This document shows, one piece after another, positions 1-64,000 of a DNA stretch of 64,000 nucleotides. This DNA comes from Candidatus Kapaibacterium sp. Lineage in GTDB: Bacteria; Bacteroidota; Ignavibacteria; Kapaibacteriales; JAEUSM01. The stretch's first letter is position 1. Every line of letters begins with the position of its first letter. Location of the stretch: the NCBI GenBank assembly GCA_016788785.1, contig JAEUSM010000017.1, positions 62,001 to 126,000 on the forward strand, in the 5' to 3' direction. The position numbers were made by a program, and so were the translations under genes. The notes beneath the pieces were generated by a model, which ran no database searches, was not told the DNA's origin, and worked only from the letters and a program-made list of their open reading frames with translations.

Positions 1-921
1 GGTGTTGCTGATGATGCAGAACGCCGAGTATTCCCAATGCAATTTGCAGCATATGCTTCTCACCAAGCTACTGATTGGCTAACCTTGGAGGGTACATTTT
101 CGTTTTATAATAAGGAAAGAAGATACCCTGGACAACAAATGTTTTTTGGTTCTGCTTTGATTCAACCAAACTTATCATTCCCCCAACTTAGAGTAGGATA
201 TTTCCAACCTTCCATTGGGGTTCGATTTGACGACCATACAAATTTTGCTCGTTTAGTTCCTAACAATCGTGTGTTTAATACACCTATCATTGCTCCGAAT
301 TATGCCGAATTAGGTGCGGAAATGACCTACGATGTTGTCAATTATAAAGCAAAAGGATTTGTAACGCTTACTGGAGGTGCATTCTCTACTCGGTCTTTAA
401 ATGATGTTACGATGTTTTCTGAAAATGGTCAATTACTTCCGATTGTAAAAAATGACGATATTTCCTACATTGGTAGAATTCAATTCTCAGAAAATCATTT
501 GATAACAGATATAACAAATTCAACGCTTGGTGCGTCTTATTTCACAAATGCAGGTGTTACTATGACAAATGTATTTGGTGGAGTTGGAGTGAGCGATGCT
601 TTTTCGTTAATGGCTGAGTACTCAATGAAAGAAGCAAATTCGTTTTTTTCCATTCAATCAACGAGTATTTCTGCTATGTATCAAGCTACCGAAGGAGTGT
701 TTTTTGAGCTAAGAGCCGAAGAATCCTCTGGAACTATCCAACAAGGTAGCGAAAAAGTAACCAATACCAATAAACAGTTAGTGCTTGGTTCGCAGTTGTT
801 CATTCTCCCTGGAATTGTTCTCAGACCTGAATATCGTATTCTCGATACTGAACAAAGTCCCAGACTATTAGAACAATATACTTCATCAAGATTCTTTGTT
901 CAATTGTACGCCTTTTTCTAA
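1..921 (+). CDS. Outer-membrane beta-barrel protein, C-terminal part (5' end outside window)
   Basis: The frame is open from base 1, so the first in-frame ATG at 37 is probably internal and the gene begins before the window. The visible ~306 residues have alternating hydrophobic/polar strands with aromatic residues and end in Phe-Phe, as in outer-membrane barrels whose C-terminal aromatic residue helps BAM insertion. No catalytic motif is seen. The YceI gene follows after 20 bases on the same strand, suggesting one transcript. The family cannot be named from this part; a porin-like barrel is an inference. Confidence 0.6.
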   Translation, partial: GVADDAERRVFPMQFAAYASHQATDWLTLEGTFSFYNKERRYPGQQMFFGSALIQPNLSFPQLRVGYFQPSIGVRFDDHTNFARLVPNNRVFNTPIIAPNYAELGAEMTYDVVNYKAKGFVTLTGGAFSTRSLNDVTMFSENGQLLPIVKNDDISYIGRIQFSENHLITDITNSTLGASYFTNAGVTMTNVFGGVGVSDAFSLMAEYSMKEANSFFSIQSTSISAMYQATEGVFFELRAEESSGTIQQGSEKVTNTNKQLVLGSQLFILPGIVLRPEYRILDTEQSPRLLEQYTSSRFFVQLYAFF

Positions 922-941
922 TATTTTTAGGAGATGTTGCA

Positions 942-1574
942 ATGTCAATATCAAAATTTTTCGCTTTAGCGATTATCGGTTTATTTGTTGTTACTTCATC
1001 AAGTTTTGCTGGTGGTAAAAACTTTTCATTAAACAACAATGTTGGTAAAAATCAAATCAAATTTGACTCTGAAGCACCTGTTGAAACTATTAACGGTGTT
1101 GTGAACACAGTAAATGGAAATTTTACTATGGATATGTCTAACTTCGAAGCTACTACTGGCACTATCACTCTTAACATTGCTGATATGAAAACAGGTGTAG
1201 AAAAAAGAGATGAACACATGCGTGGTGCTGATTGGTTGAACGCTGACAAAAATCCTCAGATTAAATATCAAATCACAAAATTAACTGGTTTGAAAACAAG
1301 TTCTGAAAATGGTAAATTTACTACAAAAGGTACCGTAGAAGGTAATTTTATGTTAAATGGAGTTTCGAAGTATTTAAAAGGTACAGTGAACATCAACTAC
1401 ATTCAAGAGAACGCAGAGACAAAAAAACGTGCGTCTGGCGATATTGTCAATATTCAAGCGAAAATTGATGTTCCTTTGGCTGATTTTGGTATCAAAGGTA
1501 AATCTGGTGTTTTAGGAAATAAAGTTGCGAACGTTGTTAAGATTTCTGCAGTTCTTTTTGCAAATTCCAACTAA
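942..1574 (+). CDS. YceI family periplasmic protein (copy 1 of 3)
   Basis: 210 residues with a signal peptide (hydrophobic stretch 5-21, likely cleavage after S-F-A at 23) followed by a YceI-like lipocalin-type domain. The typical features are the 'R-D-E-H-M-R-G-A-D-W-L' block near residue 90 and a 'G-x-x-x-x-N-G-V-S-K' strand near 135. YceI proteins bind isoprenoid or other amphiphilic molecules in the periplasm; the ligand here is unknown. An AGGAG site lies about 10 bases before the ATG. It follows the outer-membrane barrel closely and is followed by a terminator. It is more divergent than the two other YceI copies in the window (8448-8996 and 38269-38799), which have no signal peptide. 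Confidence 0.85.
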   Translation: MSISKFFALAIIGLFVVTSSSFAGGKNFSLNNNVGKNQIKFDSEAPVETINGVVNTVNGNFTMDMSNFEATTGTITLNIADMKTGVEKRDEHMRGADWLNADKNPQIKYQITKLTGLKTSSENGKFTTKGTVEGNFMLNGVSKYLKGTVNINYIQENAETKKRASGDIVNIQAKIDVPLADFGIKGKSGVLGNKVANVVKISAVLFANSN

Positions 1575-1599
1575 TATCATTCTTCTTCTTTTTTGAAAA

Positions 1600-1629
1600 G
1601 GGTTACTCACTTTGAGCAACCCTTTTTTT
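1600..1629 (+). terminator. Rho-independent terminator after yceI
   Basis: Inverted repeat GGGTTACTCA / TGAGCAACCC (1600-1622, one A/C mismatch, 3-base loop) followed directly by seven T residues. It lies 26 bases after the YceI stop codon. Confidence 0.85.
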
Positions 1630-1645
1630 GTAACTTTTTTTGTAG

Positions 1646-1653
1646 TATCTTTG
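1646..1653 (+). promoter_or_regulatory. Bacteroidota-type -7 element for the Rieske gene
   Basis: TATCTTTG matches TAnnTTTG, the -7 element of the Bacteroidota primary sigma factor. It lies just after the terminator and about 50 bases before the ATG at 1705. A TTG occurs upstream (1628-1630), but the spacing is shorter than the usual 17-21, so only the -7 element is supported. Confidence 0.45.
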
Positions 1654-1704
1654 TTATGAATCAAAGAAATCACCTTTGTACAATCATTACTTTTACTTAT
1701 ATCT

Positions 1705-2181
1705 ATGAACTGGACTGATGCTTCAATTGAACAACGAAGAGACTTTTTAAAAACAGCAAGTTCTGCATTTGGCGTTGCTGCTTGTGGTGCTTTCTTTATT
1801 GCTTGTGAAAATACTACCGTAAAAAATCCTGATACTCAAAATAATCAAATCACTACTTTCACTATTACCGAAGATGTAAAGTTACAAGTCCTCACTACTA
1901 TCAATGCTTCTGTTTTTAAAGTTGTACCCAATTTTAATAGTGGATTTCCTATTTTATTCATACGTACCTCTGAAAGTGTGATAAAAGCGTATAGTAGTTC
2001 TTGTACTCACCAAGGTTTGGTTATTAATGAGAGTTTAGAGAACGGTAGAATCTACTGTAGCTGGCATGGTTCAGAATTTGACCCCGCTTCAGGCAACGTA
2101 CTTCAAGGTCCTGCATTAACTCCATTAGTTCAATTCTCGACTACATTTGATCCTCTAACAAATATTCTGACCCTCAAATAA
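1705..2181 (+). CDS. Rieske [2Fe-2S] lipoprotein/Tat-type protein
   Basis: 158 residues. The Rieske cluster ligands are all present: Cys100-Thr-His102 and Cys118-Ser-Trp-His121, followed by the G-S-x-F-D loop. The N-terminus has an R-R-D-F-L-K motif (11-16), typical of Tat substrates, then a hydrophobic stretch ending in F-I-A-C (Cys34), which could be a lipobox. The protein is therefore probably folded with its cluster in the cytoplasm, exported by Tat and held at a membrane. The redox partner is not visible: no cytochrome b or c1 gene lies beside it, so a bc1/b6f role is not supported. The glycosyltransferase starts 6 bases after its stop, so the two are probably co-transcribed. Confidence 0.85.
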   Translation: MNWTDASIEQRRDFLKTASSAFGVAACGAFFIACENTTVKNPDTQNNQITTFTITEDVKLQVLTTINASVFKVVPNFNSGFPILFIRTSESVIKAYSSSCTHQGLVINESLENGRIYCSWHGSEFDPASGNVLQGPALTPLVQFSTTFDPLTNILTLK

Positions 2182-2187
2182 TAACGA

Positions 2188-3888
2188 ATGTCTGTACAAG
2201 AATTTCGATTGAACCATACACTCATTGCAACATTGTTGGTGTGTTGGTTGGTAGTTCTTATAAAATTAGGTTTACCCGAATTACTACCCTACTCTGAAGC
2301 AGTTACTGCTTTTAGAGCAGAAGCAATTGTCCAAAAACATGAGATATTCGACCAAACTAATAGTTCACCTTCGGGCATAACTTCTTCAGCAAAACCACCA
2401 TTGACAAGCCAATTGGTAGCGTTATCAATGTATATTTTTGGTGAGTCCAATTTTGAATTGCGACTTCCATTTGCTTTGCTATCTTTGGGTGTATTGTTGA
2501 TGGTTTATCAACTCACTAAGCACTACATTCCCCGTAAATTCTCTCTCTTTGCTCCAGTTATTCTTGCTGGAACTGCTTTTTTTGGCTATGCTGCACGAAC
2601 TATCGAACCAACCATACCTTCAATTTTGCTATTACTTTTCGTTGTATGGATAGTCATCGAAATTGAGAAAAAACAATATAATTTGTGGGCTCTATTAACA
2701 TTACTTGCCGTTGTTTTTGCTTGTATTGTTCTCAATGATGTTTTTGCAGTTTTCATAGCTTTGGCTATAGTCTTACCATTTGTTTTGAAAAATTCTGTTC
2801 CTCGCTTAAAATTACTTGCCTCTATTGGTCTTGGTGTGCTGATTGGTGGTTCTTGGATTGTGATGATGGTTACGAAGTATGGTTTCCCTATGCTTCAATC
2901 CTATATTGGTGTGGGAATTTTCCCTACGTCATTTATACAAAAAGTTCAAAATCTATACACAATTGTGCTTAGTGATGCACCAGTTGTATTACTAGGATTG
3001 TACGTTGTTTTTCAAAATATTTCACAATTACGTCAAAGTACTTTCTCTGTAAAAAAAGAAGAACAGACCTTACAATTTTCGTTGCTATTTTGGTTTTTTA
3101 CTGCATTAGGGATTAATCTTTTCACACCAACCTTTGCGAGTTCTTCGGCAGTAATGCTACTCATTCCGTTGGTACTCATGGCTATAAGCTCTATTCATAA
3201 TGTATACGTTGCTAAGCGAAAATCAATTCCATTACTTACGTTGCTGTTATTTGTCTTGCTTCAATCATTTTGGAATATTACAAACTATTTTGTTGAGCCT
3301 TATTACCCAATGTCCCATTTCGCTACGTATGGTTCGATTGCGTTATTTTTGGTGGCTATTGTACTTTCGTATGTTCTACTAAAGGTTAAATCTCAACTAA
3401 TTTCCTTTCGCTTGATTCATTGGATTTTCATTGTTATGCCAGTTTTGTTTGTTGGGAAACAATTTCTGACCAATGCGAGGATTTCTGCGAATGATTTGGA
3501 TGGGGCAACGTCGGTAGGGATGTTTTTCCAGCAGGGTTGTGAACTTCCGTTTATTTATCTGTATCATCAAGAGCATACGTTTTCGTATGATTCGCCTCAA
3601 TTAGCGTGGTACAGCCGTACAAGCATTCCCAAATTCATTGCTCGTAAGACCTATACGCCGTTGTTTCTTTCTTCGTCGGTATTGGACAAAGAAGCCATTG
3701 ATGCACTGTTAAAACCTGAGTTTTATGACAAGCCCATTGTGTATCATTTTTTGAATAAAGCTCCTATCCAACCAACCTTGGTGCAAGAACTTTCTCGATA
3801 CAGAGATATTCTCACGCAAAAACCAAATTACATTGTCTTTGGTGGTGTTGACAAAATGAAGTTATTATTTGAGAATAAAGACAAGTAA
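2188..3888 (+). CDS. Membrane glycosyltransferase, ArnT/PMT-like (GT39/GT83 family)
   Basis: 566 residues, with about 11-13 hydrophobic segments from residue 10 to 420 and a soluble C-terminal part. The first luminal loop carries P-Y-S-E-A (acidic residue at the usual catalytic position), and the following loop contains the family signature K-P-P-L-T-S-Q and F-G-E-S-N-F-E-L-R-L-P. Such enzymes transfer sugars from polyprenyl-phosphate carriers to lipid A, proteins or other acceptors on the outer face of the inner membrane. The acceptor is not predictable here. It ends 7 bases from the convergent kinase gene, with a small inverted repeat (AAGTAA-TTG-TTACTT) in the junction. Confidence 0.75.
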   Translation: MSVQEFRLNHTLIATLLVCWLVVLIKLGLPELLPYSEAVTAFRAEAIVQKHEIFDQTNSSPSGITSSAKPPLTSQLVALSMYIFGESNFELRLPFALLSLGVLLMVYQLTKHYIPRKFSLFAPVILAGTAFFGYAARTIEPTIPSILLLLFVVWIVIEIEKKQYNLWALLTLLAVVFACIVLNDVFAVFIALAIVLPFVLKNSVPRLKLLASIGLGVLIGGSWIVMMVTKYGFPMLQSYIGVGIFPTSFIQKVQNLYTIVLSDAPVVLLGLYVVFQNISQLRQSTFSVKKEEQTLQFSLLFWFFTALGINLFTPTFASSSAVMLLIPLVLMAISSIHNVYVAKRKSIPLLTLLLFVLLQSFWNITNYFVEPYYPMSHFATYGSIALFLVAIVLSYVLLKVKSQLISFRLIHWIFIVMPVLFVGKQFLTNARISANDLDGATSVGMFFQQGCELPFIYLYHQEHTFSYDSPQLAWYSRTSIPKFIARKTYTPLFLSSSVLDKEAIDALLKPEFYDKPIVYHFLNKAPIQPTLVQELSRYRDILTQKPNYIVFGGVDKMKLLFENKDK

Positions 3889-3895
3889 TTGTTAC

Positions 3896-4945
3896 TTACG
3901 CAATTGGTAATTTGACGGTGAAGGTTGAGCCTTTTCCAAGCTCAGAATGCACTTCCAAAAGTCCATTGTGTTGTTGGATTATGCGTTGGGTAATAGACAA
4001 CCCCAATCCAGTCCCATCAGCTTTGCGTGTGAAAAATGGATTGAATATTTTCTCCAAATCGTGTTCTGCTATCCCAACTCCCGAATCCGTAACATCTATT
4101 TGAATATACGATCTATTCGGCACATATTCCGTTTTTGCAGTGATAGTGCCTTGTTTTGGAATGGCATCCGTTGCATTTGCAATGAGATTAATCAACACCT
4201 GCTGAATTTGTTTCTCATCGACATTGATATGCGGGATACTCGTTGACAAATCCAAAGAAACATCAATAGATTTTTTGTGAATCAGAGGACCTACAAAGGT
4301 AATAGAATCCGACACAATTTTGTTAATATCGCTGGTGCGTTTTTTCGAAGGAGTTGGTTTGGAAAAGTCCAAAGTCGCCTCCACAATTCTCGCAATTCGC
4401 TCCACTCCCATGAGTGCCGTCGCAAGATGTTCTGACTCAATGGTTTGCTCTGGGAATTTTCGCTTCAGCAACTGCAAATTGAGATTGATTGCAGCCAAAG
4501 GATTACGAATTTCGTGAGCCACACCAGCTGACAACTGACCCAAAATCATCATTTTATCCGCTTGAACTTGCGACTCTTCCAATTTATCTTCGGAAATATC
4601 CCTTGCCACGATTTGCACGGCTGGAACTCCGCAATACGGTGTTTTTTTTGCAGTAATTTCTAACGTTCGGATTACTGGAGTCAATTCACTCCGCATCACC
4701 TCAATCGTCGTTTGGATAGTCGTATGCTCCGATTCACGCAACGAATCGATAATTGGCAGCAGCTCTGGAAGCACCGTTGATTGGAGCAACTCCTTTTTTG
4801 AATTAAGAATTTCGGCAGCACAATCATTAACAATAAGAACTTCCCCTGTGGCTAATTCCAGCACAATCACAGGATAATCGATGGTCTCAAAAAAATGTTT
4901 GTACCATTCGTGGTGCGTTATTATATCCGAAAGCGATTGATTCAT
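3896..4945 (-). CDS. PAS-domain sensor histidine kinase (soluble, NtrB-like)
   Basis: 349 residues. A PAS-like domain fills about 12-120. The HisKA helix has the H box A-H-E-I-R-N-P-L with phosphorylated His144. The ATPase domain shows the N box (N-L-I-A-N-A-T-D-A near 257), G1 box (D-S-G-V-G-I) and G2 box (G-T-G-L-G-L-S). No membrane segment or signal peptide is seen, so it probably senses a cytoplasmic signal or is attached through a partner. No response regulator is adjacent; the nearest receiver protein is 30 kb away. Its 5' end and upstream region are partly duplicated at 11301-11516, next to a repeat (see findings). Confidence 0.9.
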   Translation of the reverse strand: MNQSLSDIITHHEWYKHFFETIDYPVIVLELATGEVLIVNDCAAEILNSKKELLQSTVLPELLPIIDSLRESEHTTIQTTIEVMRSELTPVIRTLEITAKKTPYCGVPAVQIVARDISEDKLEESQVQADKMMILGQLSAGVAHEIRNPLAAINLNLQLLKRKFPEQTIESEHLATALMGVERIARIVEATLDFSKPTPSKKRTSDINKIVSDSITFVGPLIHKKSIDVSLDLSTSIPHINVDEKQIQQVLINLIANATDAIPKQGTITAKTEYVPNRSYIQIDVTDSGVGIAEHDLEKIFNPFFTRKADGTGLGLSITQRIIQQHNGLLEVHSELGKGSTFTVKLPIA

Positions 4946-5022
4946 TGACTATACAACAGTGTACGAATTCATTTCCACCTGCAATATACTCATTTTTACA
5001 AAAAACCGCTATAACAACAGTT
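4811..5022. repeat. Left copy of ~210-bp direct repeat (kinase 5' end plus upstream region)
   Basis: This stretch, the first ~45 codons of the kinase plus its upstream region, matches 11301-11516 at a near-constant offset of 6490-6491 bases. The strongest blocks are 4845-4945 (coding) and 4974-5010 (upstream, containing the hairpin repeat). The left copy has the intact reading frame and a decayed hairpin; the right copy has a decayed frame and an intact hairpin. Together they bracket about 6.3 kb of accessory genes. Confidence 0.8.
4980..5021 (-). repeat. Dispersed hairpin repeat, copy R1 (hairpin degenerate)
   Basis: Shares the core TGCAATATACTCATTTTTAC (4980-4999) and a following A tract and ACCGCT with three other copies at 6381-6436, 10141-10198 and 11471-11520. 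The second hairpin arm is decayed in this copy. It sits directly at the stop codon of the minus-strand anti-sigma gene (5022). Confidence 0.75.
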
Positions 5023-5684
5023 TATTCATATTTATCAAATTGCTCAATTTGATATAAAATTTCTGCAGAATGGAGAATTGGTTGCCATTCTTTTCCACTA
5101 ATTATAAACTGAAACCATTTACTGTTTTGGTTTTCATGTTTAATATTGAAGAATAACCATACTGCTACAAATGTAAAGGATATTGAAATAACAAATTGTA
5201 GTAACAGTAATATCCAATTTTCAACAACAAACATTTTTTCGTTCAAGTAGAAAGTAGTCCATAAGGGAAGTTGTAAAAAAAGTAATCGAGTCACATTTAA
5301 TGTTGAAATTTTTAGTTCAGAGACTTTTTTCTGCATTGTCAGTACTGGTTCACTAAAATCAATTTTGTTAATAAGATGAATTTGATAAATATACACTACA
5401 ATTGCTACCGCGGTAAGTAAAACTTGTGTAAAAGCTGAAAATAGAAAAAATATACTAACTTTTTCAAAATGAAATACTGTTAATATTGCGAGAAAACTAC
5501 CAAGTCCTATTACCCAAATAAGACCTATAATAAGTGTAAATGCTTTAATAGGTTTCATTGATGAAAGTAAATTTTGAACTTTTAGTTTTGTTATATCTTC
5601 TGTATTTATTTTATTCTCACGAAGGACAACTTCTAATTTTTCATTAGACTTTTGCCAAAGCTGTTTTATATCATTTTCATTCAT
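5022..5684 (-). CDS. Putative anti-sigma factor, multi-pass membrane protein
   Basis: 220 residues with a cytoplasmic N-terminus of about 45 residues (charged, helical), followed by about four membrane segments (roughly 46-70, 77-100, 130-150, 155-178) and a short soluble tail. It starts 4 bases after the ECF sigma gene stop, so the two are translationally linked. The arrangement of a sigma gene followed by a membrane protein with a cytosolic N-terminal helix is the standard ECF sigma/anti-sigma pair; no known anti-sigma sequence motif (such as the zinc H-x3-C-x2-C) is visible. Function is inferred from context. Confidence 0.55.
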   Translation of the reverse strand: MNENDIKQLWQKSNEKLEVVLRENKINTEDITKLKVQNLLSSMKPIKAFTLIIGLIWVIGLGSFLAILTVFHFEKVSIFFLFSAFTQVLLTAVAIVVYIYQIHLINKIDFSEPVLTMQKKVSELKISTLNVTRLLFLQLPLWTTFYLNEKMFVVENWILLLLQFVISISFTFVAVWLFFNIKHENQNSKWFQFIISGKEWQPILHSAEILYQIEQFDKYE

Positions 5685-5688
5685 TGTT

Positions 5689-6198
5689 TTATAAATGTAG
5701 TTTTAAAAATTTAGATTTAAGTTTCTCTTTTATACGTCCTAATTTTGTCCCAACATTCGTTATAGATATTGCCATAATCTCAGCAATTTCAGCGTAGCTT
5801 TTTTCCTCTAAGTACAGTAGGATTAGAGCTTTGTCAATATGGTTGAGTTCGGAGATAAACATATCCAATAGTGATAACATTTCTTGTTTTTCATTGCTTT
5901 CTTCTACATACATTATCTCGAGTTCTTCTGGTAAAGGAATAGTATTTTTTTTACGATGTTCATTTTTTCTATAAAATGAAATAGCAACATTCAATGAAAT
6001 ACGAAACAACCATGTTGAAAGAGCAAAAGAATTGTTGTAAGTATGTAACGACTTCCAAATCTGTATCATTATCTCTTGTACTAAGTCTTGTCTGTCATCA
6101 TCATTTTGGCAATAGGTTCTTGCTACTTTGTACAAAATACCTTTGTGTTGCTCAATAATCTGTTCAAACTTCTTTCGCAATTCATCATCATTTATCAT
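5689..6198 (-). CDS. ECF-type RNA polymerase sigma factor
   Basis: 169 residues. Region 2 covers about 15-80, with the core D-D-R-Q-D-L-V-Q-E-I and S-T-W-L-F-R-I-S-L-N-V-A. Region 4 covers about 110-165, with Y-L-E-E-K-S-Y-A-E-I-A-E-I-M-A-I-S-x-x-N-V-G-T-K-L-G-R, a normal ECF helix-turn-helix. The length is usual for the family. It is the first gene of a two-gene unit with the putative anti-sigma factor. Targets are unknown; ECF promoters often resemble their own, but no duplicated motif was recognised upstream. Confidence 0.9.
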   Translation of the reverse strand: MINDDELRKKFEQIIEQHKGILYKVARTYCQNDDDRQDLVQEIMIQIWKSLHTYNNSFALSTWLFRISLNVAISFYRKNEHRKKNTIPLPEELEIMYVEESNEKQEMLSLLDMFISELNHIDKALILLYLEEKSYAEIAEIMAISITNVGTKLGRIKEKLKSKFLKLHL

Positions 6199-6529
6199 AG
6201 AATCGGTTACCCAGTTTTTTTAGTACTCTTTAAACATTTCGTTTTTATAACATACCTATTTTGAAAGCCTTTTGATAGGTTTGGATTTTTATAAAACAAA
6301 AGGAATAACAATATTTACTTTATTATTCGAAATGATTCTAAAAAAATCACAGTTTTTAGAAAAATCAGCAAGTATTTTTCTTGTAATATACTCATTTTTA
6401 CAAAAAAACCTCTGCAAATGCGGTTTTGGTGGGGGACGATTTAGAATGTATGTTTGGAAATCGGTGTTGAAGGAAATTTCAACACAAATTTCTATGACAA
6501 TAAGTTTATAGGATACAATTCTGGAGAAG
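6199..6529. other. 331-bp gap between ECF sigma gene and small membrane gene; contains repeat R2
   Basis: Very AT-rich. It contains repeat copy R2 (6381-6436). An open frame on the plus strand (6272-6511) runs straight through the repeat and has no recognisable protein features, so I do not call it. The sigma-gene promoter should lie in the right half of 6199-6260, but no clear TAnnTTTG box was found. Confidence 0.5.
6381..6436 (-). repeat. Dispersed hairpin repeat, copy R2
   Basis: Core TAATATACTCATTTTTAC followed by an A tract, an imperfect hairpin (AACC...GGTT with mismatches) and the shared flank GGTTTTGGTGGGG. It lies about 95 bases downstream of the minus-strand gene at 6530-6727. It is more diverged in the hairpin than R3 and R4, but the right-hand flank is identical to R3. 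Confidence 0.75.
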
Positions 6530-6727
6530 TTAGCTTTGTGTATTATGCTGTTGTTGCACTTTCAATTTCTTGTATATGTAGCTTCCTAAAATTCCAGCAA
6601 CTACACCTGCAATTCCACCGATAATTTCTGTTGGAGCGTCATAGCCTGAAAGTTTCACGACCACAACAAACAAAATTGCTACTGGCACTGAAACTAATAC
6701 ACTTGTTAAAATTGGATGTTTCTTCAT
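6530..6727 (-). CDS. Small two-helix membrane protein, unknown function
   Basis: 65 residues: a short basic start, a hydrophobic helix (about 8-27), a Gly/Ala-rich second helix (about 36-54) and a basic, Gln-rich end. Its ATG overlaps the stop of the acetyltransferase gene (ATGA), which supports it being a real, translationally coupled gene. The family is not recognised. Confidence 0.55.
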   Translation of the reverse strand: MKKHPILTSVLVSVPVAILFVVVVKLSGYDAPTEIIGGIAGVVAGILGSYIYKKLKVQQQHNTQS

Positions 6728-7242
6728 TTGTTAGTTGTTAATTTCCACCAAATCATTTCTTCATTGGTATTTGATTGTGTAAAGTTGTTATTAATTAGGA
6801 CTTTTTGCGAAGCAATATTATTTATTTCTGTTTCAGCAATAAGTGCATTTATTTCTAGGTTGTTTTCTGCCCACAGTACTAATCCACCAACTGCTTCTGT
6901 CATATAACCTTTTCCAAAAAAAGTTGGTTCTGTTCCGTAACCTATCTCAATTTCCCCATTTTCATTCGGTATGCCTTTGAAAATGAAGCTTCCAACGATT
7001 GCATTTTGTATTTTGTCAATGATTATCCACGTTGAAATATAATGAGCTAGATGTAAATTTTCTTTGAGATTTGGCAAAATTATGTGCTCGATTACTTCTT
7101 TTAATGGTTCTGATATCGTTCTTTTAATCAAGTTGACGCCTAACTTTCTCTCTAAAGAAAAATCACAAGCAAGACAATCTACTTGTTGATCATAAGATAA
7201 CGGAAAAATTGTAAGTCGTTTTGTTTCAATTCGGATATTCAT
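6724..7242 (-). CDS. GNAT family N-acetyltransferase (RimJ/RimL-like)
   Basis: 172 residues from the ATG at 7242. An earlier in-frame GTG at 7287 would add 15 residues that do not fit the family, whose members begin with the 'R-I-E-T-K-R-L-T-I-F-P-L' strand. The acetyl-CoA loop region is I-E-I-G-Y-G-T-E-P-T-F-F-G-K-G-Y-M-T-E-A, followed by the A-E-T-E-I-N-N-I-A-S-Q-K-V-L block with the usual Asn and Ser. The substrate cannot be predicted. It lies in the accessory region and is coupled to a small membrane protein gene. Confidence 0.8.
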   Translation of the reverse strand: MNIRIETKRLTIFPLSYDQQVDCLACDFSLERKLGVNLIKRTISEPLKEVIEHIILPNLKENLHLAHYISTWIIIDKIQNAIVGSFIFKGIPNENGEIEIGYGTEPTFFGKGYMTEAVGGLVLWAENNLEINALIAETEINNIASQKVLINNNFTQSNTNEEMIWWKLTTNK

Positions 7243-7620
7243 AATTACTAATTTCCGTTCAGAAAAAAAATTGCTCCTTATTAGCACTGGTTGTTAATAG
7301 TTTCTTTTCCAATTTTTTGGAGTCTCCTTAAGGGAAAGAATTTTTAAAATCTCAATTTTTTTACTCATTTTTTTTGTAAAATTACAAAAGTCAAACTTTA
7401 GAACAATACGACATTCATAATTTAAACAAAATCCTTTGTAAAATACAGACAAAATTGATGATGATAATTTAGAAATGCACGATATGCTTTCATGATGTTA
7501 CTTTACCAGAAGTGTCCAATGTTGTAATGAGAATATCACCTCACCAGTATTTTATTCAATAATTATTGGTGAGGTATATATCTATTTTCAATATTTGATG
7601 AAAAGATAGTATCTCTGTTG
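7243..7620. other. Intergenic stretch with a 12-bp-stem hairpin
   Basis: About 380 AT-rich bases without a gene. The only clear structure is the inverted repeat at 7538-7575. A short T-rich part near 7340-7390 has a weak resemblance to the dispersed repeat core ('TACTCATTTTT'), but it is too short and low-complexity to be called a copy. Confidence 0.5.
7538..7575. repeat. Inverted repeat downstream of the SDR gene
   Basis: ACCTCACCA (7538-7546) pairs perfectly with TGGTGAGGT (7567-7575), and the stem extends by about three more pairs. There is no T tract on either side. It lies 46 bases after the SDR stop on the minus strand, so it may stabilise or end that transcript, or be a protein-binding site. 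Confidence 0.5.
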
Positions 7621-8451
7621 CTAAAATACTACACTTTCAGCTATATCCTTGTAAGCGTTAATGTCATTTTGAACGCTTTCCAATTTTGTGGTTAATGAAA
7701 CAATTGCAATTTTTCCTAGTGGCAGTCTCAATGGTGGTTTGTCAAGTTTGGAGATGTCAACAATGGCATGAGAAGCTTTGTATGGGTCGCCTTCTTGTTT
7801 GCCGTCAACATGTTGCATTCTTTCTCTAAAGGCTCCGGCGGTTTCATTATAATCTTCAATAATTTTTTCTGCTTGTCTGAATGCACTACCAGCAAAATTA
7901 GTTCTAAATGGACCAGGTTCTACAATGGTTAAATGAATGCCCAAAGGTGCAACTTCAATAGCCAATGCTTCGCTAAAACCTTCTACTGCAAATTTACTCG
8001 CATTGTAAATTCCAAAACCTGGAAATGCTTTAAATCCACCATGAGAGGAAATTTGAATAATATGTCCACTTCTTTGTTTCCTAAAAAATGGCAAAAAAGA
8101 TTGTGTCAAATTCAAAGTACCAAAAAAGTTTGCTTCAAAAATTTCTCTTGTTTCTTCTATGCTTGTTTCTTCAATAGCACCTGCAAAACCAAAACCCGCA
8201 TTGTTTACTAACACATCTATACTACCAAACTTTTCTTTAACAAGTTTTACAGCTATCTCAATTTCGTTTGATTTTGCTATGTCTAAAGTTAATGCAAATG
8301 CTTTGTCTTTGTATTGATTGTTAAAAATGTCTGCTTGTTCTTGGCTGCGAAATGTACCAATAACAAAATCGCCATATTCAATTACAGTTTGGGCAAGTGC
8401 CTTGCCCAAACCGCTTGAAATTCCTGTAATAAACCAAGTTCTATTTTTCAT
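7621..8451 (-). CDS. Short-chain dehydrogenase/reductase (classical SDR)
   Basis: 276 residues. The cofactor motif is T-G-I-S-S-G-L-G (9-16), with N-N-A-G at 83-86 and the active-site triad Ser135/136, Tyr149 and Lys153 (Y-N-A-S-K). Arg35 after the second strand suggests NADPH preference. The substrate is unknown. Its ATG overlaps the YceI stop (ATGA), so both are made from one mRNA. The pair lies beside an AraC-type regulator in the accessory region. Confidence 0.9.
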   Translation of the reverse strand: MKNRTWFITGISSGLGKALAQTVIEYGDFVIGTFRSQEQADIFNNQYKDKAFALTLDIAKSNEIEIAVKLVKEKFGSIDVLVNNAGFGFAGAIEETSIEETREIFEANFFGTLNLTQSFLPFFRKQRSGHIIQISSHGGFKAFPGFGIYNASKFAVEGFSEALAIEVAPLGIHLTIVEPGPFRTNFAGSAFRQAEKIIEDYNETAGAFRERMQHVDGKQEGDPYKASHAIVDISKLDKPPLRLPLGKIAIVSLTTKLESVQNDINAYKDIAESVVF

Positions 8452-8996
8452 AGTTGCACAGTTTTTAACAGTTGAACAGGAATATTAATTTTCACTTTGT
8501 TAGAAACAGCCAAGTTTCCTGTACCTAACATTACATTAAATGAAAGACCAAAATCCTGACGGTTTATAATTCCTGTAAGAAAGAAACCTGCTTTGGTATT
8601 GCCAAATGGGTCTTGTGGAACTGTTCCTGCATATTCCAAATCAAAAATAACAGGCTTTGTTATACCTCGAATTGTTAAATTTCCGTGCATTTTGTACTCA
8701 TTGTCAGTATCTGTTGATTCTAGCTTCGTACTTTCAAAATTCATTTCTTGAAACTTTTCAACATTAAAAAAGTCGTCTGCCTTTAAGTGTGCATCTCGTT
8801 GAGCATCATTGGTGTCAATACTATCAGTTTGTACAGTCACGTTTACTTGTAAATCAGAAAAATCTTCTTTTTCAGTTTTTACCGTTCCATTGTAGTTTTT
8901 AAAAAATCCGTCAACTTCAGATATTCCAAAGTGTCTTACACTAAATCCTACTTTGGTGTGGCTTGGGTCTAAGACCCATTTAGCTAATTCTTGCAT
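8448..8996 (-). CDS. YceI family protein (copy 2 of 3), cytoplasmic form
   Basis: 182 residues from the ATG at 8996. An upstream start at 9050 would add a hydrophobic leader that overlaps the promoter and operator described below, so it is not chosen. The protein starts directly with W-V-L-D-P-S-H-T-K-V-G-F-S-V-R-H, the typical YceI opening, and contains the D-A-Q-R-D-A-H-L-K-A-D-D-F-F block. No signal peptide, unlike copy 1. It is closest in layout to copy 3 at 38269-38799. Ligand and role are unknown; genetic coupling to an SDR suggests a hydrophobic or quinone-like substrate (inference). Confidence 0.85.
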   Translation of the reverse strand: MQELAKWVLDPSHTKVGFSVRHFGISEVDGFFKNYNGTVKTEKEDFSDLQVNVTVQTDSIDTNDAQRDAHLKADDFFNVEKFQEMNFESTKLESTDTDNEYKMHGNLTIRGITKPVIFDLEYAGTVPQDPFGNTKAGFFLTGIINRQDFGLSFNVMLGTGNLAVSNKVKINIPVQLLKTVQL

Positions 8997-9018
8997 AGTA
9001 CTAATTATTAAAATTATT

Positions 9019-9044
9019 TTGTCAAAATTGACAATGCAAAAATA
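9019..9044 (-). promoter_or_regulatory. Promoter -7 element and perfect palindromic operator of yceI-SDR
   Basis: On the minus strand TATTTTTG (9044 to 9037) fits TAnnTTTG. Directly after it, at the expected transcription start, lies the perfect inverted repeat TTGTCAA-AA-TTGACAA (9019-9034). The ATG at 8996 follows with a 35-base leader. This is the classic place for a repressor operator. Confidence 0.55.
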
Positions 9045-9065
9045 AGGCAAAGTAAAGCTATGTTG

Positions 9066-9962
9066 TTAAGATGAAACCTGCTTTTTTCGGTATTTTTCGG
9101 ACATTTCAGTTTTAAATGCCAAAGGAGATAGTTTTGTTTCTTTTTTAAAGGCTTTAGCGAAGTAAGAACTATCAGTATAGTTAAGTTCGAAAGCAATTTC
9201 GGAAACCGTTTTGTCTGTGAATGTTAAAAACCGTTTTGCTTCTAAAATACTTCGAGCTCTTATTACTGCACTAGCTGTTTTTCCTGTCACTTCTTTGGTA
9301 ATTAGATTTAAATGATGTTCAGTAATATGAAGTTGTTCAGCAAAATATGAAGTTGTTTTGTTTTCGACAAAATGCTTGTCTATTAGGTTTTTGAATTGTT
9401 TGAATATTATTAAATACTTCTTTGAAAGTATTTTGTCTGTTTTTGTGTCAATGCAACGTTGAACTTGAGTCAATAAAATATGAAGTAAAGATTGTGTAAT
9501 AGTTTGATTTCTGTCAGTTCGTTTGTGTTCATTAGAAATTAAGTCAATGGTTTGCTTAATTTCGGCAAAATTTCTTTTGTCTAATTGAATACAAGGGTTT
9601 GCAAAGAAGTTATCCAAAAAACTTAGTTCAAAAAGTTTGTCTTTCTTATAATAATTTAGCAAATAGAAGTCTTCCGTAAAAAGAATTGTTCCTCCTTTTA
9701 GTGGTTTCCACTCTTCAAATTGATGAACTTGGTTGGGCGAAATAAAAAACAAACTATTTGGCAAAACTTCATATTCTTTATAATCAATGGTTTGCTTGCT
9801 TATGCCTTTTTCTGTCCAAAGTATTTCATAAAAAGTATGTTTGTGAATTTCTTCCACTTCAGGTTCTTCCATTTCTTCAAACCTCATAATCTCAAATTCG
9901 GTTCGATTTGTCGGCTTGTTTATAAAGTGTCCGATACTATAAAATGGAAATAAATTTTTCAT
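9066..9962 (-). CDS. AraC family transcriptional regulator
   Basis: 298 residues. The N-terminal half (about 20-110) is a cupin-like sensor domain with 'H-K-H-T-F-Y-E-I-L-W' and 'F-F-I-S-P-N-Q-V-H'. The C-terminal ~100 residues have the two AraC helix-turn-helix units, ending with the family signature S-E-I-A-F-E-L-N-Y-T-D-S-S-Y-F-A-K-A-F-K-K. It lies directly upstream of, and in the same direction as, the YceI-SDR pair, which is its likely target. The ligand is unknown. Confidence 0.9.
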   Translation of the reverse strand: MKNLFPFYSIGHFINKPTNRTEFEIMRFEEMEEPEVEEIHKHTFYEILWTEKGISKQTIDYKEYEVLPNSLFFISPNQVHQFEEWKPLKGGTILFTEDFYLLNYYKKDKLFELSFLDNFFANPCIQLDKRNFAEIKQTIDLISNEHKRTDRNQTITQSLLHILLTQVQRCIDTKTDKILSKKYLIIFKQFKNLIDKHFVENKTTSYFAEQLHITEHHLNLITKEVTGKTASAVIRARSILEAKRFLTFTDKTVSEIAFELNYTDSSYFAKAFKKETKLSPLAFKTEMSEKYRKKQVSS

Positions 9963-10410
9963 TAGTCAAAAGTATTTGTTTTAAGTTTATTTATGTTAGA
10001 ACTATTAATTGTAATATTGCTTCTAAAAGTTGCGATTTGAGAAGATTCTAGTAGAAAGTAGCAAAGTTATTGAATAGCAACTTTTTAATGAGGCGATTTT
10101 TAGCAATTTCTCTTTTTCCATCATTCAAATCTTCTCTTCCAACCGCAATTTACTCATTTTTACAAAAAAACCGCTTTTAAAGCGGTTTTGGTGGGGATGT
10201 TTATATTGTCTAACTTAGACAAGGTTGTTGAATGTAATTTCATCAAAAATGTCTATGGTAAGTAATATATATGATTAAATCATGTTGTAACAATATTAGA
10301 GATAGGAATGTACTGGGCATAATTTCAATTTAGTTCTGTTCATTAAGCACGAATTGTTCCTCTTTCTTTTTCTTAATTCTTGTATATTCTGTTTAGTAAT
10401 CTGGCCAAAT
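9963..10410. other. 448-bp gap with repeat R3
   Basis: Contains repeat copy R3 (10141-10198) and a small palindrome GTCTAA-C-TTAGAC (10208-10220). No open frame with protein-like features is seen. A TACTTTTG (minus strand, 9974-9967) next to the AraC start resembles a -7 element, but would leave almost no leader. Confidence 0.5.
10141..10198 (-). repeat. Dispersed hairpin repeat, copy R3 (perfect hairpin)
   Basis: Core CAATTTACTCATTTTTAC, A tract, then the perfect hairpin AACCGCTTT-T-AAAGCGGTT (10169-10187) and GGTTTTGGTGGGG. Read on the minus strand it ends in a T tract, as a rho-independent terminator would. It also shares the block CTTCTCTTCC just to its left with R4, so the repeated unit is longer than the hairpin. 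Confidence 0.8.
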
Positions 10411-11235
10411 TTATGCAAATCTTTCTTGAAGCCACGTTTTGGCTATGTTTTCAAACTTTTTTCTAGGCATATTCAACAGTTCTTTAACACTTAACATCCT
10501 GTCTATTGCTACTGATTCAACTAACATTAATCCAACATAATATCCGGCTCTATATTCTTTAATATCTGAGGGATCTTTTGCATAAAATAATCCTATTTTT
10601 GAATTACTTGAAGAAAAAGTTTTCAAAACAAATTTATACAACATTTGTTCTTTATGTTTGCATTCTTGAAGCCAGATTATTATATCATTTTTTGAAATAA
10701 AATCTGCCCATAAAGCCGTGCCTTCATCTACATTTAGAATTTTCATGGTTAAATATGTAGCCACTCCTTCCGTAATAACTTGTCTAATTACCGACCGTTT
10801 CTCTGCAACATTTGTGAAATAAAAATCTGGTGAATTAGCATAATGAAAAGCATGAATAATTTCATGCGTGATAAAAATTTCCGCTTGAGTTTTTGTTACG
10901 TAGCCCTCTAAAGGTAACCAAACTATAAATTTTCCCTTGTCTTTGAAGGCGTGACCATTAGATGTGGCATTACCAACAAAAAGAACAACTTCCGTGTTTT
11001 CCATCTCGAATCCAAATGAAACTAACCGTTGTTCTACTTGCTTTATTCCATCTATGATAAGGTTTTTTCTCTTTATTAATTCTGTTTGTAAGAGACAATT
11101 TGAAAAATTTTTTCTTGTTGCCCAATATTTAAAATAATGAGAAAATAGAGCAGGATATGATTGCTCATAAGCTCGTAGATCTTTTGCTTTTAATATTTCA
11201 GAAGTATAGGAATCAGTGAGATCTATTATGTTCAT
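10411..11235 (-). CDS. Putative zinc metallopeptidase (HExxH + E, gluzincin-like)
   Basis: 274 residues, no signal peptide or membrane segment. It has His124-Glu125-x-x-His128 in a helix (F-I-T-H-E-I-I-H-A-F-H-Y) and a second helix 28 residues later with Glu156 (I-T-E-G-V-A-T-Y-L), a good third zinc ligand. This spacing fits gluzincin-type peptidases and resembles the 'predicted Zn-dependent protease' groups such as DUF2268. I cannot assign an exact family or substrate. It probably acts in the cytoplasm. It stands alone between repeats R3 and R4 in the accessory region. Confidence 0.6.
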   Translation of the reverse strand: MNIIDLTDSYTSEILKAKDLRAYEQSYPALFSHYFKYWATRKNFSNCLLQTELIKRKNLIIDGIKQVEQRLVSFGFEMENTEVVLFVGNATSNGHAFKDKGKFIVWLPLEGYVTKTQAEIFITHEIIHAFHYANSPDFYFTNVAEKRSVIRQVITEGVATYLTMKILNVDEGTALWADFISKNDIIIWLQECKHKEQMLYKFVLKTFSSSNSKIGLFYAKDPSDIKEYRAGYYVGLMLVESVAIDRMLSVKELLNMPRKKFENIAKTWLQERFA

Positions 11236-11300
11236 AAATTTTTGCCATTTCTCATTCGGGTTTTTGGCTTGGTGAAGTCAGGTTTCAAGGCAAAAAACTT

Positions 11301-11435
11301 TTAACGGCTTCTATCATCCACAATAAGCTCTAAACCTGTGGCTAATTCCAGCACAAAAACAGGATAATCGATTATCTCAATAAAGTGTTTGTACCATTCG
11401 AGATAGGCCATTCTATCAGAAAGAGATTGATTCTT
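11301..11435 (-). pseudogene. Decayed 5' fragment of a PAS histidine kinase
   Basis: Read on the minus strand, this stretch gives ~44 codons that align without gaps to residues 1-44 of the kinase at 3896-4945 with 29 identities (shared blocks N-Q-S-L-S-D, E-W-Y-K-H-F, I-D-Y-P-V, V-L-E-L-A-T-G, L-I-V). The start codon is lost (AAG at 11435-11433), and the frame ends in TAA at 11303-11301. It is thus a remnant, either of a duplicated kinase or of the same gene from another strain. Confidence 0.8.
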
Positions 11436-11516
11436 TGACTACTTCACTTACTCTCTTCTTCTCTTCCACCTGCAATATACTCATTTTTACAAAAAAACCG
11501 CTGTAAAAGCGGTTTT
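11301..11516. repeat. Right copy of ~210-bp direct repeat
   Basis: Partner of 4811-5022 at an offset of 6490-6491 bases. It includes the kinase remnant and repeat R4. Similarity falls off to the left of about 11301. Confidence 0.8.
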
Positions 11517-11520
11517 GGGG
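11471..11520 (-). terminator. Dispersed hairpin repeat, copy R4, acting as terminator of the quinone reductase gene
   Basis: Core TGCAATATACTCATTTTTAC (identical to R1), A tract, hairpin AACCGCT-GTAA-AGCGGTT (11497-11514). On the minus strand the hairpin is followed by seven T residues, 19 bases after the stop of the gene at 11534-12112. This copy therefore looks like a working terminator and is a candidate for the original one. Confidence 0.75.
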
Positions 11521-11533
11521 ATATTTGACATTG

Positions 11534-12112
11534 TTATTTGTTTTGGATTCCGAGTTGTTCAATTTTTGAGAGCCATTTTGTTCGGTAAAGTTCTTTGGAA
11601 AGCCGGATTGGTCCGATGGTCGTTACCCTCACTGGCGACATTCCACAAAATTCAAGCGTCAGTTTTTTCATTGCGTTGTTGCTTGGTTGTCGATAGACTA
11701 ACCAATAATACCATGCAGGTTGATCAAGCGTGGAAATGATTCTTGCTGATTTGTTGGTGAGTAATTTGTCCCACCAAACGGAATTTTCCCTTTTTTTGAA
11801 CGCAAATCCAGGAAGAAACACTCGGTCGATAAATCCTTTCATTATGGCTGGAATTGAACCCCACCAAACTGGATAGATCCACACGAGATGTTCCGCCCAC
11901 GTAATTAGTTCTTGTGCTTTGAGAAGATCTGGTTCCAATTCCGTTCGTTTTCGATACCCAAATTGTAAATTGGGATTAAACGCCAAATCACGGATATTGA
12001 CTTGTCTCACCTCAGCTCCAGATGCAATAGCTCCTTTTTTGTACGCTTCAACAATTGCAACACTAAAACTTTCTGGATCAGGATGACCATTTATAATGAG
12101 TATTTTTTTCAT
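11534..12112 (-). CDS. NAD(P)H-dependent quinone reductase-like flavoprotein (flavodoxin_2 fold)
   Basis: 192 residues. The N-terminus I-L-I-I-N-G-H-P-D-P-E-S-F is the FMN/FAD phosphate loop of the KefF/MdaB/NQO1 family. The central block W-I-Y-P-V-W-W-G-S-I-P-A-I-M-K-G-F-I-D-R-V-F-L-P-G-F-A-F is the family hallmark for the isoalloxazine pocket. It probably reduces quinones or related compounds by two electrons in the cytoplasm. Followed by terminator R4; preceded by an outer-membrane protein gene 18 bases away on the same strand. Confidence 0.85.
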   Translation of the reverse strand: MKKILIINGHPDPESFSVAIVEAYKKGAIASGAEVRQVNIRDLAFNPNLQFGYRKRTELEPDLLKAQELITWAEHLVWIYPVWWGSIPAIMKGFIDRVFLPGFAFKKRENSVWWDKLLTNKSARIISTLDQPAWYYWLVYRQPSNNAMKKLTLEFCGMSPVRVTTIGPIRLSKELYRTKWLSKIEQLGIQNK

Positions 12113-12130
12113 TTTCTCACTCGAAGGAAA

Positions 12131-12763
12131 TTAGAAATTAAATCCAAAATGGAATCCCGGTTCTGGCACAACGAATTTAGACCATTTATCATCGAGTTGC
12201 TTGAATCCATTTGGCAAAGTTGAATGATAAGCTCTGTGAGTAACTGCCATTGACGGCTGGATAAAAAATCGGTCGTTGAAGAGTTTGACATGATAGCCAA
12301 CACGATAGGTGTTGAAAATCTGAAAGCCATTGTCAATTCTTGTTCCTGCTGTATTGACAAAATGTTGCAATGTCGGCATCACATTCAGCTCGGCATATAA
12401 ACCATTCCACAAAAATCGTTGGTACGAAACAGACAAACCAAATTCACGAACACGACCCGGAAACTTCTCCTCATCGGTACCATATTTATCATCCAAAAAC
12501 GGGTGAATGCCATTGGGCCATGCATATTTCCATGTTTTTGGCTCAAGCGTAATGATATCTTTATTTGTTAATCGATAACCAACATTAAGTTGAAAAAATT
12601 GTGGAGGATTTTTTTGATCAGGAATCAAGCTCACCAAAACAAACGCTGAGCTTCCAACGAACCAACGTTTGTAGGTAGTATCTGTGTCTGCATATTGGGC
12701 TGTGAGATTTTGGGAAGCGAAGACTAATAAGACCAAAGCAACAAGAAACCAATTCTTTTTCAT
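12131..12763 (-). CDS. Secreted small outer-membrane beta-barrel protein, unknown family
   Basis: 210 residues with a clear signal peptide (hydrophobic 5-16, cleavage near L-T-A at 22). The mature part has alternating strand patterns, many aromatic residues and a terminal G-F-N-F, as in eight-stranded outer-membrane barrels. No enzyme motif. It is probably co-transcribed with the downstream flavoprotein. Role unknown. Confidence 0.6.
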   Translation of the reverse strand: MKKNWFLVALVLLVFASQNLTAQYADTDTTYKRWFVGSSAFVLVSLIPDQKNPPQFFQLNVGYRLTNKDIITLEPKTWKYAWPNGIHPFLDDKYGTDEEKFPGRVREFGLSVSYQRFLWNGLYAELNVMPTLQHFVNTAGTRIDNGFQIFNTYRVGYHVKLFNDRFFIQPSMAVTHRAYHSTLPNGFKQLDDKWSKFVVPEPGFHFGFNF

Positions 12764-12835
12764 AGTATTTTTACAAAATTGTTAAACAATGTTGCAAAAA
12801 TACAGTACGATCACGCTAAGAATCGTTCACTTAAG

Positions 12836-13429
12836 TTAAGAAATAAGATGCTTCTTATTTTTTTGGATAATTCTTGCTCGAAGTCTACTGAGCGATTGTG
12901 GTTTGATGCCCAAATAACTCGCTAATTGGTGTTGTGGAACACGTTGTAGCAAATCAGGTCGTTTGGAGAGTAGGTTCTGATATCGTTGTTCTGGTGAAGA
13001 AGTTTTGAAAGCATCAAAATCAATTTGTTGTTTTGCTAATAGCTCTTCCGAAAGAATTCTGCAAAGGGTATCAAAGCGTGGAAATTTACGATTCGTTTCT
13101 TCTACCATATCCGAATCTGAGACAAGGAGAATGGAATCTTCCAAACAATTAACATAATATTCCGACGGAGTTTTACTAATGACCCAAGGAGGATTCAACG
13201 CTTCTAATTCCGTATAGAAAGCAGTCGTTTTTTCCTCACCGTCGATGATGTAATAGGTGCGAATACAACCTTTCAGCACAAAATACCCTTTATTGGACAT
13301 TTGACCTGCATGCAATAAGATATCACCTTTTTTGACAGAACGAAATAAATCTAACGAAAGTAAAACGTTCTTTTCCTCTTCTGTGAGTATGATGTATTTC
13401 GCTAAAAAATCAAACAGTAGGTTTTGCAT
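12836..13429 (-). CDS. Crp/Fnr family transcriptional regulator
   Basis: 197 residues. The N-terminal cyclic-nucleotide-binding-like domain (about 20-115) has 'K-K-G-D-I-L-L-H-A-G' and 'G-Y-F-V-L-K-G-C-I-R-T-Y-Y', and the C-terminal part has a helix-turn-helix (Q-H-Q-L-A-S-Y-L-G-I-K-P-Q-S-L-S-R-L-R). The cAMP phosphate pocket (R-S-A type) is not conserved, so it probably senses something else or acts without ligand, as is common for Bacteroidota members. No Cys set for an Fe-S cluster is seen, so it is not a typical FNR. It may regulate the adjacent outer-membrane protein and quinone reductase genes. Confidence 0.85.
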   Translation of the reverse strand: MQNLLFDFLAKYIILTEEEKNVLLSLDLFRSVKKGDILLHAGQMSNKGYFVLKGCIRTYYIIDGEEKTTAFYTELEALNPPWVISKTPSEYYVNCLEDSILLVSDSDMVEETNRKFPRFDTLCRILSEELLAKQQIDFDAFKTSSPEQRYQNLLSKRPDLLQRVPQHQLASYLGIKPQSLSRLRARIIQKNKKHLIS

Positions 13430-13442
13430 AATTACTCAAGTA

Positions 13443-13458
13443 CAACATCCTTATGTTG
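13443..13458. promoter_or_regulatory. Inverted repeat upstream of the Crp-family gene
   Basis: CAACAT-CCTT-ATGTTG, 14 bases before the ATG; the half-site ATGTTGAT appears again at 13490-13497. It may be an autoregulatory operator. This is pattern evidence only. Confidence 0.3.
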
Positions 13459-13501
13459 ATAATGTTAGAATTGTTTTTAAATATCTAAGATGTTGATAAG
13501 A

Positions 13502-14374
13502 TCAATCACGATCGTTCAAAACATCGAGGCAATATTGTTTGTACGAACTGTTTGGAAGTCGTTCGACTGATGCAATATACTGATCTTTGGTGAAAAAACC
13601 GCAATGAAGGGCAATTTCTTCGAGACAGGCGATTTTTTTGCCTTGACGTTTTTCGATAGCGTGGATGAATGTTCCAGCTTCAATGAGGGATTCGGGTGTT
13701 CCGGTGTCTAACCAAGCGATACCACGACCCATTAATTCAACTTTGAGTCTTTGTTGTTCCAAATAGACTTTGTGGACATCGGTGATTTCTAATTCGCCTC
13801 GTGCTGATGGCTGAATGGATTCGGCTATTTCCACAACAGTATTGTCATAGACATACAATCCGGGAATAGCATAATGGGATTTTGGTTTGAGAGGTTTTTC
13901 TTCAATAGACAAAACATTGTTATTTTCCCCAAATTCAACAACGCCATAGCGTTCAGGGTCAGTAACTCGGTAGCCAAATACAGTTGCTCCGGTATTGTTT
14001 GCTAATGCTTTGTGGTAAAAGTCTAATTTCCCATAGAAGATATTATCACCCAAAATAAGCGAAACTGGTTGAGAATTGATAAATTCTTTTCCAATCAGGA
14101 ACGCTTGAGCAATTCCTTTTGGTTCAGGTTGTACTTTGTACGAAATGGAAATTCCCCATTGTGAGCCATCACCCAGTAGCTTTTGGAAGTGAGGTGTATC
14201 GTATGGTGTGGAAATGATGAGTATATCTTGAATCCCGCCCAGCATCAAAGTAGCCAGTGGATAATACACCATTGGTTTATCATAGACAGGTTGTAACTGT
14301 TTGCTAAATGTCGCCGTCAATGGATATAACCGTGAACCACTACCACCAGCAAGAATAATCCCTTTTTTCACCAT
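13502..14374 (-). CDS. rfbA: Glucose-1-phosphate thymidylyltransferase
   Basis: 290 residues. The nucleotide-binding loop is [13 protein letters not shown] (8-20), followed by [11 protein letters not shown], and [10 protein letters not shown] carries the metal-binding Asp. Length and motifs match RmlA/RfbA, which makes dTDP-glucose from dTTP and glucose-1-phosphate, the first step to dTDP-rhamnose. It starts 7 bases after phoU, so it is probably read from the pst-phoU transcript, an unusual neighbour. A related RmlD-like reductase lies far away at 51254-52186; no rmlB/rmlC in the window. Confidence 0.92.
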
Positions 14375-14381
14375 AAATCAA

Positions 14382-15092
14382 TTACTCAGCATCATCGAAG
14401 AAGAACATAGAACCCAAAGCAGTTTCTTCTTTTTCTTCAATACCATTTGCACGAATGTTATGAGATTCGTGTAAGAAAATAACGCCTTCAGCAATATTGA
14501 TTGCATGTTCACATAAACGTTCGATAGATTGAAGACCTAATATAATTTTCGTACACGAATCTACTAATGTAGGTGTCGTTTTCATTTCTTCAATCATTGC
14601 TATTACAATGTCACGTGCAGCAGAACGAACATTTAACTTCGAGGGTTGTACGTGATGTGCCAATTCCAAATCACCATTTACAAAAGAATCCAAAGCAATT
14701 TTGATAACTTTTGAAGAAGAATTGGTTAAACGAGCTACATCAAATTTACTACAAATTTCTTTGCAGCTTTCCGTTTGCAAAATAACAGATGCAACATGAA
14801 GGGTTACTTCGTGCAAATATTTCAACTCAATATTAATTTTGAGCATAGCAAGTAATAGCCTCAGGTCAGAAGCAACTGGTTGATGCAATGCAAACAACCG
14901 TTGACACTGTTTTTCAATCTTTAAGGATAATTTATCAACTTTAGCAGTACGCTCAGTAATAATACCGAGATAGTTTTTATTATCTTCTAAGAGTGAACGA
15001 AACGAGAAATCAACTTGCTCTTCGACTAAACTCGCAAGTCTAATCAATCGGGCACGAAGTTTTTCTAAGTTGTCTTCAAAAAATTTATGCAT
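14382..15092 (-). CDS. phoU: Phosphate signalling protein PhoU
   Basis: 236 residues built of two three-helix PhoU repeats (about 15-105 and 115-210), including the R-L-L-L-A-M-L-K-I-N-I-E-L-K-Y-L block, with an acidic extension at the end. PhoU binds metal and links the Pst transporter to the PhoR kinase, damping phosphate signalling and uptake. It follows pstB, as in most bacteria. No PhoR/PhoB is in the window. Confidence 0.92.
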   Translation of the reverse strand: MHKFFEDNLEKLRARLIRLASLVEEQVDFSFRSLLEDNKNYLGIITERTAKVDKLSLKIEKQCQRLFALHQPVASDLRLLLAMLKINIELKYLHEVTLHVASVILQTESCKEICSKFDVARLTNSSSKVIKIALDSFVNGDLELAHHVQPSKLNVRSAARDIVIAMIEEMKTTPTLVDSCTKIILGLQSIERLCEHAINIAEGVIFLHESHNIRANGIEEKEETALGSMFFFDDAE

Positions 15093-15209
15093 TTGTTTTT
15101 CCCAATCGAAAGAAAAAATGAAAACAAAGGGGGTGAAATATTCACCAATATATGCAAACGTTTGATACGAAAAGAAGTTGTAATTAGGTGAATAAAATTT
15201 ATCTAAATT

Positions 15210-15980
15210 TTATCCAAATCTTCCCGTAATATAGTCTTCTGTTTCTTTTTTGTTTGGTTCCGTAAAAATTGTCCGAGTTTTATCAAATTCAATAAGATTA
15301 CCCATATAGAAAAAAGCGGTATAATCACTCACTCGAGCCGCTTGTTGCATATTATGTGTCACCAAAATAATCGTATATTTTGATTTGAGTTCGGTAATTA
15401 GTTCTTCAACTTTCGCAGTCGATATGGGATCCAAAGCAGAACATGGTTCGTCCATTAACACTATCTCAGGATTCACTGCTATTGCACGAGCAATACAAAG
15501 ACGTTGTTGTTGGCCACCAGATAACCCTAAGGCAGAATCATTGAGACGATTTTTCACTTCTTCCCACAAAGCTGCACCTTTTAAACTTTGCTCAACGATA
15601 TCGTCCAAATCTGAACGGCTAATACGTTGGTTCAATTGCAAACCATACGCTATATTATCATAAATTGATTTTGGAAACGGAGTAGATTTTTGGAACACCA
15701 TCCCTACTTGACGACGTAGTTGAACAACATCAACACTTGGGTTGAATACATCTGTTTCGTCAATGATAATTTTACCTTGAAATTTTGCAGAGGGTATCAA
15801 ATCATTCATTCTATTTATCGAACGAAGAAACGTACTTTTTCCACACCCTGAAGGACCAATCAAAGCAGTAACTTGTTTTTCAAGTATATCCATTGAAATA
15901 TCTTTTAAGGCTTGTTTTGCACCGTAGTAAACACAAAAGTCTGATGCTTTTACTTTTATTTGATTTATTTGTTTTGCCAT
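15210..15980 (-). CDS. pstB: Phosphate ABC transporter ATP-binding protein
   Basis: 256 residues. Walker [10 protein letters not shown] (about 42-50), followed by the PstB-typical [11 protein letters not shown] loop F-Q-K-S-T-P-F-P; signature L-S-G-G-Q-Q-Q-R; Walker [13 protein letters not shown]. The Q-loop and post-Walker A residues are diagnostic for PstB. It powers phosphate import through PstC/PstA. Confidence 0.97.
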
Positions 15981-16003
15981 AATGTTTTACTATAACAAGT
16001 ATA

Positions 16004-16933
16004 TCACCCTTGTAGTTGTTTTGTTAATCTTGAACGTATGATTATTGCCGTTAAACTCAGTACAAAGGTTAACAACAGTAATACTAACGTCGTTGCAAAT
16101 TGAATAGGAATAGTTTTTTCAACATTCGGAGATTGTGTCGAAAGTACAAAAAGATGATATCCAAGATGCATAAATTGATCGTTTAATTTATTTGGTAATC
16201 CAGGCATTGAATACACCGCTCCAACGAAAATAATTGGAGCAACTTCCCCAGCACCACGTCCAATTGCTAAAATTGATCCTGTAAGAATACCGGTTAACGA
16301 ATTTGGAAGAACGATTTTCCAAATTGTTTGAAACTTCGTAGCACCCAATGCTAATGAAGCTTCCCGAAGACTCACCGGAACTGAACGCAGGGCTTCATTC
16401 ACTGATATGATGACCACCGGCAATGTTAATACTGCTAAGGTTGCTGAAGCCCAAATAATAGCAGGTTGACCCCATATTACCTTTGATGGATTAAATAGTG
16501 AATCTAAACCAGCACCAAAAAACTGTATGAAAAAACCTACACCAAAAAGTCCAAAAACAATTGATGGCACTCCTGCTAACGAATTCACTGCAAACAGTAT
16601 CAATCGAGAAAAGAAACTATTTGGATTGGCATATTCGTTCAAATAAATTGCTGTTATTGTTCCAATTGGAACTCCCAACATCGTCATAGTTAATACTAAC
16701 AATGTTGTTCCATAGATTGCAGGAAAAATTCCGCCTTCTTGATTGTTATTTCGAGGTGCTTGGGTAATAAAATCCCATGACAAACCAGGAACACCTTCAA
16801 TAACAAAGTTTCCAAGCATCGTCAATAAAAGTCCCAAAACGACAACTACTGCAAAAATAGTAGAAGCAACAGCAAAAAAGCCAATGAGTTTTTTATTCTG
16901 TTGAATCGGCGATGTTATGTTTGTTGCATCCAT
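16004..16933 (-). CDS. pstA: Phosphate ABC transporter permease PstA
   Basis: 309 residues with six membrane helices, and a periplasmic loop after helix 1. The EAA-type coupling loop R-E-A-S-L-A-L-G-A-T-K-F-Q-T-I-W-K-I-V-L-P is present, as is the PstA-typical I-Y-L-N-E-Y-A. It forms the channel with PstC. The gap to pstC is only 5 bases. Confidence 0.95.
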   Translation of the reverse strand: MDATNITSPIQQNKKLIGFFAVASTIFAVVVVLGLLLTMLGNFVIEGVPGLSWDFITQAPRNNNQEGGIFPAIYGTTLLVLTMTMLGVPIGTITAIYLNEYANPNSFFSRLILFAVNSLAGVPSIVFGLFGVGFFIQFFGAGLDSLFNPSKVIWGQPAIIWASATLAVLTLPVVIISVNEALRSVPVSLREASLALGATKFQTIWKIVLPNSLTGILTGSILAIGRGAGEVAPIIFVGAVYSMPGLPNKLNDQFMHLGYHLFVLSTQSPNVEKTIPIQFATTLVLLLLTFVLSLTAIIIRSRLTKQLQG

Positions 16934-16938
16934 TGATA

Positions 16939-17970
16939 TTACCCAACCTTACCTTGAATTTTTTGTAATAATCGGGTTTTAATATAAAATTCCAAAACGA
17001 TATTTATTCCAAAACTAATCAAAAAGAGAATACTGCCCAACAAAAACAAAATACCATAGTGATCTGAACCCCAGATAACTTCTCCCATTTCTGCACCAAT
17101 AGTCGCTGCTAAGGTTCGAACAGAACCAGCAGGATTCATAGAAATAAGAGCAGCATTTCCAGTTGCCATAAGTGCAATCATCGTTTCACCGAATGCACGA
17201 CCAAACCCTAATAACACTGCAGAAAATACACCAGGAGTAGCAGCAGGAAGCATCACTTTAAACGCTGTTTGCCATTCAGTCGCTCCTAATGCTAATGAAG
17301 CTTCACGTAATGTCTTAGGCACGGTTTGCAATGCATCATCTGTTATAGTAAAGATTATTGGGATGATTGCAATTGCTAAACCAATACCACCCACGAGTGC
17401 ATTTAAACGTAAGTCCAAACCAAATAAATCCTTTGTAAGGGAAGCAATGATGATTAAACAGAAAAAACCAATCACAACGGAAGGCATTGACGCTAAAAGC
17501 TCAATTGCGGGTTTAATGATATTTCGCCACTTAGCTGATATGAAAAATGATGTACAAATAGCCGCTAGAATCCCCAAAGGTGCACCTATAAGTAATGCAA
17601 TGAGGGTGACCTTTAGGGTTCCTATCAATAAGGGCAAAACACCATATTTTGGGTTATCGCCTACTGGTTGCCACACTGAATCAAAAAATGTATCCCATAC
17701 CGTTATAGAAGTTTTAGAAGATTCTTTTTTCAAAGCTTCTTTAACCTTTAACGTTCCAGATTCTGGATTATACACTTTGGGAGCAGAATATACTTGAGTG
17801 GAAACTGTTGAATTTTTAGATTGAAATAACGAGAAAGACTCTCGAAATACAAACAAGAATATCAAAAATATCAGTATTATCGATAAACTTGCAACAGATT
17901 TTATCACAAATTCGATAGTGGTTTCGAACCAACGATTTTCTTTTTTGACTAAAAGACTTGTTTTATTCAT
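16939..17970 (-). CDS. pstC: Phosphate ABC transporter permease PstC
   Basis: 343 residues: helix 1 at about 27-48, a periplasmic segment longer than usual (about 49-115), then five more helices with the coupling loop R-E-A-S-L-A-L-G-A-T-E-W-Q-T-A-F-K-V-M-L-P and F-G-R-A-F-G-E-T-M-I-A. Its 5' end overlaps the pstS 3' end by 8 bases. It partners PstA. Confidence 0.95.
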   Translation of the reverse strand: MNKTSLLVKKENRWFETTIEFVIKSVASLSIILIFLIFLFVFRESFSLFQSKNSTVSTQVYSAPKVYNPESGTLKVKEALKKESSKTSITVWDTFFDSVWQPVGDNPKYGVLPLLIGTLKVTLIALLIGAPLGILAAICTSFFISAKWRNIIKPAIELLASMPSVVIGFFCLIIIASLTKDLFGLDLRLNALVGGIGLAIAIIPIIFTITDDALQTVPKTLREASLALGATEWQTAFKVMLPAATPGVFSAVLLGFGRAFGETMIALMATGNAALISMNPAGSVRTLAATIGAEMGEVIWGSDHYGILFLLGSILFLISFGINIVLEFYIKTRLLQKIQGKVG

Positions 17971-18802
17971 GTTCTTTCAATTTCACAGGGTAATAACCAG
18001 CCTTATTGACAATAGATTGTCCTTGAGGAGTTAATATCCAATCTATAAATTTTTTGGTCTCACCTTTAGGATCTTCACGAAGATAGAAAAATAAAAATCT
18101 AGAAACTGGGTAGGTTGCATTACCAATAGTTTCTTTCGTAGGAAGATAATATTGGCTTGTGTCTGATTCAGCGAGAGCAACTACAGAAATTCCTTCTGAA
18201 AACGCTGCACTGCTGAACCCAATACCATAAGGATCTTTGCTCACAGCACTTATTAAAGCTGAAGTACCGACTAAATTTTGAGCATTTGCAGCAAAATCCT
18301 TTTTTTGCAAAACTTTTTCTTTAAAAAATTCATACGTACCAGAACTATTTTCTCTGCTATAGAGAATTATAGGTTCATCTGGTCCACCAAGTTCTTTCCA
18401 AGAAGTTATTTCACCTATAAAAATCTTTTCTACTTGTTTAATTGTCAACTTTTTGATAGGATTGTCTTTATGAACATAAACCGCAATACCATCGGTTGCG
18501 ACTCGAACTTCTACACCAGAAGTTTGATGTAATTCATTAAGTTTTGTGATTTCTTTTTTCTTTATCGGGCGAGATGCTGAACATATATCTGTTGTTGCAT
18601 TTAACAATGCAGCAATCCCAACACCTGAACCACCGCCAGTTACTTGAAATTGAACTGCAGATTTGTTAGGGTAAAACTCCGTCCATAACTGAACCAACAT
18701 AACCATCGTGTCGGAGCCTTTGATGGTAATACGGTTCTCATTTGGTTGAGAACAGTTCACTAACAACAGTGAAAGAATTAGTAAAAGAAATGTATATTTC
18801 AC
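17963..18802 (-). CDS. pstS: Phosphate-binding lipoprotein PstS
   Basis: 279 residues from a GTG at 18802, giving a normal lipoprotein signal (V/M-K-Y-T-F then a hydrophobic run and L-V-N-C, Cys17). A TTG at 18883 is also in frame, but would place 27 unlikely residues before the signal and start upstream of the probable transcription start. The mature part shows the PstS phosphate-binding features G-S-D-T-M and T-G-G-G-S-G-V-G-I and the later S-R-E-N-S-S-G-T-Y. It captures phosphate in the periplasm. First gene of pstSCAB-phoU-rfbA. Confidence 0.92.
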   Translation of the reverse strand: MKYTFLLLILSLLLVNCSQPNENRITIKGSDTMVMLVQLWTEFYPNKSAVQFQVTGGGSGVGIAALLNATTDICSASRPIKKKEITKLNELHQTSGVEVRVATDGIAVYVHKDNPIKKLTIKQVEKIFIGEITSWKELGGPDEPIILYSRENSSGTYEFFKEKVLQKKDFAANAQNLVGTSALISAVSKDPYGIGFSSAAFSEGISVVALAESDTSQYYLPTKETIGNATYPVSRFLFFYLREDPKGETKKFIDWILTPQGQSIVNKAGYYPVKLKEHE

Positions 18803-18848
18803 GGAAAAATGTCTAAATAAGGAAAGAGGTAATTTCTCGTTTTGAGTA

Positions 18849-18856
18849 CAAATATA
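18849..18856 (-). promoter_or_regulatory. -7 element of the pst operon
   Basis: TATATTTG on the minus strand, a full match to TAnnTTTG. It would start transcription near 18842, between the TTG (18883) and GTG (18802) start candidates of pstS, which supports the GTG. No well-spaced -33 TTG was found. Confidence 0.5.
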
Positions 18857-18917
18857 AATCACCAACACGAAAAAGTTATGCAATTTGCAATAATATTGAG
18901 AAAATACCTAATTACCA

Positions 18918-18929
18918 TTTGTTAACAAA
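18918..18929. promoter_or_regulatory. Palindrome TTTGTTAACAAA between pstS and the YfhO gene
   Basis: A perfect 12-base palindrome in the divergent intergenic region. Its TTAACA core resembles half-sites of Pho-box-like operators, but a direct-repeat Pho box was not found, so a role in phosphate control is only a suggestion. Confidence 0.25.
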
Positions 18930-19034
18930 ATTTGAAACGATTCTCAATCAAGAATTCTTATTGGTAGTTATAAAGTGCAAAAGATTTAGTAAATTCGCTA
19001 TTATAAGAATTTCTATTTACATTCATTGAGTACT

Positions 19035-21554
19035 ATGGCAGCAAAAGTTCGTACATCAACTAAAGCGAAACAACAACAAGATTCTGCACCGTGGATTCCA
19101 GAACGGTATGCTGATATTATCTGTATAATCGCCTTATCAATTTCAGTCTTTATCTTTCTTTTTCCTGCGACAATTGGGTCAGGTTCATTTGCATCTGCCG
19201 ATAATATAGCTTCCGAAAGTTTTAAACCCTATGTCGAACAATCAACACAACGTGGTGAGTTTCCTCAATGGATGCCATATATTTTTAGCGGTTTGCCAAG
19301 CTATGCTTCGTTATTAGTCACTGGAGACCGTTGGTGGGATGTGGTTAATAACTTTTTTGGGGGTATTCCAACTACTGTTGCGAAGATATTTCCTGGTTCT
19401 GCAACATGGGTAGCTATTTATTATATTATCTATGGTTTGGGAATTTTTCTGTTGTTACGTTCCAAAAAGCTTGATAGAACTTCTTCCTTTTTTGGTGCTT
19501 TCTCGGCAATGTTTTCGACCTTTATTATCGTTTTGGTTATCATAGGTCATAATACAAAGATACCAACAATGGCAATGGCACCTTACATACTATGGAGTTT
19601 AGAAAAGTTGCGAGAAAAATTCTCCATCAAATACCTTGTATTTTTGACAGTTGCAATGCAATTACTCTTTGCACCATCTCACTTGCAAGTGGTATTTTAT
19701 GTGTTTTGCATGATTGGTTTTTACTTTCTTTTTGAACTTGTTTCAAGAGTTATTAAAAAAGATGACCCCATTAGCGTTTTTCGCCCATTAGGACTACTCG
19801 TTGTCGCAGGAGCCTTAGCGTTCGCAACTTCATCCGATAGATTCCTTTCTACCCAAGAATATACCCCTTATTCCATCCGAGGCTCTGCACCAATCGTACA
19901 AAACGACCAAACTAAACAAGACAAATCAGGTGGATTGGATTATAACTATGCAACGAATTTTTCTTTTAGTCCCGGTGAAGTGCTTACTTGGTTTGTGCCG
20001 AATTTTTATGGTTATGGAAAGTTAGCATATAAAGGACCAGAGACTGGAAATCAAGAACGTCATATCCCAACTTATTTTGGTCAGATGCCATTTACAGATG
20101 CTGCTCAATACCTTGGAATATTCGTATTAGCATTAGCTATTTTTGGTGCCATCACTCGAAGAAATGATACGTTTGTGCAATTTTTGGCTGGTGTTAGTCT
20201 ATTTGGTTTACTCCTATCCTTTGGTAAAAATTTCTCGTTGGTTTACGATTTCTTTTACTACTACGTTCCATACTTCAACAAGTTCAGAGCTCCTGCAATG
20301 GCATTGATGATACCGCAATTTACCATACCATTATTAGCAGGATTTGGATTAGCTACGGCTATTCAATGGAGACCCAATTTGCAAGAGTCACAGAAAAAAC
20401 TACTCTATGGACTTGTAGGATTTTTTGGACTTTTCTTAGTAATTGGTCTTGGGTACGCAGCAGTTGGAGAAACTGGATATTTGAGTGATATTGCAAAATC
20501 ACAAAATGCTGGTCAACTTCCTGCAAGTATCCATAAATTCATTTGGTCGCAAATGATATCTGATTGGTTTGTTACTGCATTTATCGGGTTACTTTCTGCG
20601 GGAACCTTGCTGTGGTTTGTGCTTGGGAAAATGCAAAAAAATGTTTTTGTGTTAGTGATTTTGGTTCTTTTGGTGACGGATTTGTGGCGAGTTGCTTATC
20701 GTGCAATGGAAGTAAGTGACAAAAAAACGTCTCAATCGACATTCAGAACTACTGATGCAATTCAGTTTTTACAAAAAGACAAATCCCTATTCCGTATAGC
20801 AGATTTTAATGCGTTTGAATCTCCGAATGCAGCTGCTTATTTTGGTTTACAAAATGTTCATGGATATCACCCTGCAAAACTTCGTGTGTATCAAGATTTG
20901 CTAGATGTCGCTGGTAAAGGTCAAGGTCAAGTCATTCTCAATCCGTTTTTACATAAATTAATGAATGTCAAGTACTTACTTGCTTCTCAAGATATTGGAT
21001 TAGGAGCAGCAACGTTTACTTCGCAAGAGTCTCCTGTTCGCATCTATGAAAATCCCGAAGTATTACCAAGAGCATTCTTTGTTCAATCCGTTCAAGTGGC
21101 GGATAAATTGACAATTTTGAAAAATTTAGAGGCTGGTAATTTTGACCCTCAAATGGTAGCGTTTGTTGAAGAAAAACTCCCTTCGACAATTGATTCGGCA
21201 ATTTCTACCAACACAGTAAAACCTCTACGTTTTGAAAATGAAAAAATCGCATTTGAAGTGGAAGCTGCTGGAAATAATTTGCTCTTTATGAGTGAAGTAT
21301 ACTATCCACAAGGGTGGACTGTTACTATTGATGGACAAAAATCAGAATTTTATAAAACAAATTTTGCATTCCGATCTGTCATTGTTCCGAAGGGCAAACA
21401 TATTGTAGAATTTACATTTGACTCGCCACAATTTGAGCTTGGGAAAAAGCTTTCAATGGGCGCTAATGGTATTATCCTCTTAGGTTTATTGTTTGTTATA
21501 GGTCAGTTCTTTATGAATCGTAAAAAACAAGATACTATACCAGACAAAGAATAA
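19035..21554 (+). CDS. YfhO-like polytopic membrane protein
   Basis: 839 residues from the ATG at 19035; a TTG three codons earlier is also open. A short charged N-terminus is followed by about 12-13 membrane helices (roughly 30-560) and a soluble C-terminal domain (about 565-800) with 'F-R-I-A-D-F-N-A-F' and 'Y-Y-P-Q-G-W-T-V-T-I-D-G', then a last helix near 810-830. This is the layout of the Bacteroidota YfhO family, relatives of GT-C glycosyltransferases. YfhO in Bacillus helps glycosylate lipoteichoic acid; the substrate here is unknown. Confidence 0.75.
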   Translation: MAAKVRTSTKAKQQQDSAPWIPERYADIICIIALSISVFIFLFPATIGSGSFASADNIASESFKPYVEQSTQRGEFPQWMPYIFSGLPSYASLLVTGDRWWDVVNNFFGGIPTTVAKIFPGSATWVAIYYIIYGLGIFLLLRSKKLDRTSSFFGAFSAMFSTFIIVLVIIGHNTKIPTMAMAPYILWSLEKLREKFSIKYLVFLTVAMQLLFAPSHLQVVFYVFCMIGFYFLFELVSRVIKKDDPISVFRPLGLLVVAGALAFATSSDRFLSTQEYTPYSIRGSAPIVQNDQTKQDKSGGLDYNYATNFSFSPGEVLTWFVPNFYGYGKLAYKGPETGNQERHIPTYFGQMPFTDAAQYLGIFVLALAIFGAITRRNDTFVQFLAGVSLFGLLLSFGKNFSLVYDFFYYYVPYFNKFRAPAMALMIPQFTIPLLAGFGLATAIQWRPNLQESQKKLLYGLVGFFGLFLVIGLGYAAVGETGYLSDIAKSQNAGQLPASIHKFIWSQMISDWFVTAFIGLLSAGTLLWFVLGKMQKNVFVLVILVLLVTDLWRVAYRAMEVSDKKTSQSTFRTTDAIQFLQKDKSLFRIADFNAFESPNAAAYFGLQNVHGYHPAKLRVYQDLLDVAGKGQGQVILNPFLHKLMNVKYLLASQDIGLGAATFTSQESPVRIYENPEVLPRAFFVQSVQVADKLTILKNLEAGNFDPQMVAFVEEKLPSTIDSAISTNTVKPLRFENEKIAFEVEAAGNNLLFMSEVYYPQGWTVTIDGQKSEFYKTNFAFRSVIVPKGKHIVEFTFDSPQFELGKKLSMGANGIILLGLLFVIGQFFMNRKKQDTIPDKE

Positions 21555-21572
21555 AGAGCAGTATCTCTAAAC

Positions 21573-21614
21573 AAAAAAAAGGAAGGTTACTAGTGGTTAC
21601 CTTCCTTTTTTTTT
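21573..21614. terminator. Bidirectional terminator between YfhO gene and coaE
   Basis: A tract - GGAAGGT ... ACCTTCC - T tract (21573-21614): a stem of about 15 pairs including the A/T runs, so it can end transcripts from both convergent genes. Confidence 0.85.
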
Positions 21615-21617
21615 ATG

Positions 21618-22271
21618 TTATTCTTCTATTTCATCTTCGTTTTCATCATCTGGCTTGTCAAATGATTTTGGTGGAAGCGTTGGTAAAATAGATAGCAAAA
21701 AATCTAAGGTTTTGTGTAGTTCTTGAACACCCTTGTTATTATCTACAACAAAATCAGCTTGTTGAACCTTCCATTTTTGGGATAGTTGAGCATTCATTCG
21801 TTCCATTATGGATTCTCGAGATTCACCTGAACGCTCCATCACCCTTGTAATCCTTGTTTCATCTGTTGCATCAACAACCAGCACATAATCGAAGCCTTCT
21901 TCTAATGACACCTCATACAACAATGCGGATTCGACAAAAACGATAGAAACACCGTTTTTTTCAAATTCCTCTACTTGTTCCATCATTTTTGCTATTGTTC
22001 GAGGATGAACTAATGAATTAACAAACTCCCTATTGCTTTCGTTTTCTTTTCCGAATAGTTTTTTTGCCAAAAAAGGAGCATTAATACTTCCATTTTCTAT
22101 TACTTCTTTTCCGAATTTTTCTACCAATTTGTTTTGGAGTTCTTTATCGGAATTCATTATATGTTTTGCATTTTCATCTGAGGAGATAAAAGCAAAACCC
22201 TTTGATTTGACATACGACCCAACGGTGGATTTACCAGTTCCAATACCACCTGTTATTCCAACTACTATCAT
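21618..22271 (-). CDS. coaE: Dephospho-CoA kinase
   Basis: 217 residues. P-loop G-G-I-G-T-G-K-S-T (8-16), the V-H-P-R-T block and V-F-V-E-S-A-L-L-Y-E before the lid region. It phosphorylates dephospho-CoA, the last step of coenzyme A synthesis, in the cytoplasm. The C-terminus carries a ~20-residue acidic tail (rich in D, E) beyond the usual length. Its ATG overlaps the uvrC stop (ATGA), so the two are co-translated. Confidence 0.95.
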   Translation of the reverse strand: MIVVGITGGIGTGKSTVGSYVKSKGFAFISSDENAKHIMNSDKELQNKLVEKFGKEVIENGSINAPFLAKKLFGKENESNREFVNSLVHPRTIAKMMEQVEEFEKNGVSIVFVESALLYEVSLEEGFDYVLVVDATDETRITRVMERSGESRESIMERMNAQLSQKWKVQQADFVVDNNKGVQELHKTLDFLLSILPTLPPKSFDKPDDENEDEIEE

Positions 22272-24130
22272 GCTATTTCTTCTTCGTTTTCATTTGTAGA
22301 AGCAAAATATTCTTGTAATAATTTTGCTGTTTTTTTACCAATTGCAACTTCTATTTGGGCAGGCTCTGCTTCTCGAACTCCTTGTACAGAGCCAAATTTT
22401 GTCAGTAATTTTGTGGCAGTTTTTTCGCCAATTCCTGGAACTGAGGTTAATTCTGTTTGTAAAGTTCGTTTATCTCGCAATGACCGATGATAGGTAATCG
22501 CAAATCTGTGGGCTTCATCACGAAGATGTTGCAACAACTTCAACGAACTACTCGTTTTTGGAAGTAGAACCGAATCAGATTGAAATGGGAAAAACAATTC
22601 TTCTAAGCGTTTTGCAATACCAATAACAGTAATTTTTGGGAAAACACCTAATTCTGTCAGTACTTCCACAGCAGAAGAAAGTTGCCCTTTCCCACCATCA
22701 ACCATAATCAAATCTGGCAAGTCTTTGTTTTCACGTAACAAGCGAGAGTATCGCCGATGAAGAACCTCTTTCATCGAAGTAAAATCATCGTTTTTGTCTA
22801 TGAGTTTGAACTTTCTATACTCAGATTTTCGGGGTTTTCCATCAACAAATACAACTAATGAAGAAACCAAATCCGTTCCTTGCATATGCGAATTGTCAAA
22901 ACATTCAATCCATCTTGGTATTTTGTCTAACCGTAAATCTCTTTGCAATGATAAAACTGCTCTTGGAACTACTTGTTGAGTTTTTTCTTTTTGAATTTGT
23001 AACTCACGTAACACAAAATCAGCATTTGTTGTCGCCAAAGAAACTAATTTTTTCTTATCACCAATCATTGGAACAGTAATACTCAAACTACTACCTTTTC
23101 TGCTTTTGAGCCATCTATCCAAAAATTCAACATCCTGTGGTTCATTGGGCAAACAAATTTCTGATGGAATGAAATCATTTTCACAGTACCATATTTCTAC
23201 TACCGATTGAATGATTTCTTCATTCGTTCTGTCCGATGCATTTGATAGGAGAAAGTGTTGTTTGCTGACTAATTTTCCATCTCGAATTGAAAGAATAACA
23301 GTACAAACATTGGTATCATCTCTGGAAATTGCGAAGACATCTCTATCAATTGCATCCGTTGTCACTACTTTTTGTTTGCTTTGATAATCCTTAAGTTGTT
23401 GCAACCTATTTCGCAATCTGGCAGCTTCTTCAAACTCAAACTTTTCGGCTTTTTCATACATTTGTTCCGATATATGTGCCTCTAATTCTTTCGTTTTGCC
23501 ATTCAGTACTTGCATCGCTTGTTTGATGTACTGATTATACTCAGAAGACTCAATAAGCCCCTCACAAGGTCCATCGCATTTTTTTATATGATAATCCAAA
23601 CAAACCTTATATTTACCACGTTGAATGGAAGCTTCCGTTAAAGGCAAATCGCAGCTTCTAAATGGGAATAGTGTACGCAGTGTTTTCATCAGATATTTCA
23701 AATATCGTAAGTCAGTATAGGGACCAAAATATTTACTTCCATCTCGAAGTATTTTCCGAGTGGGGAATATTTTTGGATACAACTCATTGGTAATGCGAAT
23801 ATATGGGAACGATTTATCGTCTTTGAGCAAGATATTGTATTTTGGCTTATGCTCTTTAATAAGAACATTTTCCAAAATAAGTGCTTCAGCTTCTGTATCG
23901 GTAACGATTATATCAATATCGACTATATGGGTTACTAATGCCTTTGTTTTAGCATCAGCATAACGATTTCCCTGAAAATATTGACGTACTCTATTGCGTA
24001 AGGATTTGGCTTTCCCAACGTAAATGATTTTGTTGTCACTATTTTTAAATTGATAGATACCGGGTGATGTTGGAAGTCGTTGTAGTTTTTCTTCCAATAC
24101 ATTGCGAACGGTTATTTCTTCAGAATCCAT
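22268..24130 (-). CDS. uvrC: Excinuclease ABC subunit C
   Basis: 620 residues. N-terminal GIY-YIG nuclease (P-G-I-Y-Q-F ... I-I-Y-V-G-K-A, about 22-40), UVR domain (E-K-F-E-F-E-E-A-A-R-L-R-N-R-L, about 205-245), RNase H-like second nuclease (E-C-F-D-N-S-H-M-Q-G-T) and C-terminal helix-hairpin-helix repeats (S-V-P-G-I-G-E-K-T-A). It makes both incisions in nucleotide excision repair together with UvrB. First gene of a uvrC-coaE unit. Confidence 0.97.
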   Translation of the reverse strand: MDSEEITVRNVLEEKLQRLPTSPGIYQFKNSDNKIIYVGKAKSLRNRVRQYFQGNRYADAKTKALVTHIVDIDIIVTDTEAEALILENVLIKEHKPKYNILLKDDKSFPYIRITNELYPKIFPTRKILRDGSKYFGPYTDLRYLKYLMKTLRTLFPFRSCDLPLTEASIQRGKYKVCLDYHIKKCDGPCEGLIESSEYNQYIKQAMQVLNGKTKELEAHISEQMYEKAEKFEFEEAARLRNRLQQLKDYQSKQKVVTTDAIDRDVFAISRDDTNVCTVILSIRDGKLVSKQHFLLSNASDRTNEEIIQSVVEIWYCENDFIPSEICLPNEPQDVEFLDRWLKSRKGSSLSITVPMIGDKKKLVSLATTNADFVLRELQIQKEKTQQVVPRAVLSLQRDLRLDKIPRWIECFDNSHMQGTDLVSSLVVFVDGKPRKSEYRKFKLIDKNDDFTSMKEVLHRRYSRLLRENKDLPDLIMVDGGKGQLSSAVEVLTELGVFPKITVIGIAKRLEELFFPFQSDSVLLPKTSSSLKLLQHLRDEAHRFAITYHRSLRDKRTLQTELTSVPGIGEKTATKLLTKFGSVQGVREAEPAQIEVAIGKKTAKLLQEYFASTNENEEEIA

Positions 24131-24143
24131 TTATGAGTACGTG

Positions 24144-26819
24144 TTATCGGTGAATAAAAGGAACGACAGAACTCACTCCTTTTTGTGTTGAGAAAACGCT
24201 AAGATATGTTCCAAATTGTAAACCACTCAAATCATAGAATTGTTCACCGTCTCCTAGATGTTGAAACATACGTACATTCTTTCCTAAAATGTCAATTATT
24301 CGGACTTCACCTATTTCATTGGAAGAAACTGTTACTCTTTGATTTGTTACAGCCATGGTTGTTTGAGCAATTAGACCTTCAATAATAGATGTAGTAACAG
24401 GACATGCAACAAAAACGTTTGATTTGTTGGTTATTCCTTGTTGATTTCTAGCAGTAAAGTAATAATAAATCGCAGTCCCATTCCATTGTGGATTCGTTTT
24501 GTATAGTTGATTTGTAATAACAAAACTTCCATCGCCGAGTTTAATCAAAGGAAATTCAACTGTATCTTTGTCATTATAAATAACAATTGAAGCAGATCTG
24601 ATGGAATCTCTATTGTCATAAGGGTCAGAGAGAATAGAAACCCTTGCAGTTGCATGATTTCCACAAACATCAACTTCTGGTTTCATGAAATTAGGTCCTG
24701 CACCCCAAACATAGTAACTAAAAGCACGTAAAAAACGGTAATCACCATTCCATGTTGTATACATTGCACCTTCAAATGATTCGTTAGTTTCCATAGTCAT
24801 TCTCCAATCGCGAATTGTGGACGTATTGCCAACATCGTAATAGGCAGATGCGATTTGTTTGAATCCAAGTTCGGCAAATTTGTCCGACGATTCTTTTTTT
24901 AACGAACCATTCCAATTCATTATGACTGGTTTTGGGTCTACCAAATTCCAAATTCCCCGTAAATCCCCATTTATTAGATAATAGTTGTTTGTAGCATTAT
25001 GAAGTGAATCTATCATATCAGACCAAATAACAGAACGTCCATTTTGGTTTACTGAAGTCCGTAGCGTTGAACAAAGATTGATGTTACCTGCAAGTAATAC
25101 GGCTGGAGATTTTTTCGCATGTAAACAAGCTGAATCTCGATTCATATTACGAATTTCATCATGCTGAAAGAAAAACCATTCAGGAGAATGAAAAAGTGAA
25201 TCTACGTCTTCAAATTGTTTTTCAACAATCGACGACACCTCCGGTTCAGAGACACATATCATCGTCGAACCGCTATATTGATTATCACTTACGGCTGTAA
25301 AGGGATGGAAATACTCAACAAAAACGGTGTCTCCATTCGAAATAGATGAACCATTTTTTAGTCTTGGTGAACGAACAAAATGGGATGGACCGTAATTTCC
25401 TAAATTTGCAGAAACAAAAGGGTCAATAATCGAATCTAAATCTAAACCTTCTTTTGGAATGGTTCCTTTCGTAAGATTTCTTATCGTAACTGGAGTTCCT
25501 TTTCTACGAAGAATATTCATAAAACCAGCTTCACGAATTTCAAAATCATCAAACCATATCTTTCCTTTATCCCCTCCCCAAACACCCAAATACAAATTGA
25601 TTTGTGTATTTTCTAATGTATTGAAAGTTACTTCAATTTTTTGCCAATCTTGAGAGGTAGTTGGAATTGAAAACGCAGTATAGGTTAATGCTCTATTTCC
25701 TGCTAAGGCTAAGAGTCTTACCTCACTACCTGCAAAGTTTTCGGTTTTAAACCATGCAGACATTACATATTGGCGATGTGGTTGACATTGGACTTGTCGG
25801 TTAAATCGACAATTACCCGATGGATTTCCTGCCACAAAATTAGTACATCGAACAGAAGATGCACCAGATAATTTTTCGTTGAAATCTTGAAATGTACTTA
25901 CACCAGCTCCATCGTAGAATGACCATCCACTGAACTGAGTATTTGCATTAACCAATTCGAATCCACCATTCGGTAATGAAACTGTTGATACAGGAATTAC
26001 TCGCAATGAATCTCCTTCAACAACGCAGTTAACTCGCGTAAGAACTCCCTCTGCTAAATGAGGATTATTAGAAAGGATACCTTCTGACCAACCAAAATTA
26101 GCAACTCCTGGAATTGCCTTAACAAAACGTTCATTCCAATAATTAGTAATAGTATCTATATTACGAAAATAGATTGGAATTTCGTAGGGTAATCTATTAA
26201 GTTTAAAATCATGATTACTAAATCCATTCAAACGGTATTTTTCAATTGTATCTGTCAAAGATTTGATTGTTCTTACTGCTCCTTGACCACGAAGGTTGTG
26301 CTGAGAAAAAATCCAGCGTTCTGGATAGTCAGGATAATCCCAAATTAGACACGATGGTAAAGAAGATTGTGAAGTAAGTAATTGTTGGAATGATTGGATT
26401 GCAGCTGCAAGTCCATCCTCATTATCACCAATGATAACGATAGCATCTGAATGAATGGAAATGATATACCCGTTCTTATAAGGAGGTTCAACTGTTAAAA
26501 TCTTACTTTTTGGAAAGGATTCTACAAACTTATCATCTCTTGACATTCCGATATATATTCCAAAATTTGGAAAATGCGTTTGATAACTAATTATCGGTAC
26601 ATCTTGACCTTTGAAAGTCTTTATACTTTTTTGAATACGGGAAGTATACGCCGATAAATCTTGAGAAGACCCATTAACAATAGCTCCAAAATTTGAAGGA
26701 ATTGCACCAGAAGATGTATCTACTACATACATCTTAGGATAGGGGAATATAGGTGGGAGTTGTTGAGCAGTTACGAACAATGTCGCGACAAACAATTGAA
26801 TACCAAGTAGCAATTTCAT
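24144..26819 (-). CDS. Secreted GH20-like glycosidase with inserted carbohydrate-binding module and T9SS tail
   Basis: 891 residues from the ATG at 26819, which gives a clean signal peptide (M-K-L-L-L-G..., cleavage after V-T-A); an earlier ATG adds 7 residues. Residues ~25-155 resemble the GH20b/zincin-like accessory domain. A catalytic-type barrel follows, starting at D-Y-P-D-Y-P-E-R-W. It is interrupted at about 280-430 by a jelly-roll module (N-G-G-F-E ... W-F-D-D-F-E-I), and the acidic pair Asp554-Glu555 (F-Q-H-D-E-I) is placed like the GH20 catalytic pair. The last ~70 residues form a type A T9SS sorting domain. Probable extracellular hexosaminidase or related glycosidase; substrate unproven. 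Confidence 0.65.
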   Translation of the reverse strand: MKLLLGIQLFVATLFVTAQQLPPIFPYPKMYVVDTSSGAIPSNFGAIVNGSSQDLSAYTSRIQKSIKTFKGQDVPIISYQTHFPNFGIYIGMSRDDKFVESFPKSKILTVEPPYKNGYIISIHSDAIVIIGDNEDGLAAAIQSFQQLLTSQSSLPSCLIWDYPDYPERWIFSQHNLRGQGAVRTIKSLTDTIEKYRLNGFSNHDFKLNRLPYEIPIYFRNIDTITNYWNERFVKAIPGVANFGWSEGILSNNPHLAEGVLTRVNCVVEGDSLRVIPVSTVSLPNGGFELVNANTQFSGWSFYDGAGVSTFQDFNEKLSGASSVRCTNFVAGNPSGNCRFNRQVQCQPHRQYVMSAWFKTENFAGSEVRLLALAGNRALTYTAFSIPTTSQDWQKIEVTFNTLENTQINLYLGVWGGDKGKIWFDDFEIREAGFMNILRRKGTPVTIRNLTKGTIPKEGLDLDSIIDPFVSANLGNYGPSHFVRSPRLKNGSSISNGDTVFVEYFHPFTAVSDNQYSGSTMICVSEPEVSSIVEKQFEDVDSLFHSPEWFFFQHDEIRNMNRDSACLHAKKSPAVLLAGNINLCSTLRTSVNQNGRSVIWSDMIDSLHNATNNYYLINGDLRGIWNLVDPKPVIMNWNGSLKKESSDKFAELGFKQIASAYYDVGNTSTIRDWRMTMETNESFEGAMYTTWNGDYRFLRAFSYYVWGAGPNFMKPEVDVCGNHATARVSILSDPYDNRDSIRSASIVIYNDKDTVEFPLIKLGDGSFVITNQLYKTNPQWNGTAIYYYFTARNQQGITNKSNVFVACPVTTSIIEGLIAQTTMAVTNQRVTVSSNEIGEVRIIDILGKNVRMFQHLGDGEQFYDLSGLQFGTYLSVFSTQKGVSSVVPFIHR

Positions 26820-26870
26820 TTTCGTCACCTGAAAGAACAATGTAAGAGAGTAGGTTTTTAGAGAACCCTT

Positions 26871-27677
26871 TTACAATATACCAAGAATAGTTGATATTGC
26901 TAAAACAACAATCATTGAGACGACAATAATCCTGATTGTTTTGATAGTGACAAACTTCAAAAATGAAAATCCAACGATAGTTCCAACGACTGCAACGACA
27001 GCTGCTACTACTGTTATTGACGTATGTACACTATTCCATGATGCTATGAGCATCGTTGGTATATACACTGCAACCCTTGCTATATCTATAATAGTTGAAC
27101 AAGAAGCTGAAGTAGCGATATATTCTTCTGGTTCTAATTCAGTTCCCATCAAAAAGGCTGATCTCATAGCACCTTGCAATCCTGTTAAACCACCAAAAAA
27201 CCCTGCAATTGCACCACCAAGAAACAAATACTTTTTACCATATTTTCTCTTTTTTAATGAGGGTATGATGTCGTAAAGAACTATACCAAGTAAAAAATTT
27301 CCAACTACTATTTTCAGTACGCTTGGATTAGCAGTAATGCCGTAGATATCATACGTTGGAAGATTTGGAATCTCCACAATGAATCGAAGTAGATATGCTC
27401 CTCCAACTGCTAAGCTTGCAGCAGGAATTCCAAATTGAATAGTCGTTTTCCAATTGATATCTTTAAAAAGAATCGCAGATTTGAATAAACTAACGACCAA
27501 GTGAACTATTCCAGTTATCCCAATAGCTGTATGAATTGGTACGGTAATTCCTAAAACTGGCATGAGAACACTGCCTAAACCAAATCCAGAAAAGAAGGTA
27601 ATCAGTGATGTAACAAAGGTTACAACAACAATGACCAAGGTATCAATTAAGGAGGAAATTTGTAATAAATAATCCAT
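26871..27677 (-). CDS. TauE/SafE family permease
   Basis: 268 residues from the ATG at 27677; an upstream start at 27701 would lie inside the atpG terminator. About seven to eight membrane helices, with the family repeats 'F-F-S-G-F-G-L-G-S-V-L-M-P' and 'A-G-F-F-G-G-L-T-G-L-Q-G'. The family exports or imports small organosulfur or organic anions (sulfite, sulfoacetate and others); the substrate here is unknown. It follows the atpG terminator and is separate from the ATP synthase operon. Confidence 0.85.
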   Translation of the reverse strand: MDYLLQISSLIDTLVIVVVTFVTSLITFFSGFGLGSVLMPVLGITVPIHTAIGITGIVHLVVSLFKSAILFKDINWKTTIQFGIPAASLAVGGAYLLRFIVEIPNLPTYDIYGITANPSVLKIVVGNFLLGIVLYDIIPSLKKRKYGKKYLFLGGAIAGFFGGLTGLQGAMRSAFLMGTELEPEEYIATSASCSTIIDIARVAVYIPTMLIASWNSVHTSITVVAAVVAVVGTIVGFSFLKFVTIKTIRIIVVSMIVVLAISTILGIL

Positions 27678-27679
27678 AT

Positions 27680-27715
27680 GGTAAAAAAAAAGCCTGTTCA
27701 ACTAAGTAACAGGCT
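27680..27715 (-). terminator. Terminator of the ATP synthase operon (after atpG)
   Basis: On the minus strand, AGCCTGTT-loop-AACAGGCT (27691-27715) is followed by a run of eight or nine T residues, 26 bases after the atpG stop. It ends directly before the TauE/SafE start. Confidence 0.9.
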
Positions 27716-27740
27716 ATTTAGTAATGAAAACTATAAACTC

Positions 27741-28628
27741 TTACCCTTTCAACGCTTCAGCACCACCAACAATTTCCAACATCTCTGTTGTAATTGCTGC
27801 CTGACGAGCCTTGTTGTAACTAAGTTTCAATATTTTAATAAGATCATTTGCATTATTGGTTGCAGCATCCATCGCCATCATTCTCGCAGCTTGTTCAGCA
27901 GCATTTGATTCCAACAGACCTTTCCAAACTTGCATATTCAAGTATTTTGGAAGTAAGGTGTCCAGAATTTCTTCACGATTTGGCTCGTAGATGTAATCCA
28001 CAGTTTTCTTTTTCTTGTTCGAAGTGTTTGCAGTTGTTTCTGGTACGATAGGTAAAAGTTGCTGAATCGTTGGAACTTGTTTGATAAGTGATTTGAATTC
28101 ACTGTAAATCATTGTAACGAGATCGTAATCGTAATTCAAAAACCCTTCAGAAAGCAATGATGCAATAGAATAAGCAGTTGAAAATTGTAATTTTCCAAAA
28201 ACATCTGGAAATTGTTCTTGAACAAATTCTTCTGTTTTAGACAATTGAGCAATTGATTTTTTCCCAACTAAGACCAATGATAATTTTGCTGTTGGATATT
28301 TTTCCTTCAACTCTGCGATATAGGCAACTGCAGAACGAAGTATCGTCGTATTGAAACTTCCACAAAGACCTCTATCAGAAGTAATAACTAAAAATGCTAT
28401 TGAGGTAACATCTTTACGTTCTTGGAAGAAAGGATGAGCAAATTCTTCTTCAGCTAATGCCAAATTGGAAAGTATTTCCGAAAGTTTTGTTGCATACGGA
28501 CGAGCAGATAAAATAGCATCTTGAGCACGACGCAATTTGGCAGTTGCAACCATTTTCATCGCAGAAGTAATCTTTGAAGTATTTTGTACAGTTGTTATCC
28601 TTTGTCGTATATCGCGTAACGTTGCCAT
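27741..28628 (-). CDS. atpG: ATP synthase F1 gamma subunit
   Basis: 295 residues. Starts A-T-L-R-D-I-R-Q-R-I and continues K-I-T-S-A-M-K-M-V-A, the N-terminal gamma helix; the C-terminal helix has R-Q-A-A-I-T-T-E-M-L-E-I-V-G-G-A, the classic gamma signature. It forms the rotating central stalk. Here it is separated from atpA by hldD. Confidence 0.97.
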   Translation of the reverse strand: MATLRDIRQRITTVQNTSKITSAMKMVATAKLRRAQDAILSARPYATKLSEILSNLALAEEEFAHPFFQERKDVTSIAFLVITSDRGLCGSFNTTILRSAVAYIAELKEKYPTAKLSLVLVGKKSIAQLSKTEEFVQEQFPDVFGKLQFSTAYSIASLLSEGFLNYDYDLVTMIYSEFKSLIKQVPTIQQLLPIVPETTANTSNKKKKTVDYIYEPNREEILDTLLPKYLNMQVWKGLLESNAAEQAARMMAMDAATNNANDLIKILKLSYNKARQAAITTEMLEIVGGAEALKG

Positions 28629-28648
28629 AATTTTTTAATTGAATCGAA

Positions 28649-29614
28649 TTAGATGTATTGCCAAGAAGTTAATAGATAGTTCTGTACATAATCAGAAACT
28701 GCATCTTCTAATGTTGTTGGCTGAGTATAAATCCCTTTTGAACGCAATAACTCCATAGAAGCTTGCGTATAATTTTGATATTGATATTTCAAATGTTCAG
28801 GCATTGGAATGTATCGAATGTCGATTGATTTTCCCAAAGCAGTAAAAACTGCAGTCATCAAATCATTCCAAGAGCGAGCTACTCCTGTTCCAAGATTAAA
28901 GATGCCTTTTACGGATGTGGATAGATACAGTTCCCACATTGCATCAATCACATCTTTAATATAGATAAAATCTCGAACTTGACCGCCATTTGGATATTCA
29001 GAAACGTTTGATTCAAACAATTCGACATACCCTTTTGATTGAATTTGATTAAATGCTTTATAAACCATTGAAGCCATGTCATTTTTATGATATTCATTCG
29101 GTCCAAAAACATTAAAGTATTTCAGACCAATCACCTTTGATTCCATTGAATTTGCAAAAATCCAACAATCAAAAAGGTGTTTTGAATACCCATACATATT
29201 TAAAGGTTTCAGTTCTGGGTTAAAGGTATCAGAATAACCATTTTCACCTAACCCATAGGTCGCAGCACTACTTGCATATAAAAACTTGCAACCATGTTCA
29301 AAAGCATAGGTTGCTAAAATTTTCGAATACTCTACATTATTATCATAGAGATAATCTGCATTTCGTTCAGTGGTTGTAGAACAAGCACCCATATGAACTA
29401 TGGTAGAAATAGATCGACCATATATACCTTTTTGGATTTGTTCACGGAAAGTCTCAATTGGAATAATTGAATGGAAATTTTTACCAATGAGATTTTTCCA
29501 TTTTAGGTCAGTACCAAGTTTATCGACTATGATAATATCATTAATACCATTATCATTCAGTTTTTTGACAAAACATGAACCAATAAACCCGGCACCGCCT
29601 GTAACAACAACCAT
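28649..29614 (-). CDS. hldD: ADP-L-glycero-D-manno-heptose-6-epimerase
   Basis: 321 residues. NAD(P)-binding T-G-G-A-G-F-I-G (5-12), the HldD-specific G-A-C-S-T-T-T-E block, S-S-A-A-T-Y-G and the catalytic Y-x-x-x-K (Y-G-Y-S-K). It makes ADP-L-glycero-D-manno-heptose for lipopolysaccharide inner core. The gene lies inside the ATP synthase operon, 1 base after the atpA stop and 20 bases before atpG, with the same direction, so it is surely co-transcribed. Confidence 0.93.
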   Translation of the reverse strand: MVVVTGGAGFIGSCFVKKLNDNGINDIIIVDKLGTDLKWKNLIGKNFHSIIPIETFREQIQKGIYGRSISTIVHMGACSTTTERNADYLYDNNVEYSKILATYAFEHGCKFLYASSAATYGLGENGYSDTFNPELKPLNMYGYSKHLFDCWIFANSMESKVIGLKYFNVFGPNEYHKNDMASMVYKAFNQIQSKGYVELFESNVSEYPNGGQVRDFIYIKDVIDAMWELYLSTSVKGIFNLGTGVARSWNDLMTAVFTALGKSIDIRYIPMPEHLKYQYQNYTQASMELLRSKGIYTQPTTLEDAVSDYVQNYLLTSWQYI

Positions 29615-29615
29615 G

Positions 29616-31175
29616 TTATTTTCTTGTTGATGGAGAGCTAAATTGAGCTACAAATTTTTCAATTGCTTCGTCTAAACGAGCACCAATTTCTTTTGTAATT
29701 TCTTTTTTCTCAGCAATTCCATTCAATACATCTGTATATCCTGTACGAAGCATATCAATAAATTCGACTTCAAATTGACGAAGTGATTCTGTTTTGAATT
29801 CATCTAAAATACCTTTTGTAGCACAATAGATTATAGCAATTTGTTCTTGAACTGGTACAGGAGAATATTGACGTTGTTTCATAATCTCAGATAATGAATA
29901 ACCACGTGTCAATTTCTGTTGAGTAGATTTATCCAAATCAGAACCGAATTTTGCAAATGCTTCTAATGCTCTAAACATCGCCAATTCTAGTTTCAAAGGA
30001 CCAGCAACCTTTTTCATTGCTTTGATTTGTGCATTACCACCAACACGAGATACAGAAATACCAATATTTAAAGCTGGACGAATACCAGCGTTGAAGAGGT
30101 TTGGTTCAAGATAAATCTGTCCATCAGTAATGGAAATTACGTTTGTTGGGATATAAGCAGAAACGTCACCAGCTTGTGTTTCGATAACTGGAAGTGCCGT
30201 CAATGAACCACCCCCCAAATCATCTGATAATTTTGCAGAACGCTCAAGTAAGCGAGAGTGCAAATAGAAGATATCGCCAGGATACGCTTCACGTCCAGGT
30301 GGACGGCGTAATAACAAAGAAACTTGACGATATGCAGCAGCTTGTTTTGTCAAATCATCATAGACGATGAGTGCGTGTTTTCCATTATCACGGAAATACT
30401 CACCCATTGAAGATCCACTGTAAGGAGCGATAAATTGAAGTGGTGCAGGATCCGATGCATTCGCAGCGACGATAGTTGTATAAGCCATTGCTCCATGTTC
30501 TTCCAACGTCGCGACAACGTTAGCAACTGTAGAACCTTTTTGACCAATTGCAACATACACGCAGTAAACTGGCTCGATACCGTTCTTTTTCGCCTCTTCA
30601 GTATGAGTATACTTTTGATTGATAATCGTGTCTAAGGCAACAACAGTTTTGCCAGTTTGTCTATCGCCAATAATCAACTCACGTTGACCACGACCGATAG
30701 GAATAAGAGAGTCTACAGCTTTAATACCAGTTTGAAGAGGTTGAGTAACTGGTTTACGTTGAATAACTCCTAAGGCTTTACGTTCTATCGGCAAAGTGTG
30801 CTTAGTATTTAAATCACCCTTCCCATCAATCGGAACACCTAATGGATTGACAACTCGACCTAATAACTCTTCACCAACTGGTACAGAGGCAATTTTGCCA
30901 GTACGACGGACTGTATCTCCCTCTTTCACTAATCTATCGTCACCAAAAAGTACAACCCCTGCGTTATCTTCTTCAAGATTTAACACCATTCCTTGTACAC
31001 CATTTGGAAACTCGACTAACTCAGATGACATAACCTTTGTTAATCCGTATACACGTGCAACCCCATCACCAACTTGGAGTACAGTACCAACCTCATAAAT
31101 ATCAACTTCTTTTTCGAAACCGGAAAGTTGCCTACGTAGTATCGCCGATATTTCTTCTGGACGAACTTCAGCCAT
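29616..31175 (-). CDS. atpA: ATP synthase F1 alpha subunit
   Basis: 519 residues. Walker A G-D-R-Q-T-G-K-T (about 172-179), the S-x-x-x-R arginine-finger region [13 protein letters not shown], and the N-terminal beta-barrel. Full length. It alternates with beta (atpD, not in the window) in the catalytic head. Confidence 0.98.
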
Positions 31176-31214
31176 AATGACACCTTATATTCAATATGTT
31201 TTTAATAATGCTTA

Positions 31215-31436
31215 TTATTTATTGCTTAAAAGCAAATATCCTATCAAAAATGGCAGCATTGCTAATACTCCTAAGCCAATTGCAATGGAAAATGCCAATT
31301 TTTCTTTTTCTTTTTTATCTAATTCTGGGTTGAATAATTTTTTAAATGTCAAAAACAACCACGGAATTACCACTAAGACAATTGACGTTACAACGATGGT
31401 TGCAAGCAGGTCAGTTGCCGTTAAATTTTCAAACAT
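31215..31436 (-). CDS. Small two-helix membrane protein inside the ATP synthase operon
   Basis: 73 residues: hydrophobic helix at about 9-31, a charged middle (N-P-E-L-D-K-K-E-K-E-K) and a second helix at about 47-69. It lies between atpH (18 bases upstream) and atpA (39 bases downstream) in the same direction, and has no overlap with other genes. I do not recognise a family. Position suggests an assembly or accessory role for the ATP synthase, but this is inference. Confidence 0.6.
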   Translation of the reverse strand: MFENLTATDLLATIVVTSIVLVVIPWLFLTFKKLFNPELDKKEKEKLAFSIAIGLGVLAMLPFLIGYLLLSNK

Positions 31437-31454
31437 TTTTTCTCACTATCACCA

Positions 31455-32060
31455 TTACACTAATGGTGATTCTTGAACAAGTTTTTTGTATAGTTGCGAT
31501 AATTGATATTGAAGAGATCCATCAATAACAACATCCTTAATTTGTACTTTCGCTCCAGCTTTTAATTCAGGCTTTAAGCGAAACGTAGCTTGTACCGTTT
31601 TTCCAGTTCTTTTTTGAAGAGCTTCTGAAATAGAGTTTTGTTGTTTAGAGTCCAAATCAACCGCACTATGAACTGTTACTGGTAAAATATTATAACACTC
31701 ATTATATAATTCAATGAATGCATTGACAATTTCAAAGAATAGTTTTTCTCGTTTTTTTTCAGTAAGTAAAATCAAAAAGCTATAAACTAATGCATCTATT
31801 TTACCATCAAAAATTTCTTTTAATATCCCCTCTTTTTTTCTGTGTTGAACGACAGGACTATGCAAAAGTGCTGTAAGTTCTTTAGAAGACTTGACTACAT
31901 CAGCAACAAACTTTAAATCAGCTAATACAGTATCAACTAACTTAGACGATGGTTGGATTTTAGAAAAATCTATATGAGATTGATCATTAGCACTTCCTTC
32001 ATGTAAGGCAGTACTCAACAAAGAAAGGGCATAACGACGAGCAATTTTAGTATGTACCAT
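31455..32060 (-). CDS. atpH: ATP synthase F1 delta subunit
   Basis: 201 residues from the ATG at 32060 (M-V-H-T-K-I-A-R-R-Y-A, the usual delta start); a start at 32138 would run into atpF. The N-terminal helical domain and the C-terminal part with 'L-K-A-G-A-K-V-Q-I-K-D-V-V-I-D-G-S' are typical OSCP/delta. It joins the stator stalk to F1. About 20 extra residues near 25-45 compared with the shortest homologues. Confidence 0.93.
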   Translation of the reverse strand: MVHTKIARRYALSLLSTALHEGSANDQSHIDFSKIQPSSKLVDTVLADLKFVADVVKSSKELTALLHSPVVQHRKKEGILKEIFDGKIDALVYSFLILLTEKKREKLFFEIVNAFIELYNECYNILPVTVHSAVDLDSKQQNSISEALQKRTGKTVQATFRLKPELKAGAKVQIKDVVIDGSLQYQLSQLYKKLVQESPLV

Positions 32061-32064
32061 TGGA

Positions 32065-32559
32065 TTAATTTTGCGAAACTTGATCGACAAATTTATTGAT
32101 AAATTTTGAGTGTTGCTCAGCGTCGACTGTTTGTTCAAGAATTTTTTCTGTTGCAGAAACTACTAATGTAGCAATTTCAGTACGTAATTCACGAAGAGCT
32201 AATTCTTTTTGACGATTAATTTCTCTTGTTGCTTCTTCAATTTTTTCTTTTTTAATCACATCAGCAGCTTCAGTTGCATCACGTGTTATTTGTTCAGCAC
32301 GTGTACGGCCTTCTTTTAAAAGGTTCATCATTTCTGTGTGTGCATCTGCTAGTTTCGCTTTCACTTCCGCTAAAGTTTTATCAGCTTCTTCTCTTGCCGC
32401 TTTTGCGGAAGTTATTTCATTTGCAATGTTTTCTTCACGCAATTTAAGACCCTGCAAAATTGGTTTAAAACCAAATTTACCGAGAATGATAAGGAACAAG
32501 ATAAAATTTATCAGGGTCCAAACTATGAGACCAGGCGAAAAATTTAAAAAATTATCCAT
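32065..32559 (-). CDS. atpF: ATP synthase F0 b subunit
   Basis: 164 residues: one N-terminal membrane helix (about 8-27) and then a long charged coiled coil, the dimeric stator stalk, with regular Ala/Glu/Lys repeats. Only one b gene is seen. Four bases before atpH. Confidence 0.95.
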   Translation of the reverse strand: MDNFLNFSPGLIVWTLINFILFLIILGKFGFKPILQGLKLREENIANEITSAKAAREEADKTLAEVKAKLADAHTEMMNLLKEGRTRAEQITRDATEAADVIKKEKIEEATREINRQKELALRELRTEIATLVVSATEKILEQTVDAEQHSKFINKFVDQVSQN

Positions 32560-32678
32560 AGTATAGAGTAGTTTTGTGTGGTTTGATATCCAACAACAAT
32601 AAACAAAATTGTATGAAAGGTTGTAGTAATCAAATTACTACAACCATTCAAGTAAATAAAGCGAGTAAACGGAATTGC

Positions 32679-32912
32679 CTATTTGAATGCCAAAAGAATA
32701 CAAACGATAATTGCGAAAAGTGCAGTACCCTCGATAAGAGCTGCCGCAATAATCATCGTAGTTCTTGCATCACCAGCAGCTTCTGGTTGACGGCTTGCAG
32801 CTTCCAAAGCAGCGGCAGCTAAACGACCGATACCAGAACCTACACCAAATACAGTAATACCAACTCCAAGACCTGCAGACAAATAAGCCATAGCTTTTGC
32901 TAATTCACCCAT
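32679..32912 (-). CDS. atpE: ATP synthase F0 c subunit
   Basis: 77 residues from the ATG at 32912, which has AAGGAT just upstream; five codons earlier another ATG exists. Two helices with the Gly-rich first helix and the polar loop S-R-Q-P-E. The ion-binding Glu lies in A-A-L-I-E-G-T-A-L-F. Helix 1 lacks the Gln expected for sodium-binding rings, so proton coupling is likely. Confidence 0.95.
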   Translation of the reverse strand: MGELAKAMAYLSAGLGVGITVFGVGSGIGRLAAAALEAASRQPEAAGDARTTMIIAAALIEGTALFAIIVCILLAFK

Positions 32913-32967
32913 TGTGTTATCCTTCAAAAATAGAATATGATTAAAATTTAATTACAAAATTGCCAAA

Positions 32968-34035
32968 TTAATGATGTGCATGTTCTTCATGAGCATGATC
33001 TCCCAATGCCAAGCCAATAAATACTGCAGTCAACAAGGTAAAGATATATGCCTGTAAAAATGCCACCAAAAGTTCTAAGAAATAAATAAAGACCGAAAAG
33101 GATACCGCTATAGGTGCCCAAACCAGACTTTTAAAGAATAATATTAACCCGACTAATGACAAAAGAATAATATGTCCTGCTGTCATATTTGCAAACAATC
33201 GGACTGTAAGAGCAAATGGTTTTGTTATTAACCCCACTATTTCGATTGGAATCATAATTGGTGCCAACCAAGCTGGGGCCCCACCTAAAAGGTGATGCAA
33301 CCAAGCTTTGATTCCAGCTTCTTTTATTGCAGTTAAATTAATTATAACAAAAGCAGTAATTGCCAAAGCAGCTGTTACTCCAATTGCACCTGTATATGTA
33401 TGCATTCCAGGTAACAAACCAAAAAGATTTGCACCCAAAATGAAGAAAAACAATCCTAAGAAATACGGCATCAAACGTTCGCCAACTTTTTTGCTACCAA
33501 CATTTTGCATAACAACTTCATCTCGGATGTATACCGCTACGACTTCGATTAAGTTATGTACACCTTTGGGAGCATCACCTTTTGCTTTTTTGGCTTTTCG
33601 ACCAGCTGTAATCAACACGAAAAACACAATGAGCATAACCACCCATTGATAGAAAACCAAATTGGTAATTGACAAGTCAAACCACGGTTTTTCTTGTGTT
33701 GCAGTCGATATAATCTGATGTTTTTTATCAAAAGTAAATTTACCAGACTCTAAAAGAGCTTTTGTATTAGGATAATAATAGAATTCTGTTCCATTAGTAT
33801 ACACCATGTGGGGCAAATCTGCTATGTGGTATGGTCCCCAATAAAGACCATGATGATCACCCAATTCACCTAACAAATGTTCAAATACTTGTTCTTTTGG
33901 AACATTAGACAAATCATGCGAATCATGTGCACTGCTTGAGTGTGCATCTGAGTGTGAAGTGGATGAAGTATCATGAGCATCTTTATGATGTTCAGATTGA
34001 TCAGCTAACAAATTCTCAGCAGGTATAGTATACAT
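32968..34035 (-). CDS. atpB: ATP synthase F0 a subunit with His-rich N-terminal extension
   Basis: 355 residues from the ATG at 34035, which overlaps the previous stop as TGATG. The C-terminal two thirds are a normal a subunit, with the essential Arg in A-L-T-V-R-L-F-A-N-M-T-A-G-H and the helix pair before it. The first ~80 residues are unusual: a short hydrophilic stretch very rich in His, Ser and Asp (about 12-45), then a folded-looking segment to the first helix near 135. Extended a subunits are known in Bacteroidota and Chlorobiota; the His-rich part may bind metal (inference). Confidence 0.95.
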   Translation of the reverse strand: MYTIPAENLLADQSEHHKDAHDTSSTSHSDAHSSSAHDSHDLSNVPKEQVFEHLLGELGDHHGLYWGPYHIADLPHMVYTNGTEFYYYPNTKALLESGKFTFDKKHQIISTATQEKPWFDLSITNLVFYQWVVMLIVFFVLITAGRKAKKAKGDAPKGVHNLIEVVAVYIRDEVVMQNVGSKKVGERLMPYFLGLFFFILGANLFGLLPGMHTYTGAIGVTAALAITAFVIINLTAIKEAGIKAWLHHLLGGAPAWLAPIMIPIEIVGLITKPFALTVRLFANMTAGHIILLSLVGLILFFKSLVWAPIAVSFSVFIYFLELLVAFLQAYIFTLLTAVFIGLALGDHAHEEHAHH

Positions 34036-34403
34036 CAAAAGATAAAATTGGTTTGTAATTGATAACTATTCAAATTCATTTTTTTTTTTTCAGCCTTCGA
34101 TTCTTTTCGTTTTCGTTCAAACGATAAATGAATGAGTGTTACTTCTATAAGTAGTGAGATAAAAATCCCAATTACCAATGCAATCATCATTGCTATGTGG
34201 TTGAAATAAGCTATAGTGAGTGCATATCCTACTAACACACTTATTACCACAATTCTAATGACCATGCTACTCAGTACCAAAGAAATGCATTTTGACATTT
34301 CTTCCTTTTTCATAGCAATATTTCCAACAATGTACCCAACTAAAGAGTTCAATACACTAACTATGAATGCTAACGAAATAGATATTACTGTAGAGTAATT
34401 CAC
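34035..34403 (-). CDS. AtpI-like small membrane protein
   Basis: 122 residues starting at GTG (34403). Three to four hydrophobic helices (about 5-28, 41-61, 66-95) and a basic C-terminal tail of ~25 residues. It sits between the atpZ-type gene and atpB, where AtpI-family proteins that help c-ring assembly or carry magnesium are found. Sequence similarity is too weak for a firm name. Confidence 0.6.
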   Translation of the reverse strand: MNYSTVISISLAFIVSVLNSLVGYIVGNIAMKKEEMSKCISLVLSSMVIRIVVISVLVGYALTIAYFNHIAMMIALVIGIFISLLIEVTLIHLSFERKRKESKAEKKKMNLNSYQLQTNFIF

Positions 34404-34425
34404 GATTGATAAGTACTATCGTTCA

Positions 34426-34659
34426 TTATAACGAATCTTTTGATTTGGTAACTGTTCGAAAAAATGCAATCATTGCAACGACACAGAAAAAGAAAACAAC
34501 AATCAAAATCCCGTACGGTGTAGATTCTAACCAAATATCAATTCCATATCCAATAAGAATTCCCAAACCGATAGTCGTTGCAAATTGAAAACCAAGTCCT
34601 ATGTAGGGAGCTAATTGTTTAACAATTGTGCTTTTTGTAGTATTTGTTTCATTTTTCAC
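34426..34659 (-). CDS. atpZ: AtpZ/AtpI-type small protein (ATP synthase 'gene 1')
   Basis: 77 residues starting at GTG (34659); the only nearby ATG is in another frame. Charged N-terminus, then two helices; the first, Y-I-G-L-G-F-Q-F-A-T-T-I-G-L-G-I-L-I-G-Y-G-I-D, is the typical AtpZ/AtpI pattern. First gene of the ATP synthase operon. The symbol reflects family position; AtpZ and AtpI names overlap in the literature. Confidence 0.75.
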   Translation of the reverse strand: MKNETNTTKSTIVKQLAPYIGLGFQFATTIGLGILIGYGIDIWLESTPYGILIVVFFFCVVAMIAFFRTVTKSKDSL

Positions 34660-34691
34660 TGTACTTTACCAAAAATTTATGTACAGATGTA

Positions 34692-34722
34692 CAAAAATAC
34701 CACATTCCAAACAAATATCAAA
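34692..34722 (-). promoter_or_regulatory. Promoter of the ATP synthase operon
   Basis: On the minus strand TTTG (34722-34719), 19 bases, then TATTTTTG (34699-34692): a full Bacteroidota-type promoter (TTTG-N19-TAnnTTTG). It is about 33 bases before the GTG of the first gene. This is the best promoter match found in the window. Confidence 0.65.
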
Positions 34723-34779
34723 GGATTTGTTTTGAAAAGTGGCATCTTACTGTGTCAATGTTGTATTTTTACGTTGCAA

Positions 34780-35433
34780 TTAGGTATTATTAGACTTTTT
34801 CTGCAAAAAATCCTTCACAGCATCTATATTTGGTTTTGGAATCGGAGTTGTCTTTGCTTCTTCTTGTGAAGATGCTTTCAGCTCAGATAATACCCTATTC
34901 TTATTTGCAGTTTTTGGGTCAGTACCTAAGGATGGGTCGTCTGGTGAAAACAAAAAGTCATCTTTCTTTTGTTTAAGTGCACTTTCTGATTCATTTTCTT
35001 TCAAATTTAGTTGCTGACGTAAGGTTGCTTCTTTTTGTTCACGTGAAATAGCTGCCATTAATTCTGGTGAAAGTATATCTCGAAGTTTATCAAAAATCAA
35101 ACCTCGAGTAAATGGTTTCGAAACAAAATCTGCAGCACCATTTTTTATTGCAGTAGTCAAATTCTCAACATCAGGCGAAGCTGTCACGATAACAACGGGA
35201 GTTTCTTTGATTGCCTTAATATGTTTTATCATTTTCAAGGTGATTAAGCCAGATATTTCAGGCATTAACACATCTAAAAAGATGATGACAGGCTTTACTT
35301 CCAATGCCATTGCAACACCTTCAAATCCATTTGAGGCGACAACTGGTGTAAAACCAAAACTTTCTAATGTTTTCATCAGAATTCGTTGCATCCAAACGTC
35401 GTCATCGATAATTATTGCAGGATATTTGCTCAT
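34780..35433 (-). CDS. Single-domain response regulator with long polar tail
   Basis: 217 residues. A receiver domain covers about 4-122 (acidic pocket Asp10, Asp11; phosphoacceptor Asp54 in F-L-D-V-L-M-P; Thr in I-V-T-A-S; Lys in S-K-P-F). The remaining ~95 residues are rich in Lys, Glu, Ser and Gln and look disordered, with no DNA-binding or enzyme domain. It may act through protein contacts, as in CheY- or Spo0F-like relays. No kinase gene is adjacent. Confidence 0.85.
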   Translation of the reverse strand: MSKYPAIIIDDDVWMQRILMKTLESFGFTPVVASNGFEGVAMALEVKPVIIFLDVLMPEISGLITLKMIKHIKAIKETPVVIVTASPDVENLTTAIKNGAADFVSKPFTRGLIFDKLRDILSPELMAAISREQKEATLRQQLNLKENESESALKQKKDDFLFSPDDPSLGTDPKTANKNRVLSELKASSQEEAKTTPIPKPNIDAVKDFLQKKSNNT

Positions 35434-35598
35434 GGTGTATTTGAAAGGTTGTTCGTAAAAATGATATGAACAAAACTTAATAAACTTGTACTTTTTGTTT
35501 GACCTTTACAAAAATACTAAATTCATGGAACTTTATGAAAAATTCTTTAGTTTTCTACCTCAAATACAATTTCTACAATTATATAGTTCCAATTTTTG

Positions 35599-35606
35599 TA
35601 TCTTTG
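35599..35606 (+). promoter_or_regulatory. -7 element of the acyl-CoA dehydrogenase gene
   Basis: TATCTTTG, identical to the -7 element before the Rieske gene, 47 bases upstream of the ATG at 35653. The expected -33 TTG is not clear. Confidence 0.5.
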
Positions 35607-35652
35607 TAGTTATTCTGAATTACATTTGTACTGTCATTAAACGAAAAAATAT

Positions 35653-36801
35653 ATGTTCAATACACAATTAAACGAAACGCAGCTACTAATTAAAGAAACA
35701 GCTGCTCAATTTGCTGCAGAACGCGTTTATCCTTCAGCTCAAGAACGAGATATTACTGCTTCATTCCCTTCAGACATAGTTCGTGAAATGGGTGAACTAG
35801 GCTTTATGGGAATGATGATAGACCCAGAATGGGGTGGTAGTGGTCTTGACGCAGTTTCTTATGTTGTAGCAATGGAAGAAATTTCAAAGGCAGATGCCTC
35901 AGTTGGTGTCATAATGTCCGTTAACAATTCTTTAGTTTGTTGGGGAATAGTTACTTACGGAACAGACGATCAGAAAGAACGATTTTTAAAACCATTAGCA
36001 TCAGGTCAAAAACTTGGTGCTTTTTGTTTGAGTGAGCCAGAGGCAGGTTCTGACGCAACTTCTCAGTACACCAATGCTCATCAAGAAGGTGAGTATTGGG
36101 TATTGAATGGTACAAAAAATTGGATTACCAATGGAACATCTGCCAATACATATTTAGTTTTTGCTCAAACAGATAGAGAAAAACGTCATAAAGGTATCAC
36201 TTGTTTTTTAGTAGATAGAAATACCGAAGGTTTTGAACCTGGTAAAAAAGAAGACAAATTGGGTATTCGTTCTTCCGATACGTGTTCTATTGGTCTCATG
36301 AATGTTCGTGTTCATGAATCTGACATTTTAGGTGGAGTAGGTAACGGATTCAAAATCGCAATGGAAAGCTTAAACGGAGGAAGAATTGGTATTGCAGCTC
36401 AAGCTTTAGGAATTGCTCAAGCGGCTTTTGAAGCAGCGTTGAAATATTCTAAAGAACGTAAAGCTTTTGGTAAGCCAATTTGCGAATTACAGGCGATTCA
36501 AATGAAATTAGCTGATATGTCAATGAAAATTGATGCCGCAAGACTGTTGATTCACAAAGCAGCATCGATGAAAGACAATCATCAAACCTATATTAAAGAG
36601 GCTGCTCATGCAAAATTATTTGCATCTAAAACAGCCGTAGAAGTAGCGTTAGAAGCAATTCAAGTACATGGTGGTTATGGTTATGTACGTGAATATAATG
36701 TAGAAAGATATTTACGTGATGCCAAAATCACAGAAATTTATGAAGGCACTTCTGAAATTCAACATATTGTCATCGCTCGAGAGCTTCTTAAAGCACTTTA
36801 A
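35653..36801 (+). CDS. Acyl-CoA dehydrogenase (short-chain/butyryl-type)
   Basis: 382 residues. FAD-binding blocks F-C-L-S-E-P-E-A-G-S-D and W-I-T-N-G, the middle domain K-L-G-I-R-S-S-D-T-C and the C-terminal Q-V-H-G-G-Y-G-Y-V-R-E-Y, with the catalytic Glu364 in I-Y-E-G-T-S-E. Glu at this place is the position used by short- and medium-chain enzymes. It oxidises acyl-CoA to enoyl-CoA in beta-oxidation or amino acid breakdown, passing electrons to ETF. It stands alone with its own promoter and terminator. Confidence 0.93.
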   Translation: MFNTQLNETQLLIKETAAQFAAERVYPSAQERDITASFPSDIVREMGELGFMGMMIDPEWGGSGLDAVSYVVAMEEISKADASVGVIMSVNNSLVCWGIVTYGTDDQKERFLKPLASGQKLGAFCLSEPEAGSDATSQYTNAHQEGEYWVLNGTKNWITNGTSANTYLVFAQTDREKRHKGITCFLVDRNTEGFEPGKKEDKLGIRSSDTCSIGLMNVRVHESDILGGVGNGFKIAMESLNGGRIGIAAQALGIAQAAFEAALKYSKERKAFGKPICELQAIQMKLADMSMKIDAARLLIHKAASMKDNHQTYIKEAAHAKLFASKTAVEVALEAIQVHGGYGYVREYNVERYLRDAKITEIYEGTSEIQHIVIARELLKAL

Positions 36802-36813
36802 TCCAACTCCTAT

Positions 36814-36843
36814 AAGCCTTTTCAGTTGAAAAGGCTTTTTTTT
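36814..36843 (+). terminator. Terminator after the acyl-CoA dehydrogenase gene
   Basis: AAGCCTTTTC-loop-GAAAAGGCTT followed by a T tract, 12 bases after the stop codon. Confidence 0.9.
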
Positions 36844-36870
36844 ATCATAAAATGAACTTTTGTACGTAAT

Positions 36871-36888
36871 TAGTTGTTCAAACAACTA
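36871..36888. promoter_or_regulatory. Perfect palindromic operator upstream of marR
   Basis: TAGTTGTT-CA-AACAACTA, an exact 8-2-8 inverted repeat 10 bases before the MarR-type gene start. MarR proteins usually bind 16-20-base palindromes of this kind over their own promoter. A weaker relative, TTGTTACAACA, is found at about 37366-37376 before the pirin gene. Confidence 0.65.
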
Positions 36889-36898
36889 TTAGTTAGAC

Positions 36899-37330
36899 AT
36901 GGAAACACAACGAAGCTGTTTAAAAAGCTCATTAGGCTACTTACTAAATATAGCACAATCTACTGTACAACGTAGGTTGCTTCATGCATTCAAAGATGCT
37001 GGATATGACATTACTGTTGAACAATGGACAGTACTTGTGCATCTTTGGGAACAAGATGGCGTCTCTCAACAAGAACTTTCTATGGCAACTGGAAAAGATA
37101 ATGCATCTATCTGTAGATTGATAGATTCATTGGAAAAACGCAATTTAGTAGTAAGAGTTCCGAATAAAAGTGATAGAAGAATCAATGTTATCTACATGAC
37201 TTCTGCAGCTAAATCAATACGGACAGATTTGGTACAAATTGCCGAAGATACATTTTCTGATTTACTCAATAACGTAACTCAATCCGATAAAGAAACATTT
37301 TATTCTGTTTTGAAAACTCTCTCAGAGTAG
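36899..37330 (+). CDS. MarR family transcriptional regulator
   Basis: 143 residues with the winged helix fold: the recognition helix region S-Q-Q-E-L-S-M-A-T-G-K-D-N-A-S-I-C-R-L-I-D-S-L-E-K-R-N-L-V and the wing D-R-R. Cys6 near the N-terminus and Cys in the recognition helix region (I-C-R-L) could sense oxidants or quinones, as in some MarR proteins, but this is untested. Placed before pirin-YceI-pirin and behind a perfect palindrome, it is their likely repressor. Confidence 0.9.
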   Translation: METQRSCLKSSLGYLLNIAQSTVQRRLLHAFKDAGYDITVEQWTVLVHLWEQDGVSQQELSMATGKDNASICRLIDSLEKRNLVVRVPNKSDRRINVIYMTSAAKSIRTDLVQIAEDTFSDLLNNVTQSDKETFYSVLKTLSE

Positions 37331-37396
37331 AAAAAATTTTACTTTTTTATTTGCATAAACAAATATTGTTACAACATATATATTACAGGTTCGTCA

Positions 37397-38236
37397 ATGC
37401 ATAGGAAATCGTTTATTCTAACAGGTTTTGCAGCGATACTTACTTCTAACAGTTTGTATGCTAATGTAAAATCGTATTTATCCTCAAAATTTGCGAAAAA
37501 AACAATGGAAACTACTGCAAACAGTGCAAATGTGATTTTGCACAAAGCTTCTACAAGAGGTCATGCGAATCATGGCTGGTTGGACTCTTATCATACCTTT
37601 AGTTTTGCCAATTACTATGATGAGTCACGTGTTCATTTTGGTGCTTTACGAGTTCTCAATGATGATAAAATTGACGGTGGCACTGGTTTTTCCAAACACC
37701 CACACTCAAATATGGAAATAATTTCCATTCCTATTTATGGTGCATTAGAACACAAAGATAGCATGGGCAATACAACAGTTATCCAAACTAATGACATTCA
37801 AATTATGTCTGCCGGAACTGGTGTTACACACTCTGAATACAATCATTTGAAAGATGCTGTTTCGAATTTTTTACAGATCTGGGTATTTCCAGCTGAAAAA
37901 AATATCGCTCCAAATTACGACCAAATGACGTTAAATCCAGCAGACCGCTATGGGAAATTAGTTCCTATAGTTTCGCCAGCAGGTGAGCCGGGAGTTACTA
38001 TCAACCAAAATGCTTGGTTTCATAGAGGAACTTTAGTAAAAGACAGCATTACCAATTACAAACTACATTCTCCTAATAATGGTGTCTATGCTTTTATTAT
38101 CAATGGAGATGTTACTATCAATGACCAACCATTAGAACGTCGTGATGGTGCTGGTTTTACAAATACTCAAGAATTACAAATAAACGCCATTTCTGAAGCA
38201 GATGTACTGCTTATTGAAGTGCCAATGCTACAATAA
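37397..38236 (+). CDS. Pirin family protein with N-terminal leader (quercetinase-type)
   Basis: 279 residues. The double cupin with all four metal ligands is seen: His101 and His103 (K-H-P-H-S-N-M-E), His145 and Glu147 (G-V-T-H-S-E). The C-terminal half matches the YhhW-type shorter cupin. The first ~36 residues form a hydrophobic leader (F-I-L-T-G-F-A-A-I-L...L-Y-A), which looks like a signal peptide; pirins are normally cytoplasmic. An internal ATG at codon 37 would give a normal-length protein, so either the protein is exported or the true start is 37505. Pirins of this type can oxidise flavonols or act in redox control. Confidence 0.85.
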   Translation: MHRKSFILTGFAAILTSNSLYANVKSYLSSKFAKKTMETTANSANVILHKASTRGHANHGWLDSYHTFSFANYYDESRVHFGALRVLNDDKIDGGTGFSKHPHSNMEIISIPIYGALEHKDSMGNTTVIQTNDIQIMSAGTGVTHSEYNHLKDAVSNFLQIWVFPAEKNIAPNYDQMTLNPADRYGKLVPIVSPAGEPGVTINQNAWFHRGTLVKDSITNYKLHSPNNGVYAFIINGDVTINDQPLERRDGAGFTNTQELQINAISEADVLLIEVPMLQ

Positions 38237-38268
38237 TTTTTTAATCATATTTATTTAAAGGACTACAC

Positions 38269-38799
38269 ATGTCAACTACATGGAAAATTGATCAATCACA
38301 TTCTGATGTGAACTTTAAAGTTAAACACTTAATGATTTCAACTGTCACAGGAAAATTTGAATCCTATGATGGAACTGTTGAACAACCAAACCCAGATTCA
38401 TTCGAAGGATCTGCAATTTCTTTTACTGCAGATGTAAAAAGCATTTCTACCGGTGTTGCAGATCGTGACAATCACCTTCGTTCCAATGATTTCTTTAATG
38501 CGGATGAATTTCCAACGATGAAATTTGAAGCTTCTTCGTTTGAGAAAACTTCTGATGACGAATATCAATTGAATGGTCATCTTACTATTCGCGACAATAC
38601 AAAACCGGTTTCATTGCGTGCGACATTCAATGGTATTACTTCCGATATGTGGGGAGGAACTCGTGCTGGATTTGAAATAACTGGTACTATCAAAAGAAAA
38701 GAATTTGGCTTACTTTGGAACGCTACTACCGAGTTAGGTGGAGTCGTAGTAAGTGATGATGTAAAGTTAGCATTAGACGTACAACTTGTAAAACAATAA
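38269..38799 (+). CDS. YceI family protein (copy 3 of 3)
   Basis: 176 residues with no signal peptide. Opens T-W-K-I-D-Q-S-H-S-D-V-N-F-K-V-K-H and has D-R-D-N-H-L-R-S-N-D-F-F-N-A-D-E-F-P; this is the cytoplasmic YceI form that often accompanies MarR regulators and pirins. A good ribosome site (AAAGGA) lies 9 bases upstream. Probably binds a hydrophobic or isoprenoid molecule. Between the two pirin genes. Confidence 0.9.
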   Translation: MSTTWKIDQSHSDVNFKVKHLMISTVTGKFESYDGTVEQPNPDSFEGSAISFTADVKSISTGVADRDNHLRSNDFFNADEFPTMKFEASSFEKTSDDEYQLNGHLTIRDNTKPVSLRATFNGITSDMWGGTRAGFEITGTIKRKEFGLLWNATTELGGVVVSDDVKLALDVQLVKQ

Positions 38800-38807
38800 C
38801 AAGAATC

Positions 38808-38850
38808 TTTCATCAATGTCGCAACAACTATTGTTGCGACATTGATGAAA
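38808..38850. terminator. Perfect 20-bp inverted repeat between yceI and the second pirin gene
   Basis: Two 20-base arms (38808-38827 and 38831-38850) pair without mismatch around a three-base loop. It begins 8 bases after the YceI stop and ends 15 bases before the pirin ATG. There is no strong T tract, so it may be an attenuator, an mRNA stability element or a protein site rather than a simple terminator. Confidence 0.6.
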
Positions 38851-38865
38851 TTCTGAAAGAAACTT

Positions 38866-39717
38866 ATGGAAACATCCATTATTATTGCATCTCCATTGCA
38901 TCAACAATTAGGTCCTAACCTTGTTATCAATGCACCGATTCCAACACGGCAAATACCAAATGTTGATCCTTTTTTACTTTTACACCATTTTGGACCAATT
39001 GAAGTAAGTTCAAAACACGATTTTTTAGTTCCACCCCATCCTCACAAGGGATTCGAAGCTATAACATTTCTTTTCAGTGGTTCCGTTGAGCATAAAGATT
39101 CATTAGGAAATTCCGGCATTCTTCATTCTGGTGATATTCAATGGATGACAGCCGGTAATGGTATCGAACACCAAGAAGGATATCCTTATGATGACAAAAC
39201 GCAAACGTTGGAAGGAATCCAATTATGGGTAAATTTACCTGCGAGTTCTAAACGTGAAGCACCTCGTTATCAGGATATTCAATCAAAAGACATTCCTGAA
39301 GTAATAGAAGGTACTTCTGTCATTCGTGTTTTTGCAGGTACTTTTGATGGTAAAACTGCTCCAACAAAAACAGTTACTGATTTGACTGCACTGTATGGTA
39401 AAACAGAGAAAGGATATAAACGCGTTTTTGACATTCCCATGGGATATAATGCTATTTTGTATACATTACATGGTAATATTGAAGTACATTCTGGTGGAGA
39501 CTTTGTTGCTTCTGAAGGTTCCGCAATTGTAATAAACAATAGTAGCCAACCAATTGAGATAAAAACAACGGTTGATTCTCAATTTGTTTTGCTTTATGGA
39601 AAACCAATCAACGAACCCATTGCTACTTATGGTCCCTTCGTTATGAATTATCACGAAGAAATCAATGTAGCCATCCGAGAATACCGTTCAGGTGCATGGG
39701 GAAGCGTTGCTCAATAA
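38866..39717 (+). CDS. Pirin family protein (second copy)
   Basis: 283 residues. The N-terminal cupin holds H-P-H-K-G-F-E and later I-E-H-Q-E, giving the His/His/His/Glu metal set; the C-terminal cupin has the Pirin_C pattern ending in 'G-P-F-V-M-N'. No leader, unlike the first pirin. It is of the classic longer type, related to human pirin, while the first is YhhW-like, so this is not a recent duplication. Last gene of the MarR unit; 9 bases from convergent pepF. Confidence 0.88.
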   Translation: METSIIIASPLHQQLGPNLVINAPIPTRQIPNVDPFLLLHHFGPIEVSSKHDFLVPPHPHKGFEAITFLFSGSVEHKDSLGNSGILHSGDIQWMTAGNGIEHQEGYPYDDKTQTLEGIQLWVNLPASSKREAPRYQDIQSKDIPEVIEGTSVIRVFAGTFDGKTAPTKTVTDLTALYGKTEKGYKRVFDIPMGYNAILYTLHGNIEVHSGGDFVASEGSAIVINNSSQPIEIKTTVDSQFVLLYGKPINEPIATYGPFVMNYHEEINVAIREYRSGAWGSVAQ

Positions 39718-39726
39718 AGCAAATTA

Positions 39727-41439
39727 TTAAGAAAGTGCTTGAAGCTCTGACGACACAAATTCCATTAATTCTTTGAGGAATTGTGGAGTCAAGTTAAATT
39801 GAATTCCTGCGGCTTCATACACTTCTATCATATTTTTTGAACCACCCAATTTTAACGCCTCAAGGTACGATTGAATAGTTCCTTGAGGATTTTTTTTGTA
39901 GTTTGCCCACATCTGAACAGCTCCAATTTGAGCAATTCCGTAATCAATATAGTAGAATGGTGAACGGAAAATATGTTGAAATTGCCAACCTGTATGTTGA
40001 TACTCTTCTAATCCTTCACGAGAAATCGGTGCCCCTTTCCCAAAACGTTCAGTTAAATCTAACCAACATTGTTTGCGTTCTTCAGATGTGTGATTTGGAT
40101 TTTCATAGACCCAATGTTGAAACGCATCTACTTTCGCTATACGTGGCAATAACTCTATTACTCGTTCCAATTGTTGACGTTTTGCTTGAAGTAAATCTTC
40201 TTCATTAGTATAGAATTCATCCCAATAATCCATTGTCAATAGTTCCATAGACATTGAAGCAAATTCTGCTACTTCTTTGGGGAATGACTTGTAGGCTACA
40301 ATAGATTGATCTTTCGTTACAAAGGTATGAATCGCATGTCCAACTTCATGAAGAAGGGTTACAACATCGCGTTGCAAACCAACAGCATTCATAAAGATAA
40401 ATGGAATATGTCTGTCATATAATGGAGAATTATATCCACCCATTTCTTTAGATTTGCGAGATTCCAAATCTAAATGTCCAACTTCTTTCATAATCGCCAA
40501 ATATTCACCTAAACCAGGATGCAACCTGTTGAATATTCTTATACATCCATCAACGAGCTCTTCGGTGTTTGAAAATGGTTTGAGTGAGTTAGAGCCATAA
40601 ATATCCACAGATAAATCCCAAGGGCGAAGTTCATCAAGACCTAAAATTTGTTTACGAGTTTGTAAAATTTCATTTTCCAAAGGAAGCACATATTCTTCTA
40701 TTGCTTTATGAAAGACAAAACAATCTTCAGGAGTATATTCTAATCTATCAAAACTTTTGAATTGAAAATCTCGGAAGTTTTCTTCACCCGCATTTACCGC
40801 AATTTGATGACGTAATGATACTAATTCAGTAAATATTTCATCTAATTGGTTGTATTCATTCACACTTTGTGATGTGATTAGTTTCCAAACTTCTTCACGA
40901 ACTGATCTGTCTTCTGATTTTAGATACAATGACAATTGTGGAATTGTTTGCTCTTTTCCATCGTAAACAATGTTTCGTGAGGCAACAATACGTGAAAATT
41001 CATCTGTTTTTTTGGAAACTTGTACTTGCAATGGGATATTTTTTTCTGTAAATAAATCAAAAGAATTTTTGACTAAGGTACAATATCGTTCATAATAAGT
41101 ACCTTTCAATTCATCAATAAATTCAGATTCTAATAACTTTTTATTCAATGCCATCCATTGAGGACTAAGCTTTGGAATGATGTCATTGACAAAAAGTTCA
41201 TAGCGTTTACGATACTCTTGATTTGATGTATCACGAGATTTATTTATGTATGACCACGCCATTTCTGACGAAGCCACTCGTTGAAATTCCTGTAACTTGT
41301 CTATCCATTCAATGAATTCTACCACATTTGAAAACGTTGCTGATTGCAATCTTTCAAAATATGGAACGAAATCGTCATAACGAGATGGGTCAAAATCATT
41401 ATGTATAAAATACTGGGGTAGACGTTCAGGAATAATCAT
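39727..41439 (-). CDS. M3 family oligoendopeptidase F-like peptidase
   Basis: 570 residues. Zinc motif His364-Glu365-Val-Gly-His368 (L-L-H-E-V-G-H-A-I-H), third ligand Glu near 391 (E-F-A-S-M-S-M-E). Helical throughout with no signal peptide, so a cytoplasmic enzyme that trims short peptides. The sequence matches the Bacteroidota M3 group annotated as PepF-like. Last gene of a run from pyrF to here. Confidence 0.92.
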   Translation of the reverse strand: MIIPERLPQYFIHNDFDPSRYDDFVPYFERLQSATFSNVVEFIEWIDKLQEFQRVASSEMAWSYINKSRDTSNQEYRKRYELFVNDIIPKLSPQWMALNKKLLESEFIDELKGTYYERYCTLVKNSFDLFTEKNIPLQVQVSKKTDEFSRIVASRNIVYDGKEQTIPQLSLYLKSEDRSVREEVWKLITSQSVNEYNQLDEIFTELVSLRHQIAVNAGEENFRDFQFKSFDRLEYTPEDCFVFHKAIEEYVLPLENEILQTRKQILGLDELRPWDLSVDIYGSNSLKPFSNTEELVDGCIRIFNRLHPGLGEYLAIMKEVGHLDLESRKSKEMGGYNSPLYDRHIPFIFMNAVGLQRDVVTLLHEVGHAIHTFVTKDQSIVAYKSFPKEVAEFASMSMELLTMDYWDEFYTNEEDLLQAKRQQLERVIELLPRIAKVDAFQHWVYENPNHTSEERKQCWLDLTERFGKGAPISREGLEEYQHTGWQFQHIFRSPFYYIDYGIAQIGAVQMWANYKKNPQGTIQSYLEALKLGGSKNMIEVYEAAGIQFNLTPQFLKELMEFVSSELQALS

Positions 41440-41478
41440 TTTTTTTTCAGAGTAAAATCAATAAGGTAAAAGAATCAA

Positions 41479-41832
41479 TTAAAATGGGACGTCATCATCA
41501 GAAAATGGTGCTGATGCTTCATTGGTATACGAAGAATTGGATGGTGCATCACCTTGACGCTCCATTTTCCAACCGCGTAGCGATGTAATATACCCAGTAT
41601 TTCCATCTTTTCCTACATACGAACGACCTGTTAAGTTGAAGAAAATTTTCACAGTTTCATTTTTGCTGTAATCATCGAGTAATGAACATTTATCTTGAAC
41701 AAACTCAATTTTCACAAACTGTGGGTACATTCCATCTTGAACTTCCAAGACCACTTCTCGCTTTTTAAACTTCTCTGTTATTTGTTGTTCTGGAAACAAT
41801 TCACAAATGCTTCCTACTACTTCGTACGTCAT
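41479..41832 (-). CDS. DUF3127 protein with SSB-like acidic tail
   Basis: 117 residues. The body (about 1-90) is an OB-fold-like DUF3127 domain, ending with 'S-L-R-G-W-K-M-E-R', followed by a Ser/Asn-rich linker and the C-terminal D-D-D-V-P-F. This end is nearly the same as the tail of single-stranded DNA-binding protein (D-D-D-I-P-F), through which SSB recruits repair and replication proteins. It probably binds single-stranded nucleic acid, but this is not shown. Confidence 0.8.
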   Translation of the reverse strand: MTYEVVGSICELFPEQQITEKFKKREVVLEVQDGMYPQFVKIEFVQDKCSLLDDYSKNETVKIFFNLTGRSYVGKDGNTGYITSLRGWKMERQGDAPSNSSYTNEASAPFSDDDVPF

Positions 41833-41900
41833 CTATTCCTCTTTTTTCAATTCTAAAATACTAAATTACAAAAAAATTATCTTTTTCCATACTTTTTTAC

Positions 41901-42581
41901 CTAAACTATCAATCCATCTTTTAATGTTATAGTTCTTTGTGTTCGTTTTGCTACTGCCTCACTATGGGTTGCAACAATGATGGTTAACGAGTGTTTCGAA
42001 CGAATTTCGTCAAATAGGTGTAATATATTTTCGGTATTTGCACTATCCAAATTTCCAGTTGGTTCATCTGCTAATAATATCGATGGTTCCGAAAACAAAG
42101 CTCGAGCGATAGCCACTCGCTGTTGTTCACCACCCGAAAGTTCATGCGGTTTATTCCCTTTTCGGTGAAGTATTCCCAAACTTTCCATCAATTGTTCTGC
42201 TTTTTTTTGTTGTTGTTTGGAATAATCTCCCGCTATAATCGATGGAAGAAATATATTCTCCAATGCAGTAAACTCTGGCAAAAGATGATGAAATTGGAAA
42301 ACAAATCCTATCTCTTTGTTTCGTATTCGAGCGATTGCATCTTGCGATTGTTTGGTCAAATTTATCATATCGTTGTTGTATCGAAAGAAAATAGAACCAG
42401 AATCAACCGAATCCAGAGTACCTATTAAATGTAACAACGTACTTTTTCCAGCTCCAGAAGGACCAATCAACGAAACATATTCTCCTTCCGATACAGAAAA
42501 TGACACGCCCTTGAGTATTGGGGTGTCATCTTTCGATTGGAGTGAGTACGATTTGTAAACGTTTTCTACAGATAATATCAA
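41901..42581 (-). CDS. lolD: ABC transporter ATPase, LolD-type
   Basis: 226 residues. Walker A G-P-S-G-A-G-K-S-T, Q loop F-V-F-Q-F-H-H-L-L-P-E-F-T-A-L-E-N (LolD-type), signature L-S-G-G-E-Q-Q-R, Walker B I-L-L-A-D-E-P-T-G-N-L-D. It probably powers release of lipoproteins from the inner membrane with LolC/E, which are not in the window; a MacB-like role cannot be excluded. Confidence 0.85.
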   Translation of the reverse strand: MILSVENVYKSYSLQSKDDTPILKGVSFSVSEGEYVSLIGPSGAGKSTLLHLIGTLDSVDSGSIFFRYNNDMINLTKQSQDAIARIRNKEIGFVFQFHHLLPEFTALENIFLPSIIAGDYSKQQQKKAEQLMESLGILHRKGNKPHELSGGEQQRVAIARALFSEPSILLADEPTGNLDSANTENILHLFDEIRSKHSLTIIVATHSEAVAKRTQRTITLKDGLIV

Positions 42582-42591
42582 AGTAATTTCG

Positions 42592-43590
42592 TTAAAATTG
42601 TTCTAAAACTCGTACATCATTTTCGTACAGGGCACGAATATCTGGTAATTCAGAGGTAAGCATCGTAATACGTTCCACTCCAAAACCAAACGCAAAACCA
42701 GAGTACACTTCTGGGTCTAACCCGCAATTACGCAATACATTCGGATGAACCATTCCACATCCACAAATTTCCATCCACGAAACTTCACCATTTTTTTTGA
42801 TACGTTTCATATCAATTTCAGCACTCGGTTCTGTAAACGGAAAAAACGATGTACGAAAACGAACTTCTGTCGCTCCAAACATTCGTTGAGCAAAGGCGAA
42901 CATCGTACCTTTCAAATCCGCAAATGTAACCCCTTTATCTATATAGATACCGTCAATCTGATGAAATTCCGCCAAATGGGTTGCGTCCAAGGCTTCATTT
43001 CGGTATACTCTTCCAGGCATTATCGAACGAATTGGTGGTTTTTGTTCTTGCATTATGCGAATTTGTACAGGCGTAGTATGAGTACGTAATAATGTTCCCA
43101 TTTTGTCCTTGATGAAGAACGTATCTTGCATATCCCGTGCTGGATGATCAGCAGGAAAATTCAATGCTTCAAAATTGAAATAATCACTTTCTACTTCCGG
43201 ACCTTGCGCAACGGTAAACCCCATCTCCTTGAAGATTTCGATACAATGATCCATTGTTTTCATCACAGGATGCAAACTACCTTTCGACGGTTTTTTACCT
43301 GGCAAGGTAATATCAATAGTAGTAGTAGTAGTACCACTCGAAGATGAAAACTGTTCTTTTTTCTCTGCAAATGCTGACTCGGCAAAGGATTTCAATACAT
43401 TCAGTTCTTTACCTACAAGCGGTTTTTGTTCTTTGGGAACTTCACGCATTTTGTCCACTAATTCTTGTACAGTTCCTTTTTTCACCAAATGCACAAGACG
43501 GAATTGTTCTAAAGCATCTGCTGATTGCACAACTTCGATTTCGCTTTTAATTCTTTGTAGTAACTGTTGTATTTCTTCGAGAAGATTCAT
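42592..43590 (-). CDS. pheS: Phenylalanyl-tRNA synthetase alpha subunit
   Basis: 332 residues from the ATG at 43590 (M-N-L-L-E-E-I-Q); an upstream start at 43725 would overlap the M50 gene. N-terminal coiled coil, then class II motifs: F-N-F-E-A-L-N-F-P-A-D-H-P-A-R-D-M-Q-D-T-F and motif 3 F-G-F-G-V-E-R. A poly-Thr/Ser linker at about 80-95 is a small local feature. Charges tRNA-Phe together with PheT (elsewhere). Confidence 0.95.
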   Translation of the reverse strand: MNLLEEIQQLLQRIKSEIEVVQSADALEQFRLVHLVKKGTVQELVDKMREVPKEQKPLVGKELNVLKSFAESAFAEKKEQFSSSSGTTTTTIDITLPGKKPSKGSLHPVMKTMDHCIEIFKEMGFTVAQGPEVESDYFNFEALNFPADHPARDMQDTFFIKDKMGTLLRTHTTPVQIRIMQEQKPPIRSIMPGRVYRNEALDATHLAEFHQIDGIYIDKGVTFADLKGTMFAFAQRMFGATEVRFRTSFFPFTEPSAEIDMKRIKKNGEVSWMEICGCGMVHPNVLRNCGLDPEVYSGFAFGFGVERITMLTSELPDIRALYENDVRVLEQF

Positions 43591-43610
43591 ATTTACTATG
43601 TATATTTTTA

Positions 43611-44732
43611 TTAATTGTAGTTTTGTATAATCATCGTTTTTTTGGATGATTGATTGGATGGAGCGTCTTTGAAATAAATACCATTGTAGGTAAATGTTAA
43701 CAAGAAAATCACGATTGCTATCCACCCAAGTATTGTTCGTTTTGAACCAATTGGTTCGTCATCTTCAACTATTGGATGTGGCAATTTAATAAAAAATCTG
43801 GAAAGAAATGCCCAAAAGAGCCATCCGCTCCACCCCATAAAGTACCATGTGGCATTTTTATTCACCCATTCCAGCACTGGAAGAAAGTAATCTTGTAACG
43901 TTATGAAGAAAAATCCCGGTATGTCAATTTGCAAAAGAGAATACAGATACCCAAATCCACTCCCCAAACTAAGAATCAGCAATATCCACCACGATATTTT
44001 GGCTATGAGATGTTGTTTTCTCCCAAACATTGCATACAGAATATGCCCACCATCTAATTGACCAAAGGGAAGTAAATTCATCGCAGTTACAAACATTCCA
44101 AACCAACCAACACACAAAAATGGATAATGATAGATTTCATTCATCGGTGGCAGATACGATGGTGCTGAAACAATATGTTTCAATATTTCAAAGAGTACTG
44201 TATCGCCAAAATATAACCCTGAACTATCCCATTGCGAATATTGATAACTCGGATGAATTGCATATAAATAGTCAATCGGAGGACAAGTAAGTAATCCAAT
44301 AATCAAAAACAAAAAGCAAAAGATAAACCCAACTAATGGACCTGATGCACCAATATCAAAAAGCACTTTTCGAGATACAATTGGCGTTTTAGTCTTAATA
44401 AATGCACCCATCGTTCCAAAAGGTGAGAAAAATGGGAATGGTATAAAATACGGTAAGGTTACGTCAACTTTGTGATATCGAGCAGCAAAATAATGTCCTA
44501 ACTCATGTGCAAGTAAAAACACCATTATTAAAATTGCATAGGTAAATCCAATTTGCAGTGAGAATGCGTTGATTTCTTCAATTCCTGCCCAACTTAGTCC
44601 TGCGAATATACACGAAACAAAGGTGAGAAAAAAGAGAACACTTGCTAAAATGAATTTTGGCTTTTTCTTCTTTTGAAAAATTTGAGCTACTTCTTCTTCC
44701 GTGAGATAGGTTTGCGACGATTGATTATCCAT
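43611..44732 (-). CDS. Site-2 protease family (M50) membrane peptidase
   Basis: 373 residues. Zinc motif His76-Glu77-Leu-Gly-His80 in a membrane helix and the second site N-L-L-P-F-G-Q-L-D-G-G-H near 227. About seven to eight helices; no PDZ domain, so it is of the smaller EGY1/SREBP-like group rather than RseP. It cuts membrane-bound substrates, often regulators. Its ATG shares a base with the pyrF stop (TAATG). Confidence 0.88.
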   Translation of the reverse strand: MDNQSSQTYLTEEEVAQIFQKKKKPKFILASVLFFLTFVSCIFAGLSWAGIEEINAFSLQIGFTYAILIMVFLLAHELGHYFAARYHKVDVTLPYFIPFPFFSPFGTMGAFIKTKTPIVSRKVLFDIGASGPLVGFIFCFLFLIIGLLTCPPIDYLYAIHPSYQYSQWDSSGLYFGDTVLFEILKHIVSAPSYLPPMNEIYHYPFLCVGWFGMFVTAMNLLPFGQLDGGHILYAMFGRKQHLIAKISWWILLILSLGSGFGYLYSLLQIDIPGFFFITLQDYFLPVLEWVNKNATWYFMGWSGWLFWAFLSRFFIKLPHPIVEDDEPIGSKRTILGWIAIVIFLLTFTYNGIYFKDAPSNQSSKKTMIIQNYN

Positions 44733-45529
44733 TATATAGTTGGTAGTAGTGAAGCATATTCTTCCGCTTTCATTCGTACGGCATCTTTATACGATGGATA
44801 TGCCATTGTTGGATATAATATAGCTCTTGATACATTAAAGAAAGCAGGACCACCATTGTTTGCATCCATCGTTTCTTTGGCATCTCCACCTTGAGCACCA
44901 ATTCCCGGTATAAGAAACGGAACCGTTGGAACTGAAGCACGAATAAACGCCAGTTCTGCTGGATGGGTTGCACCAACGACAAAGCCAAGCGTACCCTTTT
45001 GATTATATTCCATGCAACGTTCTATGACCGTTTCGTAGAGTTTTTTCCCATCAACGATTTTTCTTTGAAAATCAAATGACCCTGCATTCGAGGTCAAAGC
45101 GAGTACAAAAACTCCCTTTGATTCGTAGGCTAAAAACGGCTCTAACGAATCTTGACCCATATAGGGGCTGACAGTAATCGCATCAAAATTCAGCTGAGTA
45201 AAAACAGCTTCAGCGTATGCTTTCGATGTATTACCAATATCACCACGTTTAGCATCTGCAATCGTAATAATATCCTTAGGAATTGACGCAATAGTTTTTT
45301 CCAAGGCTTCATATCCTAATTTCCCATATTGCTCATAAAACGCAAAATTCAATTTATACGAAGTTGCTATATGAGACGTTGCCTCAACGACATCTTTTCC
45401 AAATGATGCAATGGGATTCGACAAGCTATGATAATATTCTGGTATTTTCGTTATATCTGGGTCAATTCCAACACACAATTGAGTTTTCGTTTGTTGTTGT
45501 CGGAGTATATGTTTTTCTAAAAATGTCAT
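44732..45529 (-). CDS. pyrF: Orotidine 5'-phosphate decarboxylase (class 2)
   Basis: 265 residues. N-terminal L-C-V-G-I-D-P-D and the catalytic I-A-D-A-K-R-G-D-I-G-N-T-S; the length and this motif are of the class 2 (Mycobacterium/Myxococcus-like) type. It makes UMP, the last step of de novo pyrimidine synthesis. First gene of the pyrF-M50-pheS-lolD-DUF3127-pepF run. Confidence 0.95.
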   Translation of the reverse strand: MTFLEKHILRQQQTKTQLCVGIDPDITKIPEYYHSLSNPIASFGKDVVEATSHIATSYKLNFAFYEQYGKLGYEALEKTIASIPKDIITIADAKRGDIGNTSKAYAEAVFTQLNFDAITVSPYMGQDSLEPFLAYESKGVFVLALTSNAGSFDFQRKIVDGKKLYETVIERCMEYNQKGTLGFVVGATHPAELAFIRASVPTVPFLIPGIGAQGGDAKETMDANNGGPAFFNVSRAILYPTMAYPSYKDAVRMKAEEYASLLPTI

Positions 45530-45589
45530 AATTTTGAAGAGTTCTCAATTTTTTAGCAATTTGTAGACGAATTACTTTTTCATTAGGTA

Positions 45590-45617
45590 TAAAAAAAGCC
45601 TTTGAATCAAAGGCTTT
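45590..45617 (-). terminator. Terminator after the M48 peptidase gene
   Basis: On the minus strand, AAAGCCTTTG-A/T-loop-CAAAGGCTTT followed by a T tract, 20 bases after the M48 stop. Confidence 0.9.
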
Positions 45618-45637
45618 GTATCGTAGTAAGCGATGAT

Positions 45638-46432
45638 TTATAGTTTACGTTTAAACTCTTGATAGTTTTTAGCAAAAAGATTTTGTTCTGTCGGCGGTTT
45701 CAATCCAGAATTTTGAATCATTCTATCAAAATTTGTCACTCGGTCTGCAGGGAGTGGGTGTGTCGATAGCATTCTATCTACAACAGAGGTTCCACGACCA
45801 TCTTGTAATTTTTTGAAGAAGAATTTTGCTCCACCAGGAAACCATTTTGTTGTTTTCAAATATGCAAATGAAAGCGAGTCAGATTCGGTTTCGTTATCAC
45901 GACTATATGCCAACAGTGCTTGTCCACTAAATAAATTTGCTGCCATTTGGGTGGTTCTACCAGGATTATTTCCCAAAACAATTTCCAACATCGTTTGCAA
46001 ACCATACGCTTTTGTCATTTTCTGTGTTCCGTGACGCATTTCTGCGTGAGCTATCTCATGCCCCATTACTCCAGCAAGTGATGCTTCATTGTCCAACATT
46101 TTCATAAGCCCTGTGTATACATAGATATATCCACCTGGTGTACAAAAGGCATTCGCAGTTTTATCATCATTGATAACCGCAACCTTATACGCAAAACGTC
46201 CACGGTATTTCACTTGAGGAGATTGCAAAATATCATTTGCCATATTCTGCACATAATTCGTCACCTCTGCATTATTCAAAATGGGATATTCTCTCGGATT
46301 GGAGCGAATTTCAGCGTCTAATTGACTCCCCAATTTCACATCGTCAGAAAGTGGGAACATATTAAAACCACAGGAAGAAAGCACACTTGTTACAAGCACA
46401 AGCAATAGCGGAAGAAGTACATGTTTTTTCAT
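45638..46432 (-). CDS. M48 family metalloprotease lipoprotein (BepA/LoiP-like)
   Basis: 264 residues. Lipoprotein signal with L-S-S-C (Cys21), zinc site His125-Glu126-Ile-Ala-His129 and a downstream E-x-E-S-D-S helix supplying the third ligand. Before the site, N-A-F-C-T-P-G-G-Y-I-Y-V-Y-T-G is the typical family block. No TPR domain, so closer to LoiP/YggG than to BepA. Probably a periplasmic envelope quality-control peptidase. Confidence 0.9.
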   Translation of the reverse strand: MKKHVLLPLLLVLVTSVLSSCGFNMFPLSDDVKLGSQLDAEIRSNPREYPILNNAEVTNYVQNMANDILQSPQVKYRGRFAYKVAVINDDKTANAFCTPGGYIYVYTGLMKMLDNEASLAGVMGHEIAHAEMRHGTQKMTKAYGLQTMLEIVLGNNPGRTTQMAANLFSGQALLAYSRDNETESDSLSFAYLKTTKWFPGGAKFFFKKLQDGRGTSVVDRMLSTHPLPADRVTNFDRMIQNSGLKPPTEQNLFAKNYQEFKRKL

Positions 46433-46535
46433 TGGATTTTTTGATGTTTAAAGACAAAAATTCTTTATACTCTTGCAATATACCGATTTTTTAGAAATCT
46501 ACAGTATTATGAAATGGTTAGTAAACGAGTATTTG

Positions 46536-46556
46536 GGTAAAAAACAGTTTTTTACC
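46536..46556 (-). repeat. Inverted repeat at the end of truA
   Basis: GGTAAAAAA-CAG-TTTTTTACC, a perfect 9-3-9 repeat that overlaps the truA stop codon. It could be a weak terminator; it has few G-C pairs. Confidence 0.4.
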
Positions 46557-47313
46557 ACATTTGATAACTTGCTGGGTAGGAGACTTTTGCGAGGTGAAGA
46601 CCGTTAGGAGGAGCTAATTTTTGGATGAAGGAGCGGTTTTGTTGGTGGAAACGGTCGAGAAGTTCTTGGATGGTGTCTTTTCCTTGACCACATCGTACCA
46701 TCGCACCGACTAAGGCACGAACCATCGAATACAAAAATCTATTTGCTTTGATAGTGAATATGAATTGTTGATTTTGCAAATCAAATTTCCATTCGCATTC
46801 ATTGACGATACACCGATGGTCAGTTACGTCTTTATTACGTTTGGTAAAGGTAGAAAAGTCATGAATGCCTACAAACATTTCTGCACCTTGTTGCAAAATA
46901 TCGAACGATAGTTCTTGCGTTTGTAACCAAGAATAGCGTCTGCTGAAAACAGAATCCTTGAGGGAAACAACGTAATGATAGGTTCGTTCTGTGGCAGTAA
47001 AACGGGAATGGAAGTCATCACCCTTGGGATGACGAGCGTCTATGATGCGAATATCCGATGGCAACCGTTTTGCGAAAATAGATGGAATTTCTTGAACATC
47101 AATTGGCAACGTTTCAGTAGAAAAATGAGCGACTTGTCCTCGTGCATGAACGCCGACGTCTGTTCTTCCAGCTCCAACGACATACCCCTCGAAAGGAATA
47201 AATCGCTGTAATGCTTTGGTGAGTTCGGATTGTACTGTTCGTTGATTAGGTTGATGTTGCCACCCAGCGAAGTCAGTGCCATCATATTCCAGAAGCAATG
47301 CTATCGTTTTCAT
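46552..47313 (-). CDS. truA: tRNA pseudouridine(38-40) synthase
   Basis: 253 residues. The catalytic Asp lies in G-R-T-D-V-G-V-H-A-R-G-Q-V-A-H-F, the TruA signature; the N-terminal Y-D-G-T-D-F-A-G-W-Q and the R-F-L-Y-S-M-V-R block also match. It modifies the anticodon arm of tRNAs. Nine bases after the next gene upstream. Confidence 0.96.
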   Translation of the reverse strand: MKTIALLLEYDGTDFAGWQHQPNQRTVQSELTKALQRFIPFEGYVVGAGRTDVGVHARGQVAHFSTETLPIDVQEIPSIFAKRLPSDIRIIDARHPKGDDFHSRFTATERTYHYVVSLKDSVFSRRYSWLQTQELSFDILQQGAEMFVGIHDFSTFTKRNKDVTDHRCIVNECEWKFDLQNQQFIFTIKANRFLYSMVRALVGAMVRCGQGKDTIQELLDRFHQQNRSFIQKLAPPNGLHLAKVSYPASYQMW

Positions 47314-47322
47314 TGCGAAATG

Positions 47323-47988
47323 CTATTGCTCAACAACAGGGAGATTCTGCTGTTTAAAAAGATTCATCACAAATTGTGTAGATGGAGCAGTTCGTGGAAT
47401 CAATTCGTTCACAATGGTGGTTTTTCCGAATACTTCATTGCGAGTGTACAAAACCTTTGAAATTCCCAGAAAGCGTTTTTCCAATTCGGTAACTGTCGAA
47501 TCAGCAAACGATCCAACGAGTACAAATCGTGAGGGTGCCAAATCATTTGTCAAAATACCTACCATTTGCGAAATAAGTAGACCTTGATTTTTGAGAGAAG
47601 TAGGAGTTGCCTCTGTCATCGCTTGTTTCAAAAGTCGCTTATATTCGGCAAGAGAGGTACATTGTTTATACATAAAGGTCGAACCGAGCACCATTTTTGT
47701 CATAGCTGAATCTTTGCCAATGTGTGCTTGGATATTTTCGGTGATACGTACTATATTTGCAGAATCTACTTTTGACAATACTACCACATACACTCCAGCA
47801 GTAGCAGGAATTTTTCGTTTTGCTATTGGTTCGGTTTTTTTCGGAGTTACTCTATAAAAGTATGCCAACATCATTGCCGTTATAAACAACAAACCCAACA
47901 AGGAATAATATAGCTTCCAAGAGGATTTTTTCGCTTTTGGAACGCCTAATTGTTCTTCTAAAAAGTCTTTTTTTTCTTGAGAATTCAT
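47323..47988 (-). CDS. Single-pass membrane protein of unknown function
   Basis: 221 residues: a charged cytoplasmic N-terminus (1-25), one helix (about 26-46), then an extracytoplasmic domain of ~170 residues that opens with 'A-G-V-Y-V-V-V-L-S-K-V-D'. The layout of a membrane anchor with a small alpha/beta domain recalls SPOR-domain proteins, where such a strand begins the domain, but the match is too weak to assign. Located between purF and truA in one direction. Confidence 0.55.
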   Translation of the reverse strand: MNSQEKKDFLEEQLGVPKAKKSSWKLYYSLLGLLFITAMMLAYFYRVTPKKTEPIAKRKIPATAGVYVVVLSKVDSANIVRITENIQAHIGKDSAMTKMVLGSTFMYKQCTSLAEYKRLLKQAMTEATPTSLKNQGLLISQMVGILTNDLAPSRFVLVGSFADSTVTELEKRFLGISKVLYTRNEVFGKTTIVNELIPRTAPSTQFVMNLFKQQNLPVVEQ

Positions 47989-47994
47989 TGATTG

Positions 47995-49494
47995 TTAAAG
48001 TTCTTCAGAAAGAAGTTTACCAGAATCCACTTCGATTTCCACAGGGTATTTCCCTGTAAAACAAGCGTCACAATACCCAATGTTTTCATCTTGCGGAACT
48101 GCTTCAAAGAGTTTTTCCGTCGTCAAATATTCCAAAGAATCTGCACCGAGATATTGCCCAATTTCTTCAACAGAACCCATTTGATTGGCAATTAGTTCCT
48201 CTTTCGATGGAAAATCCATTCCATACCGACATGGGAATTTGACAGGTGGTGAAGTAATTCGCATGTGTATTTCTTTTGGAGATGCTTCGCGAATCATTTT
48301 TATCAGTGAGCGTGAGGTAGTACCACGAACAATCGAATCGTCAACAACAACAATTTTTCGTCCTTCAACCACACCTTTTACAACATTGAATTTTGTTTTA
48401 ACTTTAAATTCTCTGCTTTCTTGTCCTGGAGCAATAAATGTACGACCGACATAGTGACTACGGATAAGACCAATCTCATACCGGGTTGGAATACCTTGTT
48501 TTTGGTTGACACGAGCATATCCTAAAGTAGAGGTATTTCCACTATCGGGAACGGGTATAACAACTACTTTTTCCTCTTGATCAGCACCAACAGGAGATTG
48601 TTCGGCAAGTTTTTTTCCTAATTTTCTTCTGATTTTGTCCACTGAATGACCAAACACCTTAGAATCAGGACGAGAAAAATAGATATATTCGAACACACAT
48701 TGTTTTGCTTTTGGGGTAACATCAACAATTTTATGCGAAGCAATAATGCCAGTGCTAATGGTGTTTTTGTCTATCACAATCATTTCATTGTGGCGAACAT
48801 CACGAACGTATTCTGCACTCAATATATCAAAGGCACAGGTTTCAGAAGCAACAAAATATGCATACGTATCACCAATTTTTTTTCTGCCAATACTCAACGG
48901 TCTAAAGCCATGAGGATCACGTGCAGCAATCAATTTGTTATTGGTCATGACTACGACCGAAAAAGCACCTTTGACTGTTTGGAGAGCTTCTTTTATCTGC
49001 TCAACCTTCGTTTTTTTACTACTACGAGCAATGATGTGCAAAAACAACTCACTATCGGAAGTTGATTGGAAAATTGAGCCTTTTTCACTCAATTTTTTTC
49101 GTAAAGCACGAGTATTCGTCAAATTCCCATTATGAGCCAATGCAAGATTGCCCATGTGGTAATTAATGTGGAAGGGTTGAATATTTGCAACGGAATTTCC
49201 ACCTGTGGTAGAATACCGATTATGCCCAATTGCGGCAGTTCCTTTTAACGTATCAGTAAGAATTTTTTCGTTAAAAATATCAAGAACCAATCCTTCATCT
49301 TTATGTGTATAAAAACGCGTTTTATCTTTTTCTTTATCAAAATAGGAAGAAACAATTCCAGCTGCTTCTTGACCACGATGTTGGAGAGAATGGAGAGCGT
49401 AATATGCCATTACAGAGGCTTGAGGATGATTGTACACCCCAATTACACCACAATTGGTTTGCGGTTTGTCAATATGTTCTAAATAGGGACTCAA
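47995..49494 (-). CDS. purF: Amidophosphoribosyltransferase
   Basis: 499 residues. The start is a TTG at 49494 preceded by GAAGGA at a good distance, with a stop just upstream in frame; no ATG can include the needed N-terminus. Nucleophile Cys15 (N-C-G-V-I-G) becomes the N-terminus after cleavage of the propeptide. The glutaminase domain is followed by the PRPP motif V-V-V-D-D-S-I-V-R-G-T-T. Four cysteines (Q-C-V-F-E-Y, F-P-C-R-Y-G and C-D-A-C) match the 4Fe-4S ligands of the Bacillus-type enzyme. First committed step of purine synthesis. Confidence 0.95.
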   Translation of the reverse strand: MSPYLEHIDKPQTNCGVIGVYNHPQASVMAYYALHSLQHRGQEAAGIVSSYFDKEKDKTRFYTHKDEGLVLDIFNEKILTDTLKGTAAIGHNRYSTTGGNSVANIQPFHINYHMGNLALAHNGNLTNTRALRKKLSEKGSIFQSTSDSELFLHIIARSSKKTKVEQIKEALQTVKGAFSVVVMTNNKLIAARDPHGFRPLSIGRKKIGDTYAYFVASETCAFDILSAEYVRDVRHNEMIVIDKNTISTGIIASHKIVDVTPKAKQCVFEYIYFSRPDSKVFGHSVDKIRRKLGKKLAEQSPVGADQEEKVVVIPVPDSGNTSTLGYARVNQKQGIPTRYEIGLIRSHYVGRTFIAPGQESREFKVKTKFNVVKGVVEGRKIVVVDDSIVRGTTSRSLIKMIREASPKEIHMRITSPPVKFPCRYGMDFPSKEELIANQMGSVEEIGQYLGADSLEYLTTEKLFEAVPQDENIGYCDACFTGKYPVEIEVDSGKLLSEEL

Positions 49495-50171
49495 AGTAAT
49501 CCTTCATTTGCAAAAGATGTAAACTGTTCACCAGCAATAATCAAATGATCCAACAATTTCATACCTAAAATTGACGCTCCTTGAGCTATTTGTTTGGTGA
49601 TTTCTTTATCGGCTTTCGATGCTTCTGGATTTCCAGAAGGATGATTGTGCAACAAAATAATGGAAGTTGCACTTTCCAAAATTGCAATACGGAACACTTC
49701 AGGGATATCAACATCACAACTATTTCGTGTTCCAATCCCAACTAAATGATCGCGAATAACTTGATTGGCTGTATTGAGCAAAAGCACTCTAAATGATTCT
49801 TTCCGTTCATCACGTAAGCGATGAATGTAGTAAATAGCAACATCAGATGGAGAACGAAAGACTTGTTTATTGCGAAATGGGGGAGTTTTGACGCGTCGAG
49901 TAAGTTCGCACGCTGCAACAATGACAGTTGCACGAGCGGTTCCAAGACCGGAAATTTTTTTGAGAGCGGAAATGTCTTGTCGGCAAAGTTCTGTAAATGA
50001 TCCAAATTCAATAAGAATTTCTTTTGCCAAATCAACAACATTTTTGCCCTTAATTCCAGAACCAACCAATAACGCCAACAACTCAGAATCACTCAAGGCT
50101 TCAGGACCGACTTCGAGTAGCCTTTCCCTTGGTTTATCTTCGTCTCGCCAATTGCTAAGAGCAAGAGCCAT
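49491..50171 (-). CDS. radC: RadC/JAB-domain DNA repair-related protein
   Basis: 226 residues. N-terminal helix-hairpin-helix (S-G-L-G-T-A-R-A) and C-terminal JAB/MPN domain with His175-x-His177-P-S-G-N and Asp188, a complete zinc site. Long called RadC; the true function in E. coli is doubtful. Its stop overlaps the purF start. Confidence 0.93.
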   Translation of the reverse strand: MALALSNWRDEDKPRERLLEVGPEALSDSELLALLVGSGIKGKNVVDLAKEILIEFGSFTELCRQDISALKKISGLGTARATVIVAACELTRRVKTPPFRNKQVFRSPSDVAIYYIHRLRDERKESFRVLLLNTANQVIRDHLVGIGTRNSCDVDIPEVFRIAILESATSIILLHNHPSGNPEASKADKEITKQIAQGASILGMKLLDHLIIAGEQFTSFANEGLL

Positions 50172-50256
50172 TCTCTTTAGTTACTATATCGTTGGTAATA
50201 AGGTTTTGACGGAAAATCATCAAAATTCGTGTTAATCAACATGACAAGATGAGAAG

Positions 50257-51156
50257 TTAATACGTCTCATCGGTGTCATCTTTGTTTGATTTTTTCATTC
50301 CAATTTGCTCAATTTTCTTCATTAATGACGAAGGATCTTTTTTCTCTAACAAGGAAAAATACTGGAATCCCATTGAAATATAAGTAATTGTCGACAATAA
50401 TAATGTTCCAACAGTATAAACTATACCAAAAAGCACATTCAAAATAGTCATAAATATACTATAAGAGTTTGAAGGTTCGCTGTACATCGTAAGTCCAGTA
50501 ATCATTGTCATAATCAATGTAGGAACAGAAAATATTTGTGATAACACCCCAACTATCATTGCCATTACGATATACACTCCAAACGTCATCCACCAATTAT
50601 CTTTTACTAAGGTGAATGAACGTTTAATAGCATCAACTAAGCCCAAATGTGGTTCTTGAAAACGGAGAATAAAAATCATCGAAAGGGGTACAAAAAACCA
50701 AATTCCTGGGATGATACAAAACAATGTACCAACACCAATCATAAAGAATGTAACAATAGCCGTAACAATGGTTATTCCAATTCGTTCTTTAGCAACAGCC
50801 CATACTTGAGCATGAGGGATAGGGGCATGATTTTCAGACTTTTCTACAAGATCAATGTAGGTATTGACCATGAGAATGGACATCATTGTTGCAAGCAGGA
50901 GAAACACATAAAAAATGGAACCAAATATCGCCAAATTTATGATAGATGCTACGCTTCCTTGCGTCAAAGCAGTAAAATCAAACATTTGCCCATTCATCAT
51001 TCCATACCCAACACCTCCTACAAATGAGAATGGTCCAGCATAAAAAAGTAATGTCAAAGAAATACTTTTGAAATGAATTCGTAAAAAATCAAACGTGGCT
51101 GAAATTATCTCACCAAAATCACGAGATTTGCGAATCTCAACATACTGTGTGCTCAT
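50257..51156 (-). CDS. Polytopic membrane protein, unknown function
   Basis: 299 residues. A charged start (R-K-S-R-D-F-G-E-I-I-S-A-T-F-D-F-L), then six hydrophobic segments (about 35-55, 70-95, 130-158, 185-215, 225-240, 255-275), and a charged C-terminus. The N-terminal pattern 'F-G-E-I-I-x-x-T-F' and the central 'P-G-I-W-F-F-V-P' followed by 'A-I-K-R-S-F-x-L-V-K-D-N-W' resemble the membrane domain found in glycerophosphodiesterases and DUF975-type proteins. No activity can be assigned. Confidence 0.6.
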   Translation of the reverse strand: MSTQYVEIRKSRDFGEIISATFDFLRIHFKSISLTLLFYAGPFSFVGGVGYGMMNGQMFDFTALTQGSVASIINLAIFGSIFYVFLLLATMMSILMVNTYIDLVEKSENHAPIPHAQVWAVAKERIGITIVTAIVTFFMIGVGTLFCIIPGIWFFVPLSMIFILRFQEPHLGLVDAIKRSFTLVKDNWWMTFGVYIVMAMIVGVLSQIFSVPTLIMTMITGLTMYSEPSNSYSIFMTILNVLFGIVYTVGTLLLSTITYISMGFQYFSLLEKKDPSSLMKKIEQIGMKKSNKDDTDETY

Positions 51157-51253
51157 AATTTTTTCTCAAATTTGTTTGTTCTGTACATTCTATATTGTGC
51201 AATACTATAACAAATGTACTATTTTTTTTGGAATCTGACTTCAATTGTTTTAA

Positions 51254-52186
51254 ATGATTAACGAAATACAAAAAGTTGCCATCATTGGTGCTGGTTCGAA
51301 AACCGCTGATACACTCATTCGAGTGCTAACAAAAGAGTTGGATATGAAATTTCTGCTATTTTCTTCACAATTTAGTGTCGAAAAAGCACAATCCCCAAAA
51401 ATTGTTCAATATCCTATTTCTGCAACGGATAAAAAGCAATTAAAAGCAGTGTTACTTCACGAACAACCTTCATTCATTATTAATTGTGCAGCAATGACGA
51501 ATGTAGATGGGTGCGAGGACAATAAACAACTTGCATGGAGTTTGAATGTAACTACTGTTGAGACCTTAGTGCAAATTTGCAAAATCACCGGCTCACATTT
51601 GATTCATTTTTCGACTGATTATGTTTTTGATGGACTCAATGGCCCCTATTCAGAACTTGATAAACCTAATCCCATCAGCTACTACGGCAAAAGCAAATTG
51701 GCAGGTGAAAATGTTTGTTTACCCTCTGGAATTGATGTAACGGTACTTCGAACCAATGTTGTGTATAGCTCCAACCCTAACAAAGGGGATTTTGTACATT
51801 GGGTGATTAAAATGTTAGAAAAGGAACTACCAATAACCGTGGTGAGCGATCAATATTCAAATCCTACTATCACGGATGATTTGGCATACGCAGTGTTAAA
51901 AGTAATACTAAAAGGTTATAAAGGTTTATATCACATTGCAGGATCAAAATACTGCAACCGAGTGGATTTTGCAAAAAAAATTGCTCAAATTTATATGTTA
52001 GATGAGACTAACATTCATCCAATTACGACAGCAGAATTGCATCAAAAAGCGAAAAGACCTTTAAAAGGTGGATTGCAAACCTTAAAAGCACAAAGTGAGT
52101 TTGGGATAGAATTTCTTTCAGTCGAATCGGGTTTGATAATGATGAGAAATCAACTCTTTTCGTTGGGCTATATTAAACATAAATAA
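51254..52186 (+). CDS. RmlD-like NAD(P)-dependent sugar reductase
   Basis: 310 residues. N-terminal cofactor fold (I-I-G-A-G-S), I-N-C-A-A-M-T-N-V-D, F-S-T-D-Y-V-F-D-G and the catalytic Y-Y-G-K-S-K, together the RmlD substrate-binding family. It reduces dTDP-4-keto-rhamnose or a similar sugar, but the glycine loop is non-standard (G-A-G-S-K versus G-x-x-G-x-x-G), so exact substrate is not given. rfbA is 37 kb away. Confidence 0.8.
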   Translation: MINEIQKVAIIGAGSKTADTLIRVLTKELDMKFLLFSSQFSVEKAQSPKIVQYPISATDKKQLKAVLLHEQPSFIINCAAMTNVDGCEDNKQLAWSLNVTTVETLVQICKITGSHLIHFSTDYVFDGLNGPYSELDKPNPISYYGKSKLAGENVCLPSGIDVTVLRTNVVYSSNPNKGDFVHWVIKMLEKELPITVVSDQYSNPTITDDLAYAVLKVILKGYKGLYHIAGSKYCNRVDFAKKIAQIYMLDETNIHPITTAELHQKAKRPLKGGLQTLKAQSEFGIEFLSVESGLIMMRNQLFSLGYIKHK

Positions 52187-52260
52187 GATACAAATTTTTT
52201 CTTTTTTCTATCGTTGATAGAGTGAAGAAGAGGCTGTTCTTACAACATGACCGTACAATC

Positions 52261-52914
52261 ATGAACAGAAGACAATTACGCGAATTAATTATACTCGGTG
52301 AATCGACCACTACCGAGTTTAAACGAAAATTTACTACCGCTGAGAAAATTTCACGAGAAGTTGTAGCATTTGCCAATACAAAGGGTGGTTATTTACTTAT
52401 TGGTGTTGATGACGATGGTTCCATCGTTGGAGTAGATTCTGAAAAAAGTGTTATTGATGAAGTTTCTCGAGCGTCCTCATTTTGGATAGACCCACCCATT
52501 GAAACATCTGTTGATATAATCGAGATTGATTACAAAGATGTGATAGTTATTGCAGTGGATGAATCTCAACAGAAACCGCACAGAGTATTGACCTTTGATG
52601 AGAAAAACAATGTTATTGAACGAAAAGCATACATTCGTCAAGGTGAAAATTCTGTCTTGGCATCGAAGCAGATGGAACAAGTTCTTTCAAGCAGAAATGC
52701 AAATTCCACTCCAGTTACATTATCCATTTCGGACAAAGAAAAGCGTCTTTTTGCATATTTAGATACTCATCAAAAAGCGACAGTCAAAGACTTTGCACGC
52801 TTAGTAAATATATCCGATCGGTGGGCTGCACGATTATTAGTTAGATTAGTTCGAGCAGGTGCTTTGCACATCCATTCCACCAACAACGGCAGCGAATTTT
52901 ATACGTTGGTATAG
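52261..52914 (+). CDS. AlbA_2/Schlafen-domain protein with winged-helix C-terminus
   Basis: 217 residues from the ATG at 52261; an earlier GTG at 52222 would add 13 residues without family support. The N-terminal ~120 residues are the AlbA_2 (Schlafen-type) domain: E-S-T-T-T-E-F-K-R-K and F-A-N-T-K-G-G-Y-L-L-I-G-V-D-D-D-G. The C-terminal 70 residues hold a winged helix (A-T-V-K-D-F-A-R-L-V-N-I-S-D-R-W-A-A-R-L-L). Bacterial members are mostly treated as nucleic-acid-binding regulators. Target unknown. Confidence 0.85.
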   Translation: MNRRQLRELIILGESTTTEFKRKFTTAEKISREVVAFANTKGGYLLIGVDDDGSIVGVDSEKSVIDEVSRASSFWIDPPIETSVDIIEIDYKDVIVIAVDESQQKPHRVLTFDEKNNVIERKAYIRQGENSVLASKQMEQVLSSRNANSTPVTLSISDKEKRLFAYLDTHQKATVKDFARLVNISDRWAARLLVRLVRAGALHIHSTNNGSEFYTLV

Positions 52915-52922
52915 AAAAACCC

Positions 52923-53456
52923 TTACTCGTCGAACCAATATTGTATGCCAATACGGATCATTGGCTGGAACGATGCTTTTGAAGCTTGTTGGTATGGTTC
53001 TGTATAGAGAACACCAGCAATTGAGGCGTGAAAGATTTTATAGATTACTTCGTAGGCAGGTCCAATCCAAATAGCTTTGTTGGATATTGTAGAATCATTT
53101 GAGGGGGTGATAGCCCTATTATATCCAAACAATGCAGTCAATTGTTGCTCAAAATTTCCTTTTTGATACAAGGTATAGAAAATTCCTCCTTCCAAACCTA
53201 TCCGCTCACCAGCAAATACAGACATTCTCACTCCTATTTCGCCATCTGTTACACCAGCATTTATACCAATCGCTTGGAAAGGATATGCCATTCCATTCGC
53301 ACCAATAAAAACATACGGCGACGGCTCCGAAACGAACGCTGTATCGTTTGCTTGTTGAATTCTACTATACATTGACGCTGCATTCAATGATAAAGCTTGA
53401 GCTACTATTAAAGCAAAAAAGAAAAGGTAATACCGCAACCAGTTGAATGATATCAT
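52923..53456 (-). CDS. Secreted beta-rich protein, unknown function
   Basis: 177 residues with a signal peptide (hydrophobic 9-24, cleavage near L-N-A). The mature part has strand-like alternation and ends with 'I-G-I-Q-Y-W-F-D-E', as in small outer-membrane barrels. It lies 42 bases after the phosphatase gene in the same direction, so it may belong to that locus. Confidence 0.5.
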   Translation of the reverse strand: MISFNWLRYYLFFFALIVAQALSLNAASMYSRIQQANDTAFVSEPSPYVFIGANGMAYPFQAIGINAGVTDGEIGVRMSVFAGERIGLEGGIFYTLYQKGNFEQQLTALFGYNRAITPSNDSTISNKAIWIGPAYEVIYKIFHASIAGVLYTEPYQQASKASFQPMIRIGIQYWFDE

Positions 53457-53498
53457 ACAACTAATAACGATTTACCTTTATTTTCGTTTAGGTTCTTA

Positions 53499-54443
53499 TT
53501 ACTTTAGTATCAATTTGTAGTGCACCATTTCTTTCTCGTCAATAAACTGAAGAAGTGCCTCAGCATTTGTCAACGATACCGTTACAAAACCGTGCATTGC
53601 TTTTGCGAATTTTGTTCCTTCCACATTTCCAGTTGGTCTGATTTCTGAACCTGCACCTGAAGTTATGAAGTGAAGCCCATCTCGTTCAATGTGTTGCAAA
53701 TCGTGTTCGTGTCCATTCAAATAGGCAGTTACATTGTATTTTTTGAGCAACGGTACAATGTGTTGAACCAATTCTTTTTGCTCACCTTTACGTTTTCCAC
53801 CAGAATAGATATGATGATGACCAACGACAAATTTCCATTTTGCTGATGATTTTTTTAATTCATTTTCCAACCATTGAAGTTGTTTTTTGGTATCTTGACC
53901 TTTGACATTGTACTCTTCGTTATGTGCTTGATAATCCTCGATAAATGGATTGGTATCGATATAAAATAACTGCACTTCGGTTTTTGGAGTTGCGTCTTCT
54001 AACAAATGTTTTTTTGTATAATATCTTGAAGGAAAATTCCATCGACGAGAGCGTTTCATATAGTCGATTTGAGCTTGAACATTCCCACGATAATCATGAT
54101 TACCAACGACAGTATACCAAGGAATATGCAACGGATGAGCTTTATAAGGAATTTCGAAGGAATTCATCCATTGAATATCATCAACGCTTTGCACTCCAAC
54201 AGGGTAAAAATTGTCTCCGGTTGAAACGATAAATTCAGCATCGGATTTTTCAACGATATTTGCAAAAGAAGGTACTAATTTCATTTGGTCTTCATTCCCA
54301 TTTCTCCCCCAATCACCAATGACTACAAAGGTAAATGATTTTTTGACGGTAGTAAATGCTTCTTGAGAATGACAAGTGAACAGAGCGGTAAAAACAACGA
54401 TAATGTATGCTATTGTTGTTCTTATAAAGGTTAGGATTTTCAT
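53499..54443 (-). CDS. Purple acid phosphatase-like metallophosphatase, secreted
   Basis: 314 residues with a signal peptide (hydrophobic 10-24). The five metallophosphatase blocks are complete: G-D-W-G, G-D-N-F-Y, G-N-H-D-Y, G-H-H-H and G-H-E-H-D. The pattern D-W-G-R-N-G and Y-P-V-G-V-Q-S-V-D-D match the small (tartrate-resistant, ACP5-like) purple acid phosphatases. It would remove phosphate from organic esters outside the cytoplasm. Its ATG overlaps the previous stop (TAATG), so it is co-translated with the phytase-like lipoprotein. Confidence 0.88.
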   Translation of the reverse strand: MKILTFIRTTIAYIIVVFTALFTCHSQEAFTTVKKSFTFVVIGDWGRNGNEDQMKLVPSFANIVEKSDAEFIVSTGDNFYPVGVQSVDDIQWMNSFEIPYKAHPLHIPWYTVVGNHDYRGNVQAQIDYMKRSRRWNFPSRYYTKKHLLEDATPKTEVQLFYIDTNPFIEDYQAHNEEYNVKGQDTKKQLQWLENELKKSSAKWKFVVGHHHIYSGGKRKGEQKELVQHIVPLLKKYNVTAYLNGHEHDLQHIERDGLHFITSGAGSEIRPTGNVEGTKFAKAMHGFVTVSLTNAEALLQFIDEKEMVHYKLILK

Positions 54444-55387
54444 TATTTTTTCTTGGAGTAATGATAGATAAATTCTTGTGGACTCTTTGAGCGTTCGCTG
54501 ACAGTAAAAAAACTTTCACCATCTTGAGAAAAACATATTCCTTCTCCTTGTTCTTCGGCTACAATGCTAATACAACGAGCATCTTTTGATAAAGCAGTTG
54601 CAATAGTTTCATTTGTTAAGCGGTTCCAATGATAGGCTTTTTCATAATCTCTTAGAATGATTTGGTCTCCTTTTGAAGAAATATCACCTGCAGTGATAAG
54701 ACGATAGGGTATGTTTCCTAATTTTTTGAGCATTCGAACTTCCGAATTGACAAATGGAGCTTTCGCTTGATAAACTCCTACCGATGCTTCTCGTTTAGAA
54801 ACTATATACACATCATTGTTTTGTGGGTCAACCATAATTGTTTCAGCATCTCTTTTACCGTCAGGATAGCGGAATCGAATAGAAAGTGTTGGTTGAAGAA
54901 CTATAGATGACGATTGTTGCAACTGAATTGCTGTTGGTTCTTCAAATACCGAAATAGTTTTAATATCTCTTACTGAATTATTGTCCCCATTATCAGCGAC
55001 AAATATAGACGATTTATTCGTTATTGGATCTACATTCAAAGCAATGTCTTCAATATCAGTAAAGCCATATTCGCTTTGTAACCGAACTGAAGCAATCGCA
55101 ACTCCGTCTGAATTCAAAAGGTGTAAAACCCCTCGACCTCCATCGTCATGAATCCAAAAATAACCTGGCATTGTATGACTTGTTACAATTCCAGATGCTT
55201 CGACTATCTCTAAAGGAGCAAGTTTTTTTACAAAACTGAAAAGTGTTGTGTCTCTACCAGAACAACGAACACCCATTGATATTGTATCAATGGGTGTTTC
55301 AGTTGTTTGATTTGTTGATTGATTGTTCATTGAACAACCAATCAAAATATTTGTCAATACTACTATTATAAAAAGTAGTAACTTCAT
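54443..55387 (-). CDS. Lipoprotein with beta-propeller-like, phytase-esterase-like domain
   Basis: 314 residues. Lipoprotein signal with L-I-G-C (Cys18). The mature part shows propeller-type blocks such as 'W-I-H-D-D-G-G', 'D-I-E-D-I-A', 'A-D-N-G-D-N' and 'D-A-E-T-I-M-V-D', which resemble the esterase-like activity of phytase and related beta-propeller families; the acidic clusters could bind calcium. Activity is not certain. Lies between the beta-helix lipoprotein and the phosphatase, in one transcript. Confidence 0.6.
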   Translation of the reverse strand: MKLLLFIIVVLTNILIGCSMNNQSTNQTTETPIDTISMGVRCSGRDTTLFSFVKKLAPLEIVEASGIVTSHTMPGYFWIHDDGGRGVLHLLNSDGVAIASVRLQSEYGFTDIEDIALNVDPITNKSSIFVADNGDNNSVRDIKTISVFEEPTAIQLQQSSSIVLQPTLSIRFRYPDGKRDAETIMVDPQNNDVYIVSKREASVGVYQAKAPFVNSEVRMLKKLGNIPYRLITAGDISSKGDQIILRDYEKAYHWNRLTNETIATALSKDARCISIVAEEQGEGICFSQDGESFFTVSERSKSPQEFIYHYSKKK

Positions 55388-55388
55388 C

Positions 55389-56699
55389 TTAATATTTCAA
55401 TCCTTTACCGTCAGTTGAATAACATCCGATATCCGCAGAAGGTCCTTCAATAGTTCCATTTGGTATTGATGTCAATGCAGGAGTAAAGTTTGTTTTTCCT
55501 TTTCCAATTGCTGGAGAACCAGTTTTTAGACGGAAATTATAAGAAGAGTAAGTGTTAATTCCTGCAAATGGAGAAAATGATGTTCTTAATTGGTCTTCAG
55601 TGAATGCCATAACATTGTAGTTCACAAACATTGGGTCATTAGCACCTGGAGTTTGTGACATTACATCAGAGGCTTGTTGCACAGAAACCGAACCTGGAGT
55701 TGCTGCTAAAAAGTCTGCAACTAACGATGGGAAAGAACCATAGAAAAAGTTATTACCATATTTTGTGTTAGCTGTATCAGGTAGATCCGAACCAGAAACT
55801 AAACGAAGTCCATAACGACAATTTACAATCAAGTTGTTATAGATTTGTCCACGAGCTCCAGCTTCGATATTGATAGAACCACCACGACCAGCTTTTGTTC
55901 TTCTGTATCCACAATTTACAAAGGTATTGTTATAAATATCAACATTACACTGAACAGTACTTCCACCTGAATTTGAAGTTTTTGCACCATTAGTTGCTGC
56001 TCCAATGAAAAGGTTATAAGCAATAACACCAACAACCCCACTTTTAATATTCACACATTCACCCCCTGAAGAACCTTGCATTTCAACAATGTTTCTTGAA
56101 AATGAACATTTTCCACCTAAAAATCGAACTGCATCATCAGCTGTACCTGAAATGTATGAATCTTCAATAACAACATTTCCATTCACATTGTTATAAACAA
56201 CTGCATAACGTGGATCGCCATCTTCGTAAACACCCACATATGAGTTTGGTCCAGCAGGTCCACCAACGTGCGTAATTTTTGTCCATTTGATTGTCATTTC
56301 TGGAGAAGTTTCAAATCCTTGAATACCACCCCAATACCCACGATCATAATTTTCAATAGTAGCTAAGTTTGAAGGAACTGTTAGAACAACAGGTTTATCT
56401 TTTGTACCTAAACTTCTGAACGTCCCTAATACGCGAACTTCTGGAGAAGTTGCTACAGTTTGACCATCTCCTTGGAATAATAATGTCACACCTGCTTCAA
56501 GTGTCCATGTTTTTCCTTCTGGTACAACGATGTCACCAGTTACTCTGTACGTACCTGCTTTTAACGTACCTTCTTGATTACCAGAAATTCCAGTAGTGTC
56601 AGTTGGAGTTGGATTGACAGGATTTTTTTTGTCATCACTACATGATGCAATGGCACCAATAAGCAATAAGAGAACGAATAGTTTTTGCAATGTTAGCAT
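55389..56699 (-). CDS. Right-handed parallel beta-helix lipoprotein
   Basis: 436 residues. Lipoprotein signal with I-A-S-C (Cys20), a Thr/Pro/Asn-rich linker, and then repeated short strands with stacked Asn and Gly positions (for instance 'N-V-V-I-E-D-S-Y-I-S-G-T', 'Y-N-L-F-I-G-A', 'I-Y-N-N-T-F-V-N'), typical of parallel beta-helix proteins. No catalytic set for a polysaccharide lyase is evident. Being just downstream of the receptor gene, it is probably its surface-exposed partner. Confidence 0.7.
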   Translation of the reverse strand: MLTLQKLFVLLLLIGAIASCSDDKKNPVNPTPTDTTGISGNQEGTLKAGTYRVTGDIVVPEGKTWTLEAGVTLLFQGDGQTVATSPEVRVLGTFRSLGTKDKPVVLTVPSNLATIENYDRGYWGGIQGFETSPEMTIKWTKITHVGGPAGPNSYVGVYEDGDPRYAVVYNNVNGNVVIEDSYISGTADDAVRFLGGKCSFSRNIVEMQGSSGGECVNIKSGVVGVIAYNLFIGAATNGAKTSNSGGSTVQCNVDIYNNTFVNCGYRRTKAGRGGSINIEAGARGQIYNNLIVNCRYGLRLVSGSDLPDTANTKYGNNFFYGSFPSLVADFLAATPGSVSVQQASDVMSQTPGANDPMFVNYNVMAFTEDQLRTSFSPFAGINTYSSYNFRLKTGSPAIGKGKTNFTPALTSIPNGTIEGPSADIGCYSTDGKGLKY

Positions 56700-56728
56700 A
56701 AGAAACCTAAAAAAAGTAATGTATAAAA

Positions 56729-59569
56729 TTATAATGTATATCGTAATCCAAGTTGTACAGTTCTATTATATAAATCCCTTCTCACTAATATCCTATCTGG
56801 ATTATCTTGCAATGGAGGATTACCTATGAGATTTGTACTTGGTTGTTTGATAAAATGTTCCAATGGCGTGTCTAAGAGATTTCTCGCTTTAAAGAAGAAA
56901 GTTAGGCCAATGTCAGAAAGTTCTTTTTCTATTGAAATATCCACCTGAAGTGTTGTACGCTCCCATTCATCGTTGTCTTTGAACGGAGATATAATTGCCA
57001 AACGTTCACCAGTTAATATACCTGACAGTTGAATATCCCAACCAGCTTCAATATCTTTATACAAAAGTGAGATATTCCCTATATGTGCTGATTGTCCTTG
57101 TAATGGTCTGGTTTGAGATTCTATTCGTTCAGAGAGTGAACCAACCTTTATAACTGTCGTGTCTATATTAAACTTGACAACATCTGCTTCGGTTACACGA
57201 TATCGAATAGATTTATCCGTTGTTATTGATGAATTTGTGTAGGTATAGTTAGCACGAATTCCAAATTTATTAATGTATTTTGTAAAGTCTGCTTCTATAC
57301 CGTAGTTCGTTGCAACACCAAAATTTTGTGTTGTCATTGCAATAGAGGTTCCTTGAACTTGTAACGCACGTTCTATCGGATCTTGAATTCGCTTATAAAA
57401 TACACCCAAGAGTATTTGATCTAATGCCTCAGGGAAAAATTCGAATCGAATGTCAACATTATCGGCAGTAACTCTGTTTAGGTTCGGATTTCCTTGTTGG
57501 CGGTAATCTTCTTCAAAGATATTATAGGGAATAACCTCAAAAAATCCGGGTCTACTTATTGAACGAAAATAATTTGCTCGCCAATTGATTTGTTTTGTTG
57601 GCATGTATTTGAAGTGAAGTGAAGGCAAAAGGTCGCTATATGATCTATCACCCGTTGCTCCAGGAATGGAAGCATCACTTTCAGTAATCCACGATAGAGC
57701 GGTATGTTCGAATCGAACACCAGCTAAAATTTGATAATTCCCAAACTGTATTTTTGATTGTGCATATCCAGCAAAGACATTCTCATCAATGGTATAATTC
57801 AATGCGTTTCTATTAGAACCAGCAGGATTGAAGATTCGAAAGGTCGTTTGGGTCAAATCACCAGTATATTCTTGATTTGAAGGGTTTGGTCTGATGAGAT
57901 ATCTATCAAAAATATTTTCTCTTGCTTTCAAACGAACCATACCACCGATTTTGTAATCAATTGACATTTCTTCATCTCCAGTTGTGTAGAGTAGATTCGC
58001 ATAGGAAGCGATATCTCGGTCAGAATTAGAAGTCCATCGACGCAGATAGTCTTGGTCATAAAATATAGGTAAATCTCTATGGTTTCCATTGGAATCCAAT
58101 TTTGATTCAGTTGTTAACTGCAACGTCGCCATATCTGGGTCGTTATTCGTTGCGATTGAATATACTGTTGACCAATCAAATTTGAGATTTTCTTGTAAAA
58201 GGTGAATACCTTGTAGTGTTCCGTTATAAATATTTTGAATTTGTTGACGAGAACGGTATTCAATTGCTACCGTTCCTTCACCAGAACCAACCCTATTCCT
58301 TGCTAAGTTGGTATCAGTAATAAAACGTGATTGTTGGTCTACCAATCGAACGTAGGCATTGTATAAACTAATTTTATTCAGCGGTGAAAATTCATAGTCC
58401 AATTTGCTATGCAAACCTGAACGTATTTGATGAACGGAAAACTCTCTTCCCAAAACAGAGTTAAAGGCTGTGGAGTTGTTTTCACGATTGACATCTGTTG
58501 TGAACAAATGGCTGGTTGTTCCTAAAAACTGACTTTGGTAACTTGTTGCAAGGATTGCCCCAAATTCTTTTTGTTCACCAAATCGATTACCAATAGTAAA
58601 CCCTGCTAATAAATTTGGCATTGGGGTTACTGGAGAAAACTTTGACGCTTCCAATGGAAAATCTGCCATTGTTGCTTGATAACGTGTTCCATCTGGTGCT
58701 GGTGGGTTTATCTGATTTGGTGATAAATGTGATTGAACAGATGTATTAAATTCTTGAAACTTTCGGCTATTCGGACCAAAATACTGCAAGTTCGCACCAG
58801 TCGACGCATTTGCTTTAAAAAGAAAATATTCTGGTGCATTCTTCATTACCAAATTCACCACACCACCAATTGCATCACCTTCCATATCAGGAGTTAATGC
58901 CTTTGTAACTTCTAATCTATCTAAAAGTTCTGCCGGAAATATATCCAAAGGAATATAGCGGTTGGAGTTATCGGGAGAAGGAATTTTTACACCATTAATT
59001 AGTGTATAATTGTAGCGTTTATCCATTCCACGAACAATTGCATATTGACCATCTCCGTTTTGATTCCGTTCAATGGATACACCTGAGACTCTTTGAATAA
59101 CTTGTGCTACTTGAATATCGGGTGAAACTTCAATTGTTTTTGCAGATACGATATTTAATACTGTTGGAGAATTTTGTACGGATGTTCTTGCACTTGCTTC
59201 CGTAGAAAGATTTTTGCGACCTTCTACAACAACCTGATCACGTTTTAGCTGCGAAGGAAGCATTGCAAAGTTTACTCTTGCAGAGTCTGAGGTTGGTGAT
59301 ATAATAATAGATTGCTCAATGGTTTGATATCCAATATATCGAACTACAACAGTATATGTTCCATTTGGAATACCGGTAATTCGAAATCTTCCATCCAATC
59401 CTGCTTTTGCACCAAATTTGGTGTTTCTCAGTGATACGGTTGCTCCAATGAGTGATTCATTAGAGAGTTTATCCGTTACTTTTCCGCGAAATGTTTGTGC
59501 GGAAATCCCTTGAAAAGAAACAACAAATACAACGAAAATCGAAACGACGAATAAGAAAAAATACTTCAC
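56729..59569 (-). CDS. TonB-dependent outer-membrane receptor
   Basis: 946 residues. Signal peptide (to A-Q at about 25), a carboxypeptidase-regulatory-like domain (26-110: F-R-G-K-V-T-D ... G-A-T-V ... Y-T-V-V-V-R-Y-I-G-Y), a plug (about 120-250, with L-I-N-G-V-K-I-P-S-P and G-G-V-V-N-L-V) and a 22-strand barrel that ends in Q-L-G-L-R-Y-T-L. No SusD-like partner gene is near, so it is not a normal SusCD pair. The neighbours suggest uptake of a phosphate-containing or calcium-bound ligand, but this is inference. Confidence 0.93.
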   Translation of the reverse strand: MKYFFLFVVSIFVVFVVSFQGISAQTFRGKVTDKLSNESLIGATVSLRNTKFGAKAGLDGRFRITGIPNGTYTVVVRYIGYQTIEQSIIISPTSDSARVNFAMLPSQLKRDQVVVEGRKNLSTEASARTSVQNSPTVLNIVSAKTIEVSPDIQVAQVIQRVSGVSIERNQNGDGQYAIVRGMDKRYNYTLINGVKIPSPDNSNRYIPLDIFPAELLDRLEVTKALTPDMEGDAIGGVVNLVMKNAPEYFLFKANASTGANLQYFGPNSRKFQEFNTSVQSHLSPNQINPPAPDGTRYQATMADFPLEASKFSPVTPMPNLLAGFTIGNRFGEQKEFGAILATSYQSQFLGTTSHLFTTDVNRENNSTAFNSVLGREFSVHQIRSGLHSKLDYEFSPLNKISLYNAYVRLVDQQSRFITDTNLARNRVGSGEGTVAIEYRSRQQIQNIYNGTLQGIHLLQENLKFDWSTVYSIATNNDPDMATLQLTTESKLDSNGNHRDLPIFYDQDYLRRWTSNSDRDIASYANLLYTTGDEEMSIDYKIGGMVRLKARENIFDRYLIRPNPSNQEYTGDLTQTTFRIFNPAGSNRNALNYTIDENVFAGYAQSKIQFGNYQILAGVRFEHTALSWITESDASIPGATGDRSYSDLLPSLHFKYMPTKQINWRANYFRSISRPGFFEVIPYNIFEEDYRQQGNPNLNRVTADNVDIRFEFFPEALDQILLGVFYKRIQDPIERALQVQGTSIAMTTQNFGVATNYGIEADFTKYINKFGIRANYTYTNSSITTDKSIRYRVTEADVVKFNIDTTVIKVGSLSERIESQTRPLQGQSAHIGNISLLYKDIEAGWDIQLSGILTGERLAIISPFKDNDEWERTTLQVDISIEKELSDIGLTFFFKARNLLDTPLEHFIKQPSTNLIGNPPLQDNPDRILVRRDLYNRTVQLGLRYTL

Positions 59570-59600
59570 TTGAACCTATCATAATCAAAAAATTTGATTA

Positions 59601-59608
59601 CAAATATA
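59601..59608 (-). promoter_or_regulatory. -7 element of the TonB receptor operon
   Basis: TATATTTG on the minus strand, the same as the -7 element in front of pstS, about 32 bases before the ATG. A matching -33 box was not seen. Confidence 0.45.
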
Positions 59609-59762
59609 TTCTATAAAAGTCGTAGATACTTCTCTATTATGGGATAGTAACGTATGATATTATCAATAGTTTACAGTAGAAAATATGGCACAAAACGTGG
59701 TGTTATCGTTCGGTAAAGTGAAGCGTTATTTTGGTAACAATATCGTAACAATTTGGAAACAG

Positions 59763-60368
59763 TTATTTAATAAATTCCGCTAAATCGTCAGAATTTTTCA
59801 GCCAAAGGAGTTGGGTGTCTTCTACTAATGCGATGACAGCTTTTTTTGCTCGATCCAAATCAACGGAATGGTGATAAGCAAAATGCCAAATGTCAATTCC
59901 TCCATAACTAATTTCCAAACTAAGTAATTGTTCCGTTGTTATGGATTTATTCGCATAAACACGTTCTTTTATGGCGTCAATAATGATTGGACGCTCTTCT
60001 GCAACAAGATGTTCAGGTACGAAATAGTAGTTATCAACTGTTCGCAAATCGCAAATGGGGAATCCTCGTGAAATGTCTTTGAAGAGTGGCAAAAAAGTTA
60101 ATGACACTGCATAATGCGTTTCCCCAGATTCTTCTATCCACAAATCGTCCCAAACAGCTCGGTCATGCTCTTTGAGCCATTCAAAAAAAGCGATTTCGTG
60201 TGCTGGGAGTTGTAGTAATCGTGATTGCGAAAATGGAGACGACGCTATTTCCTCCAATTGTTCTGAAGTTAAGGAATTGAACGTTTCTTCTGACATAATA
60301 AGAACATCTTCACGTGAAGGATGAAGTTCAAAAAAAGAAAAGATATCGGAATTTTGAATAGAACTCAC
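59763..60368 (-). CDS. Hypothetical soluble protein downstream of clpS
   Basis: 201 residues starting at GTG (60368), 4 bases after the ClpS stop. Soluble, acidic, mixed alpha/beta, with Trp-rich segments (W-L-K-E-H-D-R-A-V-W-D-D-L-W). No signal peptide or known motif is seen. A tight link to clpS suggests a connection with protein turnover, but no function can be assigned. An internal ATG at codon 25 is an alternative start. Confidence 0.55.
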   Translation of the reverse strand: MSSIQNSDIFSFFELHPSREDVLIMSEETFNSLTSEQLEEIASSPFSQSRLLQLPAHEIAFFEWLKEHDRAVWDDLWIEESGETHYAVSLTFLPLFKDISRGFPICDLRTVDNYYFVPEHLVAEERPIIIDAIKERVYANKSITTEQLLSLEISYGGIDIWHFAYHHSVDLDRAKKAVIALVEDTQLLWLKNSDDLAEFIK

Positions 60369-60372
60369 CTAC

Positions 60373-60711
60373 TTAGCACTGAATTTCGGTTAACAATGCT
60401 ATCTCTTGTAAAATGCCACTTACTTGTAAACATTCTTCAATATTTCCTTCGTATACCATTGCTTTACCTTTGGTATGTACTTCCCATGTCAAGGTTTCTG
60501 CTTGGTCATAAGTGCATTGCGTAGCTTTGACAATTTGTTCAGAAACTTCTTCGAAGGTGTGGTGTTCATCGTTGTACAAAATTACTTTTGCTATCAGAAC
60601 GACATCTTCTAATTCTAATACTTCATACTCAAATTCTGGCGTTGGATTTTCGCGAGTTGCTAAAACGTTGTACTGTACCATTTTTTGATTCATTGTAATT
60701 TGTTCTATCAT
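60373..60711 (-). CDS. clpS: ClpS-like adaptor protein
   Basis: 112 residues. The ClpS core is seen from about 40: V-I-L-Y-N-D-E-H-H-T-F-E-E-V, then the E-A/E-T-L-T-W-E-V-H-T-K-G-K-A-M-V-Y-E-G block, which corresponds to ClpS's V-H-x-x-G and the following strand. ClpS delivers N-degron substrates to ClpA/ClpC. In the N-D-D-x-T-P-F part, D-E-H-H-T-F replaces the usual residues, so binding preference may differ. Internal ATG at codon 7 is an alternative start. Confidence 0.75.
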   Translation of the reverse strand: MIEQITMNQKMVQYNVLATRENPTPEFEYEVLELEDVVLIAKVILYNDEHHTFEEVSEQIVKATQCTYDQAETLTWEVHTKGKAMVYEGNIEECLQVSGILQEIALLTEIQC

Positions 60712-60737
60712 TGAAATTAAATTTCGTTCTATTCGTT

Positions 60738-60745
60738 CAAAAATA
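60738..60745 (-). promoter_or_regulatory. -7 element of clpS
   Basis: TATTTTTG on the minus strand (TAnnTTTG), 27 bases before the ClpS ATG. Confidence 0.4.
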
Positions 60746-60809
60746 AACTGTGTTACTTTGTTGACGTTAATTTACGTATATAATTGCTGTTTATACTTGT
60801 TTGCAACCT

Positions 60810-62264
60810 ATGATTTTAAAAAATACACCTATCTTGTCGGAATTAGAATCGCAGTACCTTCCACCATCGCTCCAAGAGTGGATTGAGTCATTGGCTTCAA
60901 AAACTACTGATGGCGAAACTGTTTTTAATAGTTTGCACTCAAAAACAGATGATGGCATTGTTATTCAGCCAATTTATACTAACAACGAAAAAGAAGTTGT
61001 AGATATTCCCTTTTTACGTAATAGAGCATGGCAAACACTGACGACCATGCCAACTGACATAGAAAAATGGGTGGAATGCACCAATACTCCAAGCTCAGAA
61101 TCGATGAATGCGTTCTATGTACCATTGGAAGAAACAGTTTATTCTGCGTCTTTTGAGTCAAACCCTGTTACTGCATTAAAAACATGTTTGGAGCATAGCA
61201 ATCAAGTCGGAAAAACTGCCCTAACTTCGCCGTTGTTTTCATCTGTCAATGCACATCAAATCGAATCATTGATACCTAAGTTATCGCAACAATCTCACTA
61301 TGTACTCTTTGACCCATTTCATTATGTTACTTATCATAACCAAATTCCATCCAGCAAGGAAGCATTGCTTCAACCATTAGTAGATTGGTGTGGTGCTTTG
61401 CATTCGACACAATCCAAAACAATCGGTGTTAATACTTCCGTTGTGTCATTAGGTGGAGCAACGTCAGTACAAGAAATTGGGTATGCAATAGCCTCAATGG
61501 TGGAATATCTTCGTTTTGCAGATTCCAAAGGAATTGATGCTGAGGCGTTGTTACAAAAAATGGTGTGTACCTTATCCGTATCTACGAACTTTTTTGAGGA
61601 AGTGGCGAAAATCAGGGCTATCAGAATTGTGTGGGATTCGGTGTTAGAATATTTGGGTGTGGATAAATCAAAACGGACAATGGAACTCCATACTGTTTCT
61701 GCAATGAAAAATCTTACAAAAAAAGACCCATTTACGAATGTATTGCGTACTGCAACTTCGACTATGGCAGGAATTGTCGGCAATGCTTCTGCTATTCTTA
61801 TTCCACATTTTGATATACTCCACACTATCGACCCAACGCCATTTTCGCAAAAAATAGCTCAGCAAATGCATCATATTTTTGCTTTCGAATCAGGATTGAA
61901 TGACGTCGTAGACCCATCAAAAGGTTCCTTTTTCCTTGAAGAACTCACTGCTCAAATTGCCGAAAAATCCTTAGCCTATTTCAAGCGTATTGAACAAAAC
62001 GGTGGAATATATCAATCATTAACTGACGGTAGCTTCCAAGCAGACGTGAACGCTGCAAAACAAGCATCACTTCGTCAATACACCGACAAAACAAAAAAAA
62101 TCGTCGGTACAAGCTACTCTCCATCGGAGACAACCTACCCACAAGACGCCGTTTGGAACACCCCACACTCCACAAAAAAACATCCCACAATTCATTCATT
62201 GCAGGATGGTTTTCAAACTATTTCCCAATTCGACAGAACTCGCAACTCAGAAAGTTTTGAGTAG
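60810..62264 (+). CDS. mutA: Methylmalonyl-CoA mutase small (beta) subunit-like protein
   Basis: 484 residues from the ATG at 60810 (a TTG at 60801 is also in frame). The N-terminal 'D-D-G-I-V-I-Q-P-I-Y-T' and the central 'G-G-A-T-S-V-Q-E-I-G-Y-A-I-A' with 'I-R-A-I-R-I-V-W' match the TIM-barrel of the mutase small subunit, including 'S-F-F-L-E-E-L-T'. The C-terminal B12-binding domain (D-x-H-x-x-G) is absent, as in the shorter Bacteroidota small subunits. It needs MutB (not in the window) for the conversion of succinyl-CoA and methylmalonyl-CoA. Confidence 0.85.
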   Translation: MILKNTPILSELESQYLPPSLQEWIESLASKTTDGETVFNSLHSKTDDGIVIQPIYTNNEKEVVDIPFLRNRAWQTLTTMPTDIEKWVECTNTPSSESMNAFYVPLEETVYSASFESNPVTALKTCLEHSNQVGKTALTSPLFSSVNAHQIESLIPKLSQQSHYVLFDPFHYVTYHNQIPSSKEALLQPLVDWCGALHSTQSKTIGVNTSVVSLGGATSVQEIGYAIASMVEYLRFADSKGIDAEALLQKMVCTLSVSTNFFEEVAKIRAIRIVWDSVLEYLGVDKSKRTMELHTVSAMKNLTKKDPFTNVLRTATSTMAGIVGNASAILIPHFDILHTIDPTPFSQKIAQQMHHIFAFESGLNDVVDPSKGSFFLEELTAQIAEKSLAYFKRIEQNGGIYQSLTDGSFQADVNAAKQASLRQYTDKTKKIVGTSYSPSETTYPQDAVWNTPHSTKKHPTIHSLQDGFQTISQFDRTRNSESFE

Positions 62265-62351
62265 GTAGGATTGGTTGGGAGGTAATTTAAATCAAAAACC
62301 ATTTCAAAGTTGATTTGAAGTAGCTTAAGATTAATATTACACTCTATAAAT

Positions 62352-63107
62352 CTAAGGATTATTCCAACAATTTGTATAACATGGTTTAGACCCATATTTA
62401 CTTTGTAAAGAACAGTCAGTAACAGACGTTATTTTGGTTTCTTTAATTCGTAATATTAAGGATCGGGATTCAGAGTTTCCTGCCTCAGGGTCTGTACTAC
62501 TTACATCTGTACATACTTTATACGTTTTCTTACAACAATTATAACCACACTTCTGCCATTTAGTATATACAGCACACCCAGGGTACAAAATAGATTCAGG
62601 ATATGGAGGTGTATATCCTCGATCACAATTGCGAGTTGAACTTCCTACTATAGCATAATTACATTCTAAAAAAATTCCACAACTTGCAGTGAAAAAATTC
62701 ACCCAAGTCACACTATCAATACAACCAGTGGTTGAATTTCTAATCCAAGGCAAAGAATCATGACCTCTTTGTACCCAATGATCTTGCATTAATCCTAATT
62801 CAACCGAAGAGCGTAGAGAGGCAAATTCATAGTGCTCCATTTTAAATTCTCTCAAGAATCCAGCATTATCAACTGTAGAAACACTTAATATATCAATCTC
62901 TAAAACACCATTACAGTACCTATACCGATAAGTAACAAATGCAAATTGATCAAATTTAAAACTAAGCTGAACTCTTCTATTTGGAACAGTTTCTCTCCAT
63001 TCACAATTTGACGAATCACCTGGACATACAATGTTATTATCCCATTGACAAAATACTCCAGTAAATGACGTCAGAAAAACAATGATTGAAATTATATAAA
63101 TTTTCAT
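62352..63107 (-). CDS. Secreted Cys-rich protein, unknown function
   Basis: 251 residues with a signal peptide (hydrophobic 4-19, ending F-C-Q). The mature part has about 17 cysteines, with C-G-Y-N-C-C-K-K near the middle of the C-terminal half, so it is probably held by disulfide bonds in an oxidising compartment. No known domain. Last in a unit with two other secreted proteins. Confidence 0.65.
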   Translation of the reverse strand: MKIYIISIIVFLTSFTGVFCQWDNNIVCPGDSSNCEWRETVPNRRVQLSFKFDQFAFVTYRYRYCNGVLEIDILSVSTVDNAGFLREFKMEHYEFASLRSSVELGLMQDHWVQRGHDSLPWIRNSTTGCIDSVTWVNFFTASCGIFLECNYAIVGSSTRNCDRGYTPPYPESILYPGCAVYTKWQKCGYNCCKKTYKVCTDVSSTDPEAGNSESRSLILRIKETKITSVTDCSLQSKYGSKPCYTNCWNNP

Positions 63108-63117
63108 TTGCTATTTC

Positions 63118-63696
63118 CTAATTATTAATAATAATTCTCATGCTTTCTAAATTTTCAAATGTTCGAAGAACCAATTGATATTCACCATTTGGAATATTCT
63201 TTAACGGAATTTGAAATCTATGTTGTCCAATTTCTACATTTTGATTGAATAGATTATAATCCATGGGACTATTAATTGAAAGTAAACTAATTTCAACAAA
63301 AGAAACGTTAAAAAGTTTGAAACCAATTTCTAATAAAATATCTTTTTTATTGAACTCTGCTGTTAAGCTTAATGGTCCTTGTGATTGAAACTGATTTTGA
63401 GTTTTACTCCAAGTCCCATTATTTACTATAGAATATTTTTCACCTGATAAAGTTTCATACTCAATAGTCAGCGGTTTTTGTGCATTTACAAACTTTGAAA
63501 AGTATTTACTACTTGGTAATACATTAATTTCTGTCCATGTAGATTTCCCATTAAATTCGAAAATTGACCCATCAACTCGTTTAATTATAAATACAACATT
63601 GTTTTCTAATACGTTCTCGTCAAAAATATTTTTTTTTGTTTGCGAAAATGAAGAAGATATACAAATTATAAATGTAAAGAGACATATGACTTTCAT
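63118..63696 (-). CDS. Secreted protein with a T9SS-like C-terminal strand domain
   Basis: 192 residues with a signal peptide (to about S-F-S at 18). The last ~70 residues resemble the type A T9SS sorting domain: alternating strands, I-P-N-G-E-Y-Q-L-V-L-R and a final M-R-I-I-I-N-N. The N-terminal part (about 20-115) has no known fold. It lies 10 bases upstream of the Cys-rich gene and 5 bases after the partial gene below. Confidence 0.6.
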   Translation of the reverse strand: MKVICLFTFIICISSSFSQTKKNIFDENVLENNVVFIIKRVDGSIFEFNGKSTWTEINVLPSSKYFSKFVNAQKPLTIEYETLSGEKYSIVNNGTWSKTQNQFQSQGPLSLTAEFNKKDILLEIGFKLFNVSFVEISLLSINSPMDYNLFNQNVEIGQHRFQIPLKNIPNGEYQLVLRTFENLESMRIIINN

Positions 63697-63701
63697 TAAG
63701 C

Positions 63702-64000
63702 TTATTCCTTTATAAATACTGATTGAATTATAGATTTGTTATTTTTGAAAATCATAACAATGTAACATCCACTAATCAGATTTTCTGTATTTATTCTAAT
63801 TTGATTTTCATTAGAAAATGTTCGTTCTTCTTTAACTACATTTCCATTTATGTCACTTAGTTTATAGAATATTTCTTGATTATTACCAATTTTTGAATTT
63901 TGAATGGTAATTATTTTTTCAAAAGAAACTGGATTTGGGTACAATTGGATATTTTCTATTTCTCTATCTTTGATAGAAGTTATATTATCAGGAAAAAATT
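63702..64000 (-). CDS. C-terminal part of a T9SS-secreted protein (start outside window)
   Basis: The frame is open to base 64000. It contains I-Q-L-Y-P-N-P-V, the classic start of the T9SS type A (Por secretion) sorting domain, then G-N-V-V and I-S-G-C-Y-I-V-M-I-F and a final S-V-F-I-K-E. The TTG taken as a start by automatic calling lies within this motif and is not a real start. The main domain is outside the window. Confidence 0.9.
   Translation of the reverse strand, partial: FFPDNITSIKDREIENIQLYPNPVSFEKIITIQNSKIGNNQEIFYKLSDINGNVVKEERTFSNENQIRINTENLISGCYIVMIFKNNKSIIQSVFIKE

What the first reader, a model, noticed from the sequence alone, without database searches (positions are those of the whole stretch)
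4811..11516. A ~6.3-kb accessory region bracketed by a direct repeat containing the 5' end of a kinase gene
The first ~45 codons of the histidine kinase (3896-4945), plus upstream bases, occur again at 11301-11516 at a near-constant offset of 6490-6491. The second copy aligns to kinase residues 1-44 with 29 identities, but has lost its start (AAG) and has an early TAA. In the left copy the frame is intact and the repeat hairpin is decayed; in the right copy the reverse holds. Between them lie genes of a looser, accessory kind. This pattern fits an island that entered at, or was duplicated around, the 5' end of the kinase gene. Seen: the repeat and decay. Inferred: the insertion history.
Basis: partly seen in the sequence, partly recalled or inferred. 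Interest (0 to 1): 0.65.

Follow-up and report, generated by a model that had tools for sequence, protein, structure and literature searches.

The report
Three-module foreign island at kinase gene
Between a quinone-reductase gene and a sensor-kinase gene of a Bacteroidota-lineage bacterium sit three batches of foreign genes, each bounded by a copy of the same terminator-plus-promoter-like DNA, so the site was probably entered several times; this resembles known composite genomic islands, but the repeated unit is unusual and no enzyme that could have inserted it was found.

Summary
The repeat is real: 4823-5023 matches 11313-11515 (79.6% over 206 columns, E 4e-43; the 129-nt core 106/129), and the second copy carries kinase codons 1-44 (29/44 residues), start ATG changed to AAG, TAA at codon 45. 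The terminator plus a 25-nt block (TTTTTTGTAAAAATGAGTAWATTRC, minus strand) occurs four times: 4981, 6383, 10145 and 11472. All copies point the same way, and none lies elsewhere in the 2.97-Mb genome. They cut the region into three modules: A (DUF2268 metallopeptidase), B (AraC, YceI, SDR, GNAT, small membrane protein) and C (ECF sigma factor plus membrane partner). G+C is 30.8% against 36.2% (sd 0.8) outside. AraC-YceI of B is 74% identical DNA in a genome of another class; the sigma/partner pair of C is an operon in four other-class genomes; order-level relatives lack close matches. Best reading: a composite island built by successive insertions at the terminator-promoter just upstream of the kinase, each leaving a repeat, as in tandem-accreted integrase-less islands. 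Foreign origin and stepwise build-up are well supported. Site-specific recombination is inferred: no integrase lies inside, and no close relative with an empty site is held.

The parts
3896..4945 (-). PAS/HisKA/HATPase sensor histidine kinase, intact (target gene)
   Evidence: Pfam PF00512, PF02518; 35-48% identical homologues in order-level relatives
4811..5030 (-). repeat copy 4: weakened hairpin, 25-nt block (4981-5005), leader and kinase codons 1-44
5022..5684 (-). module C: membrane protein, presumed anti-sigma factor; its stop codon abuts the hairpin
   Evidence: no Pfam/NCBIfam match; operon with the sigma factor in four other-class genomes, 49-54% aa
5689..6198 (-). module C: ECF-type sigma-70 factor
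   Evidence: PF04542, PF08281; TIGR02937
6330..6514 (-). repeat copy 3: shared tail (6430-6514), decayed hairpin, 25-nt block (6383-6407)
6530..6727 (-). module B: small membrane protein, 65 aa
   Evidence: ORF list; no family match
6724..7287 (-). module B: GNAT acetyltransferase
   Evidence: PF13302
7621..8451 (-). module B: short-chain dehydrogenase/reductase
   Evidence: PF00106; NF004824 above cut-off; 68% identical on Haliscomenobacter plasmid pHALHY03
8448..9050 (-). module B: YceI-family protein
   Evidence: PF04264; 80-82% identical in other-class genome G052
9066..9962 (-). module B: AraC-family regulator
   Evidence: PF12833; 75% identical in G052, 66.6% on pHALHY03
10107..10275 (-). 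repeat copy 2: shared tail, strong hairpin, 25-nt block (10145-10169)
10411..11235 (-). module A: DUF2268-like zinc metallopeptidase
   Evidence: PF10026 E 3.6e-6; one 26% match among 346 genomes of the phylum besides its own
11301..11524 (-). repeat copy 1: terminator of the quinone reductase, 25-nt block (11472-11496), decayed leader and kinase codons 1-44 (start AAG, TAA at codon 45)
11534..12112 (-). flavodoxin-fold NAD(P)H dehydrogenase (quinone reductase), presumed ancestral upstream neighbour
   Evidence: PF02525; G+C 40%, host-like

Best explanation
The ancestral order, in the direction of transcription, was quinone reductase - terminator - promoter-like block - kinase. Foreign gene modules then entered at the terminator/promoter block in at least two, probably three, steps. 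Each insertion left a further copy of the block, so the modules now lie head to tail in one orientation: copy1-A-copy2-B-copy3-C-copy4-kinase. One event also duplicated (or brought in) the leader and first 44 codons of the kinase. The copy joined to the kinase body kept its function; the copy left behind the quinone reductase kept only its terminator and decayed as coding sequence. The most likely process is site-specific accretion with the block as attachment site, with the recombinase supplied in trans or since lost, as in cis-mobilizable elements; recombination on shared sequence is the close second. Shown: four repeats, modular gene content, foreign relatives, composition, decay. Inferred: order of events, recombinase, promoter function.
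For: Four same-strand copies of the 25-nt block, with none elsewhere in the genome at up to 3 mismatches and 0 expected by chance in the window; the perfect hairpin occurs only at two of these sites genome-wide. Across the four copies 23 of 26 block columns are invariant, against 10 of 25 in the hairpin before it and 2 of 25 after it. Island G+C 30.8% vs 36.2 +- 0.8% in equal windows. Module B: AraC-YceI 74% DNA identity over 1.5 kb, in the same gene order, in other-class genome G052; AraC and SDR relatives lie close together on plasmid pHALHY03. Module C: sigma/partner operon in four other-class genomes, while the only order-level match of the partner is 25%. Module A: one 26% match in 346 genomes besides its own. 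The modules therefore have different relatives. At kinase residues 19, 36, 40, 43 and 44 the left copy, not the right, carries the residue common in relatives, so the right copy is the one that drifted (residue 27 goes the other way).
Against: No integrase lies in the region. The genome has only two tyrosine recombinases above the Pfam cut-off, both far away. The block lacks good inverted arms in three of four copies; the 6.4-kb copy has 12-bp arms (10/12) around 7 bp, but 2-4% of 40-mers score as well. The shared stretches have different lengths at each junction (about 50, 80, 130 and 200 nt), which suits loose duplication as well as a fixed attachment site. No empty site or excised circle was seen.
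Confidence: 0.6

Rival explanations
1. Each insertion was an illegitimate or homology-assisted recombination event (for example during natural transformation) that duplicated 50-200 bp of target. A entered first and duplicated terminator-block-kinase 5' end; C later duplicated terminator-block; B duplicated A's tail plus terminator-block.
For: It reproduces all four junctions, including the roughly 85-nt tail shared only by copies 2 and 3. It needs no integrase, and none is present.
Against: Three independent duplications at one 50-nt spot call for a reason to choose that spot. The strict invariance of the 25-nt block compared with its flanks is not explained unless the block is also under selection.
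Confidence: 0.3
2. The block is a conserved promoter (a small regulon, possibly served by module C's sigma factor), kept alike by selection, and not a trace of insertion.
For: It follows a terminator and lies 36 nt before the kinase start; the block is far more conserved than its flanks; module C encodes an ECF sigma factor.
Against: The terminator hairpin, the leader, the kinase codons and the shared tail are repeated too, which a regulon does not require. In three copies the next gene starts about 180-240 nt away. There is no fifth copy at any unlinked gene. The sigma-70 scan found nothing in the block.
Confidence: 0.07
3. Integron-like or Xer/dif module array.
For: Head-to-tail modules with a repeat at each boundary, all in one orientation.
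Against: No canonical attC ends (GTTRRRY) were seen on inspection. Both tyrosine recombinases score far below the XerD cut-off; integron integrase was not searched specifically. The block matches the genome's best dif-like site at 12 of 21 positions at most, which 19% of random stretches equal.
Confidence: 0.03

Closest known systems
Tandem-accreted islands and cis-mobilizable elements (CIMEs) of streptococci (reviewed in PMC5704250)
   Same: Integrase-less modules bounded by repeated attachment sites, piled up at one target gene
   Different: The repeat here holds a terminator, a promoter-like block and the 5' end of a kinase gene; no related complete element is known to go with it
ssrA-specific genomic islands of Dehalococcoides (PMC3146451)
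   Same: Several tandem islands downstream of one gene, separated by a short direct repeat of that gene; many lack the integration genes
   Different: There the site is in tmRNA and about half of the islands (16 of 31) keep an integration module with a serine recombinase; none is present here
dusA-specific integrative elements such as IMEVchUSA3 (PMC8409611)
   Same: Insertion in the 5' end of a protein gene, with the element supplying a divergent but working promoter and N-terminus
   Different: Those elements carry an integrase; here the linked kinase end looks ancestral and the unlinked copy is the decayed one

Membership tests
Tandem-accreted island / CIME | Modules bounded by same-orientation repeats that include part of the target gene | tested here: met
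   Four same-strand copies; copies 1 and 4 include the kinase 5' end
Tandem-accreted island / CIME | Foreign, unrelated cargo in each module | tested here: met
Tandem-accreted island / CIME | Integration genes absent from the CIME itself | tested here: met
   No recombinase family among the module proteins; tyrosine recombinases only elsewhere
Tandem-accreted island / CIME | Descent from, or mobilization by, an ICE/IME using the same attachment site | not testable with these tools
   No same-family genome held; no repeat in the other 122 order genomes; full block absent from viral contigs
Integron cassette array | IntI integrase and attC sites | tested here: inconclusive
   Two distant tyrosine recombinases only, not classified as IntI; attC judged by eye, no covariance search for attC
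XerCD/dif-flanked module | 28-bp dif-like sites at the module ends | tested here: not met
   Match to the genome's dif-like site is no better than random
Transposon insertion | Transposase, or short fixed-length target duplication with terminal inverted repeats | tested here: not met
   No transposase domain in the modules; repeats are 50-200 nt and of unequal length

The most novel reading that the evidence does not exclude
The terminator plus 25-nt block is the attachment site of an undescribed site-specific element family that inserts at a terminator-promoter junction upstream of a protein gene, so that each acquired module arrives insulated by a terminator and followed by a promoter for the next unit.
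Probability: 0.15. Interest if true: 0.65.

Novelty: new variant of a known kind. Interest (0 to 1): 0.4.

Why it matters
It gives a compact, decay-marked record of repeated gene acquisition at one chromosomal site without a visible recombinase, and a defined 25-nt block to search for in related genomes. If the block is an attachment site, it would be a terminator-promoter target, which imposes little cost on the host because the flanking genes keep a terminator and a promoter. If not, it is a clear case of how repeated unassisted insertions build an island.

Tried and rejected
One-island reading: rejected, because two further repeat copies split the region. Chance similarity: rejected. A repeat family dispersed over the genome: rejected. 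tRNA or known RNA as target: none found. Prophage cargo: no PHROGs match for the four module proteins tested, no relatives of modules A or C in viral contigs. A single viral contig with a 19-nt match to the block lacks the hairpin and the rest, judged chance. Synteny with order-level relatives: the kinase is present but not its window neighbours, so no empty-site test. A database scan for the kinase in named genomes returned only distant kinases, 40% or less.

Full report
OBSERVATION. Comparing the window with itself gives one strong long direct repeat, 4823-5023 against 11313-11515, 79.6% over 206 columns, E 4.5e-43. Its ungapped 129-nt part is identical at 106 positions, and no other 129-mer in the window reaches 62. 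In the kinase frame the second copy shares 29 of 44 residues, has AAG for ATG and a TAA at codon 45. One correction concerns the hairpins: the left one is weakened but still folds with G-U pairs (-7.7 kcal/mol), the right one is strong (-10.6), the 10-kb one is strong (-11.6) and the 6.4-kb one is decayed (-4.8).

FOUR COPIES, NOT TWO. The terminator hairpin and the 25 bases that follow it on the minus strand (TTTTTTGTAAAAATGAGTAWATTRC) occur at 4981-5005, 6383-6407, 10145-10169 and 11472-11496, all on the minus strand. The genome of 2.97 Mb holds no fifth copy at up to three mismatches. The perfect hairpin alone is found only at the 10-kb and 11.5-kb sites. Over the four aligned copies 23 of 26 block columns are invariant, 10 of 25 before and 2 of 25 after. 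Beyond the block the sharing is unequal. Copies 1 and 4 share the kinase leader and 44 codons. Copies 1 and 2 share about 80 nt (86%). Copies 2 and 3 share about 130 nt (76%), including an 85-nt tail before the hairpin. A genome search with the copy-2 tail found no convincing match outside this locus (best E 0.02).

THREE MODULES. In the direction of transcription the order is: quinone reductase, copy 1, module A (DUF2268 metallopeptidase), copy 2, module B (AraC regulator, YceI, short-chain dehydrogenase, GNAT, 65-aa membrane protein), copy 3, module C (ECF sigma factor and a membrane protein, presumably its anti-sigma), copy 4, kinase. G+C of 5022-11300 is 30.8%, against 36.2% (sd 0.8) for equal windows outside; the kinase (41.9%) and quinone reductase (40.2%) are on the host side of that difference.

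ORIGINS. Relatives of its AraC (66.6%) and dehydrogenase (68.1%) lie close together on Haliscomenobacter plasmid pHALHY03. For module C, the sigma/partner pair is an adjacent pair in four other-class genomes (sigma 56-64%, partner 49-54%), while the only match of the partner in its own order is 25%. For module A, among 346 genomes of the phylum only one besides its own has a match, at 26%. Three modules, three different distributions: they were probably acquired separately.

POLARITY OF DECAY. At kinase residues 19, 36, 40, 43 and 44 the left copy, not the right, has the residue common in relatives; residue 27 goes the other way. So the right copy is the one that lost constraint as coding sequence, though it kept the terminator of the quinone reductase. 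The left copy kept the coding function while its hairpin weakened. This division fits duplication of an ancestral quinone reductase-terminator-block-kinase arrangement (inference). The right copy's frame stays open to codon 45 and has an internal ATG giving 36 aa, so residual function cannot be excluded.

MECHANISM. Two models reproduce all junctions. (1) Accretion: the block is an attachment site, each module enters at it and leaves a copy, with the recombinase acting in trans or lost. (2) Successive illegitimate or homology-assisted insertions, each duplicating 50-200 nt of target. For (1) speak the single orientation, the single location and the invariance of the block. Against it speak the missing integrase (only two tyrosine recombinases above cut-off in the genome, both distant), poor inverted arms in three of four copies, and only a suggestive 10/12 arm pair in copy 3 (chance 2-4% per 40-mer). 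I favour (1) slightly, and I hold the stepwise-insertion statement common to both with more confidence than either mechanism. That the block is also a promoter is inferred from its place after a terminator and 36 nt before the kinase start; the sigma-70 scan gave no support.

COMPARISON. Tandem accretion leaving integrase-less elements bounded by attachment sites is described for streptococcal ICE/IME relatives (PMC5704250). A row of islands separated by repeats of one gene is known at ssrA of Dehalococcoides (PMC3146451). Insertion at the 5' end of a protein gene with a supplied promoter and N-terminus is known for dusA elements (PMC8409611). The present case works like these but is not shown to be a member of any of them: no integrase and no parent element were found. 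The dif comparison was no better than random; transposition is not supported.

LIMITS. No genome of the same family is held, none of the other 122 genomes of the order carries the repeat, and order-level relatives of the kinase do not have the same neighbours. The empty site, the decisive test, therefore remains untested.

Noticed in passing
window 6464-6485 and 10230-10260: The tail shared by copies 2 and 3 contains a second hairpin, perfect (8 bp, GTGTTGAA/TTCAACAC) in copy 3 and imperfect in copy 2; function unknown.
   Followed up: partly
own genome, G000 C6:120451-120903, C17:215119-215583 and C6:339116-339136: Only two tyrosine recombinases were found and both score far below the XerD cut-off, yet a near-perfect dif-like site exists; the chromosome-dimer recombinase may be unusual or was missed by the search.
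   Followed up: partly
window 942-1574, 8448-9050 and 38269-38799: Three YceI-like genes in one window (the first and third by sequence appearance only); the one at 38269-38799 lies between two pirin-like genes by sequence appearance (37397-38236, 38866-39717).
   Followed up: no
window 11301-11411, minus strand: The decayed kinase copy keeps an open frame with an internal ATG (36 aa, MAYLEWYKHF...), a possible small peptide of PAS-like sequence.
   Followed up: no
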